Shown here: positions 1 to 64,000 of the stretch, piece after piece
How positions within the stretch are numbered: position 1 is the first letter of the stretch
Layout: every line of letters starts with the position of its first letter
Origin: Streptomyces sp. NBC_01353
GTDB lineage: Bacteria > Actinomycetota > Actinomycetes > Streptomycetales > Streptomycetaceae
Assembly: GCF_036237275.1 (NCBI RefSeq)
Contig: NZ_CP108352.1
Span: 4,712,001-4,776,000, forward strand
Direction: 5' to 3'
Length of the DNA stretch: 64,000 nt
Position numbers and translations under genes: made by a program
Notes under the pieces: model-generated
What the model saw: the letters and a program-made list of their open reading frames with translations, nothing else
What the model was told of the DNA's origin: nothing
Database searches by the model: none

Positions 1-219
1 GGCCGCCGGATCTGCCACGCCCGCAAGCCCGCCTGCGGTGCCTGCCCGATCGCCCCGCTCTGCCCGGCGTACGGGGAGGGCGAGACCGACCCGGACAAGG
101 CCCAGAAGCTCCTGAAGTACGAGAAGGGCGGCTTCCCCGGCCAGCGCCTCACCCCGCCCCCGGACTATCCGGGCCGCCCGGCCGCACCCGCCCCCGGCGT
201 CGCCCCGGGAGCCGAGTGA
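1..219 (+). CDS. nth: Endonuclease III, C-terminal end (partial)
   Basis: Frame 1 is open from the first base to a TGA at 217-219, so the gene begins upstream of the window. The visible part carries the C-x6-C-x2-C-x5-C spacing of the [4Fe-4S] cluster loop (ICHARKPACGACPIAPLC), which is diagnostic for the endonuclease III/MutY family of base-excision-repair glycosylases. A Pro/Ala-rich tail of about 30 residues follows. The HhH motif and catalytic Lys/Asp lie outside the window, so endonuclease III rather than MutY is inferred from the cluster spacing, the short tail and the conserved streptomycete gene order. Confidence 0.85.
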   Translation, partial: GRRICHARKPACGACPIAPLCPAYGEGETDPDKAQKLLKYEKGGFPGQRLTPPPDYPGRPAAPAPGVAPGAE

Positions 220-324
220 GCTCAGTCGGCGGAGGGATCCCGGCGGGGCCGAGGGCGCCGACGGATCCGATCCATGAGGGAACGAACCCACACACCGATC
301 GCGTTGTGAACCACGGGGGTGCCT

Positions 325-1050
325 ATGACGCGCACTGAAGAGACCGAAGCACACACCGGGGAAACGACCCACGGCGTCGGGACCGGCGGCCTGCTCAGCC
401 GGGACGGCCTGCCGGACTGGCTCGCCCCCGTCGAACGGGCCGCCCGCGCCGTCGCTCCCGAGCAGCTCAGCCGCTTCCTGCCGCCCGCCAGCGGCGCCGG
501 CCGCCAGTCCGCGGTCCTGATCCTCTTCGGCGAGGGTGAGCGCGGCCCCGAGCTGCTGCTCATGGAGCGCTCCGGCTCCCTCCGCTCGCACGCCGGCCAG
601 CCCTCCTTCCCCGGCGGCGCCCTCGACCCCGAGGACGGCGCCCCGGCCGACGGCGGCCTGCTGCGGGCCGCGCTGCGCGAAGCCGAGGAGGAGACCGGCC
701 TCGACCCCTCCGGCGTCCAGCTCTTCGGCGTGCTCCCCCAGCTCTACATCCCGGTCAGCGGCTTCGTCGTCACCCCCGTGCTCGGCTGGTGGCGCACCCC
801 CACCCCCGTCGGCGTGGTCGACCCCGCCGAGACCGCCCGGGTCTTCACCGTCCCCGTGGCGGATCTCACGGACCCCGCGAACCGCGCGACGACCGTCCAC
901 CCCAGCGGCCACGAGGGCCCCGGGTTCCTGGTCGCATCCGCTCTGGTCTGGGGTTTCACCGCCGGAGTGATCGACCGGCTGCTTCACTACGCGGGCTGGG
1001 AGAGAGCGTGGGACCGGGCCAAGAAGGTCCCGCTCGACTGGCGCTCATGA
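325..1050 (+). CDS. NUDIX hydrolase, CoA pyrophosphatase (NudL/YeaB) type
   Basis: A 241-residue NUDIX protein. The UPF0035-type signature typical of CoA diphosphatases is visible (ERSGSLRSHAGQPSFPGG), followed by the NUDIX helix REAEEETGL with the metal-binding glutamates. The gap between the GG and the REAEEE helix is longer than in classical MutT, as is normal for this subfamily. It would hydrolyse CoA or CoA derivatives to phosphopantetheine and 3',5'-ADP in the cytoplasm. ATG at 325 is preceded by a G-rich ribosome site; a GTG two codons upstream is an alternative. It lies between nth and the MarP-like protease in the same direction. Confidence 0.8.
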   Translation: MTRTEETEAHTGETTHGVGTGGLLSRDGLPDWLAPVERAARAVAPEQLSRFLPPASGAGRQSAVLILFGEGERGPELLLMERSGSLRSHAGQPSFPGGALDPEDGAPADGGLLRAALREAEEETGLDPSGVQLFGVLPQLYIPVSGFVVTPVLGWWRTPTPVGVVDPAETARVFTVPVADLTDPANRATTVHPSGHEGPGFLVASALVWGFTAGVIDRLLHYAGWERAWDRAKKVPLDWRS

Positions 1051-1104
1051 CAGGCTGACCTCCGGGCCGGGGCGACCGAAGACGAATCTGCGAGGCTATT
1101 GACG

Positions 1105-2304
1105 GTGAACGTGCTGGACATCCTGTTGCTGCTCGCCGCCGTGTGGTTCGCGATCATCGGTTACCGCCAGGGATTCGTGGTCGGCATCCTGTCGGTCATC
1201 GGCTTCCTCGGCGGCGGCCTCGTCGCCGTCCTGCTGCTCCCGATCGTCTGGGACTGGCTGACGAACAAGTCCGAGGTCTCCACCACGGCGACGGTCGTCT
1301 TCGTGATCGTGGTGATCGTCTGTGCCTCGGTCGGTCAGGCCTTCACCACCCACCTCGGGAACAAGCTGCGCCGGCACATCACCTGGTCACCGGCGCGGGC
1401 CCTGGACGCCACCGGCGGCGCGCTGGTCAACGTCGTCGCGATGCTGCTGGTCGCCTGGCTGCTCGGCTCCATCATCGCCCAGACCTCGATGCCCACGGTG
1501 GGCAAGGAGGTGCGCGACTCCAAGGTGCTCCTCGGAGTCGAGCGGGTGATGCCCCATCAGGTCTCCACCTGGTTCACGAACTTCACCTCCACCCTCGCCC
1601 AGAACGGCTTCCCGCAGGTCTTCAGCCCGTTCGCCAACGAGACCATCACGGAGGTCCGGCCCCCGGACCCGGCGCTCGCCGGCAGCCCGGTCGCCGCCCG
1701 TGCCCAGCGCTCCATCGTCAAGGTCGTCGGTACGGCGCCGAGCTGCGGCAAGGTCCTCGAAGGCACCGGCTTCGTCTTCTCCGACCGCCGTGTGATGACC
1801 AACGCCCATGTCGTCGGAGGCGTGGACGAGCCCACCGTCCAGATCGGCGGCGAGGGCAAGCTGTACGACGCGAAGGTCGTCCTCTACGACTGGGCGCGCG
1901 ACATCGCCGTCCTGGATGTTCCGGATCTCGACGCCGAGCCCCTGCAGTTCACCGACGCGGACGCCCGCAGCGGCGACAACGCCATCGTCGCGGGCTTCCC
2001 CGAGAACGGCTCGTACGACGTCCGCTCTGCGCGCGTCCGGGGCCGTATCAACGCCAAGGGCCCGGACATCTACCACCGCGGTGAGGTCCGCAGGGATGTC
2101 TACTCCCTGTACGCGACGGTCCGTCAGGGCAACTCCGGAGGCCCGCTCCTCACCGCCGACGGCAAGGTGTCCGGCGTGATCTTCGCCCGTTCGCTCGACG
2201 ACGCGAACACCGGCTACGCGCTGACGGCCGACGAGATCCGGGACGACATCGTCCAGGGCCGCGCGGCCAACCAGCAGGTGGACAGCCAGGGGTGCGCTCT
2301 GTAG
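1105..2304 (+). CDS. MarP-like membrane-anchored serine protease (CvpA + trypsin domain)
   Basis: About 399 residues. The N-terminal third holds four hydrophobic segments resembling colicin V production protein CvpA; the C-terminal part is a trypsin-like protease. The triad is visible as His in MTNAHVVGG, Asp in WARDIAVLDV and Ser in RQGNSGGPLL. Two cysteines (SCGK near the start of the protease domain and GCAL at the C-terminus) could form the disulfide known in Mycobacterium MarP. The family acts outside the membrane in acid and oxidative stress and cell-wall quality control. GTG at 1105 is preferred because a GAGG lies nine bases upstream; the TTG at 1099 would be only three bases from it. 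Confidence 0.8.
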   Translation: MNVLDILLLLAAVWFAIIGYRQGFVVGILSVIGFLGGGLVAVLLLPIVWDWLTNKSEVSTTATVVFVIVVIVCASVGQAFTTHLGNKLRRHITWSPARALDATGGALVNVVAMLLVAWLLGSIIAQTSMPTVGKEVRDSKVLLGVERVMPHQVSTWFTNFTSTLAQNGFPQVFSPFANETITEVRPPDPALAGSPVAARAQRSIVKVVGTAPSCGKVLEGTGFVFSDRRVMTNAHVVGGVDEPTVQIGGEGKLYDAKVVLYDWARDIAVLDVPDLDAEPLQFTDADARSGDNAIVAGFPENGSYDVRSARVRGRINAKGPDIYHRGEVRRDVYSLYATVRQGNSGGPLLTADGKVSGVIFARSLDDANTGYALTADEIRDDIVQGRAANQQVDSQGCAL

Positions 2305-2611
2305 CCGAACGGGCGATCGCGGTCAGTCCCGGGTGTGCCTGAGCCTCGCCGAGACCCAACGGGCCCGGCGGCGCAGGATGCGCGGGATCCCCATCCCCTG
2401 CACGGGATGCGAGCGTCCCTGCTCCTGCGGGCCACCCCTCTCGCGGGAGCTCGACCCAGCGGTCGAGCGTCGGTTGCGTGCTGTGTCACCGTAGTCGTGC
2501 GTCCAGCCCATACCCCGACGTCTGCCCGTGGCCCAAGGTCGGTAACCGCCCGGGGGCCCGCCAATTGGAGTATGTCTCGGGCACATGGCCGTTCCTAGAA
2601 CGGGAGTCCGG
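2305..2611. other. Convergent intergenic region without a recognisable gene
   Basis: About 300 bases between the convergent ends of the protease and hydrolase genes. Several short inverted repeats are present, for example gctcgaccc/ggtcgagc near 2449-2469, but no T-tract terminator and no ORF with credible coding character. No RNA gene was recognised. Confidence 0.4.
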
Positions 2612-3553
2612 TCAGCGGTCGGGCTCGGGGTCCTTGAGCCAGTTGATGAGCTCCGTGGAGAACGCCACCGGGTCCTCCTCGTGCGGGAAGTGCCCCAGGC
2701 CGTCGAAGAGTCGCCAGCGGTAGGGCGCCTCCACGTACTCGCCGGAGCCCGCCGCGCTGCGCGTGCGCATCGCCGGGTCCATCGAGCCGTGAAGGTGCAG
2801 GGTGGGTACCCGCACCGGGCGCTTCATACGCCGGTTGAACTGGATTCCGTCCGGCCGCGCCAGGGACCGCACCATCCACCGGTACGGCTCGATCGAGCAG
2901 TGCGCGGTCGACGGGATGCACATCGCCCGCCGGTACACCGCGATCGCCTCCTCGTCCGGCAGCCCGGGGCCCGACCATTCCTCGATCAGCTTCCCCACCA
3001 GCGCCCCCTCGTCCGCGACGAGCTGACGCTCCGGCAGCCACGGGCGCTGGAAGCCCCATACGTACGAACCGGCCCGCGACTGCGAGAAGTCGGAGAGCAT
3101 CGCCGAGCGCCAGCGGCGCGGGTGCGGCATCGAGGAGACCGCGAGCCGGCGGACCAGCTTCGGCCGCATCACGGCCGCGGTCCAGGCGAGATAGCCGCCC
3201 AGGTCGTGGCCGACCAGCGCCGCGTCCGGCTCGCCGAGGGACCGGACGACGCCGGTGATGTCGAGTGCCAGGTTGGCGGGGTCGTAACCCCGGGGCGTAC
3301 GGTCGCTGCCGCCCACGCCCCGCAGGTCCATCGCCACGGCCCGGAAGCCCGCGTCGGCGAGAGCAGGCAGCTGATGGCGCCAGGTCCACCAGAACTGCGG
3401 GAAGCCGTGCAACAGCAGCACGAGCGGTCCGTCGCCCATCTCCGCGATGTGGAAGCGCGCGCCATTGGCGGCCACGTCGCGATGGGTCCAGGGGCCGTCG
3501 ATCCGTACGGGACTGCCGTTGCCGCTGCCGTTGCTGCTCTCAGGGACGGTCAT
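2612..3553 (-). CDS. Alpha/beta hydrolase, epoxide-hydrolase-like
   Basis: 313 residues with an alpha/beta-hydrolase fold. The HGFPQFWWTWRHQ oxyanion motif and a nucleophile elbow GHDLGG, with Asp rather than Ser, place it with epoxide hydrolases and haloalkane dehalogenases. A late GHFPHEE supplies the catalytic His. It would open epoxides through an Asp-ester intermediate; the natural substrate is unknown. ATG at 3553 overlaps the stop of the upstream holin-like gene by four bases, so the two are co-transcribed. It lies in core synteny and should not be linked to the distant halogenation cluster. Confidence 0.78.
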   Translation of the reverse strand: MTVPESSNGSGNGSPVRIDGPWTHRDVAANGARFHIAEMGDGPLVLLLHGFPQFWWTWRHQLPALADAGFRAVAMDLRGVGGSDRTPRGYDPANLALDITGVVRSLGEPDAALVGHDLGGYLAWTAAVMRPKLVRRLAVSSMPHPRRWRSAMLSDFSQSRAGSYVWGFQRPWLPERQLVADEGALVGKLIEEWSGPGLPDEEAIAVYRRAMCIPSTAHCSIEPYRWMVRSLARPDGIQFNRRMKRPVRVPTLHLHGSMDPAMRTRSAAGSGEYVEAPYRWRLFDGLGHFPHEEDPVAFSTELINWLKDPEPDR

Positions 3554-4047
3554 GCAGACGAGCGTCCCACAGCGGCGGCCTTGTCCTGGACCGCGCCCGG
3601 CAGCTCCGCCCGAACGGGGCGGGGGTGCGGCTTGGCGTTCTGCAGGACCGAGGCGGTCTGCTTGGCCGAGGCGATGGACTTCTCCGGCGGCTTGACCTTC
3701 TTGAACTTGGCGTACGCGAGCAGCCCGAGCAGCCCCGCCAGCAGCACGTTCGCCGCGAAGGAGAGCAGGAAGCACCACACGAGGTTCCAGCCGCCGTCGC
3801 CGTTGTGGCCGCCGGTCCAGGTGTTGATGCCGTAGGCGAGCGCGAAGCTCAGCATCGGCAGCGAGAACAGGAGCACCGTCGCCGCCGCCGTACCGGCCGC
3901 GCCACCGATGGCGCCGCGCTTGACGTCCTGCCGGATCTCCGCCTTGGCCAGGGCGATCTCGTCGTGCACCAGCGCGGACATCTCGGCGGTCGCCGAGGCG
4001 ACCAGCTGACCGAGGCTGCGCTCGGTTCCGTTGACCGGGTCGCTCAT
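3550..4047 (-). CDS. Phage holin family / Act_Holin-like membrane protein
   Basis: 165 residues. An N-terminal amphipathic helix (about residues 10-45) precedes two strong transmembrane segments, around residues 50-75 and 90-112, and a basic, Lys/Pro-rich cytoplasmic tail follows. This matches the actinobacterial putative holin superfamily III (DUF1469-like) proteins found in streptomycete chromosomes. It overlaps the downstream epoxide-hydrolase-like gene (ATGA). The role is unknown; lysis activity is only implied by the family name. Confidence 0.7.
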   Translation of the reverse strand: MSDPVNGTERSLGQLVASATAEMSALVHDEIALAKAEIRQDVKRGAIGGAAGTAAATVLLFSLPMLSFALAYGINTWTGGHNGDGGWNLVWCFLLSFAANVLLAGLLGLLAYAKFKKVKPPEKSIASAKQTASVLQNAKPHPRPVRAELPGAVQDKAAAVGRSSA

Positions 4048-4084
4048 CGCTGCTCCCTCTTCTCTTCTACGGTCCGACCTCAGA

Positions 4085-5488
4085 TCATGCCGGACTGTCG
4101 CCGCCGTTGCGCGATGCCCCCGCCAGTTGGGCGCGCTCGCGATGCTCCGCGGCCTTCTTCTCGTAGAGCTCGGCCATCCGGAGGTGGTACGCCGGGTTGT
4201 CCTGCTCGTACATGTCGGGGATGCCGTCCTCGTCGTCGTCGCGCTCCTCGTCCGCCAGCAGGGCCTGGTACCTCCGCACCCGCAGCTTGAGCAGGACGGT
4301 CGCGAGCACGGCGGCCGTCAGCGAGCCGATCAGGACAGCCGCCTTGACCTCCGCCATGAGGGTGGGGTCGTCCTCGAAGGCCAGCTCGCCGATGAGGAGC
4401 GAGACGGTGAAGCCGATGCCGGCGAGCGAGGCGACGGCGAGGACGTCCGGCCAGGCCAGGTCCTCGTTGAGCTCCGCCCTGGTGAAGCGGGCCGCCAGCC
4501 AGGTGCCGCCGAAGATTCCCACGGTCTTGCCGACCACCAGGCCGAGGATGACACCGAGGGTGACGGGGTTGGTGGAGATGTCGGCGATGGTCTTCCCGTT
4601 GATGCTGACACCGGCCGAGAACAGGGCGAACAGCGGCACCGCCAGCCCGGCGGAGAGCGGCCGGACCAGGTGCTCGATGTGCTCGCCGGGGGACTGCTCC
4701 TCGTCCTCGCGCCTGGTGCAGCGCAGCATCAGACCCATGGCGACGCCTGCGATGGTGGCGTGGACGCCGCTGTTGTACATCAGGCCCCAGATCACCAGGG
4801 CGAGCGGGATGTAGATGTACCAGCCGCGGACGCCCTTGCGCAGGAGCAGCCAGAAGACGGCGAGGCCGACGAAGGCGCCGCCGAGCGCGGCGAAGTTCAG
4901 GTCGTTGGTGAAGAAGACCGCGATGATCAGGATCGCGAAGAGGTCGTCGACGACGGCCAGGGTGAGCAGGAATGCCCGGAGCGCGGACGGCAGCGAGGTC
5001 CCGATCACGGCGAGGACGGCGAGCGCGAAGGCGATGTCGGTCGCGGTGGGCACGGCCCAGCCGGTCATCGAGCCGTCGCCGATGAGGTTGACGAGGGCGT
5101 AGACGCCCGCGGGTACGGCCATGCCGCACATCGCGGCGATGACGGGCAGGGCGGCGGCCTTGGGGTCGCGCAGCTCGCCTGCGACGAGCTCACGCTTGAG
5201 CTCGATGCCGGCGACGAAGAAGAAGATCGCGAGGAGGCCGTCGGCCGCCCAGTGTTGGATCGAGAGGTCGAGCCCGAGCGCCTCGGGGCCGATGTGGAAG
5301 TTCTGTACCGTCGCGTAGCTCTCGCTGACGGGGGTGTTGGCCCAGACGATGGCGGCGATCGCGGCCACGAGCAGCAGCACGCCACCGACGGTCTCGGCGC
5401 GCAGCGCGTCGGCGACGAACCGACGCTCGGGGAGCGACAGGCGGCCGAGGAACGTGCGGTCGGTGGGGGTGGGCGCAGGCGCGGGCAC
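4085..5488 (-). CDS. nhaA: Na+/H+ antiporter NhaA
   Basis: 467 residues in the preferred reading. It is a multi-pass membrane protein with NhaA landmarks: the TATDIAFALAVLA helix and the paired acidic residues of VVDDLFAILII, which carry out Na+/Li+ and proton exchange. The last 60 residues are a charged cytoplasmic tail. GTG at 5488 is chosen because GGAGG lies nine bases upstream; starting at 5551 would add residues without family resemblance. It is transcribed towards the holin-like gene with a 37-base gap. Confidence 0.92.
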   Translation of the reverse strand: MPAPAPTPTDRTFLGRLSLPERRFVADALRAETVGGVLLLVAAIAAIVWANTPVSESYATVQNFHIGPEALGLDLSIQHWAADGLLAIFFFVAGIELKRELVAGELRDPKAAALPVIAAMCGMAVPAGVYALVNLIGDGSMTGWAVPTATDIAFALAVLAVIGTSLPSALRAFLLTLAVVDDLFAILIIAVFFTNDLNFAALGGAFVGLAVFWLLLRKGVRGWYIYIPLALVIWGLMYNSGVHATIAGVAMGLMLRCTRREDEEQSPGEHIEHLVRPLSAGLAVPLFALFSAGVSINGKTIADISTNPVTLGVILGLVVGKTVGIFGGTWLAARFTRAELNEDLAWPDVLAVASLAGIGFTVSLLIGELAFEDDPTLMAEVKAAVLIGSLTAAVLATVLLKLRVRRYQALLADEERDDDEDGIPDMYEQDNPAYHLRMAELYEKKAAEHRERAQLAGASRNGGDSPA

Positions 5489-5713
5489 GGTGGGCGACCT
5501 CCGGTCGGTTGGGCACGACAAAGCACATGCCGACCAGACTTCCCGGCGCACCTAGGTATTTCTGTCGCGTCTCTGACGCGATCTTTACTTTACCTAACGA
5601 GGTCGGGTGGTGTCCGGCGATCCTCACCTTAGATCCGGAATGCCCCCTTTGCCCTGTGGTTTACGCCCCGCAGGGGTACGGCACGACCCGCATGACCGGA
5701 CGCCGAGACAAGG

Positions 5714-5744
5714 GCGCCCACCCGGGGTGACCCCGGGTGGGCGC
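5714..5744 (-). terminator. Hairpin downstream of acs
   Basis: A perfect 14-bp inverted repeat (gcgcccacccgggg / ccccgggtgggcgc) with a 3-base loop lies 20 bases past the acs stop codon on the acs-coding strand. There is no long T run, as is common for streptomycete terminators. Confidence 0.7.
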
Positions 5745-5764
5745 TTGCAGGAGCCTGAGGCGGG

Positions 5765-7720
5765 TCAGTCCTCGGCGGACGCGCTCGGCAGCTTCGTCTG
5801 GATGAGATCCATGACTGACGAGTCCGTCAGCGTCGTGACGTCTCCCAGCTCCCGGTTCTCCGCCACGTCCCGCAGCAGCCGTCGCATGATCTTCCCGGAC
5901 CGCGTCTTCGGCAGCTCCGCCACCGGCAGCACGCGCTTCGGCTTCGCGATCGGGCCGAGCGTCGTGCCGACGTGGTTGCGCAGCTCCGCGACGAGCCCCT
6001 CGTCCTCGCTGGCCGTACCCCGCAGGATCACGAAGGCGACGATCGCCTGGCCGGTCGTCTCGTCGGCCGCGCCGACCACCGCCGCCTCGGCGACGGCCGG
6101 GTGCGAGACGAGGGCGGACTCGACCTCGGTGGTGGAGATGTTGTGCCCGGAGACGAGCATGACGTCGTCGACCCGGCCGAGCAGCCAGATGTCGCCGTCC
6201 TCGTCCTTCTTCGCGCCGTCGCCGGCGAAGTACTTGCCCTCGAAGCGCGACCAGTACGTGTCGAGGAAGCGCTGGTCGTCGCCCCAGATGGTGCGCAGCA
6301 TCGACGGCCACGGCTCGGTGAGGACCAGGTAGCCGCCGCCCCCGTTCGGCACCTCGTTCGCGTCGTCGTCGACGACGGTGGCGGAGATGCCGGGAAGCGG
6401 GCGCTGGGCCGAACCCGGCTTGGTCTCGGTGGCCCCCGGCAGCGGCGAGATCATCATCGCGCCGGTCTCGGTCTGCCACCAGGTGTCCACGATCGGGGTG
6501 GTGCCGGCGCCGATGTGCTCGCGGTACCAGATCCACGCCTCGGGGTTGATCGGCTCGCCGACCGAGCCGAGGACGCGCAGCGACGACAGGTCGAACTTCG
6601 CGGGGATGTCGTCGCCCCACTTCATGAACGTGCGGATCGCGGTCGGCGCCGTGTAGAGGACCGTGACGCCGTACTTCTGGATGATCTCCCAGAAGCGGCC
6701 CTGGTGCGGGGTGTCCGGGGTGCCCTCGTACATGACCTGCGTCGCGCCGTTGGCCAGCGGTCCGTAGGTGATGTACGAGTGTCCGGTCACCCAGCCGATG
6801 TCGGCGGTGCACCAGTAGACGTCGGTCTCCGGCTTGAGGTCGAAGACGGCGTGGTGGGTGTACGCGGATTGCGTGAGGTAGCCGCCGGAGGTGTGCAGGA
6901 TGCCCTTGGGCTTACCCGTCGTACCGGAGGTGTACAGGATGAAGAGTGGGTGCTCGGCCTCGAACGCCTCGGGGGTGTGCTCGGCGGACTGGCGGGCGAC
7001 GATGTCGTCCCACCACACGTCCCGGCCCTCGGTCCAGGCCACTTCCTGGCCCGTGCGGCGTACGACCACGACGTTGCTCACGCGGTCCACGCGGGCGAGT
7101 GCCTCGTCGACGGCGGGCTTGAGGGCGCTCGGCTTGCCGCGGCGGTAGCCGCCGTCGGCGGTGATCACCAGCTTGGCGTCGGCGTCCTCGATGCGGGTGG
7201 CGATGGCGTCGGCGGAGAAGCCGCCGAAGACCACGGAGTGCGCGGCGCCGATGCGGGCGCAGGCCAGCATCGAGACGACGGCCTCGGGGATCATCGGGAG
7301 GTAGATGGCCACCCGGTCGCCCTTGGTGACGCCCAGTTCGGTCAGGGCGTTGGCGGCCCGGGAGACCTCGTCCTTGAGCTCGGCGTAGGTGATGGCGCGG
7401 CTGTCGCCCGGCTCCCCCTCGAAGTGGATGGCGACACGGTCGCCGTTCCCGGCTTCGACGTGCCGGTCGACGCAGTTGTACGCCACGTTGAGCCTGCCGT
7501 CGGCGAACCACTTGGCGAACGGCGGGTTGGACCAGTCGAGGGTCTCGGTCGGCTCGGTGGCCCAGGTGAGCCGCTTCGCCTGCTCGGCCCAGAAGCCAAG
7601 CCTGTCCGCAGCGGCCTGCTCGTACGCCTCCGCGGTCACGTTGGCGTGCGCGGCCAGCTCGGCCGGCGGCGCGAACCTCCGCTCCTCCTTGAGCAGGTTG
7701 GCCAGGCTTTCGTTGCTCAC
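5765..7720 (-). CDS. acs: Acetate-CoA ligase (acetyl-CoA synthetase)
   Basis: 651 residues, the usual length for Acs. The ANL-family P-loop (YTSGTTGKPKGILHTSGGY), the acetyl-CoA synthetase-specific WWQTETG region and the C-terminal RSGKIMRR motif, whose Lys is a known acetylation control site, are all visible. It activates acetate through acetyl-AMP to acetyl-CoA. GTG at 7720 is chosen because GGGAGA precedes it at good spacing and it restores the family length; upstream in-frame codons give an atypical N-terminus. A strong hairpin follows the gene. Confidence 0.95.
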   Translation of the reverse strand: MSNESLANLLKEERRFAPPAELAAHANVTAEAYEQAAADRLGFWAEQAKRLTWATEPTETLDWSNPPFAKWFADGRLNVAYNCVDRHVEAGNGDRVAIHFEGEPGDSRAITYAELKDEVSRAANALTELGVTKGDRVAIYLPMIPEAVVSMLACARIGAAHSVVFGGFSADAIATRIEDADAKLVITADGGYRRGKPSALKPAVDEALARVDRVSNVVVVRRTGQEVAWTEGRDVWWDDIVARQSAEHTPEAFEAEHPLFILYTSGTTGKPKGILHTSGGYLTQSAYTHHAVFDLKPETDVYWCTADIGWVTGHSYITYGPLANGATQVMYEGTPDTPHQGRFWEIIQKYGVTVLYTAPTAIRTFMKWGDDIPAKFDLSSLRVLGSVGEPINPEAWIWYREHIGAGTTPIVDTWWQTETGAMMISPLPGATETKPGSAQRPLPGISATVVDDDANEVPNGGGGYLVLTEPWPSMLRTIWGDDQRFLDTYWSRFEGKYFAGDGAKKDEDGDIWLLGRVDDVMLVSGHNISTTEVESALVSHPAVAEAAVVGAADETTGQAIVAFVILRGTASEDEGLVAELRNHVGTTLGPIAKPKRVLPVAELPKTRSGKIMRRLLRDVAENRELGDVTTLTDSSVMDLIQTKLPSASAED

Positions 7721-7914
7721 GACATCTCCCTTTCCCAGGGCGTCCCATGTGCCTATGTATCCCGTGTCATAGCTCATCAGTCAGATGCCCGGGTGACAAG
7801 AGTCTCCAGGAAATTGGTTTAGACCTATGAGGCGACGGGCGTGCGGTGGCCCCTCCCTCCCGAGCGGTGGGAAGAAGGGGCCACACAGTCTCACGGACGC
7901 CCGGACGGGAAGGT

Positions 7915-10242
7915 TCAGGACGCGCGGGCTTCCGCCCGCTCCACGATCATGGTCGGTGGGACCTGGTCGAAGACATCGTCGTAGCGGTGCTGCTCGTCCG
8001 GCCCGGCCAGCAGATACGCCTGGGCCTCGCCCACATGGAAGTACATCCCGTGCAGCGTGAGCGTCCCGTCGGCGAGCCGTCGCGCCACCGCGTCGTACGC
8101 CCGCAGATGCTCCAACTGCTGGACCACATTGGTCAGACACAGCTGCTCGACCGCGTCGGCCGGCAGCCTCCCGGAGATCCGCGCCCAGGCGTGTCTGCGA
8201 CTCGCCATCCGCTCCAGACTGGGCAGTCCGTGCCGCAGCCAGCGCCGCAACGGGGTCGGTGGATCGTCCGGTGTGCTGCCCAGCAGGGCCTGCATCGCCC
8301 CGCAGCCGGAGTGCCCGCAGACGGTGATCGACTGCACCCGCAGGATCTCCACCGCGTACTCGATCGCCGCAGCCACCGAGTCGTCCCCGCTCTCCTCGCC
8401 GGGCAGCGGAACGAGATTGCCCACGTTCCGTACGGTGAAGAGGTCGCCGGGTCCGCTGGAGGTGATCATGCTGGTCACGAGGCGGGAGTCGGCGCAGGTG
8501 AGGAAGAGCTGGGAGGGGCTCTGGCCCTCACGCGCGAGGCGCGCCAGCTCGTCGCGCACCAGCGGCGCCGTGTTGCGCTGGAACTTCCCGATGCCGCTCG
8601 CCAGTTGATGCCCGGTCGCGCGGCGCGTCCTGTCGGTCGGCGGGTGCTGGCCGCAGTGGTGGTTGCGCCAGGGCGTCCAGGGGCGGCAGCAGGCGTGGGA
8701 CTCGGAGGTCGGTTCCGTGATCCGGGCGCCGGAGGGGCCGGTGATCTCCACCGCGCCCCCGTGCCGCACATAGCCCGACTGCCAGTCGTGCAGCGTCTCG
8801 TACGCGGCGTGGTCCATGAAGGATCCGTCCAGTTCGACGACCACACGGCCTCCCGGGGGCAGTTGGTGCAGGGCCCGGCTCAGCCGGGGTACGGCGAGGA
8901 AGGTCAGCTGTCCGCGGACGCGCACCAGGTGGCGGCCGACGTGGTCCTCGCGGGTGATGCGGGTCTTGGCGAGGCGGTGCATCGCGACCGCGACGGCCAC
9001 CGCGATCCCGAGCGCGACGCCCTCCAGGATGCCGATGAGCACGACACCGCTCAGCGTCACCGCGTACACGAGGACCTCGCGGTGCCGGGTGACGCTGCGG
9101 ATGTGGGTGATGCTGACCATCTGGACGCCGACCACCATCACGAGGGCGGCGAGCGCGGGCAGCGGGATCAGGTCGAGGACGGGGACGAGGAAGAGCGCGG
9201 CCAGCACGATCCACAGGCCGTGCAGCATCGTGGCGTGGCGGCTCACGGCGCCCGCGGAGACATTGGCGACGCTGCGCACCGCCACGCCCGCCACCGGCAG
9301 CCCGCCGAGCGCGCCGGAGACGACATTGGCCGCTCCCTGGCCCGCGAGCTCCCGGTCGAGACGGGAGCGGGGCACGCTGAACCCGTGGTCGGCGCGGGCG
9401 GCCACCAGCTTGTCGACGGCGACGGCGGAGAGCAGCGACTGCACGCTGGTGACCAGCGTGATGGTGAGGACGCCGGCCGCGATGCCGAGGACCGGTCCCT
9501 CCGGCAGCCCGGGCAGGGCGTGGCTGCTCCAGGAGGGCAGGTCGACGCGGGGGACGGCGAGCCCGGCGAGCGCGGCCAGAGCCGTCGCCGCGGCCACGGC
9601 GACGAGCGCCCCCGGAAGCCTCCGTACGAACCGGCCGGCGCGCCCGGGCAGCCGGGGCCAGATCAGCAGGACGGCGACCGTCAGCGCGCTGATCAGCAGC
9701 GCGACCGGATGGAGGGCGGCCAACTGGGCGGGCAGTCCGAGGACGTTGTCCACGGCGGAGCTCTGCGGGGTGCCGCCGAGGACGATGTGAAGTTGGGCGA
9801 GCGCGATGGTCACACCGATGCCGGCGAGCATCCCGTGCACGATCGCGGGGGAGACCGCGAGGGCGGAGCGGGCCACTCGCAGGGCGGCGAGGCCGAGTTG
9901 GGCGAGTCCGGCGAGGACGGTGATGGCGCAGGTGGTGCGCCAGCCGTACCGCTGGATCAGCTCGGCGGTGACCACCGTGAGGCCCGCGGCGGGGCCGCTG
10001 ACCTGGAGCGGCGCCCCGCCGATCCGGCCGGCGACGATGCCGCCGACGGCGGCGGCCACGAGGCCGGCCTGGAGCGGGGCTCCGGTGGCGAGTGCGATGC
10101 CGAGGGAGAGCGGCAGCGCGATCAGGAAGACGGAGATCGATGCGGACAGGTCGGCGCCCGCGATACGGAAGCGGCGCCCGCCGGGCGGCGGGCTGTGCGG
10201 CCGGTGGGTGGGCGTACGGCGGATGGGTGTGAACACGGTCAT
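7915..10242 (-). CDS. SulP-family transporter fused to beta-carbonic anhydrase
   Basis: 775 residues in one frame. The first about 430 residues form a multi-pass SulP anion permease (sulfate/bicarbonate type); a STAS-like segment follows (about 440-530). The last about 200 residues are a beta-class carbonic anhydrase with the zinc ligands in CADSR and CGHSGCGAM. It likely couples bicarbonate movement to CO2 hydration at the membrane. ATG at 10242 has GGAGGAG ten bases upstream; longer in-frame extensions are Arg-rich and unlikely. SulP-carbonic anhydrase fusions are known in actinobacteria. Confidence 0.88.
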   Translation of the reverse strand: MTVFTPIRRTPTHRPHSPPPGGRRFRIAGADLSASISVFLIALPLSLGIALATGAPLQAGLVAAAVGGIVAGRIGGAPLQVSGPAAGLTVVTAELIQRYGWRTTCAITVLAGLAQLGLAALRVARSALAVSPAIVHGMLAGIGVTIALAQLHIVLGGTPQSSAVDNVLGLPAQLAALHPVALLISALTVAVLLIWPRLPGRAGRFVRRLPGALVAVAAATALAALAGLAVPRVDLPSWSSHALPGLPEGPVLGIAAGVLTITLVTSVQSLLSAVAVDKLVAARADHGFSVPRSRLDRELAGQGAANVVSGALGGLPVAGVAVRSVANVSAGAVSRHATMLHGLWIVLAALFLVPVLDLIPLPALAALVMVVGVQMVSITHIRSVTRHREVLVYAVTLSGVVLIGILEGVALGIAVAVAVAMHRLAKTRITREDHVGRHLVRVRGQLTFLAVPRLSRALHQLPPGGRVVVELDGSFMDHAAYETLHDWQSGYVRHGGAVEITGPSGARITEPTSESHACCRPWTPWRNHHCGQHPPTDRTRRATGHQLASGIGKFQRNTAPLVRDELARLAREGQSPSQLFLTCADSRLVTSMITSSGPGDLFTVRNVGNLVPLPGEESGDDSVAAAIEYAVEILRVQSITVCGHSGCGAMQALLGSTPDDPPTPLRRWLRHGLPSLERMASRRHAWARISGRLPADAVEQLCLTNVVQQLEHLRAYDAVARRLADGTLTLHGMYFHVGEAQAYLLAGPDEQHRYDDVFDQVPPTMIVERAEARAS

Positions 10243-10545
10243 TGGTTCCCGTCTCCTCCGGGGCGGCGCGGTCGCGGCTCGTGCGGGACGAACGTGGGGT
10301 CGCGGCCGTGGGTCACGGCGTGCAGCGGCGGGATTCCGAGCGCGGATCCTCATCGCAAGTATCAACACTCAGTAAACGGATCGTAATGCAGAGTAAAGAC
10401 TGCGGCACTATTTTCGGGGCAAACGGGGCAATGATTCACCGGTTCCGGTGATAAGTGTTCAGAGTTCAGCTTGTCGTTTCATCTTTCCGGCGGTCGTGGT
10501 GCGACGTTGACGCCGCTCGCATCGAACCCGAGGAGAGGTGGGCGG
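10243..10545. promoter_or_regulatory. Divergent promoter region
   Basis: About 300 bases between the divergent SulP-carbonic anhydrase and lipoprotein genes. The central part (about 10355-10460) is markedly AT-richer than its surroundings. It has an imperfect inverted pair, atcaacact near 10360 and agtgttc near 10454, that could be regulatory. No ORF or RNA was recognised. Confidence 0.4.
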
Positions 10546-11835
10546 ATGACAGCCGCCGGGAGAAGGACCACTGCCCGCACCAGGACGCTCGCCGTCGGCG
10601 CTCTCGCCGCCGCACTGATCACCGGACTCGCCGGTTGCTCGGACTCGGGCAAGCCGACATCGAGTCAGGGCGCGCCGGGCGCGAAGGAGCACCCCGCCGC
10701 GGCCCCGCAGAACGCGGTGCGCTTGATCGGCGACGGCTCCACCGCCTTCACAGGCGCCCAGCCGAACCAGCCGGTCTGGAAGAAGCTGAAGCCGGGCGAA
10801 CAACCCCCGCAGTTCGTGGTCTTCTCCTGGGACGGCGCGGGCGAAGACAGTCAGAAGCTCTTCTCCCACTTCCGCAAGGTGGGCCAGAAGTACGACGCGA
10901 CGATGACGTACTTCCTCAGCGGCGTCTATCTGCTGCCCGAGGAGAAGCGCAGGCTCTACGACCCGCCGCAGCACAACGCCGGCAGCTCGGAGATCGGCTT
11001 CAACGACACCGAGGGCATCCGCGACACGGTCCGTGAGCTGCGCGGCGCCTGGCAGGAGGGCAACGAGGTCGGCACGCACTTCAACGGCCACTTCTGCGGG
11101 CCGGAGAGAGGTGTCGGCAACTGGTCGGTCGAGGACTGGAAGAGCGAGATCCGCCAGGCCAAGTCCTTTGTGAAGAACTGGAAGACGAACGCCGGCCTGA
11201 CCGCCGAGCAGGCGCTCCCCTTCGACTACGACAAGGAGCTGGTCGGCGCCCGCACGCCGTGCCTGGAGGGCCGTGAGAACTTCGTCAAGGCCGCGTCCGA
11301 GCTTGGCTTCCGCTACGACACCAGCGGCGTCAACGACCAGATCTGGCCCGAGAAGGACCACGGCCTGTGGGACCTGTCGATGCACCTGGTCCCGGTGCCC
11401 GGCCGCGCGTTCCAGACGCTCGCCATGGACTACAACTTCATGGTCAACCAGTCGGGCACCAAGACCCAGGGCGACCCGTCCATGCACGAGTACTGGGGCG
11501 ACCAGATGCGTGACGGCCTGGTACAGGCCTTCAACCGCTCGTACCACGGCAACCGGGCGCCGGTGATCATCGGCAACCACTTCGAGTCCTGGAACGGCGG
11601 CACGTACATGCGCGCCATCGAGGAGACCATCGCCACGGTCTGCGTCCAGAAGGACGTGAAGTGCGTGTCCTTCCGCCAGCTCGCGGACTGGCTGGACGCA
11701 CAGGACCCGGCGGTGATCGCGAAGATGCGGACCCTGAAGGTCGGAGAGGCCCCGAAGGGTGGCTGGGAGACCTTCCTGGCCTCCCGGCCCCTGACGTCGT
11801 CCTCACCGGCGCTCAAGCAGGCTGAACGACCCTGA
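10546..11835 (+). CDS. Lipoprotein with polysaccharide-deacetylase-like domain
   Basis: 429 residues. An Arg-rich n-region, a hydrophobic core and the lipobox LAGC (Cys near residue 26) make it a lipoprotein. The mature part starts with a strand FVVFSWDGA, resembling the TFDD motif of NodB deacetylases but with Asp-Gly. It is followed by GNEVGTHFNGHF, a THxxxH-type metal motif, and GARTPC, matching the later Arg/Pro motif. A cell-surface carbohydrate deacetylase-like role is therefore likely; activity is uncertain because the first acidic motif is altered. ATG at 10546 has GAGGAGAGG upstream. Confidence 0.72.
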   Translation: MTAAGRRTTARTRTLAVGALAAALITGLAGCSDSGKPTSSQGAPGAKEHPAAAPQNAVRLIGDGSTAFTGAQPNQPVWKKLKPGEQPPQFVVFSWDGAGEDSQKLFSHFRKVGQKYDATMTYFLSGVYLLPEEKRRLYDPPQHNAGSSEIGFNDTEGIRDTVRELRGAWQEGNEVGTHFNGHFCGPERGVGNWSVEDWKSEIRQAKSFVKNWKTNAGLTAEQALPFDYDKELVGARTPCLEGRENFVKAASELGFRYDTSGVNDQIWPEKDHGLWDLSMHLVPVPGRAFQTLAMDYNFMVNQSGTKTQGDPSMHEYWGDQMRDGLVQAFNRSYHGNRAPVIIGNHFESWNGGTYMRAIEETIATVCVQKDVKCVSFRQLADWLDAQDPAVIAKMRTLKVGEAPKGGWETFLASRPLTSSSPALKQAERP

Positions 11836-11896
11836 CACCCCTTCGGTGGCTGCTGGTACTGCCGGCACTGCTGGTGCTTCAGCTGGGCTGAAGTAC

Positions 11897-11998
11897 TGGC
11901 AGTGCCTCGGCCTCAGCTGAGTTGCGGGACTGGCAGTGCCTCGGCCTCAGCTGGGTTGCGGGACGGGCAGTGCCTCGGCCTCAGCTGGGCTGAGGAAC
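11897..11998. repeat. Three tandem 34-bp repeats
   Basis: Units at 11897-11930, 11931-11964 and 11965-11998 share the core ggcagtgcctcggcctcagc. The last unit contains the stop codon and final codons (PQPS) of the minus-strand ATPase gene. The array therefore looks like local duplication of that gene's 3' end into the convergent intergenic space. Confidence 0.85.
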
Positions 11999-12967
11999 CG
12001 CGTAGCGCTCGTCGAGCACGAACCCGGGGTCGACCTGCGCCGCCAGGTCCGCCCCGGTCTTCGCGTTGCCCCAGCTCTCCGCGTTGCGGAGGTGGAAGTG
12101 GACCATCTGGCGCGTGTAGCGCTCCCAGTCGCGGTGGGCGTACGAGTCGTCCGCCGCGTTCTGGAGGGCCTGGAGCGCCATCCGGTTGTCCGCCTCCAGG
12201 AGTTCGAAGCGGGACGGGCGGCCCTTCTCCATCCCCCGGACCCAGTCCGAGTGGCCGACCGTCACCAGCAGGTCGTCCCCCACCTCGGCGCGCAGGAAGT
12301 CCACGTCGTCCAGGCCCTGCACCTTGTTGCCGACGACCTTGAGCGCGACGCCGAAGTCCCGTGCGTACTCCTTGTACTGGCGGTAGACCGAGACGCCCTT
12401 GCGGGTCGGCTCGGCGACCAGGAACGTCATGTCGAAGCGGGTGAACATCCCGGAGGCGAAGGAGTCCGAGCCGGCCGTCATGTCGACGACGACGTACTCG
12501 TCCTCCCCGTCGACCAGGTGGTTCAGGCACAGTTCCACGGCGCCGACCTTGGAGTGGTAGCACGACACCCCCAGATCCGACTCGGTGAACGGTCCCGTCG
12601 CCATCAGCCGGATGTCGCCGTCGTCGAGCCGCACGGTCCGGGCGCACGCCTCGTACACCGGGTTGTCCTCGCGGACCCGCAGCAGCCGCGAACCCTCTCC
12701 CGGCGGGGTCGTCTTGATCATCGTGTCGGCGGAGGCGATCCGTGGGTTGGAGCCCCGCAGGTACTCCTTGATCAACGGCAGGTGCGCGCCCATCGCGGGC
12801 AGTGTCGCCGCCTCGGTCTCGTCGAGACCCAGCGCGGCCCCGAGATGCTGGTTGATGTCGGCGTCCACTGCGACGACGGGGGCTTCGTTGGCGGCGAGGT
12901 GGCGGATGAAGAGCGAGGACAGCGTGGTCTTCCCGCTGCCGCCCTTCCCTACGAAAGCGATCTTCAT
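11981..12967 (-). CDS. MinD/CooC-type P-loop ATPase
   Basis: 328 residues. It begins with the deviant Walker A motif GKGGSGKTT, has the switch-like VDADIN and VVVDMTAG strands, and ends with an ordinary globular C-terminus. This is the SIMIBI ATPase group that includes CooC, ArsA and MinD-like proteins; the client is not identifiable from sequence. ATG at 12967 follows a weak AGGTG. Its 3' end lies inside the 34-bp tandem repeat array and converges on the lipoprotein gene. Confidence 0.8.
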   Translation of the reverse strand: MKIAFVGKGGSGKTTLSSLFIRHLAANEAPVVAVDADINQHLGAALGLDETEAATLPAMGAHLPLIKEYLRGSNPRIASADTMIKTTPPGEGSRLLRVREDNPVYEACARTVRLDDGDIRLMATGPFTESDLGVSCYHSKVGAVELCLNHLVDGEDEYVVVDMTAGSDSFASGMFTRFDMTFLVAEPTRKGVSVYRQYKEYARDFGVALKVVGNKVQGLDDVDFLRAEVGDDLLVTVGHSDWVRGMEKGRPSRFELLEADNRMALQALQNAADDSYAHRDWERYTRQMVHFHLRNAESWGNAKTGADLAAQVDPGFVLDERYAVPQPS

Positions 12968-13069
12968 GTTCACCTAGCGTAGTGCCACGATCGCGGTGTG
13001 TGGTCAAGGTGCGTGAAGAAGACCACTCCAACGTGGGGCGGTGGCCAGGGGCGCGTAGCCTCCCTACTT

Positions 13070-13897
13070 ATGAGTACGCACGCCTCTGACCCCCTGGCCG
13101 CCCTCGGCTCCCTGCCGGGCGTCGCCGATTCGGTGGACTCCGTACGCAAGGCCGTCGACCGGGTCTACGGGCACCGCGTGATGCGGCGCCGCAGCAACGA
13201 GATCACCTCCGAGGCGGCTCTGCGCGGCGCGCGGGGTTCGGCCGCGCTCTCCGGCGCCGACTGGGCGCTGGAGGAGGTCCGCCGGCGGACCGACTTCGGC
13301 GGGGAGGCCGAGGCGCGGACGGTGGGCGCGGCCCTGCGGCTGGGCGCCGAGGCCGGTCAGCTGCTCTCCATCTGGCGCCAGTCGCCGCTGCGGGTGCTGG
13401 CCCGGCTGCACCTGGTCGCGGTAGGCGACACCGCCGACTTCGGGGACTCCGTCGGCAGGCCCCGGCAGGCCGGCGAGGCGGTCGACGAGCCGCTGATCGA
13501 GGCACCGCTGCCGGACCCGGCCGAGGTCGCGGGCCGGCTCGACGGGCTCTCGGAGCTGATCATCGCCGGAGGTACGGCCCCGGCGCTGGTGACGGCGGCC
13601 GTGGTGCACGGTGAACTGCTCGCGCTGCGGCCGTTCACCTCGTACAACGGGCTGATCGCGCGGGCCGCCGAGCGGATCGTGCTGATCGGCAGCGGGCTGG
13701 ACCCGAAGTCCGTCTGCCCGGCCGAGGTCGGCCACGCCGAGCAGGGGCGTGCCGCGTACGTCGCGGCGTTCGACGGGTACCTGTCCGGGACTCCGGAGGG
13801 CATGGCGGCCTGGATCGCCCACTGCGGGCGGGCCGTGGAGCTGGGTGTCCGGGAGTCGACGGCGGTGTGCGAGGCGCTCCAGCGCGGTGCTGCCTAG
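13070..13897 (+). CDS. Degenerate Fic-like protein
   Basis: 275 residues. The C-terminal half has a Fic-fold-like stretch, HGELLALRPFTSYNGLIAR, aligning with the HPFxxGNGRxxR active loop. The catalytic His is replaced by Arg (RPF) and the NGR arginine by Leu, so AMP transfer is doubtful. The gene sits next to the ATPase and upstream of the Tad locus, an arrangement I recall from streptomycetes, so a role alongside pilus or septation genes is possible but inferred. ATG at 13070 is chosen over an upstream GTG-rich extension with no family character. Confidence 0.6.
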   Translation: MSTHASDPLAALGSLPGVADSVDSVRKAVDRVYGHRVMRRRSNEITSEAALRGARGSAALSGADWALEEVRRRTDFGGEAEARTVGAALRLGAEAGQLLSIWRQSPLRVLARLHLVAVGDTADFGDSVGRPRQAGEAVDEPLIEAPLPDPAEVAGRLDGLSELIIAGGTAPALVTAAVVHGELLALRPFTSYNGLIARAAERIVLIGSGLDPKSVCPAEVGHAEQGRAAYVAAFDGYLSGTPEGMAAWIAHCGRAVELGVRESTAVCEALQRGAA

Positions 13898-14257
13898 GCG
13901 GTGCGACGCCGGGGGGCGTCCCAGGGATCTCTCGGTGATCTTGTGGGCCCTCGGGAATCTTCCCGGAACAGGGTTGCGGCGGTACCAGTCCTGGTACCGC
14001 CGCTGGCACGTCTGCCGAGTTACCAAGCGTCCTCGATATGTGCCCATCAGGCGGGGAACTTTGCCCGTCGCCTGGTGCGGCTGGCCCGTAATCGACGGGT
14101 CGACGTCGCGTGGGTGCTCAGCTTCTGTGCGTGGTCCGTGGGGCCTTCTTGCTCAACAGGTGATCCTCTCGGATGTCCTAGGTCTCGCGGGCCTAATTCC
14201 TTTCTACTCCTGTCGGATCGGATGCGAAAGTCCTGGCTGCACTTCTTTGCTTTCGGA
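13898..14257. other. Intergenic region with a perfect palindrome
   Basis: A convergent 360-base gap. It contains a perfect 13-bp inverted repeat (13976-13988 / 13991-14003, core ggtaccag-tc-ctggtacc) that could terminate the Fic-like gene or bind a dimeric regulator. The part near 14200-14275 is comparatively AT-rich. No gene was recognised. Confidence 0.5.
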
Positions 14258-15124
14258 TCAAATCCGGGCAAAGCGATCGGCAAGGGCGGCCTGCCGTCGA
14301 CGGTTGGCGTACCAGACGAGTCCGGCGGTCGCGGCGGCCGCGCCGACGGCGGCCGCCGCCACGAGCGCGGGGCGCGGCGGCATCCGGAACGCGGGCAGGC
14401 GCTGCTTGAGGCGGACCGGCTTCTCGAAGGCCAGGATCGGCCAGCCCCGGGTGGTGGCCTCGCGGCGGAGCGTCCGGTCGGGGTTCACCGCGTAGGGGTG
14501 GCCCACGGCCTCCAGCATCGGTACGTCGGTCGCAGAGTCGCTGTACGCGTAGCAGCGCGAGAGGTCGTAGCCTTCCGACTCCGCGAGCTCCCGGACCGCC
14601 TCGGCCTTGGTGGGCCCATAGGCGTAGTACTCCACCTCTCCGGTGAAGCAGCCGTCGTCGCCGACGACCATCCGGGTGGCGACGACCCGGTCGGCGCCCA
14701 GCATCTCGCCGATCGGCTCCACCACCTCGGCGCCCGAGGTCGAGACGATCACGACGTCACGGCCGGCGGCGTGGTGCTCCTCGATGAGCGAGGCCGCCTC
14801 GTCGTAGATGATCGGGTCGATCAGCTCGTGCAGGGTCTCGGCGACAAGCTCCTTGACCTGCGAGACGTTCCAGCCTTTGCAGAGCGCGGAAAGATATTCG
14901 CGCATCCGCTCCATCTGATCGTGGTCGGCGCCGCCCACGAGGAAGACGAACTGGATGTAGGCCGTCCGTAGGACGGCGCGGCGGTTGATCAGTCCGCCTT
15001 GGTAGAAGGACTTGCTGAAGGTCAGCGTCGACGACTTCGCAATGACCGTCTTGTCCAGGTCAAAGAAGGCGGCTGTGCGCGGCAACGAGTGGTTTTCCAC
15101 GAGGCGAGCATAGGTGCCCGCCAT
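14258..15124 (-). CDS. HAD-IB family phosphatase with C-terminal membrane segment
   Basis: About 288 residues. The HAD motifs are FFDLDKT (nucleophile Asp), the motif II Ser/Thr in VIVSTSGAE and the acidic motif III SDSATDVPML. The cap resembles the SerB/HAD-IB group. Near the C-terminus a 20-residue Ala/Val-rich helix probably anchors it in the membrane, followed by a basic tail. Related streptomycete proteins next to the ssd/tad genes have been called differentiation-associated, but the substrate is unknown. Start ATG 15124 is tentative because no good ribosome site is visible. Confidence 0.75.
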   Translation of the reverse strand: MAGTYARLVENHSLPRTAAFFDLDKTVIAKSSTLTFSKSFYQGGLINRRAVLRTAYIQFVFLVGGADHDQMERMREYLSALCKGWNVSQVKELVAETLHELIDPIIYDEAASLIEEHHAAGRDVVIVSTSGAEVVEPIGEMLGADRVVATRMVVGDDGCFTGEVEYYAYGPTKAEAVRELAESEGYDLSRCYAYSDSATDVPMLEAVGHPYAVNPDRTLRREATTRGWPILAFEKPVRLKQRLPAFRMPPRPALVAAAAVGAAAATAGLVWYANRRRQAALADRFARI

Positions 15125-15591
15125 TCGGCGTACGCTCGGGCGTGTGGGTTTGCCTGAGAAGGCTCTCGGGTACACCATGGAAGTCACGGATCGTTCGCGA
15201 CCGTGCTAACCCGGTCCGGCTCCTCCCCCCCCGAGTCGGCCGGAGAGACGACCCCCGCTCTCCCCCCCGGCGGGGGTCGTCGCATGTCCGGACGCATTTT
15301 CGCCTGCTGGATCCTCATGTCTCCCCCTCCCGTCGGCCGTGCGGCCGCCGCTGCGTGATGCCCTCGTTTCGTCACTCAGCGTAGTGGACGGGCTGCTCTC
15401 CGGACATCCCTGGTATGGGGCACGGGGATATTCACAACCGGTGAGTTATCCACAGTTTTTGAGCAAGATCCACAAGATTTCCGGGATGGCGCCACGGTGA
15501 TTCCCGCCGCGAACTCCGCGGTTGGAAGGAATCACCGATCTCGGCCGTGCGACCGGCGCGGACGGGATCACACGGACAGGGGGCGTCTGCT
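15125..15591. promoter_or_regulatory. Divergent intergenic region with hairpin and DnaA-box sequence
   Basis: 467 bases between the divergent HAD and Tad-locus genes. It holds a GC hairpin (cgacccccg 15249-15257 / cgggggtcg 15271-15279) and one perfect consensus DnaA box, TTATCCACA at 15446-15454, inside an AT-rich patch just upstream of the Tad operon. No ORF is credible. Confidence 0.5.
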
Positions 15592-16758
15592 GTGGCGGGA
15601 ATGTCGACTTTCAGAACTTCCGGGGGTTCCAGGGCCGCGAGGTCCATCGACTCATCCGGAACGCCGGACGGGGAGAGGGCCGGCGGGGGACACCGGGCCG
15701 GGCCGTTGATCGTGACCGAGGATCTGACGCTGCTCGACGACCTGTTGCGGCTGTGCGCCGCGGCGGGAGCCGAGCCCGAGGTGCACCACACCGTGCCGGA
15801 ACAGCGCGCGAGCTGGGCCGACGCCCCGCTCGTCCTGGTCGGCGACGACGCCGCGGCCCGTTGCCGCGGAGCCGCCCGCAGGCCCGGCGTGGTCCTCGTC
15901 GGCCGGGGCGCCGAGGGCCGCGAGGACCCCGAAGTGTGGCGGCGGGCCGTCGAGATCGGCGCCGACTGTGTGCTGCGGCTGCCGGACGCCGAGAGCTGGC
16001 TCGTCGACCGGATCGCCGACGCGGCCGAGGGCGCCGGGAAGCAGGCGCTGACCGTGGGCGTCATCGGGGGACGCGGCGGCGCCGGTGCCTCGACGCTGGC
16101 CTGCGCCCTCGCGCTGGCCGCCGCAAGGACCGGGCGGCGCACCCTGCTCGTGGACGGCGACCCGCTCGGCGGCGGACTCGACGTCCTGCTCGGCGGAGAG
16201 CGGGCCGAAGGCAGACGATGGCCCGACTTCGCCGCCTCCAAGGGACGAGTGGCGGGCGGCGCCCTGGAGGAGTCGCTGCCCTCGGTGCGCGGACTGCGGG
16301 TGCTCAGCTGGGACCGGGGGGACTCGGTTCTGGTACCGCCGGAGGCGATGCGCTCGGTGCTCGCCGCGGCGCGCAGGCGCGGCGGGATCGTCGTCGTGGA
16401 TCTGCCCCGCCGGGTCGACGCGGCGGTGACCGAGGCGCTGGCGCAGCTGGACCTCGGACTTCTCGTCGTCCCCGGCGAGTTGCGGGCCGTCGCTGCGGCG
16501 CAGCGGGTCGCCACCCACGCGGGCCGGGTGGTGCGCGATCTGCGTGCAGTGGTGCGCGGTCCGTACGCTCCCGGGCTCGACGAGCAGTGGGTCGCGGACG
16601 CGCTGCGGCTGCCGCTCGCCGGAGAACTGCCACACGATCCCGGCCTCCTGGCCGCCTTGGACGGTGGCGCACCGCCGGGCGGCGAGGCGCGGGGACCGCT
16701 CGGCCGTTTCTGTGCGGAGTTCTGGGCGCGTGCCCTGACCCCGGGCGGGGCGTCATGA
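15592..16758 (+). CDS. CpaE/Ssd-like MinD-family protein (septum-site/Tad locus)
   Basis: About 388 residues. An N-terminal receiver-like region is followed by a MinD-type ATPase with a deviant Walker A (GGRGGAGAST, the final Lys replaced by Ala/Ser) and a VDGDPLGGGLD switch. This matches actinobacterial Ssd (Rv3660c-like) and CpaE proteins, which localise Tad machines or septa. It opens a tightly overlapping operon: its stop overlaps the ATG of tadA. GTG 15592 has a GGGGG upstream; ATG 15601 is the alternative start. The altered P-loop suggests weak or no ATP hydrolysis. Confidence 0.78.
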   Translation: MAGMSTFRTSGGSRAARSIDSSGTPDGERAGGGHRAGPLIVTEDLTLLDDLLRLCAAAGAEPEVHHTVPEQRASWADAPLVLVGDDAAARCRGAARRPGVVLVGRGAEGREDPEVWRRAVEIGADCVLRLPDAESWLVDRIADAAEGAGKQALTVGVIGGRGGAGASTLACALALAAARTGRRTLLVDGDPLGGGLDVLLGGERAEGRRWPDFAASKGRVAGGALEESLPSVRGLRVLSWDRGDSVLVPPEAMRSVLAAARRRGGIVVVDLPRRVDAAVTEALAQLDLGLLVVPGELRAVAAAQRVATHAGRVVRDLRAVVRGPYAPGLDEQWVADALRLPLAGELPHDPGLLAALDGGAPPGGEARGPLGRFCAEFWARALTPGGAS

Positions 16759-17936
16759 GCACCGGGGCGCCCATGGGCGGTGCGGGTGGCGGTGCGGGGC
16801 TTCTGGAGGCCGTGCGGCAGCGGCTCGCGGAGAGCGGCGCCGAGCCGACGCCCGCACGGGTCGCGGCTGCGCTGCGGGCCCAGGGGCGGCTGCTCGGAGA
16901 CGCGGAAGTTCTGGGTGCGGCCGAGGCCTTGCGGTGCGAACTGGTCGGCACAGGCCCGCTGGAACCGTTGCTCGCCGATCCCGCCGTCACCGATGTGCTC
17001 GTCTCCGCACCCGACCGGGTCTGGGTCGACCGGGGCGCCGGTCTCGAACTCACCGAGGTCCGCTTCGCGGACGCGCCGTCCGTACGCCGCCTGGCGCAGC
17101 GGCTCGCGGCGGTGGCCGGCAGGCGCCTGGACGACGCCCGGCCCTGGGTGGATGCCCGTCTGCCCGACGGGACCCGGATGCACGCCGTGCTCCCGCCGGT
17201 GGCGGTCGGCTCGACCTGTCTGTCGCTGCGGGTGGTGCGGCCGCGGGCCTTCTCCGTGGGGGAGTTGACCGCGGCGGGCACGGTCCCGCCGGGCGGGGAG
17301 CGGATCCTGCGGGCGCTGATCGAGGCCCGGGTCTCCTATCTGATCTCCGGCGGTACGGGTTCGGGAAAGACGACGCTCCTGTCCACGCTGCTCGGTCTGG
17401 TCGGTGAGCGGGAGCGGATCGTCCTGGCCGAGGACTCGGCCGAACTGCGGCCCGACCATCCGCATGTGGTCCGCCTGGAGGCGCGCCCGGCGAACCAGGA
17501 GGGCGCTGGTCTGGTGACCCTGCGGGACCTGGTCCGGCAGGCGCTGCGGATGCGGCCCGACCGGCTGGTGGTCGGCGAGGTCCGGGGCGGGGAGGCGGTC
17601 GATCTGCTGGCCGCCCTCAACACGGGCCATGAAGGCGGCTCGGGAACGCTGCACGCCAACACGGCGGCCGACGTGCCTGCCCGCCTCGAAGCCCTCGGGA
17701 CGGCCGCAGGCCTCGACCGGGCGGCGCTGCACAGCCAGTTGGGCGCGGGACTCTCGGCGGTGCTGCATCTCGTACGGGACCGGGCGGGGCGACGGCGGAT
17801 CGCTGAGATCCATGTCCTCGAGAGGGACCGGGAGGGGCTTGTGGTGACCGTGCCCGCGCTGCGTTGGGGAGCGGCCGGGTTCGAGCGGGATCGGGGCTGG
17901 GGGCGGCTGCGGTCGCTGATCGGGGGCGAGTGGTGA
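16755..17936 (+). CDS. tadA: Tad/Flp secretion ATPase TadA
   Basis: 393 residues, type II/IV secretion ATPase family. Walker A GGTGSGKTT, the Walker B region with GEVRGGEAVDLLAALNTGHEG, and the SGTLHAN His box are all present. It would power assembly of Flp-like fibres at the inner face of the membrane. It overlaps the genes on both sides (ATGA before, GTGA after), so expression is translationally coupled. Confidence 0.92.
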   Translation: MSTGAPMGGAGGGAGLLEAVRQRLAESGAEPTPARVAAALRAQGRLLGDAEVLGAAEALRCELVGTGPLEPLLADPAVTDVLVSAPDRVWVDRGAGLELTEVRFADAPSVRRLAQRLAAVAGRRLDDARPWVDARLPDGTRMHAVLPPVAVGSTCLSLRVVRPRAFSVGELTAAGTVPPGGERILRALIEARVSYLISGGTGSGKTTLLSTLLGLVGERERIVLAEDSAELRPDHPHVVRLEARPANQEGAGLVTLRDLVRQALRMRPDRLVVGEVRGGEAVDLLAALNTGHEGGSGTLHANTAADVPARLEALGTAAGLDRAALHSQLGAGLSAVLHLVRDRAGRRRIAEIHVLERDREGLVVTVPALRWGAAGFERDRGWGRLRSLIGGEW

Positions 17937-18832
17937 GTGGGGAGCAGTGGGCGCTGGCGCAGGGCGCGGCGGCGCTGTGCGCCGGGGCGGCGATCTGGCG
18001 GCTGGCCGAGCGGGAGAGAGGGTTGCGCAGGTCGCGGGTGGTGCTGGCGGGAGGGGGCGCTCTGGGGGCGCTCGGGGCCCTGGGGGCTTCGGGACGTGGG
18101 TTCGCATCGTTTCGGGCGGTGGGCGAGCGGTGGTGGGCCGTGGTGCGGGCGCGGCGGGCCTGGTTGTGTCTGCCCGTGGCCGCGGTCCTTGCGCTCATCG
18201 GGGAGTCACCGCTGCCGTTGGTTGCCGGGGCGCTCGCGGTGCCGCTGGTGGGGCGCACGCTGCGTGCGGCGGCGCTCCGCAAGGAGCGGGAGGCGCGGTC
18301 CGACGCGGTCGTGGCGCTGTGCGGCGTGGTCGCGGGTGAGCTGAGAGCCGGCCGACAGCCCCCGCAGGCGCTGCTCTTCGCGGTCGGGGCGACCAAGTCG
18401 CTCGGGCCGGCGGAGGAGGCGGAGGTCCTCGCGGCCGCCCGGTTCGGTGGGGACGTGGCGGGGGCGCTGCGACGGGCGGCGCGTCAGGACGGTGGAGACG
18501 GTCTGGCAGGCCTGGCGGCCTGCTGGCAGGTCGCGGTGGACGGCGGCGCGGGGCTGGCCGCGGGACTCGACCGACTGGAGGCCGCGCTCAGGGAGCACCG
18601 GGACCAGCGGGAGCGCCTGAGGGCCCAACTGGCCGGGGCCTGGGCGACGGTGACCGTCCTCGCGGTGCTCCCGGCGGTGGGGCTCGTGCTCGGTACAGCA
18701 CTGGGCGCGCGGCCGCTGCACGTGCTGCTGCACACGCCGGTGGGGTTCGGGTGTCTGACCGTCGGCGGCGCCCTGGAGGCGGCCGGTCTGTGGTGGGCGG
18801 CGCGGATCGTGAGAGGCGGGGAGCGGGCGTGA
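17933..18832 (+). CDS. TadB-like inner-membrane platform protein
   Basis: 299 residues with several transmembrane segments: one at the N-terminus, one near residues 80-105, and a pair in the last 80 residues. Between them is a type II secretion F-domain-like helical region. It starts at a GTG overlapping the tadA stop and ends overlapping tadC. Position and topology match the TadB half of the platform that TadA drives. Confidence 0.82.
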   Translation: MSGEQWALAQGAAALCAGAAIWRLAERERGLRRSRVVLAGGGALGALGALGASGRGFASFRAVGERWWAVVRARRAWLCLPVAAVLALIGESPLPLVAGALAVPLVGRTLRAAALRKEREARSDAVVALCGVVAGELRAGRQPPQALLFAVGATKSLGPAEEAEVLAAARFGGDVAGALRRAARQDGGDGLAGLAACWQVAVDGGAGLAAGLDRLEAALREHRDQRERLRAQLAGAWATVTVLAVLPAVGLVLGTALGARPLHVLLHTPVGFGCLTVGGALEAAGLWWAARIVRGGERA

Positions 18833-19629
18833 GCGGACCGATGGGACTGACGGGACTCGTGGGGCTGGATGAGTTCGTCCACAGGCTGGGGATGGTGACC
18901 GCAGTGGCCGGCCTGATCGTCTGGGCCGCCTGGACCGTGGCCGACCGGCGGCGTCAACGGCGCACGCGGAAGCGGATCGCGGACTTGCTGGACGCCGAGT
19001 TCGAGCGGCGAGGACGGCGCGCGATCGGGCTTCCGCCCTGGCTGCGCGGCTTGGTGGGGCCGCTCCTGGCGGCGGTCGTCGGCTGGGTGCTGATCGGTGG
19101 CCCGGCAGGCCTCCTGGCGGGCGGCGCTACCGGCTGGGGAGTACGACGCTTCCGTGTCCGTCGCGCCCCGGCGACGGCCGACGACGGGGCGGCCGTGCGG
19201 CAGCTCCCGCTCGCGGCCGATCTGTTGGCGGCCTGCGCGTCGGCCGGAGCGGGGCCCGGCGAGGCGGCGGAGGCGGTGGGCCGGTCGCTGGGCGGACCGA
19301 TCGGCGAGCGGCTGACCCGGACGGCGGCGGAGCTCCGCCTGGGCGGCGAACCGGCCGACGTGTGGCGGAGGTTCGGCGCGATACCCGGCGCCGAGGGCCT
19401 CGCCCGTTGCCTGGAACGGGCCGGCTCCTCCGGGGCGCCCGCCGCGGAGGCCGTCTCGAAACACGCGGCCGACCTGCGGGCGGAGCGCGCACGGAAGGCG
19501 GCGGCCCGGGCGCAGCGTGCGCAGGTGCTGATCACCGCGCCGGTGGGGCTCTGCTTCCTGCCCGCCTTCCTGGCGGTGGGGGTGGCTCCGGTGGTGATCG
19601 GCCTCGCCGGCGGCCTGCTGCGGCACTGA
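18829..19629 (+). CDS. TadC-like inner-membrane platform protein
   Basis: 266 residues with a type II secretion F-domain-like arrangement: an N-terminal transmembrane helix, a second hydrophobic pair around residues 75-105, a helical cytoplasmic domain, and a C-terminal hydrophobic segment. The GTG start overlaps the TadB-like stop (GTGA). Together with the preceding gene it forms the TadB/TadC platform. Confidence 0.82.
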   Translation: MSGPMGLTGLVGLDEFVHRLGMVTAVAGLIVWAAWTVADRRRQRRTRKRIADLLDAEFERRGRRAIGLPPWLRGLVGPLLAAVVGWVLIGGPAGLLAGGATGWGVRRFRVRRAPATADDGAAVRQLPLAADLLAACASAGAGPGEAAEAVGRSLGGPIGERLTRTAAELRLGGEPADVWRRFGAIPGAEGLARCLERAGSSGAPAAEAVSKHAADLRAERARKAAARAQRAQVLITAPVGLCFLPAFLAVGVAPVVIGLAGGLLRH

Positions 19630-19685
19630 TGGAACAGCGAGCACGAGCAACAGCACGAACACGACGACAGCACATGGGGGTTGGC

Positions 19686-19880
19686 ATGAAGAGGATCAGC
19701 GCGTGGTGGCGGGCCCGATGGGCGGCTCGGAGCGATGCGGGGATGACCACGTCCGAGTACGCGATGGGGACGATCGCGGCCGCGGCCTTCGCGACCGTGC
19801 TGTACAAGATCGTGACCAGTGGCGGGGTCTCAGGGGCGCTGGAGTCCGTGATCGGGAAGGCGCTCGATGCGCCGTTCTGA
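19686..19880 (+). CDS. Flp pilin-like small protein (DUF4244)
   Basis: 64 residues. A basic leader is followed by GMTTSEYAMGTIAAAAFATVL, which resembles the class III prepilin region: Gly before a helix with Glu at position 5. Small DUF4244 proteins sit in this position of actinobacterial Tad loci and are the likely fibre subunit. ATG 19686 has a GGGGG six bases upstream; an ATG four codons earlier is possible. Confidence 0.8.
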   Translation: MKRISAWWRARWAARSDAGMTTSEYAMGTIAAAAFATVLYKIVTSGGVSGALESVIGKALDAPF

Positions 19881-20226
19881 GGACCGGGGCGCGGTGACCG
19901 TGGAGGCGGCGATGGCCCTGCCGGCGCTGGTGGTGTTCACCATGGCCCTGGTCTGGGCGCTCGCCGCGGCGGCGGCGCAGATCCAGTGCGTGGACGCGGC
20001 GCGGGCCGGGGCGCGGGCGGTGGCCCGGTCGGAGCCGGTGGCCGGTGCCGAGGCGGCCGCCCGGGCGGCCGCGCCCGAGGGGGCCAGGGTCGGCGTCACC
20101 CGTTCGGGCGAGCTGTGGCGGGTGACGGTGGAGGTACCGGCCCCGGGCCCCGGCGGGATGGGGCTCACCCTGCGCGCCGGGGCGGCAGCGCTCGCCGAGG
20201 ACACGGTGGGGGTGACGGCGCCATGA
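19867..20226 (+). CDS. TadE-like pseudopilin
   Basis: 119 residues. A short basic leader ending in DRGAVTVEAAMALPALVVF gives the TadE signature: a prepilin-type cleavage region with Glu, then one hydrophobic helix. A small extracellular domain follows. The ATG lies inside the end of the pilin-like gene, and the stop overlaps the next start. Confidence 0.85.
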   Translation: MRRSEDRGAVTVEAAMALPALVVFTMALVWALAAAAAQIQCVDAARAGARAVARSEPVAGAEAAARAAAPEGARVGVTRSGELWRVTVEVPAPGPGGMGLTLRAGAAALAEDTVGVTAP

Positions 20227-20846
20227 GCGGGGCCGAGACGGGCTTGACCGGCAGGACGGGCGGGGGAGGGGTGAGCGGGGCTGGCAGGGCGGCCAGGACC
20301 CGCAGGGCGGCCAGGACGACCGGGACGACCGGGACGACCGGGACGACCGGGACGGCCAGGACGACCGGGACGGTCAGGACGACCGGGACGGGAGGGACGG
20401 GAGGGGCGAGTGGGGCCGGCGGGACCCGCAGGGCGGCCAGGGCGGCCAGGGCGGCCGTGACCGGCAGGACCCGCAGGGTGGCCGTCGGGCGGGGCGACCG
20501 GGGGATGGCGACGGTGTGGACCGCGTTCGCGGCCTGCGTCCTGTGTGTGGTGTTCGGGGCGGTGCTCGCGCTGGGGCAGGCGGTCGCGGCCCGGCATCGC
20601 GCGGGCGGGGCCGCGGACCTCGCGGCGCTCGCCGCGGCCGACCGGGCTCTGTGGGGCGAGGAGGCCGCCTGCGCGGCGGCGACCCGGGTGGCCGGTGCGC
20701 AGGGCGCGGCGGTGCTGCGGTGCTCCCTGCGGGGCGACATCGCGGACGTGACCGCGGCGGTGCGCCTGGGGCCGTATGCGCCGACGGTCAGGGCCCGGGC
20801 GGGGCCTCCTGAGGCTCTTCCGGGGCTTCCCGCAGCAGTTCCGTGA
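20223..20846 (+). CDS. TadG/Rv3654c-like protein with repeat-expanded N-terminus
   Basis: 207 residues. The conserved part starts near residue 95 with [20 protein letters not shown] and an [14 protein letters not shown] helix, as in TadG/Rv3654c-like Flp-locus proteins. The first about 90 residues are Thr/Gly/Arg/Ala repeats encoded by a 9-bp tandem array and would have to be cytoplasmic ahead of the membrane helix. The start overlaps the TadE-like stop (ATGA). An in-frame internal start at Met 95 would remove the whole repeat region. The 3' end overlaps the convergent helicase gene by 59 bases. Confidence 0.72.
20315..20404. repeat. 9-bp tandem repeat inside the TadG-like gene
   Basis: Ten consecutive 9-base units with consensus gacgaccgg. 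The first four are identical and later ones degenerate. In frame they encode Thr-Thr-Gly, so copy-number change keeps the reading frame and only alters the length of the low-complexity N-terminus. Confidence 0.85.
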
Positions 20847-23265
20847 GGAGGCGCACGGCGCCGCGCTTGTGGAGCGGGTCGTTGCCGTTGCCGCACTTGG
20901 GCGACTGGATGCAGGAGGGGCAGCCGGCCTCGCACTCGCAGGAGGCGATCGCCTCGCGCGTGGCCGAAAGCCACGCGCGGGCGGTGTGGAAGGCCCGCTC
21001 GGCGAAGCCGGCGCCACCCGGATGGCCGTCGTAGACGAAGACGGTGGGCAGCAGCGTGTCGGGGTGGAGCGGGACCGAGACCCCGCCGATGTCCCAGCGG
21101 TCGCAGGTGGCGAAGAGCGGCAGCATGCCGATCGAGGCGTGCTCGGCGGCGTGCAGTGCGCCCCCGAGGATCTCCGGATTGATCCGGGCCGCGTCCAGCT
21201 GGTCCTCGGTGACCGTCCACCACACGGCCCGGGTGCGCAGGGTGCGGGGCGGCAGGTCGAGCTTGGTCTCGCCGAGGACCTCGCCCGTGATGAGACGGCG
21301 GCGCAGGAAGGAGACGACCTGGTTGGTGACCTCGACGGAGCCGTAGCAGAGGCGGCCGGCTCCCCAGGGGATCTCGATGTCGGTGTCGAGGACGGAGATG
21401 GAGGTGGTGTCCCGGGCGGTGGTGGAGTACGGCGGACTGGCCTCCTCGACCAGGGCCACGGAGTCCTTCAGGTCGAGGGTCTTCACCAGGTAGGTGCGGC
21501 CCTGATGGAGGTGGACGGCGCCGTCGTGGACGGCGGTGTGGGAGGCGGCCTCGTCGACCGTGCCGAGGAGACGGCCGGTGGCGGCCTCCACGATCTGGAC
21601 GGGGCTGCCGCCCCCGCCACGGATGTCGGTCAGGTCGGCGGCCCGCTCACGCCGGGTCCAGTACCAGCCGGTGGAGCGCTTGCGCAGGAGGCCGGCGGCC
21701 TCCAGCTGGGGCAGCAGTTCGGGGACGGCCGGGCCGAAGAGCGCCAGGTCGGCGTCGGTCAGCGGGAGCTCCGCGGCGGCGGCGCACAGATGGGGGGCGA
21801 GGACGTACGGGTTGTCGGGGTCCAGGACCGTCGACTCGACCGGCTGCTGGAACAGGGCCTCGGGGTGGTGGACCAGGAAGGTGTCCAGCGGGTCGTCGCG
21901 GGCCACCAGGATTGCCAGGGCGCCCTCGCCGGAGCGGCCGGCGCGGCCCGCCTGCTGCCACAGGGAGGCCCGCGTGCCCGGGTAGCCGGCGATCACCACG
22001 GCGTCCAGGCCCGAGACGTCCACGCCCAGCTCCAGGGCGGTCGTGGCGGCCAGCCCGAGCAGCTCGCCCGAGTGCAGGGCGCGCTCCAGGGCGCGGCGCT
22101 CCTCGGGCAGGTAGCCACCACGGTAGGCGGCGACCCGGCGGGCGAGGGAGCGGTCGACCTCGGCGAGGCGTTCCTGGGCGATGACCGAGATCAGCTCGGC
22201 GCCGCGCCGGGAGCGGACGAAGGCGACCGAGCGGACGCCCTGGACGGTCAGGTCGGTCAGCAGGTCGGCGGTCTCGGCGGTGGCCGTGCGGCGCACCGGG
22301 GCGCCCTGCTCGCCGTGGAGCTCGGTCAGCGGCGGCTCCCAGAGGGCGAAGACCAGCTCGCCGTGCGGGGAGGCGTCGTCGGAGACCTCCGAGACCGGCA
22401 GGCCGGTCAGTCGGCCGGCGGCCAGGGCGGGCTGGGCAGAGGTGGCCGAGGCGAGGAGGAAGACGGGATCCGCGCCGTACCGGGCGCAGACACGCCGTAG
22501 CCGGCGCAGAACCTGGGCGACGTGGGAGCCGAAGACGCCCCGGTAGGTGTGGCACTCGTCGATCACGACGAAGCGCAGGGAGCGCAGGAAGGAGGACCAC
22601 CTGGGGTGGGACGGGAGTATGCCCCGGTGCAGCATGTCGGGATTGGTCAGCACGTAGTTCGCGTACTGGCGGACCCACTCGCGCTCCTCGACCGGCGTGT
22701 CGCCGTCGTAGACGGCGGGCCGGATCCGGTTGCCGAGCGGGGCGGCCAGCTCGCGTACGGCGCGGCGCTGGTCTGCGGCGAGGGCCTTGGTGGGCGCCAG
22801 GTACAGGGCGGTGGTGCCTCGGCCGTTCGCGGCCTCGGAGCCGTCCAGGAGCGTGGACAGGACGGGTGCGAGATAGGCCAGCGACTTGCCCGAGGCGGTG
22901 CCGGTCGAGATCACCACGGATTCGCCGTCCAGGGCGTGCTCGGCGGCCTCTGCCTGGTGGGCCCAGGGGTGCTCGATGCCCGCCGTCTGGATCGCGCCGA
23001 TCACTTCCGGCCGGATGCGATGAGGCCAGACGGCATGGCGACCCTCCCGGGCGGGCAAGTGCTCCGTATGAGTGATGCGCGCGGCCCGGCTCTCGCCCGA
23101 GGAGAGCCGGTCGAGGATCATGCCGGGAGAGGGGCGGCTGCCCTTGTCCCCGGCTGGTCGACTGGGGCGGTGATTCTTGGCCATCGGCATCGAGTGTGTC
23201 ACTGGCGTGACGGACAATGCTCCCAAGGCGTCGTGCATGGCTGCTGGTAAGTGATTGAATGCCAT
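20788..23265 (-). CDS. MrfA/Hrq1-like DEAD/DEAH-box helicase (DUF1998)
   Basis: About 825 residues. Helicase motifs: STGTASGKS (I), APTKAL (Ia), IDECH (II), LLASATS (III) and a QQAGRAGR motif VI. The C-terminal DUF1998 domain has the clustered cysteines CECEAGCPSCIQSPKC, the zinc site of MrfA/Hrq1 DNA repair helicases. A role in repair of bulky or crosslinked DNA is inferred from the family. The start is uncertain: ATG 23265 would put a rare TTA at codon 6, while ATG 23238 and 23184 avoid it. It is divergent from bldG. Confidence 0.85.
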   Translation of the reverse strand: MAFNHLPAAMHDALGALSVTPVTHSMPMAKNHRPSRPAGDKGSRPSPGMILDRLSSGESRAARITHTEHLPAREGRHAVWPHRIRPEVIGAIQTAGIEHPWAHQAEAAEHALDGESVVISTGTASGKSLAYLAPVLSTLLDGSEAANGRGTTALYLAPTKALAADQRRAVRELAAPLGNRIRPAVYDGDTPVEEREWVRQYANYVLTNPDMLHRGILPSHPRWSSFLRSLRFVVIDECHTYRGVFGSHVAQVLRRLRRVCARYGADPVFLLASATSAQPALAAGRLTGLPVSEVSDDASPHGELVFALWEPPLTELHGEQGAPVRRTATAETADLLTDLTVQGVRSVAFVRSRRGAELISVIAQERLAEVDRSLARRVAAYRGGYLPEERRALERALHSGELLGLAATTALELGVDVSGLDAVVIAGYPGTRASLWQQAGRAGRSGEGALAILVARDDPLDTFLVHHPEALFQQPVESTVLDPDNPYVLAPHLCAAAAELPLTDADLALFGPAVPELLPQLEAAGLLRKRSTGWYWTRRERAADLTDIRGGGGSPVQIVEAATGRLLGTVDEAASHTAVHDGAVHLHQGRTYLVKTLDLKDSVALVEEASPPYSTTARDTTSISVLDTDIEIPWGAGRLCYGSVEVTNQVVSFLRRRLITGEVLGETKLDLPPRTLRTRAVWWTVTEDQLDAARINPEILGGALHAAEHASIGMLPLFATCDRWDIGGVSVPLHPDTLLPTVFVYDGHPGGAGFAERAFHTARAWLSATREAIASCECEAGCPSCIQSPKCGNGNDPLHKRGAVRLLTELLREAPEEPQEAPPGP

Positions 23266-23343
23266 CGCGGCTGGCGATCCGTCCCCCGACTCCGCCGGGG
23301 AGACCGAGGGGCGACCGCTCGATAGCAAGGTGCTGGAGGATCC

Positions 23344-23697
23344 GTGGACCTGTCCCTGTCGACTCGCAATGTGTCCGGCCCGAGTGGCGACCGTACGGTC
23401 GTCGAGGTCGGTGGCGAGATTGATGTGTATACCGCGCCCAAGCTGCGCGAGCAGTTGGTCGAGTTGGTGAACGACGGCAGCTACCACCTGGTTGTCGACA
23501 TGGAGGGCGTGGACTTCCTCGACTCGACCGGCCTCGGCGTGCTGGTGGGCGGCCTGAAGCGCGTCCGCGCGCACGAGGGCTCGTTGCGCCTGGTCTGCAA
23601 CCAGGAGCGCATTCTGAAGATCTTCCGGATCACCGGTCTGACCAAGGTGTTCCCCATTCACACCACGGTCGACGAGGCCGTCAACGCCACCGACTGA
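23344..23697 (+). CDS. bldG: Anti-sigma factor antagonist BldG
   Basis: 117 residues, a STAS-domain anti-anti-sigma factor nearly identical to streptomycete BldG from memory ([35 protein letters not shown]). The Ser in DSTG is the phosphorylation site. There appear to be a few extra residues (VSGPSG) after the first strand. BldG controls aerial hyphae formation and antibiotic production by binding anti-sigma factors. GTG at 23344 is preceded by GGAGG. The downstream anti-sigma-type gene is co-oriented, as in S. coelicolor. Confidence 0.95.
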
Positions 23698-23789
23698 CGG
23701 CCGGCCGGCTACGGAAGAAGGAGTGGAGAGCCGGGCCGTACACGCCCGGTCCTCCGACCTGCCCGCCCATACGTTCCTAGGGGGACCGC

Positions 23790-24248
23790 ATGGCCACCGT
23801 TGAACTCCGCTTCAGCGCCCAACCCGAGCATGTCCGCACGGCCCGCCTCGTGGCGGCCGCGGTGGCGCGCCGGGCCGGGGTCGACGAGGCGGTCCTCGAC
23901 GAGGTCAGACTCGCCGTCGGCGAGGCGTGTTCCCGCGCCGTGGGGCTGCACCGCAGCAACGACGTCACCACCCCCGTCCGGGTCGTGCTGACCGAGGAGG
24001 AGAAGACGTTCTCCATCGAGGTCGGGGACGAGGTCCCGGGCGCGGGCGTGGCGGCGGCCGATGCCGCCGGTGTGCCCGGTGCGCGGGACGAGGCTCCGGC
24101 CGAGGAGTTCGACGACGCGGACGGTGAGGACGAGATGGGTCTCGCGGTGATCCGCGGGCTCGTCGACGACGTCGAGGTCCGAGCCGGCGAGGAGGGCGGG
24201 GTCATCAGGATGAGCTGGCCGACCACGCCTGCGGTCGCGCTCCCCTGA
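23790..24248 (+). CDS. RsbW-like anti-sigma factor / ATP-binding protein
   Basis: 152 residues, HATPase_c_2-type. The N-box region reads EVRLAVGEACSRAV, with the usual Asn of ExxxN replaced by Arg. A long acidic insertion (EEFDDADGEDE) precedes the G2-like MGLAVIRGLVDDVEV. It is the conserved partner encoded after bldG; in S. coelicolor the two are co-transcribed and interact. The altered N-box raises doubt about kinase activity, though binding could remain. ATG 23790 follows AGGGGGA. Confidence 0.85.
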   Translation: MATVELRFSAQPEHVRTARLVAAAVARRAGVDEAVLDEVRLAVGEACSRAVGLHRSNDVTTPVRVVLTEEEKTFSIEVGDEVPGAGVAAADAAGVPGARDEAPAEEFDDADGEDEMGLAVIRGLVDDVEVRAGEEGGVIRMSWPTTPAVALP

Positions 24249-24609
24249 GAGTTCTCCTGAGCCTCTCCGGAGGGCTCCCCTGAGCGTTCCCCTGGGCAGC
24301 GTCCGATGAGCATCCCTCCGAGCGCTCCCCACGGCCGTTCCCCGGGACTCTTCCCCCGAATGGCGTACCTCGAACGAATGGCGCACCTCGATCCTTCGAG
24401 ATCATGGCGAGATCATGAAAGAGGCCCTGCTGAGCAGGGCCTCTTTTCATTTCTCTAGATCATGGATCATGTGTAAATGCTTTTGCCCCATTACTTCTTT
24501 CGATGGGAAGATCGAGTCAATGGGGAATTCCGTTTGCGGCGCCCTGTTTTGATCAGGTTCTGCTCCCTACAATCCGTCCATCTTGAGCTCGCAACGTCAA
24601 GGAGGACGA
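24249..24609. other. Intergenic region between bldG operon and hppA
   Basis: About 360 bases. It contains degenerate ctcccctgag-like direct repeats just past the stop, a near-duplicate cgaacgaatggcgyacctcg around 24352-24390, the strong terminator at 24418-24447, and an AT-rich stretch (24450-24560) that probably holds the hppA promoter. No ORF was recognised. Confidence 0.5.
24418..24447 (+). terminator. Rho-independent terminator of the bldG operon
   Basis: A 13-bp perfect stem (aaagaggccctgc / gcagggcctcttt) with a 3-base loop, followed by a T run. It is flanked by A on the other side, so it could work in both directions. Confidence 0.9.
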
Positions 24610-27018
24610 ATGGCGGGGCTCTTCAACACAGAACTGACCGGACACCCCACTTCTCTCGCCGCGGCGGTACTCACCGACGAGAACCGAACCATCGTGATCG
24701 TCATCGCGGTCGTCGCGCTGGCCGCGCTCTTCGTCGCCCAGGTGCTGACGCGCCAGGTGCTCGCGGCCGGTGAGGGCACCGATGCGATGAAGAAGATCGC
24801 CGGCGCCGTACAGGAGGGCGCGAACGCATATCTCGCACGGCAGTTGCGGACCCTCGCGATCTTTGCCGCCGTCGTGTTCTTCCTGCTGTTGCTGCTTCCC
24901 GCAGACAACTGGTCGCAGCGCGCCGGGCGTTCCCTCTTCTTCCTGGTGGGTGCGCTTTTCTCGGCGGCCACCGGGTACATCGGCATGAGGCTCGCCGTAC
25001 GGGCGAATGTGCGAGTGGCCGCGGCCGCCCGCGAGGCGACCCCGGAACCGGGCGAACCGGAAAAGGATCTGACGACCGTCTCGCACAAGGCGATGAAGAT
25101 CGCTTTCCGTACGGGCGGAGTGGTCGGCATGACCACCGTGGGCCTCGGCCTGCTCGGTGCCGCCTGTGTCGTCCTCGTCTACGCGGCCGACGCGCCCAAG
25201 GTCCTGGAGGGCTTCGGCCTGGGCGCCGCGCTCATCGCGATGTTCATGCGAGTCGGCGGCGGCATCTTCACCAAGGCCGCGGACGTCGGCGCCGACCTCG
25301 TCGGCAAGGTCGAGCAGGGCATCCCCGAGGACGACCCGCGCAACGCCGCCACCATCGCCGACAACGTGGGCGACAACGTCGGTGACTGCGCGGGCATGGC
25401 CGCCGACCTCTTCGAGTCGTACGCCGTCACGCTCGTCGCCGCACTCATCCTCGGCAAGGCGGCCTTCGGCGACCTCGGTCTCGCCTTTCCGCTGATCGTC
25501 CCGGCGATCGGCGTGGTCACCGCGATGATCGGCATCTTCGCGGTCGCCCCGCGGCGCGCCGACCGCAGCGGAATGAGCGCCATCAACCGAGGCTTCTTCA
25601 TCTCCGCGGTGATCTCGCTCGCCCTGGTCACCATCGCCGTCTTCGTCTACCTGCCCTCCTCCTACGCCGACCTCAAGGGCGTCACGGAGCCCGGCATCCA
25701 GAACCATGCCGGAGACCCGCGGATCCTCGCCCTGGTCGCCGTCGCCATCGGCATCGTCCTGGCCGCGCTGATCCAGCAGCTCACCGGCTACTTCACCGAG
25801 ACGACCCGGCGCCCGGTCAAGGACATCGGCAAGTCCTCGCTCACCGGCGCCGCCACCGTCGTTCTCGCCGGCATCTCCATCGGCCTGGAGTCCGCCGTCT
25901 ACACCGCCATGCTGATCGGCCTCGCCGTCTACGGGGCGTTCCTGCTGGGCGGCGCCTCCATCGTGCTGGCCCTGTTCGCGGTCGCTCTGGCCGGCACCGG
26001 CCTGCTCACCACCGTCGGCGTGATCGTCGCCATGGACACCTTCGGCCCGGTCTCCGACAACGCCCAGGGCATCGCCGAGATGTCCGGCGACGTCCAGGGC
26101 GCGGGCGCGCAGGTCCTCACCGACCTCGACGCCGTCGGCAACACCACCAAGGCCATCACCAAGGGCATCGCCATCGCGACCGCCGTCCTGGCGGCGGCGG
26201 CGCTGTTCGGCTCGTACCGCGACGCGATCGCCACGGCGGTCGGCGAAGTCGGGGCCAAGGTCACCGAGACGAATCTCTCGATGGACATCTCCCAGCCCAA
26301 CAACCTCTTCGGGCTGATCCTCGGAGCCGCGGTCGTCTTCCTCTTCTCGGGGCTCGCGATCAACGCGGTGTCGCGCTCGGCCGGCGCGGTGGTCTACGAG
26401 GTACGGCGGCAGTTCCGCGAGCACCCCGGGATCATGAACTACACCGAGAAGCCCGAGTACGGGCGCGTGGTCGACATCTGCACCAAGGACGCGCTGCGCG
26501 AACTCGCCACGCCCGGACTGCTCGCCGTGCTGGCGCCGATCGCGGTCGGCTTCTCACTCGGCGTGGGCGCGCTCGGCGCGTACCTCGCCGGAGCGATCGG
26601 CACGGGTGCGCTGATGGCGGTCTTCCTCGCCAACTCCGGCGGGGCGTGGGACAACGCCAAGAAGCTCGTCGAGGACGGTCACCACGGCGGCAAGGGCAGC
26701 GAAGCCCATGCCGCGACCGTCATCGGCGACACCGTCGGCGACCCGTTCAAGGACACCGCGGGACCGGCCATCAACCCGCTGCTGAAGGTGATGAACCTCG
26801 TGGCGCTGCTGATCGCGCCCGCCGTGGTGCAGTTCAGCTACGGCGACGACTCGAGTGCCGGACTGCGGGCGCTGATCGCCATCCTCGCGATCGTCGTCAT
26901 CGTGGGCGCTGTCTACGTCTCCAAGCGGCGTTCGGTGGCCGTCGGCGACGAAGCGGGTGACGAAGACAACGCCGCGCATCGCACGGCGGCCTCGCCGGAC
27001 GCGCCGGTGATTTCGTAA
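24610..27018 (+). CDS. hppA: K+-independent H+-translocating membrane pyrophosphatase
   Basis: 802 residues with about 16 transmembrane helices. The pyrophosphate-binding motif DVGADLVGK, the DNVGDNVGDCAGMAADLFESY loop and the late NSGGAWDNAKK loop are all clear. The GNTTKAITKG segment has Lys where K+-dependent enzymes have Ala, which predicts the K+-independent type. It couples pyrophosphate hydrolysis to proton export. ATG 24610 has AAGGAGGA upstream. A 16-bp hairpin follows the stop. Confidence 0.95.
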   Translation: MAGLFNTELTGHPTSLAAAVLTDENRTIVIVIAVVALAALFVAQVLTRQVLAAGEGTDAMKKIAGAVQEGANAYLARQLRTLAIFAAVVFFLLLLLPADNWSQRAGRSLFFLVGALFSAATGYIGMRLAVRANVRVAAAAREATPEPGEPEKDLTTVSHKAMKIAFRTGGVVGMTTVGLGLLGAACVVLVYAADAPKVLEGFGLGAALIAMFMRVGGGIFTKAADVGADLVGKVEQGIPEDDPRNAATIADNVGDNVGDCAGMAADLFESYAVTLVAALILGKAAFGDLGLAFPLIVPAIGVVTAMIGIFAVAPRRADRSGMSAINRGFFISAVISLALVTIAVFVYLPSSYADLKGVTEPGIQNHAGDPRILALVAVAIGIVLAALIQQLTGYFTETTRRPVKDIGKSSLTGAATVVLAGISIGLESAVYTAMLIGLAVYGAFLLGGASIVLALFAVALAGTGLLTTVGVIVAMDTFGPVSDNAQGIAEMSGDVQGAGAQVLTDLDAVGNTTKAITKGIAIATAVLAAAALFGSYRDAIATAVGEVGAKVTETNLSMDISQPNNLFGLILGAAVVFLFSGLAINAVSRSAGAVVYEVRRQFREHPGIMNYTEKPEYGRVVDICTKDALRELATPGLLAVLAPIAVGFSLGVGALGAYLAGAIGTGALMAVFLANSGGAWDNAKKLVEDGHHGGKGSEAHAATVIGDTVGDPFKDTAGPAINPLLKVMNLVALLIAPAVVQFSYGDDSSAGLRALIAILAIVVIVGAVYVSKRRSVAVGDEAGDEDNAAHRTAASPDAPVIS

Positions 27019-27033
27019 CACCTGGTCAGAGAG

Positions 27034-27069
27034 CGGGCGGACGGCATGTGCTGACATGCCGTCCGCCCG
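27034..27069 (+). terminator. hppA terminator hairpin
   Basis: A 16-bp perfect stem (cgggcggacggcatgt / acatgccgtccgcccg) with a 4-base loop, 15 bases after the hppA stop; there is no long T run. Confidence 0.8.
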
Positions 27070-27206
27070 TTGCGTGTGGGGGAGTGAGGCGTGTCTCCCT
27101 TGGTGCGAACGGCTGCAATATGGGATGAATCGGTCGCACGAAAGGTGGATGTCGCCCGCATGGCGTGTATGTTCCGGGGCCGAGAGCCTTGGAAGGGACC
27201 GATCCG

Positions 27207-27860
27207 GTGAACAAGAAACTTGCGGCCGCGCTGTCCGGCGGCGCGGTACTGGTGCTCGCGCTGTCCGGTTGCAGCGACGACGGCGACAAGGTCGACGACT
27301 GGGCCAAGACGGTCTGCGACCAGGCGAAGCCCCAGATCCAGAAGCGGGCCGACGCACAGCAGCTCATCATCTCGACGGCGGCGGACGGAAAGCCGGCCGA
27401 CATCCAGGCCGCCGACTCGAAGGCCTTCCAGGACATCGCCGACGCGGACCGGGCGCTCGCCAAGTCCATCGAGGCCGCCGGTGCGCCGCCCGTGGACAAC
27501 GGGGAGAAGCTCCAGCAGGACGCGGTCAAGGAGCTCAACGCCACGGCGGTGGCGTACGAGGGGCTGAAGAAGCAGGTCGACGGGCTCGACCCGAACAACC
27601 AGCAGAAGTTCGCGGACGGTCTGCAGGGTGTCGCCGACGGCCTGAAGAAGATCGAGAAGATGGACCAGGACGCGCTGGCCAAGCTGCAGTCCGGTGAGCT
27701 GGGCACGGCGATGGCGAAGCAGCCGGGCTGCCAGAAGGCGACGCCTTCGCCGGCGTCGGGCGGCTCGGCCTCTCCTGACGCGGGCTCCACGCCTTCGGAG
27801 AAGGCGTCCACCAAGCCTTCGGCGAAGCCGTCGGGATCCGCGAGCAAGAAGGCGGAGTAG
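27207..27860 (+). CDS. Small secreted lipoprotein of unknown function
   Basis: 217 residues. Signal peptide VNKKLAAALSGGAVLVLALSGC has a lipobox LSGC. The mature part is helical, with regularly spaced polar residues suggesting a coiled bundle, and two further cysteines (KTVCDQAK and QPGCQKA) that could pair. The last 45 residues are Ser/Pro/Lys/Ala-rich. No catalytic motif is seen. GTG 27207 follows GGAAGGG; the ATG at 27165 would put residues in front of the signal peptide. Confidence 0.75.
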   Translation: MNKKLAAALSGGAVLVLALSGCSDDGDKVDDWAKTVCDQAKPQIQKRADAQQLIISTAADGKPADIQAADSKAFQDIADADRALAKSIEAAGAPPVDNGEKLQQDAVKELNATAVAYEGLKKQVDGLDPNNQQKFADGLQGVADGLKKIEKMDQDALAKLQSGELGTAMAKQPGCQKATPSPASGGSASPDAGSTPSEKASTKPSAKPSGSASKKAE

Positions 27861-27876
27861 GGCGGACGGACCGTAC

Positions 27877-27909
27877 GGGCCCCGGGTGAGCACTGCTCGC
27901 CCGGGGCCC
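27877..27909 (+). terminator. Hairpin after the lipoprotein gene
   Basis: A near-perfect 16-bp inverted repeat (gggccccgggtgagca / tgctcgcccggggccc, one G-T pair) 17 bases past the stop codon. Confidence 0.7.
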
Positions 27910-28063
27910 TCGCGCTTTCGACCGGGCAGGCACGAGGCCGCCGGGTCCGTGGCAGCCCGGTCCGTGGCCCGGGTCCGCGGCCCGGGTCCGAGGCCGCCGG
28001 TTCCGTGGCCGCCCCGGGCGGGGCTGCCGAGGCAATGTCGGCGGCGGCCGTCACAATGGTGGG

Positions 28064-29605
28064 GTGAGTACGACCAGTCTGACCTCCCGCCTCCCCGTGC
28101 CCGCGCACGCCGCCCGGCTGCGCGAAGCGCTGCTCGCCGCCGACTTCACCGCCGACGGCCTGCTCGAACTGCTCGGCGCCCCCGCCTACGCCGCGCTCGC
28201 GCGCAGCGAGACCGTGCCCGCGCTGCGGGCCACCCGGGGGGACTCCCCGCTGGAGACCCTCGTGCGGCTCTTCCTGCTCCAGGGGTCCGTCCCCGCCGAG
28301 CGGGCGGCCGCCGCGCTGCCTCTGGAGGAGTGCCTGGCGGACGGCTGGGTGGAGCGCGTGGACGACGAGGTCCGCGCCGCCGTCGACGTACGGCCGTACA
28401 GCGGACCCGAGGGCCAGGACTGGTTCATCGTCTCCGACCTGGGCTGCGCCGTCGGCGGGGCCGGTGGCATCGGAAAGAGGGACGAAGGCGTCGTCCTCGG
28501 GGTCGGCGGGGCCTCCACGACCCTCGCCGGCATCACCGTCCGTACGCCGGTGTCCTCCGCGCTCGACCTCGGCACCGGCTCCGGAATCCAGGCCCTGCAC
28601 GCCGCCCAGCACGCCACCCTGGTCACCGCCACCGACCTGAACCCCCGCGCGCTGGACTTCACCCGCCTCACCCTCGCGCTCTCCGGCGCCCGCGAGGCCG
28701 AGCTGCTCCAGGGCTCCCTCTTCGAGCCGGTCGACGGCGACACGTACGACCTGATCGTCTCCAATCCGCCGTTCGTCATCTCCCCCGGCGCCCGGCTCAC
28801 CTACCGCGACGGCGGGATGGGCGGCGACGACCTGTGCCGCACGCTCGTACAGGAGGCCGGGGAGCGGCTCAACGACGGGGGCTACGCCCAGTTCCTCGCC
28901 AACTGGCAGCACGTCGACGGCGAGGAGTGGCAGGACCGGCTGCGCTCCTGGGTGCCCCGCGGCTGCGACGCCTGGATCGTGCAGCGCGAGGTCCAGGACA
29001 TCACCCAGTACGCCGAGCTGTGGCTGCGCGACAGCGGCGACCACCGCGAGGAGCCGACGGAGTACGCGACGCGGTACGGGGCCTGGCTGGACGAGTTCGA
29101 GGCCCGCAAGACCAAGGCCGTCGGCTTCGGCTGGATCACCCTGCGCAAGAACGCCGCCGTGGCCTCCGGCGCGGTCGAGCCGTCGATCGTGATCGAGGAG
29201 TGGCCGCACCCGGTCGAGCAGCCACTCGGCGACACCGTGCGGGCCCACTTCGAGCGCCAGGACTATCTGCGCGCCCACGACGACGCGGCCCTGCTCGCCG
29301 ACCACTTCGCCCTCGCGCCCGAGGTGATGCAGGAGCAGGTCGGGCTGCCGGGCGCAGAGGACCCCGAGCACGTCGTGCTGCGGCAGAACCGCGGGATGCG
29401 GCGCGCCACCAAGGTGGACCACATCGGGGCGGGCTTCGCGGGCGTGTGCGACGGCTCGCTCAGCGCCGGCCGGATCCTCGACGCGATCGGGCAGCTGATG
29501 GGCGAGGACCCCGTGCTGCTGCGTGACCGCACCCCGCAGGCGATCCGGCTCCTGGTGGAGGAGGGGTTCCTCCTCCCGGTCGGCGAGGAGGAGCGGCGGG
29601 GTTGA
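28064..29605 (+). CDS. SAM-dependent methyltransferase with NPPF motif
   Basis: 513 residues. The SAM-binding loop ALDLGTGSGIQ and the NPPF motif (SNPPFVIS) show a class I methyltransferase of the N6-adenine/glutamine group (HemK/RlmG-like). It has an N-terminal domain of about 150 residues and a C-terminal domain, probably winged-helix-like. The target, rRNA or protein, cannot be read from the sequence. It starts with GTG, and its stop overlaps the TTG of the next gene (TTGA). Confidence 0.8.
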   Translation: MSTTSLTSRLPVPAHAARLREALLAADFTADGLLELLGAPAYAALARSETVPALRATRGDSPLETLVRLFLLQGSVPAERAAAALPLEECLADGWVERVDDEVRAAVDVRPYSGPEGQDWFIVSDLGCAVGGAGGIGKRDEGVVLGVGGASTTLAGITVRTPVSSALDLGTGSGIQALHAAQHATLVTATDLNPRALDFTRLTLALSGAREAELLQGSLFEPVDGDTYDLIVSNPPFVISPGARLTYRDGGMGGDDLCRTLVQEAGERLNDGGYAQFLANWQHVDGEEWQDRLRSWVPRGCDAWIVQREVQDITQYAELWLRDSGDHREEPTEYATRYGAWLDEFEARKTKAVGFGWITLRKNAAVASGAVEPSIVIEEWPHPVEQPLGDTVRAHFERQDYLRAHDDAALLADHFALAPEVMQEQVGLPGAEDPEHVVLRQNRGMRRATKVDHIGAGFAGVCDGSLSAGRILDAIGQLMGEDPVLLRDRTPQAIRLLVEEGFLLPVGEEERRG

Positions 29606-30606
29606 TACGGATCGAGCTGGACGAGGCCTCGCTCGGGGCGACCCGCATCGCGATCAGCCCGCTGCGGGACGCCTTCTGCGCCCTCCACCTCGCGCTGCCG
29701 TGGCGGCGGCCCTCCTGGCCGTACCAGGAGTGGGTCGTCGGTGCGCGGGAGGTGTGGCGCGAGGACGAGCGGCTCGCGCCGCTGCGCGACCTGCTGGCCG
29801 AGGGACGGTACGAGGTCTCCGACTTCCTGCTGCCCCGCCCCGTCGGCACGGTGAACGTCCACGAGGAGCTCGATCAGCTGCGCTCCACCGACCCGGAGTT
29901 CGTCCGAGCCCAGGCGGCCGTCTCCTTCCCCGGGATGGCCGACGAGCCCTTCCTGCTGCCCTATCTGAAGGACCCGCAGGCCGCCTGCGCGGCGCTCGCC
30001 GACGCGTACGCGGCCTGGTGGGAGGGTGCGATCGAGCCGTACTGGCCGACCATGCGCCGGCTCGTCGAGGACGAAGTCCTCCTCCGGGCGCGGACCTTCG
30101 CGACCGAGGGCGTCGACACGCTGTTCAGCGGGCTCGAAGCGCGCGGGCGCTGGGAGCGGCCGGTGCTCGAACTGACCAAGTACTACGAGGCGGAGTACGC
30201 GGCGGGAGAGCGGCGTCTGGTGCTGGTCCCGCTCGTTTTCGCGGAGGGCTGCCGGCTCTACTCCACCGACGACCCCGAGGTGGTCGCCGTCTCCTACCAG
30301 GCCCGCGGGGCCGCAACCCTGCGCGAACCGGCCGAGCCCGTCGCCGAGGACCGGCTCGGGCTGATGCTCGGCCGCGGCCGGGCGGCCGTCCTGCGGGAGC
30401 TGGCCGGCCCTCTGACCACGGCCGGTCTCGCGGACCGGCTCGGGCTCGCGCCCAGCACGGTCTCCGAGCATCTTTCGGTGCTCGCGGAAGCCGGCGTCGT
30501 GACCCGGCACCGGGTCGGCCGCTCCGTCTACTACCAGCTGACGGACACGGGCCGTTCGCTGCTCGCGCTCCTCTCCGGGGAGGGCGTGCTGCACGCGGTC
30601 GCCTGA
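29602..30606 (+). CDS. ArsR-type regulator with DUF5937-like N-terminal domain
   Basis: 334 residues. The C-terminal winged helix is clear: LTTAGLADRLGLAPSTVSEHLSVLAEAGVVTRHRVGRSVYYQLT. The first about 240 residues resemble the DUF5937 sensor-like region of actinobacterial ArsR proteins. The TTG start overlaps the methyltransferase stop. It is followed by a three-gene ABC exporter, so it probably controls that operon in response to an unknown ligand. Confidence 0.8.
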   Translation: MIRIELDEASLGATRIAISPLRDAFCALHLALPWRRPSWPYQEWVVGAREVWREDERLAPLRDLLAEGRYEVSDFLLPRPVGTVNVHEELDQLRSTDPEFVRAQAAVSFPGMADEPFLLPYLKDPQAACAALADAYAAWWEGAIEPYWPTMRRLVEDEVLLRARTFATEGVDTLFSGLEARGRWERPVLELTKYYEAEYAAGERRLVLVPLVFAEGCRLYSTDDPEVVAVSYQARGAATLREPAEPVAEDRLGLMLGRGRAAVLRELAGPLTTAGLADRLGLAPSTVSEHLSVLAEAGVVTRHRVGRSVYYQLTDTGRSLLALLSGEGVLHAVA

Positions 30607-30666
30607 CGATTCGGGGGCTCCCGAATCGATGGCCCGGGGCCGTACGGCGCTCCTAACGTCCCGCCC

Positions 30667-31710
30667 ATGCTCGCAATCGAGGCGGACGCGCTGCGCCGCA
30701 CCTACATCAGCAGGACCGGGTGGCTGCGGCCCCGCCGGACCGAGACCGAGGCCGTGCGCGGGGTCACCTTCGAGGTGGCGCCGGGCGAACTGTTCGGCCT
30801 CCTCGGCCCCAACGGCGCCGGGAAGACCACCACCATCAAGATGCTCAACACCCTGCTCCTGCCGACCTCCGGCACGGCCCGGGTGTTCGGCCACGACGTG
30901 ACCCGCGACCCCGTCGCCGTACGCCGACGGATCGGCTACGTCTTCGGCGGCGACCGCGGCCTCTACGACCGGCTGTCCGCCCTCGACAACCTCCGCTACT
31001 TCGCCGAGCTGTACGGCGTCGAGCCCCGCGCCCAGAAGCGGCGGATCGCCGAACTCCTCGACCTCGTGGGCCTCACGGGCCGCGAGAAGGAGCGGGTCGA
31101 GGGGTACTCGCGCGGGATGCGGCAACGCCTCCACATCGCCCGAGGCCTCCTCCACCACCCCGACGTCCTCTTCCTCGACGAGCCGTCCATCGGCGTCGAC
31201 CCGGTCGCCGCCCGCGATCTGCGCCGTACCGTCGCCGATCTCACCGACGCCGGCACGACCGTGCTGCTCACCACCCACTACATGGCCGAGGCGGACGAGC
31301 TCTGCGACCGCGTCGCCGTCATCGCCGGCGGCCGGATCAAGGCGCTCGGGACGCCCGAGAGCCTCAAGTCCCGCGTCCAGGAACGGGACGTGCTGGAGAT
31401 CGAGGCGTACGGCGTCGGCGAGGAGCACCTGGCGCGGATCCGTGAACTGCCGGGTGTGCGGGGAGCGTCGGCGGAGGACCGGGGGGCCGCGCAGACCGTG
31501 ACCGTGCAGACCGACCGTGGGGCCGTACCGCACGCCCGGGTCCTGGCGGCCGTCGAAGGCGTACGCATCGGGCGGGTCGCCAGCCGCGAACCCTCCCTGG
31601 AGGACGCCTACATCGCGATCGTCGCCGAGGAGGACCGGCAGGCGTCCGACGAGTCCCATGCTCCCGAGCAGTCCCAGGCGTCCCAGGGTTCTCAGGGGGT
31701 GTCGGCGTGA
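30667..31710 (+). CDS. ABC-2 exporter ATPase (DrrA-like)
   Basis: 347 residues. Walker A GPNGAGKTT, signature YSRGMRQR (variant of LSGGQ), Walker B VLFLDEP and the H-loop TTHYMAE are visible. A C-terminal domain of about 90 residues follows. It would energise the two permeases encoded next, for drug or lipid export. Its stop overlaps the GTG of the first permease. Confidence 0.88.
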   Translation: MLAIEADALRRTYISRTGWLRPRRTETEAVRGVTFEVAPGELFGLLGPNGAGKTTTIKMLNTLLLPTSGTARVFGHDVTRDPVAVRRRIGYVFGGDRGLYDRLSALDNLRYFAELYGVEPRAQKRRIAELLDLVGLTGREKERVEGYSRGMRQRLHIARGLLHHPDVLFLDEPSIGVDPVAARDLRRTVADLTDAGTTVLLTTHYMAEADELCDRVAVIAGGRIKALGTPESLKSRVQERDVLEIEAYGVGEEHLARIRELPGVRGASAEDRGAAQTVTVQTDRGAVPHARVLAAVEGVRIGRVASREPSLEDAYIAIVAEEDRQASDESHAPEQSQASQGSQGVSA

Positions 31711-32480
31711 CGCGCGTCCTGCGGCTGATCGGCGTCGGGGTGCGCACCCATGTCTCGTACATGTCCCGCTCGCCGATCGAGGTCACCTTCGCCGTCCTCG
31801 TGCCGCTCGTGTACGCGACCCTCGCCGTCTACCTGTTCCGTGCGGCCGGCGACCCGGAGCGGCTGCTCACCGCCTCCGTCGGCGCCGGTCTCATGGGCAT
31901 CTGGGGCTCGGTGCTGTTCGGTTCGGGCGGCGCCGTGCAGAACCAGCGCTGGCTCGGGACGCTGGAGACGCTCGTCGTGGCACCCGCCCCACTCGCCCTC
32001 GTCCTGCTGCCGATCACCCTCGCGACCGCCGTCATCGGTACGTACGCGATGGGCGCGACCGTCCTGTGGGGCGTGCTGCTCTTAGGCGTGCCCCTGGACT
32101 TCGCGCACCCGCTCCTCTTCCTCCTCGCCGTCCCCGTATGCGTGCTCGCGCTCGGCATGATGGGGCTGCTGCTCGCCGCCACCTTCGTGCTGCTGCGCAA
32201 CGCCAACGCGCTGGCCAACCCGCTCGACACGCCCGTCTGGCTGCTGTCCGGGCTGCTCGTGCCGATCGGTGTGCTGCCCGCCTGGACCCACCCGATCTCC
32301 TGGGCGCTGCCGACGACCTGGGGCGCGCGTGCCGTGCACGCCGCGACCTCCGGCGGGGACGTCCTCACCCCGCTGTTCGCCGCCGTCGCCCTCGGCGCCG
32401 GATACGCGCTGGCCGCCGTCCTCGTCCTCGGTCGGGTGGAGCGGCGTGCGCGCGCCGCGGCCACGCTCGCCCTCGCCTGA
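31707..32480 (+). CDS. ABC-2 permease containing a TTA codon
   Basis: 257 residues with about six transmembrane segments, ABC-2 type. Codon 126 (32082-32084) is TTA, the leucine codon read by the bldA tRNA in Streptomyces and rare in core genes, so translation may be limited to late growth. It overlaps the ATPase gene (GTGA) and is followed 12 bases later by the second permease. Confidence 0.83.
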   Translation: MTRVLRLIGVGVRTHVSYMSRSPIEVTFAVLVPLVYATLAVYLFRAAGDPERLLTASVGAGLMGIWGSVLFGSGGAVQNQRWLGTLETLVVAPAPLALVLLPITLATAVIGTYAMGATVLWGVLLLGVPLDFAHPLLFLLAVPVCVLALGMMGLLLAATFVLLRNANALANPLDTPVWLLSGLLVPIGVLPAWTHPISWALPTTWGARAVHAATSGGDVLTPLFAAVALGAGYALAAVLVLGRVERRARAAATLALA

Positions 32481-32492
32481 AAGGCCCCAGAG

Positions 32493-33311
32493 ATGTTCCG
32501 CTTCCGCCTCCGCCTCATCGGCTTCCGCTTCCGTACCTCCGCGCGGCTCGTAATCGTCGGCGGATCGCTCTCCTACCGTGCCCTGTTCAACTGGACGACT
32601 CCGCCCATGTTCATCGGAACACTGCTGGTCGGGCCGCTTCTCCAGGTCTTCTTCTTCGTCTTCCTGGGCAGAGAACTCGGTGTCGCCGACGACCGCTTCC
32701 ACCTGGTCGGCAACGCCGTCCTCGCAGCTTCCGCCTCCTGCGTGTACGGCGGCACCATGGCGATCGCGAACGAGCGCCGGTTCGGCACCCTCGGGGCCGT
32801 CCTGCTCTCGCCGCGCCACCGCGTCCCCCTGTGGGCCGGACGCGCCCTCCCGTACGTCCTGAACGGGCTGCTCGTCAGCGCGTTCGTCCTCACCGTCGCC
32901 GCGCTCGTGCTCGGTCTGCCGGTGCCCGCCGACGCGCTGCCCGGTCTCGCTCTGGTGCTGCTCGTCGCGGCCGGTGCCTGCTCGGCGTTCGGGCTCGCGC
33001 TGGGCGCGCTCGGGCTGCGCTTCCGGGACGTGTTCCTGGTGTCGAACGTGGCCAGTTCGGTACTGCTCCTGCTGACGGGCGCCGCAGTCCCCCGTCACAC
33101 GCTGCCGGAGTGGATGCGGACGGCCGGCGACCTGCTGCCGCTGACCCATGCGGCGGACGCGGCGCGCCGGCTCACCGCCGGTGACGGCCTCGACGGCGCG
33201 CTGCTCGGCGCCGAGCTCGCGGTCGGCGCCGGGTACGCGCTCCTGGCCGTTGCGCTCCTCGCCCTCTTCGAGCGGGGCAGCAGGCGACGGGCCACGCTCG
33301 ATGTGATGTGA
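32493..33311 (+). CDS. ABC-2 permease, second subunit
   Basis: 272 residues, about six transmembrane helices with the ABC-2 topology. The Phe/Arg-rich N-terminus (MFRFRLRLIGFRFRTS) is cytoplasmic. It is the last gene of the regulator-exporter operon and would form a heterodimer with the preceding permease. Confidence 0.83.
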   Translation: MFRFRLRLIGFRFRTSARLVIVGGSLSYRALFNWTTPPMFIGTLLVGPLLQVFFFVFLGRELGVADDRFHLVGNAVLAASASCVYGGTMAIANERRFGTLGAVLLSPRHRVPLWAGRALPYVLNGLLVSAFVLTVAALVLGLPVPADALPGLALVLLVAAGACSAFGLALGALGLRFRDVFLVSNVASSVLLLLTGAAVPRHTLPEWMRTAGDLLPLTHAADAARRLTAGDGLDGALLGAELAVGAGYALLAVALLALFERGSRRRATLDVM

Positions 33312-33471
33312 CCAACCAGAAGGAAGGAGGGTGGGGGCACTACCGGCCATATTCGTGAACCCGTACGGGAGCGTCCGCGTCGTTCACCCGGAATTCGCGC
33401 CGACGACGCCGGGAGGTGCCAGCCTCGGCCTCCTGGGCCACGGGGGCCTGCGAAGGGAACGGGGTACGGGC

Positions 33472-33669
33472 ATGGAGAGCGGGCCGGCGATCTTCGCGGG
33501 AACGGCGTTCGCGCTGTTCGGAGCCGCGCTGCTGCTGTGGACCGGGGTGCGCCTGGCGTACGGCCGACAGGTCGCCCAGGGGGTCGCCACGCCGATGGCC
33601 GCCACGCTGACGACGATCTTCGGAATCGTCTTCCTTCTCCTCGGGGTGTGGTGCTTCGGGCGGCTGTGA
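33472..33669 (+). CDS. Small two-helix membrane protein
   Basis: 65 residues: a hydrophobic helix at about residues 6-24, a short loop with basic residues, and a second helix at about 39-60. No motif is recognised. ATG 33472 is preferred; the longer frame from 33331 has no membrane-protein character at its N-terminus. It lies between the exporter operon and topA in the same direction. Confidence 0.6.
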   Translation: MESGPAIFAGTAFALFGAALLLWTGVRLAYGRQVAQGVATPMAATLTTIFGIVFLLLGVWCFGRL

Positions 33670-33907
33670 CGAGGTCGCTCCGAGCGGGCCCGCCCCACCG
33701 GACCGGGAGTCCGGGCGGCAGGAATGCCAAGACTCGGGTTACCGTTCGAGTGGCCGTTGCGGGCTTTCGCCGTTTGACACGGGGGCGGGTTGTACCGTCA
33801 CACTCCGCAGCGATGGCAGCGTCACCAGCGTGTCGCCGCCGTGCGTGCCATGCGGAGTACCAGCGCCGTACGTGCCACCGAGCGTCGACCCGGAGAGAAG
33901 AGCGAAG

Positions 33908-36730
<2,823 letters not shown>

Positions 36731-36749
36731 CCGCGAGCGGCACACCGTG

Positions 36750-36782
36750 TAAGGGGCGGGGGCCCATGGCCCCCGCCCCTTA
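36750..36782 (+). terminator. topA terminator
   Basis: A perfect 15-bp inverted repeat (taaggggcgggggcc / ggcccccgcccctta) around a 3-base loop, 20 bases after the topA stop. The arms are A/T-ended on both sides. Confidence 0.85.
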
Positions 36783-36839
36783 CGACGTTTGTTCGGGCGC
36801 GGGCCACGGGGAGTAAAGGGGTCCGGATAGGGTGGACGG

Positions 36840-39800
36840 ATGACGCGAGCAGTGCAGCCAGACTCCGACGTCGCGCTTGTCGCAGACTCCCGGGAGCGTG
36901 CCGTACGGGCGCTTTTGCGCCATCAACCGTTGCGACGGCTCTGGAGCGCCCAGTTCGTCGGCGGGACCGGGGACGCCCTCGCCCTGCTCGTCCTGGTGCT
37001 CCTAGGGCTTCAGGCCGCCGTCTCCGAGGGAGCCCTCGGCGGCGGATACCGCGGGGCCGCGTTCGCCGTCGCCGCCGTGGTCGGCGCCCGATTGCTGGCC
37101 TCGGTGCTGTTCGGCGCCGTCCTCCTCGGCCCCCTCACCGCGCTGACCGCGCCCGGCGGCGCGCTCGACCGGCGCTGGACCATGATGGGAGCCGACGGTC
37201 TGCGGATCGCGCTCCTCCTGGTCGCGCCCCTGTGGATCGACTGGACCCCGAACAAGGCGCTCGCGTTCCTGCTCGGCACGGTCTTCGTCGTCGGCGCCGC
37301 CGAGCGGCTGTGGACCGTGGCCAAGGAGGGCGCGGCTCCCGCGCTGCTGCCCGCGCCGCCGCTGGAGGGCGCCGCAGTGCGGCCCCTGCCGGACCACCTG
37401 GACGCACTGCGCCGACTGTCGCTGCGTACCGGATTCCTCGCCGTACCGGCCGCGGCCGCCGTGCTCCTCGTCGCCACCCTCGTCAGCAACCTGCTCGGCA
37501 CGGGCATCGAGTGGTTCTCGCTGCACCAGGCCGCCCTCGGCGCGTACGTCGCCGCCGGACTGTTCGCCGCCTCGCTCTCCGTGCTGTACGCCGTCGAGCT
37601 GCCCGGCGGGCAGACGCCGCGCCCCCGCTCGCCCCTGGAGGGCCTGCGCAGGCCCTCCGCGGAGAAGGGCCGGACGGGAGCCGTCCCGCTGCTCGTCCTC
37701 GCCTGCGCCACCGTCGCCGCGGCCATCACCGCCGCGGCGGCGGTTTCCGTCCTGCACGCGTACGACCTCGGCGGCGGCCCCGTCACCTTCGCGCTGCTGA
37801 TCCTCGCGCTGAGCGGGGCCACCGGCGTCGGCATCCGGACGGCCGGATCCGTCCTGCCTGCTCTCTCCCGCCGCCGGCTGCTCGCCCTCGCGATCAGCCT
37901 CACCGGCATCGCGCTGCTCGCGATGGGCCTCGTCCCGGACACGGCCACGGTCCTGCTCCTCGCCGTGCTCGCCGGGTACGCGGCCGGTGTCGCCGCCAAC
38001 ACCGGCCACACCCTCATCGACCAGGAGACCGAAGAGGCCCGGCGCCCCCGGGTCACCGAACACCTCCAGGCCGTCGCCCGGGTCGCCATGGCCGTCGGCG
38101 CGCTCGGCGCTCCGCTGCTCGCCGCCGCCATCGGGGAGCACCGCCTCGCCTCCGGCAGCTTCGTCTTCGCGCACGGCGGTGCCGCGTTCACGCTGATGCT
38201 GGTCGGCGCGCTGCTGCTGCCCGTCGCCGCGCTCGTCCTCGCCAAGACCGACGACCGGGCCGGCGTACCGCTGCGCCGCGATCTGCGCGACGCGCTGCGC
38301 GGCGCCGACCCCGTCCAGGCGCCCGCCCCGACCGGCTTCTTCATCGCCCTGGAGGGCGGCGACGGCGCCGGCAAGTCCACCCAGGCCGAGGCGCTCGCGG
38401 AGTGGATCCGCGCCAAGGGCCACGAGGTCGTCGTCACCCGCGAGCCGGGCGCGACGCCGATCGGCAAGCGGCTGCGCTCGATCCTGCTCGACGTGTCCAG
38501 CGCCGGGCTCTCGAACCGCGCCGAGGCGCTGCTGTACGCCGCCGACCGCGCCGAGCACGTCGACTCGCTGGTCAAGCCCGCCCTCGAGCGGGGCGCCGTG
38601 GTCATCTCCGACCGGTACATCGACTCGTCCGTCGCCTATCAGGGCGCCGGGCGGGATCTGTCGCCGACCGAGATCGCCCGCATCAACCGCTGGGCGACCG
38701 GCGGTCTCGTTCCGCACCTGACCGTGCTGCTCGACGTCTCCCCGGAGACCGCGCGGGAACGGTTCACCGAGGCACCCGACCGGCTGGAGTCCGAGCCGCC
38801 GGAGTTCCACGCGCGCGTGCGGGCCGGTTTCCTGGCCCTGGCCGCCGGTGACCCCGGCCGCTACCTCGTCGTCGACGCCGGCCAGGAGCCGGAGGCCGTC
38901 ACCACCGTCGTACGCCACCGGCTCGACCGGATGCTGCCGCTGTCCGAGGCCGAGGTGAAGGCTCAGGAGGAGGCGCGGCGGAAGGCCGAGGAGGACGCCA
39001 GGCGCCGGGCCGAGGAGGAGGCCGCCCGCAAGGCGGAGGAGGAGCGGCTGGAGCGCGAGCGCCAGGAGCAGCTCGCCAAGCTCCGCGCCGAGGAGGAGGA
39101 GCGCAAGCGCCAGGAGGAGGAAGAGGCCCGGCGCCGCGAGGCCGAACGGCAGGCGGAGGAGGCCCGTCAGCGGGCCGAGGAGGCCCGGCTGGCCGCCGAG
39201 GAGGAGCGCAAGCGGCGCGAGGCCGAGGAGAAGGCCCGCCGCGAGGAGGAGGAACGCCGCCGCAAGCAGGCCGAGGAAGAGGCCCGGCTGCGCGAGGAGG
39301 CGGAGGAACGCCGCCGCGAGAAGCAGCGCAAGGCCGAGGAGGCCCTGCTGCGGGCGGAAGAGGCGCGCCGCCTGGCGGAGGCCGCGGCGGCGAAGGCCGC
39401 CGAGGAGGCTGCGCGGAAGGCGGCTGCCGAGGCCGCGGAGAAGGCCGCCGCCGAGGCCGCCCGCGCGGAAGAGGCGAGGAAGGCCGCGGAGGCCGCCCGT
39501 GCGGAGGAGGCGCGGAAGGCCGCCGAGTCGCAGCGGGCCGCGGAGGCGCAGCGGGCCGCCGAGGCACGGAAGGCGGCCGAGGCCGCTGCCGCCAAGGCCG
39601 CGGAGGCCGCCCGCGCGGCGGAAGCGTCGGCCAACGAGGTGACCGTGGCGACCCCCGTCGTGAAGCCGGACGACGTGACGCAGACGGTCCCCACGGTCTC
39701 GCCGAACGAGATCACCGTCGCGACGCCGGTCGTCGACCCGGACGCCGTCCGGCCCGAGGCGGAGACCTCGGTCCTGCCGCAGGTGCGGGACGACGAGACG

Positions 39801-40079
39801 GCGGTGATGCGGCCGGTGCCGGCCGCCGACGAGACGGCCGTGCTGCCTCCCGTACGGGGGACGGACCCGGCCGACCGCGTTCCGCCGGGCATCTTCCGCG
39901 ACGAGCAGCCCACCGGATCCAACGAACAGACGCGCGAGCTGCCCCAGCTCGACGACCAGGGCCGCCCGCGCCGCCGCTCCGACTGGGCTGAGGAGACCCC
40001 GCTCGACGACCTCCCGACCCTGGCGGACGAGCTGCTCGGCCCCCACGACGACGAGGACGACGGCCGCCGCCGCCGCTGA
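36840..40079 (+). CDS. tmk: MFS-like membrane domain fused to thymidylate kinase with coiled-coil tail
   Basis: 1079 residues. Residues about 25-480 form a 10-12 helix MFS-like domain. Thymidylate kinase begins near residue 500 with FIALEGGDGAGKST and continues through the TREPG and DRYIDSSVAYQG motifs to about residue 705. Residues about 710-925 are an extreme Glu/Arg/Ala/Lys coiled coil, then a Thr/Val/Pro-rich tail with repeated ETAV-like and VTVATPV motifs. dTMP phosphorylation to dTDP is expected; what the membrane half transports is unknown. This three-part fusion occurs in other Streptomyces. Confidence 0.92.
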   Translation: MTRAVQPDSDVALVADSRERAVRALLRHQPLRRLWSAQFVGGTGDALALLVLVLLGLQAAVSEGALGGGYRGAAFAVAAVVGARLLASVLFGAVLLGPLTALTAPGGALDRRWTMMGADGLRIALLLVAPLWIDWTPNKALAFLLGTVFVVGAAERLWTVAKEGAAPALLPAPPLEGAAVRPLPDHLDALRRLSLRTGFLAVPAAAAVLLVATLVSNLLGTGIEWFSLHQAALGAYVAAGLFAASLSVLYAVELPGGQTPRPRSPLEGLRRPSAEKGRTGAVPLLVLACATVAAAITAAAAVSVLHAYDLGGGPVTFALLILALSGATGVGIRTAGSVLPALSRRRLLALAISLTGIALLAMGLVPDTATVLLLAVLAGYAAGVAANTGHTLIDQETEEARRPRVTEHLQAVARVAMAVGALGAPLLAAAIGEHRLASGSFVFAHGGAAFTLMLVGALLLPVAALVLAKTDDRAGVPLRRDLRDALRGADPVQAPAPTGFFIALEGGDGAGKSTQAEALAEWIRAKGHEVVVTREPGATPIGKRLRSILLDVSSAGLSNRAEALLYAADRAEHVDSLVKPALERGAVVISDRYIDSSVAYQGAGRDLSPTEIARINRWATGGLVPHLTVLLDVSPETARERFTEAPDRLESEPPEFHARVRAGFLALAAGDPGRYLVVDAGQEPEAVTTVVRHRLDRMLPLSEAEVKAQEEARRKAEEDARRRAEEEAARKAEEERLERERQEQLAKLRAEEEERKRQEEEEARRREAERQAEEARQRAEEARLAAEEERKRREAEEKARREEEERRRKQAEEEARLREEAEERRREKQRKAEEALLRAEEARRLAEAAAAKAAEEAARKAAAEAAEKAAAEAARAEEARKAAEAARAEEARKAAESQRAAEAQRAAEARKAAEAAAAKAAEAARAAEASANEVTVATPVVKPDDVTQTVPTVSPNEITVATPVVDPDAVRPEAETSVLPQVRDDETAVMRPVPAADETAVLPPVRGTDPADRVPPGIFRDEQPTGSNEQTRELPQLDDQGRPRRRSDWAEETPLDDLPTLADELLGPHDDEDDGRRRR

Positions 40080-40092
40080 CGCGAGGCGGGTA

Positions 40093-40134
40093 CGGACGGG
40101 GGCGCGGCCGGGCCGCGCCCCCGTCCGGCGTTTT
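40093..40134 (+). terminator. Terminator after tmk
   Basis: A long GC stem (cggacgggggcgcggcc / ggccgcgcccccgtccg) followed by gcg and a short T run at 40131-40134, directly after the tmk stop. Confidence 0.8.
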
Positions 40135-40248
40135 CGGGCCGTTCTGGGCAACCCGTCGTCGCCCCGGGCCGTTGCGGATCGTCCCGGGGCGTCCCGGTGT
40201 GTCAGTGGGGTGCCCCACAATGGAGGGCGTACCTGAGGAGGGGCAGAC

Positions 40249-41451
40249 ATGGCCGTATGGGACGACCTCGTCGGACAGGCGCGCGTCGAGGAGCAGCTCG
40301 CCGCGGCCGCGCGGGACGCCGACGCGCTCGTGACCGCCCATGCCGCCGGCGGGCCCGACCCCGAGGCGTCCAAGATGACCCACGCCTGGCTCTTCACCGG
40401 CCCCCCGGGGTCCGGTCGGGCGACCGCGGCGCGCGCCTTCGCGGCCGCGCTGCAGTGCGTGAGCCCGGACCGCGCGCTGGGCGGGGCGCCGGGATGCGGC
40501 TTCTGCGACGGCTGCCACACGGCGCTCGTCGGGACGCACGCCGATGTGGAGGTCGTGCGCACGGACCTGCTCTCCATCGGTGTGAAGGAGACCCGCGACC
40601 TCGTCCGCCGCGCCCAGCTCTCGCCCGCCGGCGGTCGCTGGCAGGTGATCGTCCTGGAGGACGCCGACCGGCTCACCGAGGGCGCGGGCAATGTGCTCCT
40701 GAAGGCCGTGGAGGAGCCCGCGCCGCGCACGGTGTGGCTGCTCTGCGCGCCGTCCCTGGAGGACGTGCTCCCCACCATCCGCTCCCGCTGCCGCCACCTG
40801 ACCCTGCGCACCCCTCCGGTGGACGCGGTCGCCGACGTGCTCGTACGCCGGGACGGCATCGAGCCCCAGGTCGCCGCCGCTGCCGCCCGGGCCACCCAGG
40901 GCCACATCGACCGAGCCCGCAGGCTGGCCACCGACGAGCGGGCCCGGGCCCGCCGCGCCGTCGTCCTGAAGCTCCCGCTGCGCGTCGACGACATCGGCGG
41001 CTGCCTCAAGGCGGCCCAGGAGCTGGTCGACGCGGCCGGCGAGGACGCCAAGCAGGTCGCCGAGGAGATCGACGTCAAGGAGACCGAGGAGCTGAAGGCC
41101 GCGCTCGGCGGCGGCCAGGGCGGGCGGATGCCGCGCGGCACGGCCGGGGCGATGAAGGAGCTGGAGGAGCGGCAGAAGCGGCGGAAGACCCGTACACAGC
41201 GCGACAGCCTCGACCTCGCGCTCACCGACCTCACCGGCTTCTACCGCGATGTCCTCACCCTGCAGCTCCGGGCGCGGTCGCCGCTCGCCAACGAGGACGT
41301 ACGGGACGCCGTGGAGCGGATCGCCCGTGACACCGCGCCGGAGCGGACGCTGCGCCGGATCGAGGCGGTGCTCGCCTGCCGGGAGGCGCTGGACCGCAAT
41401 GTGGCGCCGCTGCTCGCGGTGGAGGCGATGACGATGGCACTGCGCGCCTGA
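40249..41451 (+). CDS. holB: DNA polymerase III delta' subunit
   Basis: 400 residues. Clamp-loader AAA+ fold with the P-loop region GPPGSGRAT (the lysine replaced, as usual in delta'), a zinc module CVSP..CGFCDGCH, and EDADRL plus SRCRHLTL sensor motifs. It belongs to the clamp-loader complex at the replication fork. ATG 40249 has GAGGAGGGG upstream. Confidence 0.92.
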   Translation: MAVWDDLVGQARVEEQLAAAARDADALVTAHAAGGPDPEASKMTHAWLFTGPPGSGRATAARAFAAALQCVSPDRALGGAPGCGFCDGCHTALVGTHADVEVVRTDLLSIGVKETRDLVRRAQLSPAGGRWQVIVLEDADRLTEGAGNVLLKAVEEPAPRTVWLLCAPSLEDVLPTIRSRCRHLTLRTPPVDAVADVLVRRDGIEPQVAAAAARATQGHIDRARRLATDERARARRAVVLKLPLRVDDIGGCLKAAQELVDAAGEDAKQVAEEIDVKETEELKAALGGGQGGRMPRGTAGAMKELEERQKRRKTRTQRDSLDLALTDLTGFYRDVLTLQLRARSPLANEDVRDAVERIARDTAPERTLRRIEAVLACREALDRNVAPLLAVEAMTMALRA

Positions 41452-41501
41452 GTACGGGGCGATTGGACACGGTCCGTACTCGTACGGATACGCTCCGCTC
41501 C

Positions 41502-43049
41502 ATGGACTCCAGGCGTTTGCTCCGTACGTCCGCCACGGCCCTCGCGGCCGCCGGGCTGATCCTCTCCGGCTGCGCGGGCGGCAGCGACGCCGCCGCGCCC
41601 GCGACTCCGTCTTCGGCGGGGGCGCCCGCCCCGACGTCCGACGCGGCCCTGCAGAGCTACTACGCGCAGAAGCTCACCTGGCGCGACTGCGGAGTGCCGA
41701 CCTTCCAGTGCGCCTCGCTGCGCGTGCCGCTCGACTACGCGAAGCCGGCGGCCGGGGACATCGAACTGGCCGTCTCCCGGGTCGCGGCCACCGGCCCCGG
41801 CAAGCGCGTCGGCTCGCTCCTGGTCAACCCCGGCGGCCCCGGCGGCTCCGCCGTCGGATACCTCCAGGGGTACGCGGGCATCGGCTACCCGGTCCCCGTC
41901 CGCGCCCGCTACGACATGGTCGCCGTCGACCCGCGCGGGGTGGCGCGCAGCGCTCCCGTCGAGTGTCTGACGGGCCCGCAGATGGACGACTACACGCAGG
42001 TCGACCAGACCCCCGACGACCTCGCCGAGACCCATGCGCTCGCCGCCTCCTTCAAGGGCTTCGCGGCGGGCTGCGCGAAGCGCTCGGGGAAGGTCCTGCC
42101 GCGCGTCTCCACGGTGGAGACCGCCCGGGACATGGACATCCTTCGGGAGGCGCTCGGCGACAAGAAGCTGAACTATGTCGGGGCCTCGTACGGCACGTTC
42201 CTCGGCGCCACCTACGCCGAGCTGTTCCCCTCCCGCGCCGGACGGCTGGTCCTCGACGGGGCGATGGACCCGTCGCTGCCCGCGATCGACCTCAACCGCG
42301 ACCAGACCGCCGGTTTCGAGACCGCCTTCCGGGCGTTCGCGGCCGACTGCGTCAAGCAGGCGGACTGCCCGCTCGGCACCGCGTCCGTCGCCGCGGCCGG
42401 CAACAGGCTGAAGGCTTTCTTCCGAGACGTCGACGCCCGGCCCGTGCCGACCGGCGAGAGCCGCCGGCTGGGGGAGTCCCTGGCGACGACCGGGGTGATC
42501 GCCGCGATGTACGACGAGGCGGCCTGGCCGCAGCTGCGCGACGCGCTGACCCAGGCGATCGGCGGCGAGGGTGCGGGCCTGCTGGCGCTGGCCGACGCCT
42601 ACTACGAGCGCGAGGCGGACGGCTCGTACGCGAACCTGATGTCCGCCAACGCGGCCGTGAACTGCCTGGACCTCCCGGCGGCCTTCGGCGGACCGGCCGA
42701 CGCCGAGAAGGCTGTGCCGTCCTTCGAGAAGGCGTCCCCCGTCTTCGGCAAGGGCCTCGCCTGGGCGGCACTGAACTGCACCTACTGGCCGACCCCGGCG
42801 ACCGGCCGCCCCCACCGCATCACCGCCGAGGGCGCGCCCCCGATCGTCGTCGTCGGCACCACCCGCGACCCGGCGACCCCCTACAAGTGGGCCGAGTCCC
42901 TGGCGTCCCAGCTCAGCTCCGGAAACCTGCTGACGTACGAGGGCGACGGCCACACGGCGTACGGCCGGGGCAGCGACTGCATCGACACCGCGATCAACAC
43001 CTACCTGCTGGAGGGCACGGTCCCGAAGGACGGCAAGCGCTGCACGTGA
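41502..43049 (+). CDS. Secreted lipoprotein peptidase, TAP/SlpE type
   Basis: 515 residues. Signal peptide with lipobox LSGC. Alpha/beta-hydrolase peptidase with the nucleophile elbow GASYGTFLG, a late Asp in TRDPATPY and His in DGHTAY; the C-terminal TAP-like domain is typical of streptomycete tripeptidyl aminopeptidases. It probably trims tripeptides from secreted proteins at the cell surface. ATG 41502 places the Arg-rich n-region correctly. Confidence 0.87.
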   Translation: MDSRRLLRTSATALAAAGLILSGCAGGSDAAAPATPSSAGAPAPTSDAALQSYYAQKLTWRDCGVPTFQCASLRVPLDYAKPAAGDIELAVSRVAATGPGKRVGSLLVNPGGPGGSAVGYLQGYAGIGYPVPVRARYDMVAVDPRGVARSAPVECLTGPQMDDYTQVDQTPDDLAETHALAASFKGFAAGCAKRSGKVLPRVSTVETARDMDILREALGDKKLNYVGASYGTFLGATYAELFPSRAGRLVLDGAMDPSLPAIDLNRDQTAGFETAFRAFAADCVKQADCPLGTASVAAAGNRLKAFFRDVDARPVPTGESRRLGESLATTGVIAAMYDEAAWPQLRDALTQAIGGEGAGLLALADAYYEREADGSYANLMSANAAVNCLDLPAAFGGPADAEKAVPSFEKASPVFGKGLAWAALNCTYWPTPATGRPHRITAEGAPPIVVVGTTRDPATPYKWAESLASQLSSGNLLTYEGDGHTAYGRGSDCIDTAINTYLLEGTVPKDGKRCT

Positions 43050-43146
43050 GGGGTGGCGTGGGCCACGTGGAGGGTGGTCAGGAGCACCCCTCGAAACTGT
43101 GTAGACTTGGCGAGGCCGCTGCACCCACCATGGGAACGCACGGCAT

Positions 43147-43220
43147 GCCGCCTTAGCTCAGTTGGCCAGAGCAACGCACTCGTAATGCGTAGGTCTCGGG
43201 TTCGAATCCCGAAGGCGGCT
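43147..43220 (+). tRNA. tRNA-Thr (anticodon CGT)
   Basis: Cloverleaf read directly: acceptor GCCGCCT / AGGCGGC with discriminator T, anticodon stem ACGCA / TGCGT around loop CTCGTAA, and T-loop GGGTTCGAATCCC. CCA is not encoded. It reads ACG codons. It marks the right edge of the core synteny block. Confidence 0.96.
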
Positions 43221-43226
43221 CGGATC

Positions 43227-43263
43227 AGCCCCAGGACTCACTCGCCGTGACCTGGGGCTTTTT
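43227..43263 (+). terminator. tRNA-Thr terminator
   Basis: A 9-bp stem agccccagg / cctggggct with a 15-base loop, followed directly by a T5 run. Confidence 0.9.
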
Positions 43264-43483
43264 CATGCCCCGATGTGTCGGGCGCGGGAGTGCGACGGTC
43301 CTGTCGCCCTCGTGCGTGCCCCTTGCGTGCCCATGGGTGCGCGACCGCTCCCGGTCGGGCCGCTCAACGCCCGTTCGGGGGTTGCTGCGTTCGGCGGGCG
43401 CGTTCCCACTTCACTGCGGTAAGTGACTGACTGTTACGCAAAGTGATTGGCCTTGATCGTTTCGGCATGTTCATCTCAGGCCC

Positions 43484-44206
43484 ATGCGTCCACCAACCAG
43501 GTTCGCCCTCGCGGCGGCAGTCTCCGCCGCAGTGGCGATCGCCGGGCCCCTGTCGGCCTCGGCCCACTCCGCGCCCTCCCCCTCGGGCGGCCCCACCTAT
43601 GTCGGCGGCACCGTCGCCGGCAAGCGGTACGGAGTGGCGCGCGAGGCCGCCCTGGTCGGTGTCCGTGTCCTGAACTGCCAGGGCGCGGGCTCCTGGTCGG
43701 GCATCATCGCCGGTATGGACCGGGTGGCGCAGAACGCCGTCCAGCCGGCCGTCCTCAACGGCTCGCTCGGCGGCCCCCGCAACACCGCCGTCAACAACGC
43801 CGCCACCGCCCTGGCCGCCCGGGGCGTCCTGCCCGTGTTCGCCGCGGGCAACGACGCCATCGACGCCTGCAACGTCTCGCCCGCCGGCGCCGCCGACGTG
43901 CTGACGGTCGGCGCCACGAACCACCTGGACGAGGAGACGGACTTCTCGAACTTCGGTGCGTGCCTCGACCTCTACGCTCCCGGCGCGGCCATCCTCTCCG
44001 CCAAGCTCGGCGGCGACAGCATCGCACTGAACGGCACGTCCATGGCCGCCCCGCACGTGGCCGGTGTCGCCGCCCTCGCCAGGGCCCAGAGCCCGTCGGC
44101 CGGCCCGGCGGCCATCGCGACCTGGATCACCGATCACACCGCCAAGGGCGAACTGGCCGTCTCGGGGGGCTCCCCGAACCGACTGCTCCAGGCCGGCGGG
44201 CTGTAG
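43484..44206 (+). CDS. Secreted subtilase-like protein lacking catalytic Asp and His
   Basis: 240 residues. A signal peptide (about 1-28) is joined almost directly to the second half of an S8 peptidase domain. The family HGTHVAGT segment reads GPTYVGGT, so the catalytic His is absent and the Asp region is missing altogether. The Asn (N123 in AAGND) and nucleophile Ser (S186 in NGTSMAAPHVAG) remain. The frame is intact with a clean start and stop, so this looks like a stable shortened protein rather than a decaying gene, but proteolysis is unlikely. It could bind a protease or peptide. Confidence 0.75.
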   Translation: MRPPTRFALAAAVSAAVAIAGPLSASAHSAPSPSGGPTYVGGTVAGKRYGVAREAALVGVRVLNCQGAGSWSGIIAGMDRVAQNAVQPAVLNGSLGGPRNTAVNNAATALAARGVLPVFAAGNDAIDACNVSPAGAADVLTVGATNHLDEETDFSNFGACLDLYAPGAAILSAKLGGDSIALNGTSMAAPHVAGVAALARAQSPSAGPAAIATWITDHTAKGELAVSGGSPNRLLQAGGL

Positions 44207-44222
44207 CACCGTCAGCCGGCAG

Positions 44223-44257
44223 CGTCGGCCCTGCCGGTTCCACCGGTCGGGCCGACG
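44223..44257 (+). terminator. Imperfect hairpin after the subtilase-like gene
   Basis: cgtcggccc (44223-44231) pairs with gggccgacg (44249-44257), with imperfect pairing inside; it lies 17 bases after the stop codon. Confidence 0.5.
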
Positions 44258-44386
44258 GCGTGTGTTGGGGCGGACCCGTCGCGAAAGTCCAGGTCAGGCA
44301 TCTTCACAGGGTCATCACTCGAACGGTTGTCGAAGTCGCCTACACTCCCGCAGGCCATGTGCATGGCAATTACACGGGAGGAATGC

Positions 44387-45841
44387 GTGAAGAGGAGTTT
44401 CAAGACGAGGGCGGTGTTGTCCATCATGGCGACCCTCGCCGCGTCGCTGCTGACGGCAGCACCCGCACAGGCCGTCGATGACCCCGGCCTCGCGCTGGGC
44501 AACTTCGAGCTCCGCCAGATCGGCAACCGGGCCGAGCTGCAGGGCCGGGTCGACAAGCTGAACGCCGACCTGCCCAACATAGGTGTGAACTCGATCCTGA
44601 AGGCGGACGCCCGTCAGGGCACGTGGAGTTCGGGCGTCTGCAACGCGGCGGCCGTCGAGGCCGGCACGAAGCCGGAGAACCTCACCCGGAGCTTCTGCTT
44701 CGACGACGCCGACAACGGCAACGCGAACTCCGAGTGGTGGCCGCAGGGCGTCACCGGCGTCGCCGACGCCGACGAGGACCAGACCTGGGGCGATCCCGAA
44801 GCCGGGTGGAATCCCGCGGATCACAAGCCGATGATGGTCACCTGGTACAACAAGGACGACTGGAACGGCGACAAGAAGCCCGATGACGCGGACGCCGACG
44901 GGCTGAACACCGAACGCAAGGGCGTTCGGGTCTCCTTCATCGATTCCAGCACCGGGAAGTACGCCCACGTCCTGCTGGTGTACCCGTTCATCAACGCCTC
45001 GGGCAACGCCAGCTACATGAGTGTGCGCACCTCGCAGCACTACTCGTCGAGTCAGTACAACTACGGCTCGCTGCACGCCGGCGGCATCGTCTGGTACGGC
45101 TACTACCTGTACGTGGCCGACACCAACCGCGGATTCCGCGTCTTCGACCTGCGCAACATCATCGACCTCGGTGCCCTGCCCGCGGACAAGTGGGGTACGT
45201 CCAAGACCGCCATCGGCAGGCAGGACGGCGTCTACCACGCCCACGGCTACCGCTACATCCTTCCGCAGAGCGACGGATGGACCAACACCGCCTGCGACAC
45301 GGTCGAGCCGCCGCCGGGCACTCCCTGCGACATGCAGGACAACGACAAGACGTGCCAGGCCAACGACGTCACACCGAAGACCAGCTACGCCGGCCTCGAC
45401 CGCAGCTCCAGCGTCCGCCACATCACCACCGGCGAATGGTGCGAGAAGGCGCAGGTCACGGACGCGTACACGACCGGCAGGGTCATCCGTCGGCCGATGA
45501 ACGACAGTGGGGGAACGCCGAAACTGGACGCCAATGGCTATTGGGCGGCCGACGAGGCCTACCGCATTCCCTACAACACGTCGTACACCGACAACGGCGG
45601 GATCCAGGGCGCCGCGGTCATCAACGGCACGTACTACCTCAGCCAGAGCCGAGGTTCGTCGAACGGCCGGTTGATCGTCGCCAGGCCCGACACCAGCACC
45701 GGACGCCTCGTCGAGTCGTCCCCCCGCCGGGTGTCCGCGATCGGGGTCGAGGACCTCTCCGTCTGGCCCGGTTCACCGAACCAACTCTGGACGGTCACCG
45801 AACACCCCGGCCAGCGCATGCTGTTCAGCGTCACGCCATAA
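44387..45841 (+). CDS. Secreted protein of unknown function
   Basis: 484 residues. A Sec signal ends near AAPAQAVDD. The first 150 mature residues contain Asp/Asn-rich stretches (FDDADNGNANSE, DADEDQ, NGDKKPDDADADG) like calcium-binding loops. Later Tyr/Gly-rich segments such as YYLYVADTNRGFRVFDLRNI recall beta-propeller blades. Six cysteines in the mature part could form disulfides. I do not recognise a catalytic motif. GTG 44387 has GGGAGGAA upstream; earlier in-frame starts would precede the basic n-region. Confidence 0.7.
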   Translation: MKRSFKTRAVLSIMATLAASLLTAAPAQAVDDPGLALGNFELRQIGNRAELQGRVDKLNADLPNIGVNSILKADARQGTWSSGVCNAAAVEAGTKPENLTRSFCFDDADNGNANSEWWPQGVTGVADADEDQTWGDPEAGWNPADHKPMMVTWYNKDDWNGDKKPDDADADGLNTERKGVRVSFIDSSTGKYAHVLLVYPFINASGNASYMSVRTSQHYSSSQYNYGSLHAGGIVWYGYYLYVADTNRGFRVFDLRNIIDLGALPADKWGTSKTAIGRQDGVYHAHGYRYILPQSDGWTNTACDTVEPPPGTPCDMQDNDKTCQANDVTPKTSYAGLDRSSSVRHITTGEWCEKAQVTDAYTTGRVIRRPMNDSGGTPKLDANGYWAADEAYRIPYNTSYTDNGGIQGAAVINGTYYLSQSRGSSNGRLIVARPDTSTGRLVESSPRRVSAIGVEDLSVWPGSPNQLWTVTEHPGQRMLFSVTP

Positions 45842-45945
45842 CCGTGTGACCTGGTGAGCAGCGCCCGGGACGGCTTCGGCCGGCTCGGGCGCTGCTTCGT
45901 TTCCCTGTTCCGCCGGCTGCCTTGCGCCGGCGTCCCCGTACGTCG

Positions 45946-47055
45946 TCAGCCCGTCGGCTGCTCGCGTTCCTGCTGGGCCAGCAGGTAGCCCGCCTGGAAG
46001 CGGCTCTCGGCGCCCAGGGCCGCCATCACGTCGGCGACGTGGCGGCGGCAGCTGCGGACCGAGAGGCCCAGGCGGCGGGCGATCGCGGCGTCGGTCAGGC
46101 CCTCCGTGAGGAGGCGGACGATCGTCTGCTTGAGTTCGTCGGAGATGTCCATGATCGTCTGGCGGTCCCATTCGGTCTCGAACGGGAGCGCCTCCAGCCA
46201 GAGTCGTTCGTACGCGCCGACCATGAACGAGACCACGTGGGGTTCACGGATCAGGACCGCCGCGTTCGGGTCGTCCGGGACCGGGATGACCGCCGTCGCG
46301 CGGTCGAAGACCAGCATCCGCATGAACTCGTCGTCCAGGGTCCGCACCTGGGCGCCCAGCTTGCCGACCCGCTCGACATACGCGCAGGTGCCTGAGGAGA
46401 AGCGGGCGGTGTGCTGGTAGAGGATGCGCATCCGGACGCCGCGGCGCAGGAGCTCCTCGTCCCGGGCGACCGCCTCCTCCAGGACCTCGGCGCGCCGGCC
46501 ACCGCCCGGCTGCGCCGTCATGACCTCGCTCTCGCAGGTGCGGCCCAGTTCGGTGATCGCCTCCCGGACCGCCCGGAGGTCGGTGAGGACCTCCACGTAC
46601 TCCGCCTGCCGGAGATGTGTCATCTGGGACAGATGCGTCTCGTAGAGCGGCATGAACGCCATCAACTGCTCGCGCGTGCGCTCCATGTGCAGGCGCCTGG
46701 CCCGCATCTCGCGCTCCAGCGGGCCCAGGGTGCGCTGGACCGCCTCGTCCGGTGGCACCGGCAGAACCCCGCGCTCCGGCGTGCGGCGCAACAGACCCAT
46801 GTCGAGCAGGGCCGACACGGCCGACTCCACGCGCGCGAGCGGGAGTTCCAGCTCCTCGGCCAGGTCCGCCGGTCGCGCGGGGAGGTCCGGATCGCGCCCG
46901 AGGATCGTCGTGTAGACCCGCGCCGGCGGATCGTCAGGCGCCAAGCCCTCCGGTAGAGCCTCCCCCGGAGGCGCGCCCATGAGGCCGACCGCGAAGCCGC
47001 CGCCAGGGCCGCTCGTGAGGCCCTCGGGCCTCTCACTTCCTACTGGTATCGCCAC
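45946..47055 (-). CDS. TrmB/LuxR-type cluster regulator 1
   Basis: About 369 residues. An N-terminal winged-helix-like region (RPADLAEELELPLARVESAVSALLDMGLL), a central ligand/PLD-like region as in TrmB proteins, and a C-terminal LuxR-type helix-turn-helix (TDAAIARRLGLSVRSCRRHV). It is a paralogue of the regulator at 57820. It is divergent from the DTGWG peptide gene, so their promoters share about 200 bases and it may sense that peptide or control the operon. GTG 47055 has a G-rich ribosome site; ATG 46980 is the shorter alternative. Confidence 0.8.
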   Translation of the reverse strand: MAIPVGSERPEGLTSGPGGGFAVGLMGAPPGEALPEGLAPDDPPARVYTTILGRDPDLPARPADLAEELELPLARVESAVSALLDMGLLRRTPERGVLPVPPDEAVQRTLGPLEREMRARRLHMERTREQLMAFMPLYETHLSQMTHLRQAEYVEVLTDLRAVREAITELGRTCESEVMTAQPGGGRRAEVLEEAVARDEELLRRGVRMRILYQHTARFSSGTCAYVERVGKLGAQVRTLDDEFMRMLVFDRATAVIPVPDDPNAAVLIREPHVVSFMVGAYERLWLEALPFETEWDRQTIMDISDELKQTIVRLLTEGLTDAAIARRLGLSVRSCRRHVADVMAALGAESRFQAGYLLAQQEREQPTG

Positions 47056-47256
47056 CTTTACCCCCGCTTGTGACAGCGTCCTGTTGCTGCCATGCAGCCT
47101 AATGAGCCATGCGGTCCGCCCGATAGTCATGCAATCCCGGATACGTTCATCTCACCGCCCACAAGGTCAAAGCTCACAGAGCTCGTGAAGCACGCGAGCC
47201 ATGCAAATCCCTTGAAAGCACTCGGACTTACTCATCGCGGAAGAGAGAGCAGACGA

Positions 47257-47472
47257 ATGAAGCGGCGGATCCGCAACACCGTGTACGCCACCCTGATCAC
47301 CGCCCTCGCGGGCCTGGCCACCGTCACCGGCACGCAGCTTGCCGCCGGCAGCGGAGCCGGTACCGGTACGGAGGACACGGGCTGGGGCGCGCCGGTCGTC
47401 AGCGGCACCTACGACACCGGCTGGGGCGCTCCGGTCCCCGGCCCGGAAACGAACGACACCGGCTGGGGATGA
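47257..47472 (+). CDS. Small secreted peptide with three DTGWG repeats
   Basis: 71 residues. MKRRIRN and a hydrophobic helix (about residues 9-30) form a Sec-type signal. The mature part is about 38 residues with DTGWG at 40-44, 53-57 and 67-71, the first two extended to DTGWGAPV; it ends exactly at the third repeat. There is no Cys and no recognisable RiPP leader motif. It is the first gene of the hydrazine operon, four bases before the aldolase gene, and divergent from a regulator. A signalling peptide or export-linked carrier is inferred; nothing proves either. Confidence 0.75.
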   Translation: MKRRIRNTVYATLITALAGLATVTGTQLAAGSGAGTGTEDTGWGAPVVSGTYDTGWGAPVPGPETNDTGWG

Positions 47473-47476
47473 CCGT

Positions 47477-48367
47477 ATGACGCTGCTCGACTGCACCCTG
47501 CGTACCAGCGGGCAGCTCACCGGCGGCGCGCCGTCACCGCAGCTGGTCGCCGACTATCTCGCGGTCTGCGCGCGGCTCGGCATCGACGTGATCGAGCTGG
47601 GGTACGTGCGCGATCCCGCCGACCGGACGGCCGGCGCCCCGCTGCCCGACGTCCTCACGGTCACCCACGCCGAACGGTACGGGCCGCGGTTCGCGGTCCT
47701 GCTCGACGCTGCCGAACTGCCTGCCGGGGACAGCCCCGCCGCGGCGGCTGCCGACCGGATCGCCGATCGGATCGCCGCCGTCCCACTCCCCGTAGGCCTG
47801 GTGCGCGTCGCCGTCCGCTACGACGAGGTGGCGCGCGCCGCCGCCCCGCTGGGACGGCTGCGCGACGCCGGGTTCGGCGTCTGTCTGCTCCTCACCGACA
47901 TCGACCTCGCCTCCTACCCCGAGCTCGACCGCTGTCTCGCCGAGACGGCTGCGCTCGGACCGCTCGACGCCGTCTTCCTCGTCGACTCGCTCGGCTCGCT
48001 CCGCCCGGAGCGGGTCATCGAACTCGTCCAGTCCACCCGCGCCGCCGTGGCTGCCCCGGTCGGCATCCACGCCCACGACAACCAGGGCTTCGCCCTCCAC
48101 AACACCGTGGTGGCCCGCAGCGCCGGCGCCACCTGGCAGGACGCGGCCGTGCACGGGATCGGCCCGGGAGCGGGCATCACCCGCACCGAACAGCTCCTCG
48201 CCCTGCTCGGCGCCACGCCCGCCGATCTCGGTCCGCTCCTCGAACTGATCGCCACCCACTTCGCCCCGCTCAAGCGACGGTACGGCTGGGGCGCCGGACC
48301 CCGTCAGGTCATGGCCGGCCTCGCCCGGATCCCGGTGGCGGCGGTACGGGGGTTGGACGGGGGCTGA
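47477..48367 (+). CDS. HMGL-like aldolase family protein with altered metal site
   Basis: 296 residues, TIM-barrel HMG-CoA lyase/4-hydroxy-2-oxovalerate aldolase family. The N-terminal signature reads LLDCTLRTSG: Arg8 is kept but the usual metal-ligand Asp of TLRDG is Thr9. The later HxH metal motif HAHDNQG is intact (His198, His200). The family cleaves or forms C-C bonds beside a carbonyl using a divalent metal. It is probably co-translated with the peptide gene upstream. Substrate unknown; a link to the hydrazine or amino-acid building block is inferred from the operon. Confidence 0.8.
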   Translation: MTLLDCTLRTSGQLTGGAPSPQLVADYLAVCARLGIDVIELGYVRDPADRTAGAPLPDVLTVTHAERYGPRFAVLLDAAELPAGDSPAAAAADRIADRIAAVPLPVGLVRVAVRYDEVARAAAPLGRLRDAGFGVCLLLTDIDLASYPELDRCLAETAALGPLDAVFLVDSLGSLRPERVIELVQSTRAAVAAPVGIHAHDNQGFALHNTVVARSAGATWQDAAVHGIGPGAGITRTEQLLALLGATPADLGPLLELIATHFAPLKRRYGWGAGPRQVMAGLARIPVAAVRGLDGG

Positions 48368-48447
48368 GGGGTGCCCCGCCCTGCCCCGCCCCGCCCTGCC
48401 CCGCGTCGTCGTCGCCCGTCGCCTGCCGCACCCCTCAGGAGACCAGT

Positions 48448-48951
48448 ATGCCCTTCACCGCACCCATCCTGCCCCCGGGAGAGCCGGCCGCCGCCGTCAC
48501 CCCGTACGGCAGCGCCGACACCACCCCGCCCGCCCGGCGGGCAGACCGCACAGGAGAGGCCATGGCCGACCGCAGCCCGAACCGCTTCCGTATCGACCGG
48601 AGTTCCGCCGAGGAGGAGTTCGGCCTCGCCTGCCAGCGGCTGATTCCGTGGCCCGGCGGGGACAAGGAGCCCCCGGTCGGCGCCATGGCCTGCTTCCTGA
48701 GGCCCGGCGGCGACTCCGACCCCGACTGCCACAACCAGGACGAGGTCATGATCATTCTCTCCGGCGCCGGCAGCGTGACCCTCGACGGCGTGCTCGAACC
48801 GCCGTTCCGCGCAGGCGACATCGTCGTCCTGCCCCGCAACCAGGAGCACGTCGTCCACAACACGGGCGACGAGGAGCTGAGCTGGGTCTCCCTCTACTGG
48901 CCGCTGCGCGAGCCCGCCGTCCGTACCGAGAACGAGGAGGTCGCGGCGTGA
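48448..48951 (+). CDS. Cupin protein, hydrazine-synthetase cupin component
   Basis: 167 residues from ATG 48448; an internal ATG at 48562 also has a good AGGAGAGG site and would drop a disordered 38-residue N-terminus. The cupin core runs from about residue 70 to 155. His95 and Glu99 (CHNQDE) and His134/His137 (QEHVVH) are likely metal ligands. In Spb40-type enzymes of s56-p1 biosynthesis a cupin and a MetRS-like domain are fused and join N6-hydroxylysine to glycine through an N-N bond. Here the two are separate genes overlapping by GTGA, which supports the same role. Confidence 0.85.
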   Translation: MPFTAPILPPGEPAAAVTPYGSADTTPPARRADRTGEAMADRSPNRFRIDRSSAEEEFGLACQRLIPWPGGDKEPPVGAMACFLRPGGDSDPDCHNQDEVMIILSGAGSVTLDGVLEPPFRAGDIVVLPRNQEHVVHNTGDEELSWVSLYWPLREPAVRTENEEVAA

Positions 48952-50540
48952 GCGCGACGCACTGGATCACCGCCACCCCGCCCACGCCCAACGGCGACCT
49001 GCACATCGGTCACCTCGCCGGCCCGTACCTCGCCGGTGACGTGCTGCGCCGCTATCTGGTGGCCGAGGGGGCCGGGACCGTCCGGTACACCACCGGCCTC
49101 GACGACAACCAGAGCTACGTTCCCGTCCGCGGCCTCAACGACGGCGGGCGCAAGGGCGAGGAGGTCGCCGACGGGTACGGCGCGTCCATCGAGTCCGTCT
49201 GGCGGCAGGCCGGCGCCGACTTCGACGCGATCGTCCGCCCGCGCCGTGACGTCGAGTACCAGTCGGTGGTGCAGGAGTTCTTCCAGCGGCTGTACGACTC
49301 CGGGCACATCGTCGCCCGTACTCGGCCGCTGCCGTACTGCACCGGCTGTGAGCGCTGGCTGTACGAGGCCTACCTCAAGGGCGGCTGCCCGCACTGCGGC
49401 TCAGGCTCGAACGGCAACGCCTGCGAGCCGTGCGGCCGGCCCAACGACTGCGCGGACCTGATCGACCCGGTCTGCACCGGCTGCGGTGCCACCCCCGAAC
49501 TCCGCGACTGCGAACGGCTCTACTTCCCCCTCGCCCCCTTCGAGGAGCAGCTCGCCACCTTCTGGGCCGAGGTCGACATGCCGCCGCACCTGCGGTCGCT
49601 GTGCGAGTGGATGCGCGTCGAGGGGCTGCCGGAGATCGCCGTCAGCCACCCCTCCGAATGGGGCGTGCCGGTACCGGTCGCGGGCTTCACCGAGCAGCGG
49701 ATCTACGTGTGGTTCGAGATGGCCCCCGGCTATCTGCTGGAGTGGACCGGCGCCGGGGAGACCGGGCCCGCGCCCGCGCCGGTGCAGTTCTTCGGCTTCG
49801 ACAACGGCTACTTCCACGCGCTGCTGTTCCCGGCGGCGTTCCGGGCGTACGACGCGGAGATCGCGCTGCCGAAGGCGTTCGTGGTCAACGAGTTCTACCG
49901 GCTCGAGGGGCTGAAGTTCTCCACGAGCCGACGGCACGCCATCTGGGCGCACGAGGAGCTGGCCCGTACGAGCGCGGACGTGCTGCGCTACCACGTGCTG
50001 TCGGACCGGCCCAACGGACGGCAGACCAGTTTCAGTTCGGCCGCGCTCGAGATCAGCCGGTCGCGGCTGGCGGACCGTTGGGACGGCTGGCTGGGCCGAC
50101 TGTTCGCCGCCGTCGCCGAGGGCGGAGGCGTGGTCCCGGCCGAGGCGCCGCGGGGTGCTGCCTGGGAGCGGCTGCGCGGGCGACTGACGGAGACCGTCGG
50201 ACAGCTGCGGGAGGCGTACGGGGTCGAGGGGTACGACGCCCGACGGGCGGTCGCGCTCCTCGACGAAGTGGTCGCGCTCGCGGAGGACTTCGGGTACGTG
50301 AACGGCTTCGAGGCGGAGCGGCCGGACGGCGCCTCGGCGTACCGCGCCGCGCTGGCCGCGCAGCTGGCCGTGGCCGCCGCGCTGTCGGCGTGGGCCGCGC
50401 CCGCGCTGCCGTACGGCTCGGCGCGGCTGTCGGAACTCCTCGGCCTGCCGACGGTACGCCCCGTGGACGCGGTGGCCCTGACGCCACTGGTCCCGGGCGC
50501 GCCGCTGGCGGCCTGGCCGGGGACGGTCTTCGGTGGCTGA
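48948..50540 (+). CDS. MetRS-like class I ligase, hydrazine-synthetase component
   Basis: 530 residues. Class I aminoacyl-tRNA synthetase fold: HIGH at 19-22, a zinc-knuckle region with eight cysteines between about 131 and 175, and a KMSKS-equivalent KFSTS at 323-327. The C-terminal part is a shortened anticodon-binding-like helical domain. It should activate an amino acid, glycine in characterised relatives, which is then attacked by N6-hydroxylysine; the cupin rearranges the ester to the hydrazine. It overlaps the cupin gene by four bases and the FAD gene by eight. Confidence 0.88.
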   Translation: MSATHWITATPPTPNGDLHIGHLAGPYLAGDVLRRYLVAEGAGTVRYTTGLDDNQSYVPVRGLNDGGRKGEEVADGYGASIESVWRQAGADFDAIVRPRRDVEYQSVVQEFFQRLYDSGHIVARTRPLPYCTGCERWLYEAYLKGGCPHCGSGSNGNACEPCGRPNDCADLIDPVCTGCGATPELRDCERLYFPLAPFEEQLATFWAEVDMPPHLRSLCEWMRVEGLPEIAVSHPSEWGVPVPVAGFTEQRIYVWFEMAPGYLLEWTGAGETGPAPAPVQFFGFDNGYFHALLFPAAFRAYDAEIALPKAFVVNEFYRLEGLKFSTSRRHAIWAHEELARTSADVLRYHVLSDRPNGRQTSFSSAALEISRSRLADRWDGWLGRLFAAVAEGGGVVPAEAPRGAAWERLRGRLTETVGQLREAYGVEGYDARRAVALLDEVVALAEDFGYVNGFEAERPDGASAYRAALAAQLAVAAALSAWAAPALPYGSARLSELLGLPTVRPVDAVALTPLVPGAPLAAWPGTVFGG

Positions 50541-52779
50541 GGCCATCGGGGGTGTCGGTACCGGGTCCCCGGGCTTCCGTGCCCGGTCCGCCTCCGCCGA
50601 GCCCGCCGGTGCCGAATCCGTGCTGCCCCGTGGCGCCGTCGTCGGGCCCTTCTCCGGGCCCCGGGCGGCATGGGGCGAGCATCTGGAACGGGCCGCCGCC
50701 CTGTACGGGGACGTCAACTGGGAGCTGTACGACGACCGGGGGGAGGCGGAGACGGCCCGGCAGATCGCCGAGGCCGTGGTCGCCGAAGGCCGGCACACGC
50801 TGGTGATCGGCCACTTCAACAGCGCCGGCGCCCGGGCCGCGCTCCCCGTCTACCGGTCCGGCGGCCTGCCCGTCCTGCTGCCGCTGGCCACGACGCCGGA
50901 CCTGCTCGCCGACTGCGGGGGCACGGTTCTGCGCTGGTGCCCGGACGACCGTGCCCAGGCGGCGGATCTGCTCGCCGCCGTCGGTGCGGCCGGCCACACC
51001 CGGATCGCCGTCACGCACGACGGGACGGCGTACGGGGAGGGCCTGGCGCGCCTGGTACGGGACGCGTGGCCCGCAGGCGAGCACGCCCGCCCCGGTACGG
51101 CCGCCGGCCTTCCGGCCGGGCCCGTCGTCTCGGACGGCAGCGGCCCGGCGACCGGAGCGCTGCCGGGCGTCGGCCCGTTGGCGACCGGCTTCCGCACGCC
51201 GGCGGGAGCGCCGGACGTCGTCTCCTCCCCCGGGGCCGACGCGGCCGCGCTCACCGCGCTCGTCGTGTGCGGGACCCACGGCGGGGCCGCGCGGGTCGGG
51301 CGGGAGTGGCGGGAGGCGGGGTTCGACGGGGAGCTGTACTTCACCGACGACTGCGCGGTCGACGAGTTCTCCGAGCTCCTCGGGGACGCGGACCGGGACG
51401 CGAACCCGGGTGCGAACCGGGGCGCTCGTGTGGCCCGGATGCGCGGAGGGCCGGAAGCCCACGTCATGGCCGCCTTCGCGGCGGCGACCGAGGCGCTCAC
51501 CGAGAACCCGGAGCGCACCGGGCGGATCCTGCTCTCCGCCGTACGGGCCCATGCCGACCGGGCGTTCACCGCGCTCGGGGAGCCCGTGGAGGGGAGCGTG
51601 GGCTGGGACTTCGTGCCCGTACCCGTACCCGCTCCGTCGCGTACGTCGACGTCCTCGGGCGGTGGCGGTGGTCACCGGGGCCGGGCCTACGACGTGATCG
51701 TCGTCGGCGCCGGAGTCGTCGGGGCCGCGACCGCCGCCGTGCTCGCCAGGCAGGGCGCGCGCGTGGCGCTCGTCGCGCCGATGGACGGGTGCCGTGACCA
51801 CGCCACCGCCTGGTCCGGTGGGCTCGTACGGGCCTTCGAGGCCGACCCGTATCTGCGGGGGCTCGCCCTCCGCAGCCATCAGCTGGCCTGGGGGCCCGCG
51901 GCCCTGGTCCCGGGACCGTACGGCTTCGTGCCGACCGGTTCGCTCGTGCTGTGCGGCGATGCCGACCTGGACCAGGCCGAGAAGGGCGTCGCCGAGCTCA
52001 ATGGCGCGGGTGTACCGGCGGAGCTGCTGGAGCCCGGGGTGCTCAGGGAGCGGTTCCCGGGGCTGTCGGTGGACGGGGTGAGCGCTGCGGTGTGGGAGCC
52101 GGAGGGCGGCTACGCCGATCCGCCGCGCACCGCGCGCGTGTACCGCGACCGGGCGCTGGCCCACGGGGCCCGGCTGCTGCCCGCCCGCGTGCGGGAACTG
52201 GTCGCGCCGCCCGGGGCCGACCGGGTGCGGGTCCTGCTGGAACCGGGCGGGCCCGTCGAGGCCCTGGCCGTCGTCCTGGCGGCCGGCAGCGGCACCGGGG
52301 CGATCGCCGGGCACCGGCTGAGCGGCTCGGACGCGGGGCGGACGAAGAGCATTCGGTACGGCTTCTTCCACCACCCGGACACGGCCGGTCTGCCGACCGT
52401 CGTCGACATGGTGACCGGCGTCTGGGGTCGGCCCCAGGTCTCCGGGGAGGCGGCGGGCGGGTACATGGCGGGGCGCCCCGTCGACGAGTGGGACGTACCC
52501 GCGGGCGGCGAGGACACGCTCACCGACGAGCACGTGGCGTACATCCGCCAAGGGGCGGCCGCACGCTGGCCCTGGCTCGCGGACCCGGCGACCCGCTTCC
52601 TCGGCGGCCGGCAGGGCGTCGACCTGTACACCCCGCACTCCCTGCCCCACCTCGGCCGGGAACGGCCCGACAGCCGCATCGTGCTGGCCACCGGCTGGTC
52701 CGGCGCCGGCTTCAAGACGGCCCCGGCAGCAGCCGAACTCGCGGCGGCGGAAGCCCTGGACGTCCTGTCGAGCACCTGA
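50533..52779 (+). CDS. FAD-dependent oxidase (DAO family) fused to a periplasmic-binding-like domain
   Basis: 748 residues in one frame. Residues about 33-370 resemble a type I periplasmic binding protein of the branched-chain amino acid class (GAVVGPFSGP, AVTHDGTAYGEGLARLV) but without a signal peptide. Residues about 384-748 form a D-amino-acid-oxidase-type flavoprotein starting YDVIVVGAGVVGAA and ending with ATGWSGAGFK. In s56-p1-type pathways an FAD enzyme cleaves the lysine-derived hydrazine to release hydrazinoacetate; that reaction is inferred here. The binding domain may hold the substrate amino acid. The start overlaps the ligase gene. Confidence 0.85.
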   Translation: MAEAIGGVGTGSPGFRARSASAEPAGAESVLPRGAVVGPFSGPRAAWGEHLERAAALYGDVNWELYDDRGEAETARQIAEAVVAEGRHTLVIGHFNSAGARAALPVYRSGGLPVLLPLATTPDLLADCGGTVLRWCPDDRAQAADLLAAVGAAGHTRIAVTHDGTAYGEGLARLVRDAWPAGEHARPGTAAGLPAGPVVSDGSGPATGALPGVGPLATGFRTPAGAPDVVSSPGADAAALTALVVCGTHGGAARVGREWREAGFDGELYFTDDCAVDEFSELLGDADRDANPGANRGARVARMRGGPEAHVMAAFAAATEALTENPERTGRILLSAVRAHADRAFTALGEPVEGSVGWDFVPVPVPAPSRTSTSSGGGGGHRGRAYDVIVVGAGVVGAATAAVLARQGARVALVAPMDGCRDHATAWSGGLVRAFEADPYLRGLALRSHQLAWGPAALVPGPYGFVPTGSLVLCGDADLDQAEKGVAELNGAGVPAELLEPGVLRERFPGLSVDGVSAAVWEPEGGYADPPRTARVYRDRALAHGARLLPARVRELVAPPGADRVRVLLEPGGPVEALAVVLAAGSGTGAIAGHRLSGSDAGRTKSIRYGFFHHPDTAGLPTVVDMVTGVWGRPQVSGEAAGGYMAGRPVDEWDVPAGGEDTLTDEHVAYIRQGAAARWPWLADPATRFLGGRQGVDLYTPHSLPHLGRERPDSRIVLATGWSGAGFKTAPAAAELAAAEALDVLSST

Positions 52780-52851
52780 CGCCGCCTGACAGGCCCGGCG
52801 GTCCGACGCCGGGTCTGTCCCCAACCCCCCACCCCACCGGAGGTGACACCC

Positions 52852-54102
52852 ATGACGGATCTCATGTCCCGCCCCTCGCCCCCCGGCAGGGAGGCGTCCG
52901 CGAAGAAGCTCGGCGTTCGGGCCCTCGTCGTCTTCTACGTCAGCAGCCTCGTCGGGACCGGCATTCTGCTCGTGCCCGGGCTGACCGAGCGGCAGGCCGG
53001 GCCCGCCTCCGTGTTGGCGTGGCTCGCGCTGGCCGTCTGTTCGTACCCGTTCGCCCGGTTCTTCGCAGAGATGTCCGCCTGGCGGCCCGACGCCGCCGGG
53101 CTCGCCGCGATGGTGACCGCCGGGCTCGGGCGGCGGCCGGGGCGGGCCGCCGCGCTGCTGCTCGTCGCGACGTACGTCATCGGCAACCCGGTCATGGGCA
53201 TCGTCTCCGCCCGCTGTCTGCTGGGCCTGCTCGGGCAGCCCGACGGGCCGGTGTACCCGATCGCCATGGGCTTCATGGCCCTGTCCGCCGCGTTCACCCT
53301 CCTCGGGCTCACCGCCGGCGCGCGCGTCCAGGCCGCCTCGCTCGTCGTGCTGCTGCTCGGGCTCGGCGGGGCCGTGGTGGTCGCCGCACCGCGGTTCGAC
53401 GCGGGGGAGTACACGCCGTTCCTGACGAACGGCTGGGACGGCGTCGGCATCGCCGTCGTCACCGCGTTCTTCTCCTTCCTCGGCTGGGAGAACGTCTCCA
53501 CGCTCGCCGATCAGGTCGACGACCCCGCCCGTAGCTACCGCCGCGCCATCCGCTGGGCCGTGCCCGTCGTCGGGCTGCTCTACGCCGCCGTCACCGCCGC
53601 CTACCTGGCGGTCCCCGGCGACGAACCCGTCGTCATCACCGCCCTGTTGGGCGCATCCCTCGGCGAAGCCGGCGCCGTCGCCGGCGATCTGCTCGCCCTC
53701 GGCCTCGCGGTCGTCGCCACCAACGCCTGGGTCCTCGGCGCCACCCGCGTCGTCCGGGCCGCCGCCCGCGACCGCATCCTGCCGCGCGCCCTGGCCGACC
53801 GGCCCGTGCCGGCCACCGTCGCCCTGACCCTCGCCTACACGGCCGTCCTCGGCGCCCTGACCCTCACCGACACCGGCGAGGAGCTCGTCCTCATCGTCAC
53901 CAGCAGCGCCTTCCTGCTGCTGTACGTCGCGGCGGCCGCCGCCGCCCTCCGGGCCCGCGGCACCGGGCGCGCCCTGCGCACCACCGCCGTCGTGACCCTG
54001 GTCATCGCCGCCGTCTTCCTCTCCTTCGCCGGTACGGGGCTCCTGCTGGCGCTGCTTCTCGCCGCCGGCTGCGCCGCCCTCACCGCCCGCACGACCTCCT
54101 GA
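52852..54102 (+). CDS. APC-family amino acid permease
   Basis: 416 residues with about 12 transmembrane segments. The N-terminal helix with GTGILLVPGL matches the GSGI substrate-binding break of APC transporters. It could import lysine or export an amino-acid-like product. ATG 52852 follows a perfect GGAGGTGA. It sits inside the hydrazine operon between the oxidase and the N-hydroxylase. Confidence 0.88.
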   Translation: MTDLMSRPSPPGREASAKKLGVRALVVFYVSSLVGTGILLVPGLTERQAGPASVLAWLALAVCSYPFARFFAEMSAWRPDAAGLAAMVTAGLGRRPGRAAALLLVATYVIGNPVMGIVSARCLLGLLGQPDGPVYPIAMGFMALSAAFTLLGLTAGARVQAASLVVLLLGLGGAVVVAAPRFDAGEYTPFLTNGWDGVGIAVVTAFFSFLGWENVSTLADQVDDPARSYRRAIRWAVPVVGLLYAAVTAAYLAVPGDEPVVITALLGASLGEAGAVAGDLLALGLAVVATNAWVLGATRVVRAAARDRILPRALADRPVPATVALTLAYTAVLGALTLTDTGEELVLIVTSSAFLLLYVAAAAAALRARGTGRALRTTAVVTLVIAAVFLSFAGTGLLLALLLAAGCAALTARTTS

Positions 54103-54119
54103 AACCGAAAGGCACCACC

Positions 54120-55436
54120 ATGAACGAGACCACTCCCGTCTACGACGTCGTCGGTGTCGGCTTCGGCCCCGCCAACCTCGCCCTGGCCATCGCCATCGAG
54201 GAGCACAACGAGCGGGCCGCGCCCGACGAGAAGCTCACCGCCGTCTTCCTGGAGAAGCAGCCTGCCTTCGGCTGGCACCGCGGCATGTTGATCCCGGACG
54301 CCACCATGCAGGTCTCGTTCCTCAAGGACCTGGCCACGATGCGCAACCCGACGAGCCGCTTCGGCTTCGTGCCGTACCTCCACGACCGGGGCCGACTGGT
54401 CGACTTCATCAACCACAAGGTGCTGTTCCCCACCCGTGAGGAGTTCCACGACTACCTCCAGTGGGCCGCCAACGGCGTGGACCACATGGTCCGTTACGGC
54501 CTCGAGGTCACCGGCATCCGCGCCGCCACCCAGGCAGGACCGGTCGTCGAGGTCGACGTCGCCGCGCGCGGGGAGGCCGAGGCGGTCACGTACCGGGCCC
54601 GCAACCTGGTCCTCGGTACCGGCCTCGTGCCCCGCCTGCCCGAGGGCGTCGACTCCTCCGAACGCCTCTGGCACAGCAGCGAGTTCCTGCACCGACTCGC
54701 CGCGCTGCCCACCGAGAACCCGCGCCGCTTCGTGGTCGCCGGCGCCGGACAGAGCGCCGCCGAGATCGCCGACCATCTCCACCGCACGTACGAGAACGCC
54801 GAGGTCGTCGCCGTCCACACGCGCTACGGCTACAGCCCCGCCGACGACAGCCCGTACGCGAACCGCATCTTCGACCCGGAGGCCGTCGACCTCTACCACG
54901 GCGCCGACGCGGACGTCCGGCGCAAGCTGATGGCCTACCACCGCAACACCAACTACGGCGTGGTGGACATGGACCTCATCGAGGAGCTCTACCGCCGCTC
55001 CTACCAGGAGAAGGTCCGCGGCGAGCGCCGCCTGCGCATCATGGGCGCCTCGCAGCTGACATCGGTCGAGGCCGACGCCGACGAGGTCCGGGTCCGGGTG
55101 CGCAATCTCGCGACCGGTGAGACCGAGGCGCTCACCGCCGACGCCGTCGTCTACGCCACCGGCTACGCGGAGCCCGACCCGGCCCGCCTCCTCGGCGAAC
55201 TGAACGAGGCCTGCGAGCGCGACGAGGACGGCCGGCTGCGCGTGCACCGCGACTACCGCGTGCGGACGGGACCGGAGCTGGAGGCGGGCGTCTATCTGAT
55301 GGGCGGGACCGAGCACAGTCACGGCATCACCGCGAACCTCCTGTCGATGGCCGCCGTGCGGGCGGGCGAGATCTGCGACTCCCTCGCGACCGGCCGCCGG
55401 TCCGACAGGCGAGCGCCGGTGGCGGCCCGCGGCTGA
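54120..55436 (+). CDS. L-lysine N6-monooxygenase
   Basis: 438 residues, class B flavin N-hydroxylase like IucD/SidA. FAD site GVGFGPANLA at about residue 12, the substrate stretch ATMQVSFLKDLATMRNPTS, NADPH site VAGAGQSAAE near 206 and ATGY near 345. It would make N6-hydroxylysine, the N-O nucleophile of the hydrazine synthetase. The genome context (cupin, MetRS-like, DAO) argues for this rather than for a siderophore, since no siderophore synthetase is nearby. Confidence 0.92.
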   Translation: MNETTPVYDVVGVGFGPANLALAIAIEEHNERAAPDEKLTAVFLEKQPAFGWHRGMLIPDATMQVSFLKDLATMRNPTSRFGFVPYLHDRGRLVDFINHKVLFPTREEFHDYLQWAANGVDHMVRYGLEVTGIRAATQAGPVVEVDVAARGEAEAVTYRARNLVLGTGLVPRLPEGVDSSERLWHSSEFLHRLAALPTENPRRFVVAGAGQSAAEIADHLHRTYENAEVVAVHTRYGYSPADDSPYANRIFDPEAVDLYHGADADVRRKLMAYHRNTNYGVVDMDLIEELYRRSYQEKVRGERRLRIMGASQLTSVEADADEVRVRVRNLATGETEALTADAVVYATGYAEPDPARLLGELNEACERDEDGRLRVHRDYRVRTGPELEAGVYLMGGTEHSHGITANLLSMAAVRAGEICDSLATGRRSDRRAPVAARG

Positions 55437-55536
55437 AGCCCGTAGAACCCGTAGAAGCCGGGGTGGTGCCCACGCGCGCGCCCCGCGCCCAGGACCCCAT
55501 CGCCGTCACTCCCGACGGCCGTACGAAGAGGACACC

Positions 55537-56247
55537 ATGAGCACCGCCGCCGAGCAGGTACCCGCGCCGGACGAACTGGCCGCCACCGAGCGGACCCGGC
55601 TGCGCCGGATGCGCCACAAGGGCAGTCACCGGCGCGCCGATCTGGAGGCGGTGCTCGCCGCCGGCTTCCTCTGCCACCTGGGCGTCACCGTCGACGGGAC
55701 CACGATGGTCGTGCCCACGGCGTACGGCACCGACGGCGAGCGGCTCTATCTGCACGGCTCGGTCGCCAGCCGCAGCCTGGTCCAGGCGCCCGACGCGACC
55801 GTCTGCGTCACCGTGACGCACGTCGACGGCCTGGTGCTCGCCCGCTCCGTGTTCGAGCACGGCGTCAACTACCGCTGCGCGATGATCTACGGCGTCCCGC
55901 GGCTCGTCACGGACCCGGAGGAGAAGCTGCGGGGGCTGCGCGCGCTCACGGAGCAGTGCGCGCCGGGGCAGTGGGAGTACGCCCGGCAGCCCAGCCGTAA
56001 GGAGCTCGCGGCGACCGCGCTGGTGGCGCTCGATCTCGTCGAGGCCTCGGTGAAGATCGCCACCGGGCCGCCGGACGACGGGGACAGCGAGGACGCCGCA
56101 CTGGGGCTGTGGGCCGGGGTGCTGCCGGTGGTCACCACGTTCGGGGAGCCGGTCGCCGATCCCGTCCTGCCGGCCGACATCGACCTGCCGGCGCACATCG
56201 CGGACCGCGCGGGCCGCGTCCTGACCGGCGAGACGGTCCAGGCATGA
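55537..56247 (+). CDS. Pyridoxamine 5'-phosphate oxidase-family flavin protein
   Basis: 236 residues. Split-barrel fold of the PPOX/FMN-binding group: MRHKGSHRRADLEAVLAAGFLCHLGV, then VVPTAYGTDGERLYLHGS, the FMN-phosphate-binding strands. It lacks the C-terminal substrate region of true PdxH. It may reduce or oxidise a pathway intermediate with FMN or F420. ATG 55537 follows AAGAGGA; the stop overlaps the aminotransferase start (ATGA), so they are coupled. Confidence 0.83.
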   Translation: MSTAAEQVPAPDELAATERTRLRRMRHKGSHRRADLEAVLAAGFLCHLGVTVDGTTMVVPTAYGTDGERLYLHGSVASRSLVQAPDATVCVTVTHVDGLVLARSVFEHGVNYRCAMIYGVPRLVTDPEEKLRGLRALTEQCAPGQWEYARQPSRKELAATALVALDLVEASVKIATGPPDDGDSEDAALGLWAGVLPVVTTFGEPVADPVLPADIDLPAHIADRAGRVLTGETVQA

Positions 56248-57584
56248 CGCGCACGAACGCCGACGCGCGTGCCGCCGACCGTGCCCATGTCTTCCACTCC
56301 TGGTCCGCGCAGGCGCAGACCGAGCCGATGCCGGTGGCCGGTGCCTCCGGCGCGTATTTCTGGGACCACGAGGGCAACAGCTACCTCGATTTCTCCTCCC
56401 AGCTCGTCTACACCAACATCGGCCACCAGCACCCCCGGGTCGTCGCCGCGATCCAGGAGCAGGCGGGGCAGTTGTGCACCGTCGCGCCGAGCTTCGCCGT
56501 CGACATCCGCTCCGAGGCCGCCCGGCTGATCGCCGAGCACACCCCCGGCGACCTGGACAGGATCTTCTTCACCACTGGCGGCGCGGAGGCGGTCGAGCAC
56601 GCGGTACGGATGGCCCGGCTCCACACCGGCCGGCACAAGGTCCTGTCCGCGTACCGCTCGTACCACGGCGCCACCTCCACCGCGATCCACCTGACCGGCG
56701 ACCCGCGCCGCTGGCCCTCGGACACCGGCGCCGCCGGGGTCGTCCACTTCTGGGGTCCGTACGCCTACCGGTCGTCCTTCCACGCCACGGACGAGCGGCA
56801 GGAGTGCGAGCGGGCCCTGCGCCACCTGGAGGAGACGATCGTCGGCGAGGGGCCCGGCACGATCGCGGCGGTCCTCCTCGAATCGGTGGTCGGTACGGCC
56901 GGTGTGCTCGTGCCCCCGGACGGCTATCTCGCCGGGGTACGCGAGCTGTGCGACCGGTACGGCATCGTGTTCGTCCTGGACGAGGTGATGGCCGGCTTCG
57001 GGCGCACGGGTCGCTGGTTCGCGGCCGACCACTGGGGCGTGGTCCCGGATCTGCTCACCTTCGCCAAGGGCGTCAACTCCGGTTACGTACCGCTGGGCGG
57101 GGTCGCCGTCGGCGAGAAGATCGCCTCGACCTTCGCCGACCGGCCGTACCCCGGCGGTCTGACCTACTCCGGGCATCCGCTGGCCTGTGCGGCGGCGGTG
57201 GCCACCATCGAGACCATGCGCGCCGAGCGCATCGTCGAGCACGCGGCCGACCTCGGCGCGCGTGTCCTCGGCCCGGGATTGCGTGAACTCGCCAATCGGC
57301 ACCCCAGTATCGGTGAAGTCCGCGGCCTCGGCGCCTTCTGGGCACTGGAGTTGGTCGCCGACCGTGGTACGCGCGAGCCGCTCGTCCCCTACGCGGCCAC
57401 CGGCGAGGCGGCCGCGCCGATGGGCCGGGTCGCCGCGGCCTGCAAGGCACGCGGGCTGTGGCCCTTCATCCACATGAACCGCATCCATGTCGCCCCGCCG
57501 TGCAACCTGACAGAGTCCGAGGCGAAGGATGGACTCGCGATTCTCGACGAGGCGCTGGACGTCGCCGATGCGGAGGTGCGGTGA
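56244..57584 (+). CDS. Class III aminotransferase
   Basis: 446 residues, fold type I PLP enzyme. TTGGAEAVEHAVRMAR binds the cofactor phosphate, FVLDEVMAGFGRTG holds the pyridine-binding Asp, and Lys275 in TFAKGVNSGY is the Schiff-base residue. Close to omega-amino acid:pyruvate enzymes. It might interconvert an aldehyde such as the semialdehyde left when the lysine hydrazine is oxidised; this is inferred from context only. Confidence 0.88.
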   Translation: MTRTNADARAADRAHVFHSWSAQAQTEPMPVAGASGAYFWDHEGNSYLDFSSQLVYTNIGHQHPRVVAAIQEQAGQLCTVAPSFAVDIRSEAARLIAEHTPGDLDRIFFTTGGAEAVEHAVRMARLHTGRHKVLSAYRSYHGATSTAIHLTGDPRRWPSDTGAAGVVHFWGPYAYRSSFHATDERQECERALRHLEETIVGEGPGTIAAVLLESVVGTAGVLVPPDGYLAGVRELCDRYGIVFVLDEVMAGFGRTGRWFAADHWGVVPDLLTFAKGVNSGYVPLGGVAVGEKIASTFADRPYPGGLTYSGHPLACAAAVATIETMRAERIVEHAADLGARVLGPGLRELANRHPSIGEVRGLGAFWALELVADRGTREPLVPYAATGEAAAPMGRVAAACKARGLWPFIHMNRIHVAPPCNLTESEAKDGLAILDEALDVADAEVR

Positions 57585-57819
57585 TCAGGGCGGGACCTGG
57601 TCAGATTTGTTCGCCCTTCATCATTTGCCCGTGTTTCCCAGAAGTCGGCGTCTGAAACACCCAATTGATCCGGTGCCCATTCCCGCTGCCGTCCTGTACC
57701 GTCACAGACTCATAAGGGTGCCCTGATCTCCGTACCGGAATCGACCGTCCGGCGCCGAATGATTCGGGGCGATTAAAGGATTCGATCGTGAATCGACCCG
57801 TTGAGTGAGGAGGGGGACA

Positions 57820-58857
57820 GTGGGGGGCTTCGCCGACCCGTGCCGTGGGACGCGACCGGGCACGGACTTCTCGTCGTTGGCAGCGCTGATAGGGCAGGAC
57901 GAGACCTGCGTCGACGTCTACCGCCTGGTGATCAGCGAGCCGCGCTGGGGGCTCACGGAGATCGCCGGGGAGCTGCATGTCGAAGAAGCCGCGGTCCGGG
58001 GGTGTCTGGACAAGCTCGCGGAGCTCTCGATGCTCTATCCCACCAAGGACGCCACGGATGTCGCCCCCATCAGTCCCGAAGTCGGCCTCGCCGCCCACAT
58101 TCACCGCCGGGAAACCGAAATTCACTCCCAGCAGCTGGAGTTGGCGGCGATGCGGGCGGCGACCGCCGAACTGACCGCGATCTACGCCTCGCAGCGGGGC
58201 CGGCACAACAACGTCGGTCTGGAACAGCTCGAAGGCGTCAACGAGGTACGGGCCAGGCTTTCGGAACTGGCCCGGCACGCGACCACCGAGATCCTCGCCT
58301 TCATGCCCGGCGGCGCGCAGAGCCCCGAGGCGCTCGAGGCCAGCCGGCCGCTCGACGAGCAGACGCTGGCCGCCGGTGTGAGGCTACGGACGATCTATCT
58401 GGACAGCGTGCGCAACGACCGGGCGACCACCGAGTACGCCCGGTGGCTCGCCGAACTCGGCGGCGAGATCCGCACGATGCCGTCGCTGCCACTGCGGATG
58501 CTGATCGCCGACCGTTCGGTGGCGCTGCTGCCGGTCAGCCCCGAGGACACCCGGGCGGGCGCGGTCATCCTGCGCGCGCCGGGGGTGGTGACCGCGCTGC
58601 TCGCGCTCTTCGAGATGGTCTGGGAGCGGGCCACACCGCTGCACGGCCGCTCGCGGCCGTCCGCCGGCGCGCCGTCGGAGCAGGAGATCGAGCTGCTCAG
58701 GCTGTTGCAGAAGGGGCACACGGACGAGGTGGCGGCCCGCAAGCTCGGCCTCTCCCTGCGGACGACCCGTCGGATGATGTCCGGCATCTCGCACCGCCTC
58801 GGCGCCCGCAGCCGCTTCGAAACAGGCGTCCTCGCGGAACGCGCCGGCTGGCTCTGA
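57820..58857 (+). CDS. TrmB/LuxR-type cluster regulator 2
   Basis: 345 residues and paralogous to the regulator at 45946-47055: an N-terminal winged-helix-like region (GLTEIAGELHVEEAAVRGCLDKLAEL), a middle domain with the same RxLYL...LGGxIRTMPSLPLRML pattern, and a C-terminal LuxR helix-turn-helix (TDEVAARKLGLSLRTTRRMM). It sits between the hydrazine operon and the halogenation operon and may control the latter. GTG 57820 is chosen because GAGGAGGGG lies directly upstream. A hairpin follows. Confidence 0.85.
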   Translation: MGGFADPCRGTRPGTDFSSLAALIGQDETCVDVYRLVISEPRWGLTEIAGELHVEEAAVRGCLDKLAELSMLYPTKDATDVAPISPEVGLAAHIHRRETEIHSQQLELAAMRAATAELTAIYASQRGRHNNVGLEQLEGVNEVRARLSELARHATTEILAFMPGGAQSPEALEASRPLDEQTLAAGVRLRTIYLDSVRNDRATTEYARWLAELGGEIRTMPSLPLRMLIADRSVALLPVSPEDTRAGAVILRAPGVVTALLALFEMVWERATPLHGRSRPSAGAPSEQEIELLRLLQKGHTDEVAARKLGLSLRTTRRMMSGISHRLGARSRFETGVLAERAGWL

Positions 58858-58875
58858 GCGCGCAGCCCGGCCGGC

Positions 58876-58896
58876 AAAGGGCCCGGTGGGCCCTTT
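58876..58896 (+). terminator. Hairpin after regulator 2
   Basis: A perfect 9-bp stem aaagggccc / gggcccttt with a 3-base loop, 18 bases after the stop codon and ending in TTT. Confidence 0.75.
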
Positions 58897-58965
58897 GGTG
58901 CCATGGCAGGAAGATGCCCGGATCTTTCGGACGTGCGGTGCGAAGCGGCTGGGATTCTCTCTGCC

Positions 58966-59286
58966 ATGTACGCCATCCATCTCGAGGTCCCGCGGCTCGA
59001 TCCCGGTGAGCTGGCCAGAGCGGTGTCCCAGGTCTCCAGCTGTCAGGTGGAGCACGTCTATCTGCCCAGACTGCCGGAGCCTGAGCAGCGCTCCGTCGTG
59101 TTCGTTTCCGCCGACTCCGCGCCCGAGGCCGGCACGGGCGTCCTTGCCGCCGTCCGGTTCCTGCTGCGGCCCCCGGTCGGCCGGATGCGGGTCGAGCTGA
59201 GAGTGCCCCGCGCGGGCCGGGACGTCGGGCTCTGCCACGGCGTCGTGTCCGTCGTCCCCGTCCTCGACGACCACCGCCGCCGCTGA
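58966..59286 (+). CDS. Small protein of unknown function in the cluster
   Basis: About 106 residues from ATG 58966; an in-frame ATG at 58903 gives 127 residues, and neither has a clear ribosome site. The sequence alternates hydrophobic strands and a helix (MYAIHLEVPRLDPGELARAV), with two cysteines and an Arg-rich end. No family is recognised. Its position between the regulator terminator and the halogenation operon suggests a cluster role. The coding call rests on streptomycete third-position GC bias and is moderate. Confidence 0.5.
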   Translation: MYAIHLEVPRLDPGELARAVSQVSSCQVEHVYLPRLPEPEQRSVVFVSADSAPEAGTGVLAAVRFLLRPPVGRMRVELRVPRAGRDVGLCHGVVSVVPVLDDHRRR

Positions 59287-59464
59287 CCCTGGCCACTTGC
59301 AGCCACTGCACCTTGGTGCCACGGGATTCCCTTGAAGGGCCCGGCCGTCGGCTGACACATTCAGCAGGGCGAGGGCGGCCGGAATAGCCGCCGAAAACCC
59401 GGGCGCGCCGAAACGTCGAGAATTCCGAAATCTCCGCTCCATGACTGGGAAAGGCTCCACGTCT

Positions 59465-61324
59465 ATGAATCCTGGTGCGATGTCCAGCGAATCGCTCGAC
59501 GATTCGCTCACCCTGCACGAGAACTTCGAGCGGGTCGCCGCGCGCTTCCCGGAGTCGGTGGCGGTCACCGACGGCCGGTCGCGGCTGACGTACCGCGAAC
59601 TCGACGCGCGCGCCGGGCGGTTGGCCCAGGTGCTGCGCGGGGCCGGCGTCGGACGGGACCAGCGCGTCGGACTCTGCCTGGAGCGCGGTACGGATCTCGT
59701 CGTCGGCCTCCTCGGCATCCTCAAGGCGGGCGCGGGCTACGTCCCGATCGATCCGGCCTACCCCGCCGAGCGCCGGGACTTCGTCCTCGACAGCTGCGAC
59801 GCGCCGGTCGTCGTCGCGAGCACGGCCACCGCCCCGCTGGCCGGCGGCCGTACGGCCGTCCTCGTGGACGCGCTGCCCGAGAGCGCCGCCGAGACCCCCG
59901 CCGGGCACGAGGGCGCGGGCGCGTCGAGCCTGGCGTACACGATCTTCACCTCCGGCTCCTCCGGCGAGCCCAAGGGCGTCCTGGTCGAACACCGCAACGC
60001 GGTCCGGCTCTTCACCTCCACCGCGCCGGTCTTCGGCTTCGACGAGACCGACGTCTGGTCGAACTTCCACTCCGCCGCCTTCGACTTCTCCGTCTGGGAG
60101 ATCTGGGGCGCCCTGCTCCACGGCGGCCGCCTGGTCGTCGTCGACAACGAGACGGCCCGCGACCCGCAGGCCCTCCACGCCCTGCTGCGCCGCGAGCGCG
60201 TGACGGTCCTCAACCAGACGCCGTCCGCCTTCCGCAACCTCATGAACGTCATGGCCGCCGACACCGAGCCCGGCTCGCTCAGCCTGCGGTACGTCGTCTT
60301 CGGCGGCGAGAAGCTGGACTACCGCGCCCTCACGCCGTGGACCGACCGGCACGGCCTGGACGCGCCGGTGCTCGTCAACATGTACGGCATCACCGAGACC
60401 ACCGTGCACGTCACCTGGAAGCGGATCTCGGCCGCCGACCTGACCGCCGCCCCGGCCGTCGAGGGCCTCAGCCCGATCGGCGCGGCCATCCCCGACCTGC
60501 GGATCGACATCCGCGACGAGGAGGGCACCTCTCTCCCGGTCGGAACGGAGGGCGTCATCCACGTCTCCGGCGCCGGTGTCGCCCGCGGCTATCTGAACCA
60601 CCCCGAGCTGACCGCGGAGCGCTTCTCCGAGCGCACCGAGGCCGACGGGACGACCGTGCGCTGGTACGACTCCGGCGACCGCGGTGTGCAGACCGCCCCC
60701 GGGGAGTTCGCGTACGCCGGCCGCGCCGACCGGCAGCTGAAGATCCGCGGCTACCGGATCGAGCCCGGCGAGATCGAGTCCGTGGTGAAGAAGCACCCGG
60801 CCGTCCGGGACGCCGTGGTCCTCGCCGCCGACTTCGGCTCCGGAGAGCCGCGGCTGGTCGCCTTCCCGGTGACGGCCGCCGCACCGGAGCAGCTGACAGC
60901 GGAGCTCAAGGAGGCCGTCGCGACCGCGCTGCCCGTCTACATGGCCCCCTCGGCCTATCTGCCCCTCGACGAGCTCCCGGTCACCGTGAACGGCAAGCTC
61001 GACGAGAGCGTGCTGCGCAAGCGCCTGGAGCTGAAGCTCGCCGAGGCCGCCAAGGGATCCACCGGCGAAGACCCCGCCGAGAAGGGGGCCTCCGTCGAGG
61101 AGATCCTGCGCGGGATCTGGGCCGAGGTCCTCGGCACCCACGAGATCGGTGACACCGACGAATTCTTCGACCTCGGCGGAACGTCCTTCTCGCTGATTCA
61201 CATGCTGAGCGTCGTCAACGACCGATTCTCGCTCTCCCTGAACGTCGGCACGCTCGCCGAAGGCGCGAACATCGGCGCACTCGCCGCGGCCGTCAAGAAC
61301 CAGCTCGCCCTCATCTCCCAGTAG
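59465..61324 (+). CDS. NRPS adenylation-carrier didomain, threonine-type (SyrB1-like)
   Basis: About 619 residues. All adenylation cores are visible: [12 protein letters not shown] (A3), FDFSVWEIW (A4), NMYGITETT (A5), WYDSGDRG (A7), [15 protein letters not shown] (A8) and VNGKL (A10). A carrier domain follows with the phosphopantetheine Ser574 in LGGTSFSLI. The specificity residues read by eye as D-F-W-N-V-G-M-V-H-K, one conservative change from the textbook threonine code DFWNIGMVHK. There is no condensation domain, so it is a loading platform for a tailoring enzyme. ATG 59465 follows GGGAAAGG; 59441 is an alternative start. Confidence 0.92.
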
Positions 61325-61335
61325 GAGCGCCGGAC

Positions 61336-62277
61336 ATGACCACGGACACCCCGAAGGCACAGCAGTCGTTCGCTCTTTCCGACGAAGAGATAAAGCAGTT
61401 CCACCAGCAGGGATTCATCGGTCCCTTCACGGCCTACCAGCCCGACGAGATGCGCGAGATCTGGCGCAGGACCCGGCTGCAGATGCTGGACCGCAGCCAC
61501 GCCGTCTACCCGGACGACGAGCTCTCCGGCGCCACCAACATCTCCAACTACGACCGCCACCTCGACAACGACTTCCTCGCCGCCCACGTCGGAAAGCGCG
61601 AGATCGTCGACCGGGTCGCCTCCATCCTCGGCCCGGACGTCATTTGCTGGCGTACGGAGTTCTTCCCCAAGCACCCCGGCGACGAGGGCACCGACTGGCA
61701 CCAGGCCGACACCTTCGCCAACGCCTCCGGCACCCCGCAGATCCTGTGGCCGGACAACGCCGAGTTCGGCGGCACCATCACCGTCTGGTCCGCCTTCACC
61801 GAGGCGACGGTGGCGAACGGCTGCCTGCAGTTCATCCCCGGCACGCACCAGCAGATGAACTACGACGAGACCAAGAAGATGCACTACGACCCGAACTCGA
61901 TCAACGGGGTCGACAAGGGCGGCGTGCGCCGCGGCTTCTTCGGCTACGACTACCGCGAGCTGCAGGTCGACCCCGACTGGAAGCCGGACGAGGACGCGGC
62001 CGTCTCGCAGATCATGGAGCCGGGCCAGTTCATCATCTTCTGGTCGACGCTGATGCACGCCTCGCACCCGCACGAGGGCCTGACCAACGACATGCGGATG
62101 GGCTTCGCCACCCGCTACGTCCCCTCCTCGGTCTCCGTCTACCCGGGCAGCGACCACATCGAGGAGTACGGAGGCCGCATCAGCCTGGAGCGGTACGGCT
62201 CCGTCCTGGTCAGCGGCGAGAACAAGAACCCCGGCAACCGCATGGTCACGGAGACCACCCGGGGGATGAAGTTCTGA
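61336..62277 (+). CDS. Non-heme Fe(II)/2-oxoglutarate halogenase, SyrB2-like
   Basis: 313 residues. Often labelled phytanoyl-CoA dioxygenase, but the first metal motif reads His122-Gln-Ala124 where hydroxylases have HxD/E. The missing carboxylate leaves room for chloride and is the mark of SyrB2/CytC3-type halogenases. His241 is the distal Fe ligand and Arg260 binds 2-oxoglutarate; all four positions equal SyrB2 numbering (116, 118, 235, 254) plus six. It should chlorinate carrier-bound Thr at C4. AGGAG precedes the ATG; it is 11 bases after the didomain gene. Confidence 0.93.
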
Positions 62278-62278
62278 G

Positions 62279-63448
62279 ATGACCACGAAAACCCTGAGCG
62301 TGGTAGAGGTGCTGGAACTCTGCCAGCCACTGCTCGGCGCGGCCGCGGAGACCCTGCGGGTCTTCCCGGCCGGCGAGCGGGCCGCCGAGGAGTACGGGCC
62401 GAAGGCCGTCGCACGGTGCAACGAGGTCCTCACCGCCCTCGGCTCCGCGTACGGCCTGACGGTCCCCCGGTTCGTCTCGCCGGCCCCGGAGCGCCCGTCC
62501 AGCCTGGAGGTCGCCCTCAGCGCCTACTGCGATCTGGAGCTGGGCAGTTGGCGGCCGGTGGCCGAGAGCTCGGGGGAGTGGGACATTCCGGCGGACGGCC
62601 TGGCCGGGCTCGCGGCCCTGCCCGGCCACCGCCGGATCGAGGCCGAGGGCGTGCCCGCCTTCGACTCCTTCGCGGCGGGGCCGGCCGGGGACGAGGCGAT
62701 CGTCCTCGTCCTGCCCTCCGGGGTGCCGGCCACGCTGTTCCGGCCCTGGCTGGAAGAGCTGTCCACGGACCGGCTCGTCGTCACGTACGAGAACCCGTAC
62801 CTCTTCGGGCAGTGGCGGACCCTGGACACCCCGGAAGCGGACTTCGCGGAGGAGACCGCGCTGGTCGGCGCCCTGCTCACGGCGTACGGACTGCGGCGGG
62901 CGCACCTCGTCGGGATCTGCGGAGGAGCGCCGGTCGCCCTCGACGCGGCCGCCGCGTTCGGCGACCGGGTGGAGACGCTGACGGTGCTCCACCCTGATCT
63001 GAACTTCGGGGCGGGGGTCATGCGCACCCCGTTCCAGAAGCAGTTCCAGAGCGTGCTCGCCGGGGCGGCCTCCGGCCCGCGCCGGGCCCGCGAGACGCTG
63101 AACCTGTTCCTCGACCCGAACATGCTCTTCGGGGTGCCGCCGCGCCTGGCCCCGTACGTCCTCTACCCGTACGGAGATGTGGAGCTGTTCCACCGGTACG
63201 CCAAGCAGAACCACGCGCTCATGGCGTACGACGCGAACGACGCCGCCCGCCGGGTCGGGCAGCGGGTGCTGATCGCCACCAGCCGTACGGACCGGATGAC
63301 CCACCCCGAGACGGCGCACCACTTCGGTGAGCTCGTGGCGGGCGAGGTCACGGTCGTGGAGCGCGGCGCCGGGAACCACCACGACATCCTGATCCCGGAC
63401 GCGGAGGTCTACACGATGCTCCGGGAGTTCATCGGCGGTGGGGTGTGA
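62279..63448 (+). CDS. SyrC-like acyltransferase/thioesterase with Cys nucleophile
   Basis: 389 residues, alpha/beta-hydrolase fold. The nucleophile elbow is GICGG with Cys214; Asp338 (RTDRMTHPE) and His367 or His368 (GNHHDIL) complete the triad. SyrC and CmaE, which move chlorinated aminoacyl groups between carrier proteins, use the same Cys-type triad. It would off-load or transfer the chloro-Thr group. An N-terminal helical region of about 120 residues precedes the fold. It starts one base after the halogenase stop and overlaps the next start (GTGA). Confidence 0.85.
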   Translation: MTTKTLSVVEVLELCQPLLGAAAETLRVFPAGERAAEEYGPKAVARCNEVLTALGSAYGLTVPRFVSPAPERPSSLEVALSAYCDLELGSWRPVAESSGEWDIPADGLAGLAALPGHRRIEAEGVPAFDSFAAGPAGDEAIVLVLPSGVPATLFRPWLEELSTDRLVVTYENPYLFGQWRTLDTPEADFAEETALVGALLTAYGLRRAHLVGICGGAPVALDAAAAFGDRVETLTVLHPDLNFGAGVMRTPFQKQFQSVLAGAASGPRRARETLNLFLDPNMLFGVPPRLAPYVLYPYGDVELFHRYAKQNHALMAYDANDAARRVGQRVLIATSRTDRMTHPETAHHFGELVAGEVTVVERGAGNHHDILIPDAEVYTMLREFIGGGV

Positions 63449-64000
63449 GCACGCCCACGCCGTCGGCGGAGCGCGTCGCGGTGGTGACCCACGCGACGCG
63501 CTACGCGGGCCCCGGCTCCGTGGACGGCCTGCGCAAGGCCGGCTACACCGTCCTCTGCCACGACGAGGACTTCCTCGACGAGGCCGCGCGGACCGCCTTC
63601 GAGGAGGGTCGCGACGGGGCGGTGGCCTGCGACGCGAAGACCCCGACCGGGGCGGTCGGGCAGGCCGTCAAGCGGTATGGCCGGCTCGACCTCGTCGTCA
63701 GCAACGACGTCTACCCGGCCCGCTATCTGCCGGTGGACCAGGCCGACCCGGCGGAGCTGCGGCGGGCCGCCGAGGCACTGCTCGTCACCCCTGCGGCAGT
63801 GATCGCGAAGGCCGCCGCCCCGATGAAACGCCGGGGGAGCGGGCACATCGTGCTGATGACCTCCGCCGCGCCGCTGCGGCCGGAGACCGGGTTCTCCGTG
63901 TACAGCTCGCTGCGCGCCGGAGCCTCGGCCTACGCACGGGCGGCGGCGCGCGAACTCGCCCCGCACGGCGTCACCGTGCACGCGATCGCCCCCAACTTCC
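63445..64000 (+). CDS. Halohydrin dehalogenase (partial at window end)
   Basis: 185 complete codons, open at the right edge. SDR-like fold but with the two halohydrin dehalogenase signatures: T-x4-F/Y-x-G at Thr15...Tyr20-Ala-Gly22 in place of the nucleotide-binding GxxxGxG, and S-x12-Y-x3-R at Ser140, Tyr153, Arg157. These equal HheC Ser132/Tyr145/Arg149 plus eight. From memory HheC also shares SND, SGHI and YxSxRAGA. Such enzymes turn vicinal halohydrins into epoxides without cofactor; 4-chlorothreonine is a vicinal chlorohydrin. The GTG start overlaps the SyrC-like stop. Confidence 0.88.
   Translation, partial: MSTPTPSAERVAVVTHATRYAGPGSVDGLRKAGYTVLCHDEDFLDEAARTAFEEGRDGAVACDAKTPTGAVGQAVKRYGRLDLVVSNDVYPARYLPVDQADPAELRRAAEALLVTPAAVIAKAAAPMKRRGSGHIVLMTSAAPLRPETGFSVYSSLRAGASAYARAAARELAPHGVTVHAIAPNF

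Follow-up and report, generated by a model that had tools for sequence, protein, structure and literature searches.

Gene content of the locus

The window, that is, the whole stretch of 64,000 nucleotides that was analyzed (G000:C1:4712001-4776000), ends with four genes on one strand that encode an A-T didomain protein, a SyrB2-like halogenase, a SyrC-like transferase, and a halohydrin dehalogenase (HHDH), in this order (ORF list, Table 1). The cluster is located at 4.77 of 8.47 Mb in a genome of 8.57 Mb, whose gene content and size appear Streptomyces-like. A gap of 11 bp separates the A-T and halogenase genes, 1 bp lies between the halogenase and SyrC-like genes, and the latter overlaps the HHDH gene by 4 bp. 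The overlapping or nearly touching arrangement described in an earlier reading of the letters alone (the sequence-only reading) is borne out by real ORFs in the given order, with one correction: the A-T start placed at 59465 is an internal in-frame ATG, and the ORF begins at 59441. The end of the window cuts the HHDH gene after 185 codons, and 191 bases lie beyond it; the complete gene from the same genome encodes 248 amino acids.

Table 1. Features of the cluster region. Positions are those of the window; positions above 64000 are extended window coordinates.
Feature	Position	Strand	Basis or remark
Possible accessory N-N (hydrazine) module	48562..55436	+	in G000 and G485
Cupin	48562-48951	+	N-N module
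MetRS-like	48948-50540	+	N-N module
FAD oxidase fusion	50533-52779	+	N-N module
Permease	52843-54102	+	N-N module
Lys/Orn N-hydroxylase	54120-55436	+	N-N module
Pyridoxamine-phosphate-oxidase-like (PNPOx-like) protein	55537..56247	+	accompanies core in 3 genomes
Regulator, LuxR-like	57805..58857	+	sub-threshold GerE match (19.9 bits, cut-off 23.5)
Small protein, without Pfam family	58903..59286	+	61% and 79% identity in two relatives
A-T didomain, predicted Thr-activating, pocket DFWNVGMVH	59441..61324	+	Pfam, pocket alignment, PDB matches
SyrB2-like Fe(II)/2-oxoglutarate halogenase, WHQADTFAN kept	61336..62277	+	TIGR01762, 2fct
SyrC-like aminoacyl transferase, GICGG nucleophile Cys214, candidate Asp338 and His367	62279..63448	+	motif; weak in Pfam/PDB
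Halohydrin dehalogenase (HHDH)	63445..64000, on to 64191 beyond the window (L004:5445-6191)	+	PDB matches, motifs
T-TE protein, without A domain	64229-65305		directly after HHDH gene
NRPS: two A, two T, two C domains and a methyltransferase	65529-73784
MFS	73781-75061
YqcI/YcgG family	75070-75735		27.8 bits, cut-off 27
Phosphopantetheinyl transferase			further downstream
RsgA-like GTPase			further downstream
2-Oxoglutarate hydroxylase			further downstream

Downstream of the window, the pocket of the first A domain of the NRPS reads DILQLGLI, which presumably fits the glycine code, and that of the second reads DPCTMAAVD. Read by eye, the protein ends in a C domain. The 2-oxoglutarate hydroxylase further downstream matches NF041363 (414.7 bits, cut-off 345). 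On the other side of the cluster, four genes of the N-N module (cupin, MetRS-like, FAD oxidase, and N-hydroxylase) are similar to those for hydrazinoacetate formation in the s56-p1 and azaserine pathways (PMC10445470, accessible part).

Family assignment of the four enzymes

The A-T protein matches the Pfam families AMP-binding (289 bits) and PP-binding (47 bits). Nine aligned positions of its A domain pocket read DFWNVGMVH, to be compared with DFWNIGMVHK, which we take as the reference threonine code, and the same threonine-type code occurs in all three genomes that carry the cluster. Threonine pockets were read by alignment positions; a strict regular expression matched only the three cluster A domains. 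The PDB matches include CytC1 (3vnq) and 5n9w (E 3e-109), the latter of which we take to be Thr1, an A domain from the 4-chlorothreonine producer Streptomyces sp. OH-5093. Thr1 resembles the present protein in being a threonine-activating A domain that is coupled to chlorination. The product of the Thr1 system is free 4-chlorothreonine, and we know of no HHDH step in it.

The halogenase scores well above the cut-off of the NCBIfam chlorinating enzyme model TIGR01762 (474.5 versus 226.3 bits) and aligns with the SyrB2 structure 2fct from residue 10 to its end (509 bits). The stretch WHQADTFAN aligns with SyrB2, and its HQA triad puts H-x-A in place of H-x-D/E, which is the mark of SyrB2-type aliphatic halogenases. 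The threonine-type A-T didomain and the SyrB2-like halogenase of the sequence-only reading are thereby upheld.

The assignment of the third protein as a SyrC-like aminoacyl transferase is weak by database score. Its match to the Pfam α/β-hydrolase family remains below threshold (22 bits, cut-off 25.8), its PDB match is weak (E 0.0014), and the model of the protein folded alone has a pLDDT of 44.6, too low for use. Because the Pfam match is sub-threshold, the call rests on the GxCxG motif, the position of the gene, and 12 similar proteins that are encoded next to other halogenases. The motif is present as GICGG, its cysteine is conserved in these 12 proteins and in both relatives, and a candidate aspartate and histidine follow downstream. 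Of the SyrC-like Cys transferase that had been proposed, the nucleophile was found, and the family score is weak.

The HHDH is 40.5% identical to HheC (96/237 positions). In the PDB sequence search, of which the best 60 of 205 matches were inspected, the top ten (151-175 bits) comprise nine proteins named halohydrin dehalogenase/epoxidase and one named “dehalogenase.” Among these best 60 of 205, the top differently named match is 8xxb, “Short-chain dehydrogenase/reductase SDR” (102.5 bits), and the top 3-oxoacyl-ACP reductase scores 88.3 bits. Both HHDH fingerprints, as defined in the accessible parts of two papers (PMC11976700, PMC4989007), are present in all three cluster proteins: T-X4-F/Y-X-G as THATRYAG at residue 15, and S-X12-Y-X3-R as SAAPLRPETGFSVYSSLR at residue 140.

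The protein belongs to the SDR superfamily and could be an ordinary SDR dehydrogenase that resembles an HHDH; in the fold search, ordinary SDRs rank soon after the HHDHs (FabG in place 15). Against this stand the ten best PDB sequence matches, the missing glycine-rich nucleotide motif, and the arginine that replaces the SDR lysine; neither the nucleotide motif nor S-X10-14-Y-X3-K occurs in any of the three cluster HHDHs, and the ordinary-SDR reading is barely credible. With both fingerprints and neither SDR motif in its full length of 248 residues, the protein retains the HHDH identity given to it earlier. The fold test adds little, because in the partial model (185/248 residues, pLDDT 68.6) the top 14 Foldseek matches, all HHDHs or dehalogenases, have a TM of ~0.6 and an rmsd of 7-8, with FabG following directly. 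The sequence identity and both fingerprint motifs link the protein to the HheC-type enzymes, which also rank first in this fold search. The difference lies in the setting: the HheC-type enzymes have been studied on xenobiotic haloalcohols, whereas the present HHDH is encoded in an NRPS operon next to a halogenase.

The gene arrangement in other genomes

The search for the four-gene arrangement that had been suggested as a check returned the same gene order in two further genomes of the genus (G310 and G485), which places the arrangement beyond chance. In both, the full order is kept from the PNPOx-like and LuxR-like genes through the hydroxylase gene. Their HHDHs are 84% (G310) and 91% (G485) identical to the protein of the source genome G000, and HHDH dN/dS values of 0.17-0.31 indicate purifying selection. 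Three clusters were found in total, in overlapping samples: HHDH matches at E 1e-40 or better occur in 3 of 392 genomes of the genus (G000, G310, G142), those at 1e-35 in 2 of 391 genomes of the order (G000, G485) and in 1 of 199 relatives (G000 only), and those at 1e-28 in G000 and two distant genomes of a phylum sample of 396. The G485 cluster lies 0.44 Mb into 7.65 Mb, and none of the genes that flank the G000 cluster on the left was matched within the 3.3 kb read on the corresponding side in G485; the differing position and the unmatched left flank suggest that the cluster is a mobile unit. The N-N module is present in G000 and G485 and was not found in the 39.4 kb read in G310, so it is accessory at most.

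The genus sample (392 genomes) contains 45 halogenase matches in 40 genomes. Outside G000 and G310 they occupy 43 loci, of which 34 were read. Eleven of the 34 are trios of A-T, halogenase, and SyrC-like genes with a DFW(N/S)(V/I)GMVH pocket, and an HHDH match (E 1e-4) is absent from all eleven in the stretches read (≤19.9 kb), which marks the HHDH as a specific addition. No halogenase was found in the stretches read around the three non-cluster HHDH-like genes examined (G142, G857, G926). Trios without HHDH and stray HHDH-like genes without halogenase together indicate that the HHDH does not accompany chlorothreonine synthesis in general and is not a chance neighbor either.

These counts also bear on the reading that the HHDH is not biosynthetic and instead destroys stray 4-chlorothreonine for self-protection or salvage. 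HHDHs are described as catabolic enzymes in the accessible parts of two papers (PMC9396626, PMC4989007), which speaks for such a role. One of them, a 2016 review, counts just two then-known HHDH genes with an epoxide hydrolase in the same operon and leaves room for other physiological functions (PMC4989007, accessible part). The eleven trios that do without an HHDH in the stretches read, the overlap of the HHDH gene with its neighbor, and its place between the transferase and T-TE genes make salvage quite improbable here; moreover, no epoxide hydrolase was recognized beside the HHDH or named among the proteins scanned.

Several further HHDH-like sequences were set aside. The G142 protein (45% identity) has a proline aligned with the catalytic tyrosine, the 19 kb read around it hold no further cluster homolog except a second, ordinary SDR match, and it was not counted as a cluster member. 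The HHDH-like genes of G857 and G926 (33% identity) carry both motifs, and with no other cluster-protein match in 13 and 19 kb, respectively, they were not counted as cluster members either. Seven loci at 27-33% identity came up in the HHDH search of genome contigs; the four that were aligned all have lysine in Y-x3-K like ordinary SDRs, and none was taken as a relative. The sole weak HHDH match beside the 34 halogenases (L070, 30% over 128 amino acids) likewise shows Y-x3-K, which identifies it as an ordinary SDR.

A candidate route to an epoxide-bearing peptide

From the observed genes, family motifs, and conservation, we infer every reaction of the following route, to which we assign a probability of about 0.7. 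The A-T protein would activate and hold L-threonine, and the SyrB2-like halogenase would chlorinate it at C4. The SyrC-like Cys enzyme would then move the chlorothreonyl unit onto the free-standing T-TE carrier. As the T-TE protein lacks an A domain, chlorothreonyl would be the residue that the NRPS incorporates last. The HHDH would eliminate HCl between C4-Cl and C3-OH to close the 3,4-epoxide, and it could act on the unit while carrier-bound, within the peptide, or as the free amino acid. The predicted product is a short peptide with a terminal 2-amino-3,4-epoxybutanoyl unit, in which the epoxide may be a mere intermediate. The terminal C domain of the NRPS and a free T-TE without A domain suit a SyrC-like transferase and therefore point to such a peptide, whose last residue would derive from chlorothreonine. 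The sequence-only reading had named 2-amino-3,4-epoxybutanoate or its thioester as the product; the epoxide unit is supported, and a peptide residue is likelier than the free amino acid because of the T-TE protein and the two-module NRPS downstream.

Known HHDH chemistry lies close to the predicted step. Ethyl 4-chloro-3-hydroxybutyrate is a known HHDH substrate according to the accessible parts of two papers (PMC4989007, PMC5292711) and represents the expected chlorohydrin as an ester without the amino group. The HheC structure 4ixw, which is among the 14 top fold matches, was crystallized with ethyl (2S)-oxiran-2-ylacetate according to its title, and this ligand differs from the predicted epoxide in lacking the amino group and the thioester. 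By our own derivation, the spatial arrangement at C3 of 4-chloro-L-threonine equals that of ethyl (S)-4-chloro-3-hydroxybutyrate, itself an established substrate of HHDHs (PMC4989007). A point against the route is that HHDH studies, to our knowledge, concern small free haloalcohols, so that turnover of a carrier- or peptide-bound unit is a putative activity.

The first three enzyme types are those of syringomycin biosynthesis (SyrB1/SyrB2/SyrC), where chlorothreonine passes to a carrier without its own A domain. This carrier belongs to the terminal C-T-TE of SyrE and is loaded in trans, comparable to the terminal C domain and T-TE protein described here. The systems differ in that syringomycin retains the chlorine, and we know of no HHDH in its pathway.

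A chemical precedent, not mentioned in the sequence-only reading, is the loading module LrgS/LrgH/LrgY of largimycin (lrg) from Streptomyces argillaceus, in which a chlorinated threonine residue becomes an epoxide (PMC9396626, accessible part, as for the following points). Deletion of the halogenase LrgH leaves a plain threonine side chain in place of the C18/C19 epoxide. The authors propose chlorohydrin closure, call the candidate enzymes not clear, and report that the producer genome lacks an HHDH homolog. A 2026 follow-up proposes dechlorination before chain off-loading and, in its accessible part, names no enzyme for it (PMC13200230). As far as these accounts go, the two systems share threonine activation, chlorination of the terminal carbon, an epoxide across two carbons, and a cryptic chlorine; they differ in that the largimycin producer reportedly has no HHDH homolog and that its chlorothreonine starts a hybrid NRPS-PKS chain. 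An HHDH is dispensable for such chemistry, since this producer still makes the epoxide.

The earlier remark that HHDHs have no known role as a dedicated step of biosynthesis agrees with our searches of the open-access literature, in which no such case occurs among the papers listed (in one search, 15 of 310). With the largimycin epoxide known and no other biosynthetic HHDH found, the route from threonine chlorination to an epoxide has precedent, and a dedicated HHDH in a biosynthetic cluster appears to be new. A product with an epoxy amino acid from chlorothreonine had no match in the same literature, which is weak evidence of absence. If the route is true, the HHDH family, known mainly from pollutant breakdown, would have a natural biosynthetic job, and a dechlorination/epoxide step hitherto without an enzyme would gain a named candidate enzyme type. 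The order A-T/halogenase/SyrC-like/HHDH could serve as a handle for genome mining, and a short epoxide-bearing peptide would possibly offer a scaffold for covalent inhibitors.

The epoxide could also be a real intermediate whose ring is later attacked by water, by a thiol, by the amine of the peptide itself, or by a hydrazine that the N-N module supplies, so that the final product carries no epoxide; we regard this outcome as possible, with the odds against it. Some largimycins carry an N-acetylcysteine conjugate in place of the epoxide, P450 mutants have a C19 hydroxyl there (PMC13200230, accessible part), and two of the three clusters have the hydrazine-type gene set upstream. In G310, however, the cluster encodes the HHDH and the 39.4 kb read contain no N-N module, so hydrazine opening cannot be the general role, and no dedicated ring-opening enzyme was recognized among the proteins scanned. 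A bolder and unlikely extension is that the HHDH evolved for biosynthesis on carrier- or peptide-bound 4-chlorothreonyl, with the 3,4-epoxide as a warhead, and that, where the hydrazine module is present (two clusters), capture by an N-N nucleophile yields a new ring system.

Finally, the HHDH might exchange chloride for another anion, the epoxide being only transient in the active site. HHDHs take nitrite, cyanide, and azide as nucleophiles according to the accessible parts of two papers (PMC4989007, PMC11976700). No anion-making gene was recognized among the proteins scanned, and this exchange is very improbable compared with the epoxide-forming route. The point in its favor within the cluster is the YqcI/YcgG-family gene, which is also present in G310 (74%, tblastn); this family includes N-oxygenases.

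Genes shared by the three clusters

The genes of the YqcI/YcgG-family protein and the GntD/VioC-like 2-oxoglutarate hydroxylase are each kept in all three clusters (source genome, G310 and G485), which hints at an unusual residue derived from arginine. The gene of the RsgA-like GTPase adjoins the cluster in 3/3 genomes and could be a mere neighbour or a self-protection gene. The second A domain of the NRPS harbors the pocket DPCTMAAVD, which fits no code known to us. Read by eye, the NRPS seems to contain a truncated epimerisation-like stretch, placed after the second carrier and before the last C domain.

Features in the window (bare coordinates), in source-genome stretches reaching downstream of it (L004, L005) and in a stretch from G142 (L018)
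Feature	Coordinates	Remark
Hydrazine-type N-N module	48562-55436	
Cupin	48562-48951	N-N module
MetRS-like protein	48948-50540	N-N module
FAD oxidase	50533-52779	N-N module
Class III aminotransferase	56241-57584	within source genome's cluster
NRPS	L004:7529-15781	
YqcI/YcgG-family protein	L004:17070-17732	Pfam match barely above cut-off
RsgA-like ribosome GTPase	L004:18458-19630	
GntD/VioC-like 2-oxoglutarate hydroxylase	L005:377-1597	
HHDH-like protein of G142	L018:7343-8062	

N-N module and aminotransferase

The N-N module was found in G485 and is missing from the stretch of G310 examined. Its cupin and MetRS-like protein are encoded by two separate, overlapping genes, whereas Spb40 is described as one fused didomain of both (PMC10445470). 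The FAD oxidase is fused N-terminally to a periplasmic-binding-protein-like domain. The class III aminotransferase has no counterpart in the G485 and G310 stretches compared.

HHDH-like protein of G142

In the alignment, this protein preserves HHDH motif 1 and carries a proline at the position of the catalytic tyrosine; it is possibly an inactive or repurposed HHDH.
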